Shown piece by piece: positions 1 to 12,066 of a stretch of 12,066 nucleotides of DNA. The position numbers and the translations under genes are program-made. Numbering within the stretch: position 1 is the stretch's first letter; each line of letters begins with the position of its first letter. The notes beneath the pieces were generated by a model. It was not told where the DNA came from. It was given only the letters and a program-made list of their open reading frames with translations, and made no database searches. This DNA is from Candidatus Aenigmatarchaeota archaeon (GTDB lineage: Archaea; Aenigmatarchaeota; Aenigmatarchaeia; Aenigmatarchaeales; Aenigmatarchaeaceae), in the NCBI GenBank assembly GCA_028715225.1, contig JAQUSH010000011.1, forward strand, positions 1-12,066, written 5' to 3'.

Positions 1-530
1 GGAACAGTTGGAACAACTGGCGGTTCAAATACACATTCTCATTCAACAACAATAACAACTGGAACATATACAACTGGAGTTACAAATGCTGTAACTGGTG
101 CTGGGGCATATGCAACAGTTGCACATACACATTCAGGAACTGGAACAAGTAACATAACAAATCAACAGCCGCCATATATAACTATAATTCTTGCAAAAGC
201 TGATACTGATAGAACATTGCCAACTGGTATGATTGGTATGTTTAATGCAACGCCAGGTTCAACACTGTGGGAAATAGTCTCAAGTTCTGGAAAACCATTC
301 TATGAAAAGTTTATTGTTGGTTCTGCAGCTTATGGAACAACTAGCGGATTAAGCACACATACTCATGCAACACTTACAATATCAACTGGTGTGCCTAGCG
401 CAACAGCTACAAACGGAATGACATCAGGATCAAGTCAGGATCTTGTTGGAAGCTCAACGCACACGCATAACATTGGCGTTACTTTCAGCACAGACAATAA
501 CCTGCCACCATACAACAGTGTTATTCTTGG
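1..530 (+). repeat. Two tail-collar-like HxH...PPY repeats
   Basis: Copy 1 (5' truncated) has HSH at 34-42, HTH at 124-132 and NQQPPYI at 160-180. Copy 2 starts near LPTGMIGMF (208-240) and has HTH at 358-366, HTH at 460-468 and NNLPPYNSVIL at 496-528. The second HxH and the PPY are 45 bases apart in both copies; equivalent motifs in the two copies are 108-112 residues apart. GTTGGSNTHSHSTTITTG aligns with GTTSGLSTHTHATLTISTG-like sequence in copy 2. The order (P-T-G-M-I opening, FIVG, HxH, HxH, PPY) resembles phage tail-collar proteins. HxH motifs bind metal in T4 long tail fibre tips. Homology here is judged by eye only. Confidence 0.7.
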
Positions 531-3500
531 TTATGCTTTAGGTCATATTCCACAATGGTCAAACAATAAAACCTCTTTAGCAAGCGGAGTTCAATATAGT
601 TCATCAAATAATTATGGATTTGATATTACATGGACAGATAACCAAAATGATGTTGACAAAGTATTGTTTGAAACAAATCTGACTGGAACTCTACAAAATT
701 TCAGTTCAGCAACGTCACCAGCTGTAACTAACTCAACATACCAATTATTTTACATTAACTTCACAAATACAAACATAACCGGAGCTGGAACATATGTTTT
801 CAAATGGTATGCAAATGATACCTCGAACAACATTAATAATTCAGACCAATGGTATTATACAATCGCAAGAAATACAACAAATACACTTAATCTTTACCTA
901 AATGGAACACAAGCAAATAGAACATACACATACCCCGAATCAGTTAACGCAACAGCAACAGCACAACAAGGAACAGTAAACCTATATAGAAATTCGTCAT
1001 TAGTAATATCTGGTACCTCACCACAATCTGAAAACATTAGACTTTACAATGGAACTCATCAATACTTTGTAAATGCAACTGGAAACACAAACTATAGTGA
1101 CAATACAACCGGAATAGGATATTATGCAATTGTCAATCAGGGAATTGCAAATGTAACACTTTCACTTCTACCAGCTACACCAATTTATTATGGAACGCAA
1201 ACAACAGCAACATGTAATGCAAATGCATATGAAACTTCACCAAATCTTTACAGAAACAACACAAATGCAAACTCTGAAAACAATACAGCAACCACATTAC
1301 CGGCAGGTACATGGACATATGTTTGCAATATATCATCAACCCAAAACTATACTGGAAGCACAACAACCGAATCTTATATAGTAAACAAAGCAGGAACAAA
1401 TATTACACTTTATCTGAACGGAACAGCATGGACAAACGATTGGTCAATAACGTATCCAAATGCAACAAATATCAATGCAACAGCAAACGTTTCAGGAATT
1501 CAATCATCTGTATTGCTATACCGAAACGAATCAGCTCAATCAAACCCAGATCAAATTATGCTTGGAGCATCATCTTATAATTATACTGGATACTTTGATG
1601 GAAATGAAAACTATACGACATCAAACACAACAAGATATCTAACGATTAATCAAAACACATCAACTGCTACTTTGATGAATATAACATTCAATGGAACAGA
1701 AGGAAACAATTCAACAACTTATCCAGCTGGAACAAATGTAACAGGATATTTCAGTTCAATAATTTCTGGGCAGACAATTACATTTACTTTATACAAAAAT
1801 AGTAGCGTACTTGGAATAACAAATCCAATAACCGAAATAAATCAAAGCGCGGCAGGTTACTATATTTACACATACAGCACAGCTGGAAATGCAAACTTCT
1901 CAGCTGCTTCAAAATCATATAATCTTACAATAAACAAAGCGAACAACCCAATTAATCTTTATCTAAACGGAACACAGGCAAATAAAATTTATACTTATCC
2001 TGAATCGATTAACGCAACAGCAACATCAACTGGAGGAACAATTAGCTTAACTAGAAATGGAACATCATATGCAACATGCATAGCAACTCGTTGCTACGAG
2101 TATGTAAGTCTTGGAAACGGAACATATGAATTCAATACAACTGCAACTGGAGATGAAAATTATACTGACAATTCAACAACAGTATCATATTATGCTTACA
2201 TTGCAAAAGGATCAACTACAACATATCTATATCTAAATGGCTCAAGAGCAAACACTGGATATGCAACAAATGATCCTGCAAATTTCACTGCTTCTGTTAA
2301 TCTAAGTGGAGCAACTGTTTACATTGCAGCGAACATAACTGGTTTCACAACTGTATCTGGAATAACACCACTATATAACTATACAACTCTTATCGATAGT
2401 GGTGTCTATAACATAACAGGTTATTATCCTGAAAGTGAAAATTATTCTGCAAGCAGCGAATCTTGGTATGCAACCGTCTCGGGTACTGCAGCACTGACAG
2501 CTAAAATAGATTCTATGTCACCAACTTCAATGAACAAATTAGACAAATCCACTCTTGCTGGAAACTGTACATGCACTGGAGCAACATGTAGTAATACTTA
2601 TGTTGAAATACAAGCTGATGCTTCTCCTATACCTACAGGTACTTCTGGAAACCTGCAAGTAAACGGCTCATCATCATATAGTCTTGGAAATTCATTTTTG
2701 GCTAGCAATTATACTGGATGGAATATAACCGGCCTTAGAAAAGGAACCTATCAGATAAGAGTAATGTGCAATTCAACTGAAACCAGCAGTGTTTATTCAG
2801 TTGCACAGACTCTAACAGTTTTAGATAACACGAGTGCAAACTGGTCAGCAAATCAATCTATCATCGCAGTAAACTATTCATTAACAAATTATTCGCAATT
2901 CAATATCAGCTGGTCAGATGACGAAGATATTCACACTGTATTTATAGAATCAAACTGGACTGGAACAAATACAAATTACACAATGTCTAATGCAACATAT
3001 GGAGGAGCAATTTATAATTACACCTTGATACTTCCAGCTGGAACGTATTACTGGAAATCATATGTAAATGATACATCAAATAATTGGAACACATCTGACA
3101 CGTGGTACTTTACAGTTGGTAAATCAGTTAACTTGGCTTATCTTTACTTGAACGCAACTCAGTCAAATACGATTTATACTTATCCACAGTCAATCAATGC
3201 AACAAGTACGGTAACTGCTGGAACCGCATTGTTATGGAGAAATGGAACAAGCGTAGGTGCAACTGAAGAAAATATCAGATTAGGCAACGGAACATACGAG
3301 TACAAATCAAATACATCTGGTACTGCAAATTATTCTGTCAATGATACAGGGGTTACATATTATGCATATGTTGCAAAGGGAACAACCACAATATATCTTG
3401 CAATAAATGGAACTCAGGGAAATGTTAATTTAGAATACAATGATCCAGCTATGATAAACGCAACTGGATGGAAGACGGTTGACGATGAAACGCTAACACT

Positions 3501-6500
3501 ATACAGAAACGACACAATAATGATAGTATCAACGTCTGGAAATGTGATAACAAACATAACGTCAGAAGATCCAACGGGAGTATACAATTATTCGTTGAAT
3601 ATGTCTAGCTATAATTATACTGCATCATCTGTTGAATGGAATGTTACACTTGGAGATACCGGATATCCAACAGTAACAATAATACTGCCAGAAAACATAA
3701 CATACAACTACAGCACATCAATAGATGTCAATTTTAGTGCATATGATTCTGGAGGACTTAACTGGTGTGGATACTCATTAGACGGCGCAGCAAATCAAAC
3801 TCTATTTGCTTGCCTAAATGAAACCCATGATTTTACAGATGGAAACCACCGTATAACAATATTTGTGAATGATACCTCTGGCAACTCAAACAAATCAGAA
3901 ACCATAAACTTCACAGTTGATACAACCTCGCCGCTAACCACATTAAATCTTCCAGCAAATAATACAAATGTTACACGCCAGAATGTATTATTTAATTTCA
4001 CAACAACTGATGAATTGTCTAACGCAACAAACTGTTCAATAAAAATAAATGATGTTATAAATCTAACAAATTCAACTGTCTATAATAACACATTGACAAA
4101 CTTCTACATAATAGGAATGCCAGAAGGATTATATTATTGGAATATTACTTGCAAAGATTCAGTAAATAATTCAAACACAAGTGAAACAAATGTTCTGCGA
4201 GTAGATTTAACCGGACCATTAGTAGTATCATATGTTCAGACGCCAAATATAAGCGCTGATTTAGATCCTGGCATAACGGTTAATATAACTCATGTAAGCA
4301 TAACAGATTTGTCTAGTATAGATACAGTCATTCTGCAATACAAAACAGACGGAACTGTGGTATGGAATAATCAAACAATGACGCTGAATCAAACATCTGG
4401 ATATTACAATGGATCATTTTCAGCTCCTATTCCAGCTGGATATTGGAATTATAGAATATGGGCAAATGACACATCTGGAAATGCTAATTATTCAGATACA
4501 GCAAACATAAGTGTTGATTATGAAAAAAGCTGGACAATAACTCCAACAACGCTCGGTTCTGTAACAGGTACATTATCACAAACCAAAAGCGTGGGTGAAA
4601 TACTAATAAACAACACCGGTGACTATGAATTATCATTTACTCTTAGCAACGATGCTCCATATGGAATGACATACAATGAAACTGTTCCATTCAATCTTGC
4701 TGCCGGACAAGTAAAATACATAAACATAAGTGCTACATTTGGTACTACAAGCCGTTCAGACAATGCAACCATAACAATAACAACACCAACGCCAGATACA
4801 ACACCGGCATCAGATACAGTTAGTGTAACGCTTGTAACTTATGCGGGAGGGGATTATCTAACTGCTGGAATAGATAAATATAATCTTACTGTAAACCAAA
4901 GCGGAATACTTGATTTGGGTGCATATGTAAAAAATATCGGAAATGAAACTGCAAATCAAACCTGGGTATTATGGACGTTAGCAACCGGAATGTCAAATAC
5001 ATCCGGACTACTTAATGAATCACTTGGCAACTTAACTAGCAGTCTTACAAATACAAGTAATTTAACACTAAGTGTCGGTACAAATACAACAGCTGGATTA
5101 AATACAATAACGATTTATGCTGCATCTGCTGGCTTGACTACAGCAACAGACTCTCTTGTGCTGCAGGTTTACTGCAATAGTAGCGATAGTGTATGCGGAT
5201 CAGGTTGTACGTATTTAACAGATTCTAATTGTGAACAAGAGGTTGTAACTGAAACTGTAACAACACCAAGTGGCAGCACTGGCGGTTTAGGTGGTGGAGG
5301 AGTGAGCGGGACGACAAAAGTCAGTCAGGATACTTGGGAAATGTTAAGAGGAGAATCAAAAACATTTGAGTTACCTGTTAAAAATATCTATGCTGATTCA
5401 GAATTAAAGAATCTTCATTTGAACATATCTGGATTTTTATCTAAATATGTTAAGGTAACACCTGCAACTTTAGACGGAATAAAATATGGCGAAACACAGA
5501 AATTCTATGTAACAATAGATGCTCCTGCTTATTTGGACATACAAAAATACTTAATGACTTTTGAAATACAGGGAACACTTTCAAAGCAAAATGGAACAGT
5601 AGATATTAGTTATGACGATAAAAGATATCTTACATTATTTGTAAGATTAGTTTCAAAGGAGCAGGCTCAAGACGCACTGCTTAAAGTGCAACAGGCTATA
5701 GATGAGCTTGCTAAAGAGAATATACCATATGATAAAATAAATCAGACTCTTACTGAAGCTCTAAAGTATTTTGATGATCAGAATTATGAAAGCGTTAAAG
5801 AACTTACCGATAAAATAATTTCTTCAACTAATGCTGCTATAGAGACAAATAAAATAATTTCACAGATAGAACAATACATAAAGGATGCAGAACTAATGGG
5901 ACTACCTCTAACAGAAACAAAGAATCTGCTTGCTTTGTCCAAGACTGCATTTGATAGAGGAGATTATCAATTAGCATTAACAAGGATACAGGATGCCCTA
6001 GCAGCTTATGCTTTAGAGAGCGGTGGCAAAGTAAATGTATTAAAATTCTTAATTGATTATTGGTGGTTGGCTCTTATTTCAGGCGCACTTATACTTGTGG
6101 GATTGATATTATTTGCTAAACAAGCAACTTTATTTTTGATTAGAAGAAGATTAAGGAATATATCTATTGAGGAGGAATCTGCCTTTAACATGATAAGAGA
6201 TACACAGATGAAGTTTGTAAAGAAGAAACTAACATACAAAAGGTATAGGGATAAGATTGATAAATTTGAGAAAAGGCTAGCCGATTTGAGAGCAGAAAGA
6301 TCAAGCTTAGAAACTAAAAGAAGAGGAGTTATCAAGGCTTCCAAAGAACTTCAGATACTTCATGAAGAAAATGTTCAGATAAATAAATTAATACGCAATC
6401 TGCAAGATCAATACTATAATAAAAGAACAATTGGTTCAGAAGCATACCATAAAAGAATGGAAGAATATAGAATAAAGAAAACTGATGCCGAGGAACAATT

Positions 6501-6615
6501 GGCTTTGGTTGAAGCCAAATTAACTGGAAACGTAATGCTAAAAGATATTTTCAAAATAAGAAAAGAGAAAATTAAGAAAAAGAATTCAAAACAAGTTAAG
6601 AGGAGAAGAAAATGA
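1..6615 (+). CDS. Giant membrane-anchored surface protein with tail-collar-like and Ig-like repeats (5' partial)
   Basis: The frame is open from base 1, so the start lies upstream; at least 2204 residues are present. In order: two repeats with paired HxH and PPY motifs (1-530), resembling phage tail-collar/tail-fibre tips; about a dozen Ig-like beta repeats (about 550-4530); further beta domains (4531-5172); a Cys-containing patch and Gly-rich linker (5173-5310); a beta domain (about 5320-5650); an Ala/Leu-rich helical stalk (5656-6030); one membrane helix (about 6046-6120); and a Lys/Arg/Glu-rich coiled-coil tail. Sequons (NxS/T) are extremely dense up to the stalk: about 40 in the 570 residues from base 217 by hand count. 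That fits an N-glycosylated exterior with the tail inside the cell. Likely role is adhesion or recognition at the cell surface, which is inference. Its stop overlaps the next start (ATGA). The ectodomain is Thr/Asn-rich and poor in Lys, Arg and Glu; the tail is the reverse. The coding frame is certain, the function is not. Confidence 0.93.
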   Translation, partial: GTVGTTGGSNTHSHSTTITTGTYTTGVTNAVTGAGAYATVAHTHSGTGTSNITNQQPPYITIILAKADTDRTLPTGMIGMFNATPGSTLWEIVSSSGKPFYEKFIVGSAAYGTTSGLSTHTHATLTISTGVPSATATNGMTSGSSQDLVGSSTHTHNIGVTFSTDNNLPPYNSVILGYALGHIPQWSNNKTSLASGVQYSSSNNYGFDITWTDNQNDVDKVLFETNLTGTLQNFSSATSPAVTNSTYQLFYINFTNTNITGAGTYVFKWYANDTSNNINNSDQWYYTIARNTTNTLNLYLNGTQANRTYTYPESVNATATAQQGTVNLYRNSSLVISGTSPQSENIRLYNGTHQYFVNATGNTNYSDNTTGIGYYAIVNQGIANVTLSLLPATPIYYGTQTTATCNANAYETSPNLYRNNTNANSENNTATTLPAGTWTYVCNISSTQNYTGSTTTESYIVNKAGTNITLYLNGTAWTNDWSITYPNATNINATANVSGIQSSVLLYRNESAQSNPDQIMLGASSYNYTGYFDGNENYTTSNTTRYLTINQNTSTATLMNITFNGTEGNNSTTYPAGTNVTGYFSSIISGQTITFTLYKNSSVLGITNPITEINQSAAGYYIYTYSTAGNANFSAASKSYNLTINKANNPINLYLNGTQANKIYTYPESINATATSTGGTISLTRNGTSYATCIATRCYEYVSLGNGTYEFNTTATGDENYTDNSTTVSYYAYIAKGSTTTYLYLNGSRANTGYATNDPANFTASVNLSGATVYIAANITGFTTVSGITPLYNYTTLIDSGVYNITGYYPESENYSASSESWYATVSGTAALTAKIDSMSPTSMNKLDKSTLAGNCTCTGATCSNTYVEIQADASPIPTGTSGNLQVNGSSSYSLGNSFLASNYTGWNITGLRKGTYQIRVMCNSTETSSVYSVAQTLTVLDNTSANWSANQSIIAVNYSLTNYSQFNISWSDDEDIHTVFIESNWTGTNTNYTMSNATYGGAIYNYTLILPAGTYYWKSYVNDTSNNWNTSDTWYFTVGKSVNLAYLYLNATQSNTIYTYPQSINATSTVTAGTALLWRNGTSVGATEENIRLGNGTYEYKSNTSGTANYSVNDTGVTYYAYVAKGTTTIYLAINGTQGNVNLEYNDPAMINATGWKTVDDETLTLYRNDTIMIVSTSGNVITNITSEDPTGVYNYSLNMSSYNYTASSVEWNVTLGDTGYPTVTIILPENITYNYSTSIDVNFSAYDSGGLNWCGYSLDGAANQTLFACLNETHDFTDGNHRITIFVNDTSGNSNKSETINFTVDTTSPLTTLNLPANNTNVTRQNVLFNFTTTDELSNATNCSIKINDVINLTNSTVYNNTLTNFYIIGMPEGLYYWNITCKDSVNNSNTSETNVLRVDLTGPLVVSYVQTPNISADLDPGITVNITHVSITDLSSIDTVILQYKTDGTVVWNNQTMTLNQTSGYYNGSFSAPIPAGYWNYRIWANDTSGNANYSDTANISVDYEKSWTITPTTLGSVTGTLSQTKSVGEILINNTGDYELSFTLSNDAPYGMTYNETVPFNLAAGQVKYINISATFGTTSRSDNATITITTPTPDTTPASDTVSVTLVTYAGGDYLTAGIDKYNLTVNQSGILDLGAYVKNIGNETANQTWVLWTLATGMSNTSGLLNESLGNLTSSLTNTSNLTLSVGTNTTAGLNTITIYAASAGLTTATDSLVLQVYCNSSDSVCGSGCTYLTDSNCEQEVVTETVTTPSGSTGGLGGGGVSGTTKVSQDTWEMLRGESKTFELPVKNIYADSELKNLHLNISGFLSKYVKVTPATLDGIKYGETQKFYVTIDAPAYLDIQKYLMTFEIQGTLSKQNGTVDISYDDKRYLTLFVRLVSKEQAQDALLKVQQAIDELAKENIPYDKINQTLTEALKYFDDQNYESVKELTDKIISSTNAAIETNKIISQIEQYIKDAELMGLPLTETKNLLALSKTAFDRGDYQLALTRIQDALAAYALESGGKVNVLKFLIDYWWLALISGALILVGLILFAKQATLFLIRRRLRNISIEEESAFNMIRDTQMKFVKKKLTYKRYRDKIDKFEKRLADLRAERSSLETKRRGVIKASKELQILHEENVQINKLIRNLQDQYYNKRTIGSEAYHKRMEEYRIKKTDAEEQLALVEAKLTGNVMLKDIFKIRKEKIKKKNSKQVKRRRK
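553..3663 (+). repeat. Tandem Ig-like repeat array (A and B types)
   Basis: Two repeat types are visible in translation. A-type units (553-867 and 2830-3120) share TW/SW-[ST]-D-[DN], a V-x-F/I-E-[ST]-N-x-TG strand and an ending like NDTSNN-x-N-x-SD-x-WY. B-type units of about 85-95 residues open with LYLNGTQ-x-N, continue with YTYP-[EQ]-S-[VI]-NAT and end in YYAY/YYAI. The clearest B copies are 871-1140, 1945-2211 and 3121-3381; diverged copies lie at 1141-1398, 1396-1660, 1660-1945, 2212-2484 and 3382-3663. An A-B pair occurs twice (553-1140 and 2830-3381), so the array probably grew by both unit and block duplication. Bases 888-960 and 1953-2025 match at 61 of 73 positions by hand alignment, with only three residue changes. 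Confidence 0.75.
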
Positions 6616-7391
6616 AAAAAATATTTGCATTCATATTTGTACTTTTGCTTACTTCAACTGTTTTTGCACAGACATATGATGAGGCTCTTAATGCTATAAA
6701 TTCAGCTGAAAATGATATTCAAGATATGATTGATGCTAACCTTTCTGCTGCATATGTTTCTGATATATTGATTGTTGCCAAAGATGCTTTAACATCTAAG
6801 AAATATGATGTTGTAATACAAAAGGCAGAAATAATTGCAGAACGAAAGAATAAAGCTTTTGAGATTAGTGATATACTATTATCGCTTAATATGAGAATAA
6901 GCGAGGATTTCTCTCAAGGGATAGGTGTTGCGACTGCTAATGAAACTTATAATTTAGCATTGATTGAATTCAAAAATGAAAATTATGACAGAGCAAATAT
7001 GTACATAGATCAGACATACACAGAACTTAATGACGCAGAAGCCTATACTAGTCTTGTTAGGGCAAGAGCTGTGAGTCTTAGAAACAACATATTTTATTTC
7101 ATTATTGATAACTGGAAACAAATATTTATTGGTTCCTTAATAACTTTAAGTGTTGGATTTGTTTTGTATAGGAGATATTATCGAATTTATCTAAAAAGAA
7201 AAATAGAGAATTATGTAAAAAGAAAAAGAATGATAAATCGATTGATTAAAAAGGCGCAGGAAGATCGATACAATAAAAAGATACTTTCGGTTGATACATA
7301 CAAACTAAAAATTAATCAATACAAAGAAAAAGAATCTGAAATAGAAAATACAATAAACATTTTACGCAGTAAACTAAGAAGATTCCATTAA
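6612..7391 (+). CDS. Small secreted-helical, single-span membrane protein paralogous to the end of the giant protein
   Basis: 259 residues. Starts by a 4-base ATGA overlap with the upstream gene and has AGGAG at 6601-6605, so the two are translationally coupled. A signal peptide covers residues 1-19 (MKKIFAFIFV... ending VFA|QT). An all-helical ectodomain (about 21-160) contains two hairpin-like repeats with a [KN]-x-x-[YK]YD motif (around 63-72 and 121-132). A membrane helix spans about 168-186, followed by a basic tail (187-259) with predicted coiled coil. Stalk, membrane segment (IDNW versus IDYW entry) and tail align by eye with the C-terminal part of the giant protein: tail residues 215-255 match the translation of 6400-6522. 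It may associate with the giant protein through the stalk or tail; that is inference. I recognise no named family. Confidence 0.88.
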   Translation: MKKIFAFIFVLLLTSTVFAQTYDEALNAINSAENDIQDMIDANLSAAYVSDILIVAKDALTSKKYDVVIQKAEIIAERKNKAFEISDILLSLNMRISEDFSQGIGVATANETYNLALIEFKNENYDRANMYIDQTYTELNDAEAYTSLVRARAVSLRNNIFYFIIDNWKQIFIGSLITLSVGFVLYRRYYRIYLKRKIENYVKRKRMINRLIKKAQEDRYNKKILSVDTYKLKINQYKEKESEIENTINILRSKLRRFH

Positions 7392-8344
7392 GATTCCATG
7401 TCTCCGAAAACTTCCTGCTCAGGATATACAACAATTCCATTATCCATGATTTGGAATGCTACTATTTTTTCTTGATGTTTTGCTCCACGCAATTTCAGTA
7501 TTTCTATTGCTCTTTCTCTAGAGTTACCGTGTTTAATGTAATAAAATACAATTACCCCATCTGCCATGAATTCCTCCGTCATGCTCTTAGCAAGTTCTAC
7601 AATTTCTGTTATTAAGAAGGTTGTTGTTTTGAATTTTTGAAAGAAATTAAATAATTGTTCGATATACATTCTATAGCTCTCTTCTTTTCCAACAAATGCT
7701 GATGCGATTGCAGATAGAGAATCAATGACTATCCTGTCTGGCTTAAATCCTTTAGGCATTTCTATAGGTTCAACATCAATCATAAGTTCTCCTTTGGATT
7801 GTTCCATAAGCGCTTCAACAGAACGTGTGACATCAAAAGGATTGAGTTTTTTTATTTGGAGAACCCCCTTTTTAATCAGTTCATCAGGATTCCAGCCAAA
7901 ATCTCTCATATGCTGCTTTAAACGTTCTTCAGATTCTTCAAATGTGATGTATAAGCATTTTTCTCCTTTTTTAGCAGCATTTGCAAGCATCTGCAGGCAA
8001 AATATCGTTTTACCTGTACCAGGTCCGCCTACTACAAGAACAGATAATCCTTTAGGTATGCCATGTTCAGTCAATTCATCAAATCCTTCTATGCCAGTTT
8101 TAATCCAATTGGTATGTAAAATTTTTTCATTTTTTATTTTAGCATGATTCTTTATTTTATTTCTGTTATTTTTGAATTCTGCTAATGTAACAGGATTTTC
8201 AGGAAGTTTTGATCCTTTCATTTTTTCTTCTATTCTTTTTCTGATTAATTCCATCTCATTGTTTTTAGGAGTTTCCTTGATTTTAGAATTTTTAATAATC
8301 TTTTTTGATTTAGAAGTTTTAATGATTCTCTTTATCTTCTTCAT
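7388..8344 (-). CDS. KaiC-like RecA-superfamily ATPase
   Basis: 318 residues from ATG at 8344. After a Lys-rich, probably disordered N-terminus (1-70), a single KaiC-type domain begins near ILHTNWIKTGIEGFDELTE. Visible motifs: Walker A GGPGTGKT (106-113), paired glutamates after the second strand in TFEESEE (E136, E137), Walker B strand RIVIDSLSAI (D208), and the KaiC-family motif KLRGAKHQ near 284-291, followed by a strand ending GIVVYPE. All catalytic elements are present, so it should bind and hydrolyse ATP and probably form a ring, as KaiC relatives do. Such single-domain archaeal proteins are mostly uncharacterised and tend to act in signalling or motility. The upstream TTG at 8410 would add 22 residues but would place a strong TATA box inside the gene, so ATG 8344 is preferred. 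It diverges from an operon with a degenerate relative and converges tail-to-tail with 6612-7391, sharing the bases TTAA. Confidence 0.92.
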   Translation of the reverse strand: MKKIKRIIKTSKSKKIIKNSKIKETPKNNEMELIRKRIEEKMKGSKLPENPVTLAEFKNNRNKIKNHAKIKNEKILHTNWIKTGIEGFDELTEHGIPKGLSVLVVGGPGTGKTIFCLQMLANAAKKGEKCLYITFEESEERLKQHMRDFGWNPDELIKKGVLQIKKLNPFDVTRSVEALMEQSKGELMIDVEPIEMPKGFKPDRIVIDSLSAIASAFVGKEESYRMYIEQLFNFFQKFKTTTFLITEIVELAKSMTEEFMADGVIVFYYIKHGNSRERAIEILKLRGAKHQEKIVAFQIMDNGIVVYPEQEVFGDMES

Positions 8345-8388
8345 ACATATAATTCTCTTGCTTTTGTTAATAAAGCTTACCCAAGTAA

Positions 8389-8398
8389 TATTTATAAG
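8389..8398. promoter_or_regulatory. Shared TATA element of a divergent promoter
   Basis: On the minus strand these bases read CTTATAAATA; on the plus strand they read TATTTATAAG, with palindromic core TTATAA. The element centre (about 8394) lies 50 bases from the first base of ATG 8344 on one side and 50 bases from TTG 8444 on the other. With the usual archaeal spacing of about 25 bases from TATA box to transcription start, each direction would give a leader of about 25 bases. A second plus-strand candidate, AGTATATTTA at 8411-8420, would instead give a nearly leaderless transcript. Bidirectional use is inference. Confidence 0.6.
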
Positions 8399-8432
8399 CA
8401 GGCCAATCAAAGTATATTTATCATAATTTGAT

Positions 8433-8438
8433 AGGGTG
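8433..8438 (+). promoter_or_regulatory. Shine-Dalgarno site supporting a TTG start
   Basis: AGGGTG lies five bases before TTG at 8444 and contains the GGTG core common in archaeal ribosome binding sites. It is the main reason for accepting the TTG start of the next gene. Confidence 0.6.
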
Positions 8439-8443
8439 TCTTA

Positions 8444-8989
8444 TTGGCAAGCATAACAAAAGATTTTCATGATGTAAAAAAAGGAGATTCCGTGCTTCTT
8501 CTGGCTAATTCTAAGAACTATGCTTCTGACAATGTGAATGTGGTTAAACATTTTTCATCAAAACGCTATAAAGGCATCTATGTTACAGTAAACAGACCGT
8601 ATGAAAACATAAGAGCAATGCTAAAACAGAAAAATGTGAACATGGACTCAATGTATTTCATTGATATGATTAGTAGAAAGAGCAATCTTGAGGCTACTGA
8701 TGAAAGATGCATATATGTTAATTCACCAGAAAGCCTTACTGGAACAGGCATCGCTCTTGAACAGATAGCTAAGACTGTAAGAGGAGACAAATTCATATAT
8801 TTGGATTCATTGTCAACGCTGTTAACATACAATCCAAAGCAGACAGTTCTGAAATTTGCGCATTTCCTAGCAACAAAAACAAGGGAATGGAATGTAGTTG
8901 GCATAGTCATTTCGTTGAAAAATCAAACAGACAAAAATATGCTGTCACAATTGACGCAATTTTTTGATAAGGTGATTGAGGAGAAATAA
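8444..8989 (+). CDS. Walker-A-less RecA/KaiC-like protein
   Basis: 181 residues from a TTG start with an AGGGTG site. The fold looks like one RecA/KaiC domain. GDSVLLLANSKNY (14-26) sits where the P-loop should be but has no GxxxxGK[ST]. KGIYVTVNRPYENIRAML (43-60) aligns with the strand of KaiC-like proteins that normally carries the two catalytic glutamates (compare CLYITFEESEERL in the divergent neighbour), with N50 and R51 instead. A Walker-B-like strand FIYLDSLSTLL (117-127, D121) remains, and a helix and strand follow (WNVVGIVISL). It is therefore probably a non-hydrolysing pseudo-ATPase and could partner or regulate the active KaiC-like protein across the shared promoter. It is the first gene of a tightly packed operon with membrane proteins. 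It may belong to one of the archaeal DUFs of degenerate KaiC homologues; I cannot say which. Confidence 0.85.
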   Translation: MASITKDFHDVKKGDSVLLLANSKNYASDNVNVVKHFSSKRYKGIYVTVNRPYENIRAMLKQKNVNMDSMYFIDMISRKSNLEATDERCIYVNSPESLTGTGIALEQIAKTVRGDKFIYLDSLSTLLTYNPKQTVLKFAHFLATKTREWNVVGIVISLKNQTDKNMLSQLTQFFDKVIEEK

Positions 8990-8990
8990 T

Positions 8991-9323
8991 ATGGAGATAT
9001 ATACTATATTTGGTATCATATCGTGGATTCTGATAGTTGTTGCTTTAGTTATCTTTGCAAATGCCACATTCAGATTTGCGAAAGGAAGTGATTGCTCAAA
9101 GGTGTTCTTTTCAATTCTGGCCGCACTTCTATTTATGGCCATCCCTTATACAATGTTCATAATAAGAGATCGAGAGATTATTTTATATTTTCATACAGAG
9201 ATAAGTTATCTGATATATCTATTTATGATAATAGTCGCAATATTCTTTTTGAAGGCTGCAAAAAATCTAGAGGAGTTTTCAAAGAGATATTCCTTTAATA
9301 TTTCGGATAGGAGGAGAAAGTAA
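8991..9323 (+). CDS. Three-helix membrane protein, paralogue 1
   Basis: 110 residues. ATG at 8991 follows the previous stop by one base and is preceded by GAGGAG at 8978-8983 with a 7-base spacer; the in-frame TTG at 8976 overlaps that site and is unlikely to be the start. Helices at about residues 6-27, 37-58 and 69-88. A basic loop after helix 1 (FRFAKGSDCSK) and a C-terminus of SKRYSFNISDRRRK suggest, by the positive-inside rule, that the first loop and the tail face the cytoplasm. The next two genes have the same plan: helix, F-x-K-[GS]-x-[FC]-x-K loop, helix ending I-R, short outside loop, helix, then S-x-x-Y. No known family recognised; likely a receptor, anchor or channel-like subunit acting with the KaiC-like proteins (inference). 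Confidence 0.87.
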   Translation: MEIYTIFGIISWILIVVALVIFANATFRFAKGSDCSKVFFSILAALLFMAIPYTMFIIRDREIILYFHTEISYLIYLFMIIVAIFFLKAAKNLEEFSKRYSFNISDRRRK

Positions 9324-9662
9324 ATGGCATTATCATTCCCACCACCACTTTATCAGGAAATAATCATAATATTAACACTTTTAGTTTTAGTATTTGCAAT
9401 GTCTTATTCTATAACTTCATACAGAAGATTTACAAAAGGAGATTTCAAAAAATGCCTTTTCTACTACATATTGGCTGGAAATTTTGTTGGCATATCATTT
9501 ATAGTTAGAAGTTTGGGCCTTATTACAAATATCGAACCAGTATTTTTCAGAACGATAGATCATATTATATATGCATTTGCAATAGTAATCGCATTATATG
9601 CTGTCTGGAATACCTATCAAATATCAAACAGATATTCAATTGATAAGAGGAGAAAATTATGA
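9324..9662 (+). CDS. Three-helix membrane protein, paralogue 2
   Basis: 112 residues. The ATG directly follows the previous stop codon; AGGAGGAGA at 9310-9318 is the ribosome site. Helices at about 11-30, 43-66 and 77-97. The family loop is RRFTKGDFKK (34-43), helix 2 runs into VRSLG (61-65), and a polar segment IEPVFFRTIDH precedes helix 3. The tail QISNRYSIDKRRKL closely echoes the SKRYS...RRRK tail of the preceding protein. The charged residues next to and within the membrane segments (R62, E71, R76, D79) are conserved in position in at least one other member, suggesting a functional interface. Part of the 8444-10848 operon. Confidence 0.87.
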   Translation: MALSFPPPLYQEIIIILTLLVLVFAMSYSITSYRRFTKGDFKKCLFYYILAGNFVGISFIVRSLGLITNIEPVFFRTIDHIIYAFAIVIALYAVWNTYQISNRYSIDKRRKL

Positions 9663-10018
9663 TTGATCTAAATTTAATTCATGCAATACTAGATTGGATA
9701 CTTATTATAAGCTTACCAATAGAAACAATCATTTTGTTGTTCGTTTATTCAAATTTTTTCAAATCAGAATTCAAGGAAAAGATACTGAAATATGGTTTCT
9801 ATGCATACTTTTCATTTCATTTTTCATATACAATTAGAGCTTTAAATCATATTTACTTTATGAGTGAATCTATAAGAACGTTTGATATGATGACATTTTT
9901 AATAGCAATGATATTTGCAGTCATATTTTCAAGCAATATTTACAAATTTTCAGAGAATTACGGATTTGTTACATGCGAAACTACAGAAAAATTAAATAAA
10001 TGGGTGGAGAAATTTTAG
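9659..10018 (+). CDS. Three-helix membrane protein, paralogue 3
   Basis: 119 residues. ATG overlaps the previous stop by four bases (ATGA); GAGGAG at 9647-9652 is the ribosome site. Helices at about 10-30, 42-62 and 74-94. It keeps the family pattern in weaker form: loop NFFKSEFKEK (32-41), helix 2 ending TIRAL (58-62), S-I-R-T-F-D before helix 3 (compare F-R-T-I-D in paralogue 2), and KFSENYGF after it. The tail is longer and acidic/polar rather than Arg-rich, so its cytoplasmic contact may differ from that of the other two. Its end overlaps a weak alternative start of the next gene, but not the preferred one. Confidence 0.87.
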   Translation: MIDLNLIHAILDWILIISLPIETIILLFVYSNFFKSEFKEKILKYGFYAYFSFHFSYTIRALNHIYFMSESIRTFDMMTFLIAMIFAVIFSSNIYKFSENYGFVTCETTEKLNKWVEKF

Positions 10019-10022
10019 GTGA
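10017..10022 (+). promoter_or_regulatory. Shine-Dalgarno site deciding a GTG start
   Basis: AGGTGA overlaps the stop codon of the previous gene and lies four bases before GTG at 10027. No comparable site precedes the in-frame ATG at 10000, so the GTG is the better start for the eight-helix protein. Confidence 0.65.
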
Positions 10023-10026
10023 TAAC

Positions 10027-10848
10027 GTGAAAAATAATTTTATTAAGGAAAATTCGACATTTTTGCCAATATTGATAATGCTATTGTTTTTAGGATATAT
10101 ATTCTATGCATATCATATAGAAATAACGACAAATCTAGGAATAGAAAAAACATATGGGCTGCTATGCTTATCGCTTATATCAGCAGTGTTGCTGATAACA
10201 ACTGGTGCATTTTTGCTATGGAGATGGATTAAGTCTAATGATAAAACAACACTTATATGGAGCATATCATTTTTGTTATATTCGGTTACATTTATCGGTT
10301 TGATATTCAAATCATTAGGATTTTCATGGGCAAATGATAAAATCCCTGAAATATTCTTCTTCTTCAGGCAATTTATGATAATTTGGGTAGCCGGAATGAT
10401 TTATGGTTTGTATAATATACTGAAAGACAGAAAGAAAACTTACCAAAGTTGGCTGTTTAGAATATTAGCATCTTTAATAATTATAGCAGGTTATGCGTGG
10501 TTTTATTATAATCTTATTTTAAATGCCACCGTTGCTGATGTTGCAATACACACAACCATGCTAGGTTTCATTAATTTCATGTTTGTACCAGCATGCGTAA
10601 TAATATCGTATCTGTTCTTGAAATTTGGCAAAACAGAAGGCATTAAATCAATTAGAATTATAGGTTTTGGATTTTTGATTCTTGCGATTTCATACATGCT
10701 ATGGGCTCCATTTCATGATGATGTATTCTACTTTATATGCTATTCAGTGTTTGTTTTATCTTTAATATGCATACTCATCGGATTTGTGTTACTGGCCTCG
10801 GAAAAATATAGAATTTTTTACAACAAAAACACTTCAATGACAATATAA
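10027..10848 (+). CDS. Eight-helix integral membrane protein, possible doubled module
   Basis: 273 residues from GTG at 10027 (SD AGGTGA); ATG at 10000 would add nine residues and overlap the previous gene by 19 bases without a ribosome site. About eight hydrophobic segments are seen, starting near residues 10, 36, 71, 102, 137, 166, 203 and 228. Two internal stretches resemble the small three-helix neighbours: the first half has a RWIKSNDKT loop, a helix ending in FKSLG, a polar PEIFFFFRQF and a helix ending YGLYNI; the second half has KFGKTEGIKS, a long helix, then FHDDVFYF and a helix ending ASEKY. This suggests fusion and duplication of the same module, judged by eye. It is the last gene of the operon. 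Role unknown: sensor, transporter-like or scaffold are all possible. There are no recognisable histidine-kinase or GPCR-type motifs. Confidence 0.85.
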   Translation: MKNNFIKENSTFLPILIMLLFLGYIFYAYHIEITTNLGIEKTYGLLCLSLISAVLLITTGAFLLWRWIKSNDKTTLIWSISFLLYSVTFIGLIFKSLGFSWANDKIPEIFFFFRQFMIIWVAGMIYGLYNILKDRKKTYQSWLFRILASLIIIAGYAWFYYNLILNATVADVAIHTTMLGFINFMFVPACVIISYLFLKFGKTEGIKSIRIIGFGFLILAISYMLWAPFHDDVFYFICYSVFVLSLICILIGFVLLASEKYRIFYNKNTSMTI

Positions 10849-10890
10849 ATCTTTTATAAGGACAAAACAAGGGAAATGATTCTAAAAACA

Positions 10891-10901
10891 AATATAAATA
10901 T
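10891..10901 (+). promoter_or_regulatory. TATA-box promoter for the 10964 gene
   Basis: AATATAAATAT preceded by a purine-rich stretch (10883-10890) fits an archaeal TATA plus BRE, predicting transcription start near 10917-10922 and a leader of about 45 bases carrying AAGGAGG at 10949-10955. A second, farther candidate TTTTATAAG lies at 10852-10860. The rest of the 10849-10963 gap holds nothing else I can identify. Confidence 0.6.
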
Positions 10902-10963
10902 ATGTTCTGTCAATTAATTTGTAAGAAAAATAACTCTAAGATAAGCACAAGGAGGCTAAAAAT

Positions 10964-11182
10964 ATGGCAAAAGAAAAAATGAGTAACAACATAATTGCTA
11001 TGCTACTAGTGCTTACAATAGTAATATCAGTTATTGGCAGTTACATGCTTTTAACTGGTGTAACTACAACAGTATCACAAGATCAAATGACTGACGCATC
11101 TGGAGATGTTAAGTTATTTGTGATGAATGTAGCAGAGCCAGATAAGGAAGGCGCAACAGTGGAACTAAACGTAGTTAAATAA
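10964..11182 (+). CDS. Small N-terminally membrane-anchored protein
   Basis: 72 residues with a near-perfect ribosome site (AAGGAGG, 10949-10955). A short charged start MAKEKMSNN is followed by one hydrophobic segment (IIAMLLVLTIVISVIGSYMLL, about 10-30) and an exported Thr/Asp-rich tail with beta character (KLFVMNVAEPD...ATVELNVVK). The SNNI-[IL]-A opening and helix resemble those of the next gene, so both probably use the same anchoring mode. It recalls archaeal type IV pilin-like proteins, but no clear prepilin-peptidase site (charged residue then Gly/Ala) is visible. Own promoter and strong SD suggest high expression. Likely a surface component; function unknown. Confidence 0.82.
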   Translation: MAKEKMSNNIIAMLLVLTIVISVIGSYMLLTGVTTTVSQDQMTDASGDVKLFVMNVAEPDKEGATVELNVVK

Positions 11183-11195
11183 GGAGGTAAGAAAA

Positions 11196-11753
11196 ATGGT
11201 AAGTAACAACATATTAGCTGGTTTAGTTGCAGTTGTACTAGTTTTATCCGTAGTATCGATAGGCTCAACAATGAGTCTTATCGGAGGAGCTAGCGGTGCA
11301 ACAGGATTAGCTATAGGAACAGCACAGGTTTCTGTGCCAGCAAAAGTTGCAATTTCATTGCCAGTAAGTGCAATAGATTTTGGCAACATGGATATAAACG
11401 AAGTAAATGACACAACAGATGGCAGTCCAGCAGCATTTCAAGTACAGAATGATGGAAGTGTATCTGTAAATATAACAGTAGGAGCAACTGACATGTGGGC
11501 AGGAACTGGAGCAACAAACCCATCAAGCTATTATGAGTTTGCATGCGGTTCTGGAGAAGTTGCTTGCGGAGCAGGATCAGTAACGTCTCTTACAAACATG
11601 CCAGCAACAGCATCACCTGTTTTAGCTATAGCAAATCTAGGACACACAAATTCAGCTGATCAGGTTGAATTAGACATAGGAGTTACTGTGCCAGGCGACG
11701 AACCAGCAGGTTCTAAAAGCTCTACAGTAACTTTCACAGCAAGCCAGGCATAA
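11196..11753 (+). CDS. N-terminally anchored beta-domain surface protein
   Basis: 185 residues; AAGGAGGT (11181-11188) overlaps the previous stop and sits 7 bases before the ATG. A hydrophobic segment (about 5-29, SNNILAGLVAVVLVLS...) matches the anchor of the 72-residue protein. A Gly/Ala/Ser-rich linker follows, then a beta-rich domain (about 45-185): VSVPAKVAISLP, AIDFGNMD, FQVQNDGSVSVNITV, a short C117-C124 loop that may be a disulfide, and a terminal PAGSKSSTVTFTAS strand typical of secreted beta-sandwich proteins. Sequons NDT and NIT are present. The FGxx plus VQNDGSVSV pattern recalls secreted domains encoded beside the kind of protein that starts at 11801. Probably a surface or pilus-like subunit, co-transcribed with 10964-11182; the exact family is not recognised. 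Confidence 0.85.
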   Translation: MVSNNILAGLVAVVLVLSVVSIGSTMSLIGGASGATGLAIGTAQVSVPAKVAISLPVSAIDFGNMDINEVNDTTDGSPAAFQVQNDGSVSVNITVGATDMWAGTGATNPSSYYEFACGSGEVACGAGSVTSLTNMPATASPVLAIANLGHTNSADQVELDIGVTVPGDEPAGSKSSTVTFTASQA

Positions 11754-11759
11754 ATTTAT

Positions 11760-11790
11760 TAGGGGGAAACCCCTATTTTCTTTTATTTTA
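11760..11790 (+). terminator. Hairpin with GAAA loop and T-rich tract
   Basis: TAGGGG (11760-11765), loop GAAA (11766-11769), CCCCTA (11770-11775): a perfect 6-bp stem closed by a GNRA-type tetraloop, then TTTTCTTTTATTTT. It follows the stop codon at 11753 by six bases and likely ends or protects the 3' end of the upstream transcript. ATAAATTTAT at 11750-11759 might also act as a TATA element for the next gene. Confidence 0.65.
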
Positions 11791-11800
11791 GGATGATATA

Positions 11801-12066
11801 ATGAGAAAAATATTGAGTTTAATCATTTTTGCAATATCGTTTTTAATAATGGCTAATTTGACCTATGCAATAGGCATCTCTCCAGCCAGACTTATAATAG
11901 ACTTCGAGCCAGGAATGTCAGATACATATGAGTATTCTGTCATCAATAGCGAGAGCAGAACAATATATGGCCAGGTTTATGTCAAAGGCGATTTAAAAGA
12001 TTATGTTACATTATATGATTCTGTAGTTGAGCTTTCTCAGGGCAAAGCAAAACTCTTAAATATGAT
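11801..12066 (+). CDS. Secreted surface protein with Ig-like N-terminal domain (3' partial)
   Basis: 88 complete codons, cut by the window end. AGGA at 11790-11793 lies 7 bases before the ATG. A signal peptide covers about 1-23 (MRKILSLIIF... NLTYA|IGIS). The mature N-terminus IGISPARLIIDFEPG, then YEYSVINSESRTIYGQVYVKGDLKDYVTLY, is a pattern I associate with archaeal secreted proteins whose first domain is an Ig-like beta sandwich, loosely similar to the bacterial DUF916 domain in WxL loci; the family assignment is tentative. Such proteins usually end in a membrane helix, which cannot be checked here. Downstream of the anchored beta-domain gene, it suggests a surface-protein cluster. Confidence 0.85.
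   Translation, partial: MRKILSLIIFAISFLIMANLTYAIGISPARLIIDFEPGMSDTYEYSVINSESRTIYGQVYVKGDLKDYVTLYDSVVELSQGKAKLLNM

What the first reader, a model, noticed from the sequence alone, without database searches (positions are those of the whole stretch)
7388..10848. Candidate system: KaiC-like ATPase, a P-loop-less KaiC-like partner and four related membrane proteins
A KaiC-like ATPase with every catalytic motif diverges from an operon that starts with a KaiC-like protein lacking Walker A and the catalytic glutamates and continues with four multi-helix membrane proteins. Active/inactive ATPase pairs often form regulated hetero-complexes. Pairing them with a paralogous membrane family suggests a membrane-coupled switch or sensor that I do not recognise as described.
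Basis: partly seen in the sequence, partly recalled or inferred. Interest (0 to 1): 0.72.

Follow-up and report, generated by a model that had tools for sequence, protein, structure and literature searches.

The report
Membrane-anchored inactive KaiC signalling module
An archaeal operon pairs a KaiC-like protein that has lost its ATP-binding loop with small three-helix membrane proteins; this pairing recurs in several archaeal lineages and sometimes lies beside a working KaiC ATPase, which suggests a membrane input to archaeal KaiC signalling.

Summary
Kai (7388-8344, minus) is a complete KaiC-type ATPase. psK (8444-8989, plus) has the KaiC fold but no P-loop, no paired glutamates and no K-x-R-G-x-x-H. 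M1-M3 are paralogous three-helix membrane proteins; M4 is an unrelated eight-helix protein, so 'four related' is wrong. Main result: psK and M form a two-gene module found in many archaeal lineages. 38 of 80 psK genes are followed at once by a small membrane protein, against 19 of 780 other genes; 31 of 35 M-model hits in 27 genomes, and 6 of 6 hits outside the training set, lie directly after psK. M has no Pfam family, a basic loop with a conserved G and a G-F tail. The link to active KaiC is real but looser: a psK lies within 2 kb of 10 of 34 orthologues of this Kai; some KaiC lies near 10 of 11 M-linked psK loci in Woesearchaeota/Nanoarchaeota but only 3 of 22 elsewhere; five relatives have this Kai and no psK match. 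Kai is more often beside a coiled-coil surface-protein gene (19 of 34). Inactive KaiC in archaeal signalling is described; the dedicated membrane partner family appears new, though the founding paper could not be read. Physical interaction is inferred, not shown.

The parts
7388..8344 (-). Kai: active KaiC-family ATPase (318 aa from ATG 8344; the ORF opens at TTG 8410), Lys/Arg-rich N-terminal extension
   Evidence: PF06745 7.3e-56; all four motifs present; extension longer than 30 aa in 20 of 28 orthologues in which it could be delimited, mean 32% Lys/Arg
8006..8029 (-). Walker A of Kai, GGPGTGKT
8345..8443 (.). divergent intergenic region; TATA-like tttataag at 8391-8398 toward psK, by eye
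   Evidence: sequence; the TATA assignment is recalled consensus, not tested
8444..8989 (+). psK: pseudo-KaiC (iKaiC, DUF7504), 181 aa, TTG start
   Evidence: DUF7504 5.5e-12; KaiC fold; no P-loop, paired Glu or KxRGxxH
8991..9323 (+). M1: 3-TM partner protein (ORF opens at TTG 8976)
   Evidence: M-family model 2.0e-22, itself in the training set; SD GGAG 8980-8983
9324..9662 (+). M2: 3-TM paralogue
   Evidence: M-family model 1.1e-22, in the training set; M1-M2 1.7e-6
9659..10018 (+). M3: 3-TM paralogue with canonical YGF tail; model pLDDT 88.8, three long helices plus a C-terminal helix 106-118
   Evidence: M-family model 9.3e-20, in the training set; AlphaFold2
10000..10848 (+). M4: 8-TM protein (hydropathy count), not of the M family, overlaps M3 by 19 bases
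   Evidence: 2 distant homologues in the protein database; no other convincing match in 156 phylum genomes; no relation to M
217..6615 (+). Big: surface protein with Ig-like repeats, C-terminal TM and a charged tail read by eye as a cytoplasmic coiled coil; the frame is open from base 1, so its start may lie off the contig
   Evidence: Big_13 below cut-off, 2.6e-4; C-terminal relatives beside Kai orthologues
6612..7391 (+). Cc: short relative of the Big C-terminus (signal peptide, helical region, TM, charged tail, by eye); its stop overlaps that of Kai
   Evidence: Cc-Big 5e-9; Big or Cc relative within 2 kb of 19 of 34 Kai orthologues

Best explanation
psK and M are one membrane-bound unit. 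The small M protein crosses the membrane three times and offers a Lys/Arg-rich loop and a G-F tail on the cytoplasmic side, to which psK, a KaiC core without an active site, docks. psK relays the state of M to an active KaiC, in this window Kai, by binding or capping its ring and so changing its nucleotide state. Kai in turn works with the cytoplasmic tails of the surface proteins Big and Cc. Shown: conserved gene order, co-inheritance, absence of the active site, fold, conserved motifs in basic segments. Inferred: the psK-M complex (about 0.75), the psK-Kai contact (about 0.5), the Kai-Big/Cc link (about 0.5), direction of the signal (unknown).
For: psK is followed within 60 bp by a small multi-TM gene in 38 of 80 cases against 19 of 780 other genes (relatives not removed). 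Reverse: 31 of 35 M-model hits in 27 genomes lie in runs directly after psK; most of these were in the training set. Outside the training set: 6 of 6 new M hits in the phylum lie directly downstream of psK. The 4 M genes found in the own genome follow psK. psK and M distances correlate, Mantel r 0.77 (46 pairs) and 0.35 (27 non-redundant), 0 of 2000 permutations as high. M: G in 35 of 42 (loop), G 39 and F 38 of 42 (tail), both in Lys/Arg-rich segments. One psK (P0026, L124, 400 aa) carries two strongly hydrophobic segments before its DUF7504 domain and lies beside a KaiC gene: a psK anchored in one chain, by a different membrane part. Kai link; psK, two 3-TM genes and Kai form one co-directional run in L040, and Big, Cc, Kai, psK and M recur together in L148, another family. 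KaiC proteins with P-loop but without the paired Glu adjoin the Kai orthologue (L129/L152, L150, L177), in L150 and L152 with a 3-TM gene between.
Against: No interaction was tested. Kai orthologues occur in five relatives with no psK match. Outside Woesearchaeota/Nanoarchaeota 19 of 22 M-linked loci have no KaiC within 3 kb; the three-M relative L038 has none in its 15 kb. Within the fetched loci the local controls are weak: other genes more than 4 kb from Kai have a psK within 2 kb in 27 of 108 cases, close to the 10 of 34 for Kai, and 199 of 780 non-psK genes have KaiC within 3 kb against 39 of 80 psK; those loci were partly fetched because they hold psK. The 3-TM genes of L040, L150, L152 and L154 are not recognised by the M model. 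Without the KaiC C-terminus psK may not enter a KaiC ring.
Confidence: 0.5

Rival explanations
1. Two separate units that happen to be neighbours: Kai belongs with the Big/Cc surface proteins, and psK-M is an independent membrane module with another, unlinked partner.
For: Big or Cc within 2 kb of 19 of 34 Kai orthologues (7 of 108 for other genes of the same loci) but psK within 2 kb of only 10 (27 of 108 for other genes); the stops of Cc and Kai overlap or nearly meet in the window, L047 and L056; Kai without psK in five relatives; 19 of 22 M-linked loci outside Woesearchaeota/Nanoarchaeota without KaiC within 3 kb.
Against: Random placement would give about 1 of 34 Kai orthologues a psK within 2 kb; KaiC within 3 kb of M-linked psK in 6 of 23 genomes against 1.16 expected; 10 of 11 M-linked Woesearchaeota/Nanoarchaeota loci; the co-directional run in L040 and the full set in L148.
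Confidence: 0.3
2. psK is an adaptor of two-component signalling; the M proteins replace the membrane part of a histidine kinase, and the output goes through response regulators, not KaiC.
For: In other Aenigmatarchaeota psK abuts PAS proteins or HisKA_7TM histidine kinases and CheY-like regulators; one psK is fused to a receiver domain and one to CBS domains (L048).
Against: No histidine kinase or receiver among the Pfam matches listed for the window. None of 42 M proteins is listed for HisKA_7TM (first 25 of 53 families shown). KaiC often stands in the same clusters.
Confidence: 0.2
3. An archaellum or type IV pilus accessory: Kai is an ArlH-like assembly regulator and M a membrane platform part.
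For: Own-genome KaiC on C60 lies beside pilin-like and multi-TM genes (by eye); L141 has psK-M beside KaiC and a T2SSF platform gene; KaiC ATPases associated with archaeal pili are described (PMC4858521, passages).
Against: Kai scores 53.5 bits for ArlH against a cut-off of 215; no secretion ATPase or T2SSF among the Pfam matches listed for the window (for Kai 25 of 28 shown); no T2SSF listed for M (25 of 53 shown).
Confidence: 0.1

Closest known systems
Archaeal KaiC-like ATPases with inactivated KaiC (iKaiC) domains as signalling hubs (Makarova, Galperin, Koonin 2017; not held, known here from citations and recall)
   Same: Active KaiC and inactivated KaiC in signalling; iKaiC, DUF835 and MEDS listed as output domains of response regulators (PMC5847659, passages)
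   Different: Here the inactive KaiC is a stand-alone protein bound genetically to a 3-TM family with its own conserved motifs; whether the 2017 paper lists that family could not be checked
DUF7504 (PF24336) / DUF7090 (PF23365)
   Same: psK scores above both cut-offs
   Different: Pfam gives no function; no held paper names either
ArlH (FlaH) of the archaellum
   Same: RecA/KaiC fold and membrane-associated machinery; FlaH is the top Foldseek match of psK
   Different: The solved FlaH holds ATP (title) while psK has no P-loop; no archaellum genes seen in the window; Kai is far below the ArlH cut-off
HisKA_7TM histidine kinases
   Same: In some relatives they occupy the place near psK
   Different: M proteins have 3 TM and no kinase domain

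Membership tests
KaiC-family ATPase (Kai) | PF06745 over cut-off | tested here: met
   189.5 bits, cut-off 26.6
KaiC-family ATPase (Kai) | Walker A, paired catalytic Glu, Walker B, K-x-R-G-x-x-H | tested here: met
   all four found
KaiC-family ATPase (Kai) | hexameric ATPase or kinase activity | not testable with these tools
   needs protein
KaiC-family ATPase (psK) | P-loop | tested here: not met
   absent in the window protein and in 99 of 99 proteins classed as psK
Inactivated KaiC / DUF7504 (psK) | PF24336 over cut-off | tested here: met
   46.9 bits, cut-off 27
Inactivated KaiC / DUF7504 (psK) | KaiC/RecA fold | tested here: met
ArlH | NCBIfam ArlH equivalog cut-off (Kai) | tested here: not met
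   53.5 bits, cut-off 215
Archaellum or type IV pilus locus | secretion ATPase and T2SSF platform in the locus | tested here: not met
   no such Pfam match listed for 10 window proteins (Kai list shows 25 of 28); the contig ends at the window, so genes beyond it are unseen
Two-component system | histidine kinase and receiver in the locus | tested here: not met
   none listed in the window; present beside psK in relatives
Any Pfam family for M1-M3 | match over a curated cut-off | tested here: not met
   M1-M3: best 0.014, 2.2 and 0.4, all below cut-off; of 42 family members the most-matched Pfam family reaches 4 (best 2.3e-4), the lowest E listed is 4.2e-5 in one member (25 of 53 families shown, cut-offs not shown there)
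Known fold for M3 | significant match among solved structures | tested here: inconclusive
   best Foldseek E 3.7; short helical bundles match poorly
Circadian KaiABC | KaiA/KaiB partners | not tested
   no search for KaiA or KaiB was made beyond the window's Pfam scan

The most novel reading that the evidence does not exclude
M is the founding member of a widespread archaeal family of minimal transmembrane receptors whose role is to hold and switch an ATPase-dead KaiC, which then gates active KaiC rings: a signalling pathway from membrane to KaiC that uses neither histidine kinases nor KaiA/KaiB. P-loop-bearing relatives without the paired glutamates, beside the Kai orthologue (L129/L152, L150, L177), would be living intermediates of the decay from ATPase to adaptor.
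Probability: 0.35. Interest if true: 0.78.

Novelty: new variant of a known kind. Interest (0 to 1): 0.55.

Why it matters
KaiC-like ATPases are numerous in archaea (217 KaiC matches in the 27 genomes). [quoted passage not shown] A conserved inactive KaiC with its own membrane protein is a concrete candidate for a membrane input, found also outside DPANN (ANME-2/Methanoperedens, Altiarchaeota), and testable by co-expression.

Tried and rejected
M4 as a fourth paralogue: rejected. Defence system: no PADLOC match for psK or M1-M4 at E 0.01; Kai has five matches, best mad8 at 1.5e-8, read by me as generic P-loop similarity. RNA elements: no Rfam match at gathering thresholds; tRNA: none. M as a known family: Pfam, PDB sequence and Foldseek searches found nothing convincing. 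A known-filament identity for the secreted protein at 11196: no Pfam or PDB sequence match. Local background for Kai-psK distance: given under evidence against; I rely more on the genome-wide expectations, which assume random placement; the KaiC list was truncated and counts were copied by hand, and assumes 2 to 5 psK per 0.8 Mb. Co-folding of psK with M or Kai was not attempted: the structure tool takes one protein. Fold search of psK lists many RecA-like families; families not listed are not excluded. psK-M fusions: in 16 regions fetched for this and for more psK copies no ORF matched both models; one psK (L124) is fused to another hydrophobic part with a weak, sub-threshold bPH_3 match.
Full report

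The membrane proteins. M1 (8991-9323), M2 and M3 are paralogues. Together with genes found beside psK elsewhere, 45 of 48 form one linked group at phmmer E below 1e-3; the two L040 proteins and one of L041 stay outside. No Pfam family fits and no solved structure matches the M3 model (pLDDT 88.8: three long helices and a C-terminal helix). Across 42 members the first loop is rich in Lys/Arg and often reads [KR]-[LF]-[ST]-K-G (G in 35 of 42), and the tail carries [FY]-G-F (G 39, F 38 of 42); the second loop is not basic. By the positive-inside rule (established knowledge) both motifs face the cytoplasm, where psK must be. M4 (10000-10848) is a different eight-helix protein: it does not match M, its only other hit in 156 genomes of the phylum is interrupted by stops, and it has two distant relatives in the protein database.

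psK and M form one module. One scan of named genomes gave 46 psK loci from Micrarchaeota, Diapherotrites, Nanoarchaeota, Woesearchaeota, Aenigmatarchaeota, Altiarchaeota, Parvarchaeota, Methanoperedens/ANME-2, Baldrarchaeota, Thermoplasmatales and others; 33 of the 46 have an M match by psK (the model was trained on most of these). In the pooled loci 38 of 80 psK genes with a downstream gene in hand are followed within 60 bp by a small multi-TM gene, against 19 of 780 other genes (relatives not removed, TM by a simple hydropathy rule). In reverse, a model of M found 35 hits in 24 of 27 genomes; 31 lie in runs directly after psK. Of the other four, two are at the start of a contig, one lies in a frame overlapped by another ORF, one is a true orphan. 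Most of these hits were in the model's training set. The cleaner test is the phylum search: 10 of 156 genomes have M (16 hits), and the six hits that were in no training set (G106, G107, G151, two in G167, G171) all lie directly downstream of psK (in L145 the M frame was passed over by my ORF caller and is known from the six-frame hit). psK and M distances correlate (r 0.77 over 46 pairs, 0.35 over 27 non-redundant ones, 0 of 2000 permutations as high). No ORF with both a psK and an M match was seen, but one psK (P0026 in L124, 400 aa) carries two strongly hydrophobic segments and a sub-threshold bPH_3 match before its DUF7504 domain and lies beside a KaiC gene: membrane anchoring of psK in a single chain.

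The link to active KaiC. In the 23 of 27 genomes with an M-linked psK, a KaiC lies within 3 kb in 6, where 1.16 are expected from KaiC number and genome size (P 0.0007; the KaiC list was cut, so 6 is a lower bound). It is strong in Woesearchaeota and Nanoarchaeota: of 12 loci so titled 11 have KaiC within 3 kb of psK and 11 have M (10 both), and in 6 of 12 KaiC diverges from psK as in this window; of the other 34 loci 22 have M, 11 have KaiC within 3 kb and only 3 both. In G080 and G067 every KaiC found at E 1e-12 (1 and 2) stands near psK-M. Orthologues of this Kai were found in 37 of 156 phylum genomes (39 matches); in the 34 analysed (5 were partial, not fetched or not recovered as ORFs; several others lie near a contig end, so the counts are lower bounds) psK lies within 2 kb in 10, a Big/Cc relative in 19, either in 25, both in 4. 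Random placement of 5 psK in 0.8 Mb would give about 1 of 34. A local control speaks less clearly: genes of the same loci more than 4 kb from Kai have psK within 2 kb in 27 of 108 cases and Big/Cc in 7 of 108; some of these loci were fetched because they hold psK clusters. Likewise 39 of 80 psK but also 199 of 780 other genes of the pooled loci have KaiC within 3 kb. The set Big, Cc, Kai, psK, M recurs complete in L148, a genome of another family; L040 has psK, two 3-TM genes and Kai as one co-directional run; L154 has psK and a 3-TM gene beside Kai; the 3-TM genes of L040 and L154 are not matched by the M model. In L150 and L152 a KaiC-like protein with P-loop but without the paired glutamates is followed by a 3-TM gene (no M match) and then by Kai; a similar protein adjoins Kai in L177 (motifs by eye in sequences). 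These look like intermediates between KaiC and psK. Against an obligate pair: G001, G005, G028, G034 and G040 have Kai but no psK match; the bins are incomplete.

Other surroundings. psK is not always with M: in other Aenigmatarchaeota it abuts PAS proteins or HisKA_7TM histidine kinases and receiver proteins, and one copy is fused to a receiver. Big and Cc have a large or small outer part, a membrane helix near the end and a charged, coiled-coil-like tail (tail by eye); they accompany Kai more faithfully than psK does.

How it probably works. M is the membrane part, psK its docked adaptor, and psK acts on an active KaiC, here Kai, which works with the tails of Big/Cc. The first step rests on strong genetic linkage; the second on looser linkage; the third on linkage of Kai with Big/Cc. 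No direction of signal is shown. The main rivals are two unrelated neighbouring units (0.3) and a two-component adaptor (0.2).

What is known. Inactivated KaiC domains in archaeal signalling are described (PMC5847659, passages), KaiC association with pili too (PMC4858521, passages), and a KaiC homologue, CirA, affects shape and motility in Haloferax (PMC13286277, passages). The founding hub paper (mBio 2017) is not held, so I cannot say that M is absent from it. A search for DUF7504, DUF7090, inactivated KaiC or HTR-like protein gave three papers, of which PMC5847659 is the relevant one, and no paper with either DUF name. Searches for KaiC with DPANN, lineage, DUF835 or operon terms listed nothing titled on such a partner (15 of 6,240 shown; 15 of 130; 12 of 12; 2 of 2; listings only). 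I therefore call it a new variant of a known kind.

Noticed in passing
window 11196-11753 and L037 9709-10293: Both psK-M loci of this genome stand in the same direction as copies of one secreted protein (37% identical) for which the window copy has no Pfam or PDB sequence match; a shared output or target is possible.
   Followed up: partly
window 217-7391; L047, L148, L171, L172, L173: A large surface protein with a C-terminal membrane helix and charged tail, paired with a short relative (Cc), recurs beside one KaiC class; 19 of 34 Kai orthologues have such a gene within 2 kb.
   Followed up: partly
L129, L150, L152, L177: KaiC-like proteins with a P-loop but without the paired catalytic glutamates stand beside the Kai orthologue; possible intermediates between KaiC and DUF7504.
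   Followed up: partly
L124 1615-2817 (P0026): A 400-aa protein joins two hydrophobic segments and a weak bacterial-PH-like match to a DUF7504 domain, next to a KaiC gene.
   Followed up: partly
genome G081 (record of locus L096, Altiarchaeales WOR_SM1_SCG): 16 psK-model matches in one 2.5 Mb genome but only one M match: a possible lineage expansion of inactive KaiC.
   Followed up: no
L048 3026-4015 and 10332-11288: psK fused to CBS domains and psK fused to a receiver domain in one genome (the psK part of the second by the psK model).
   Followed up: no
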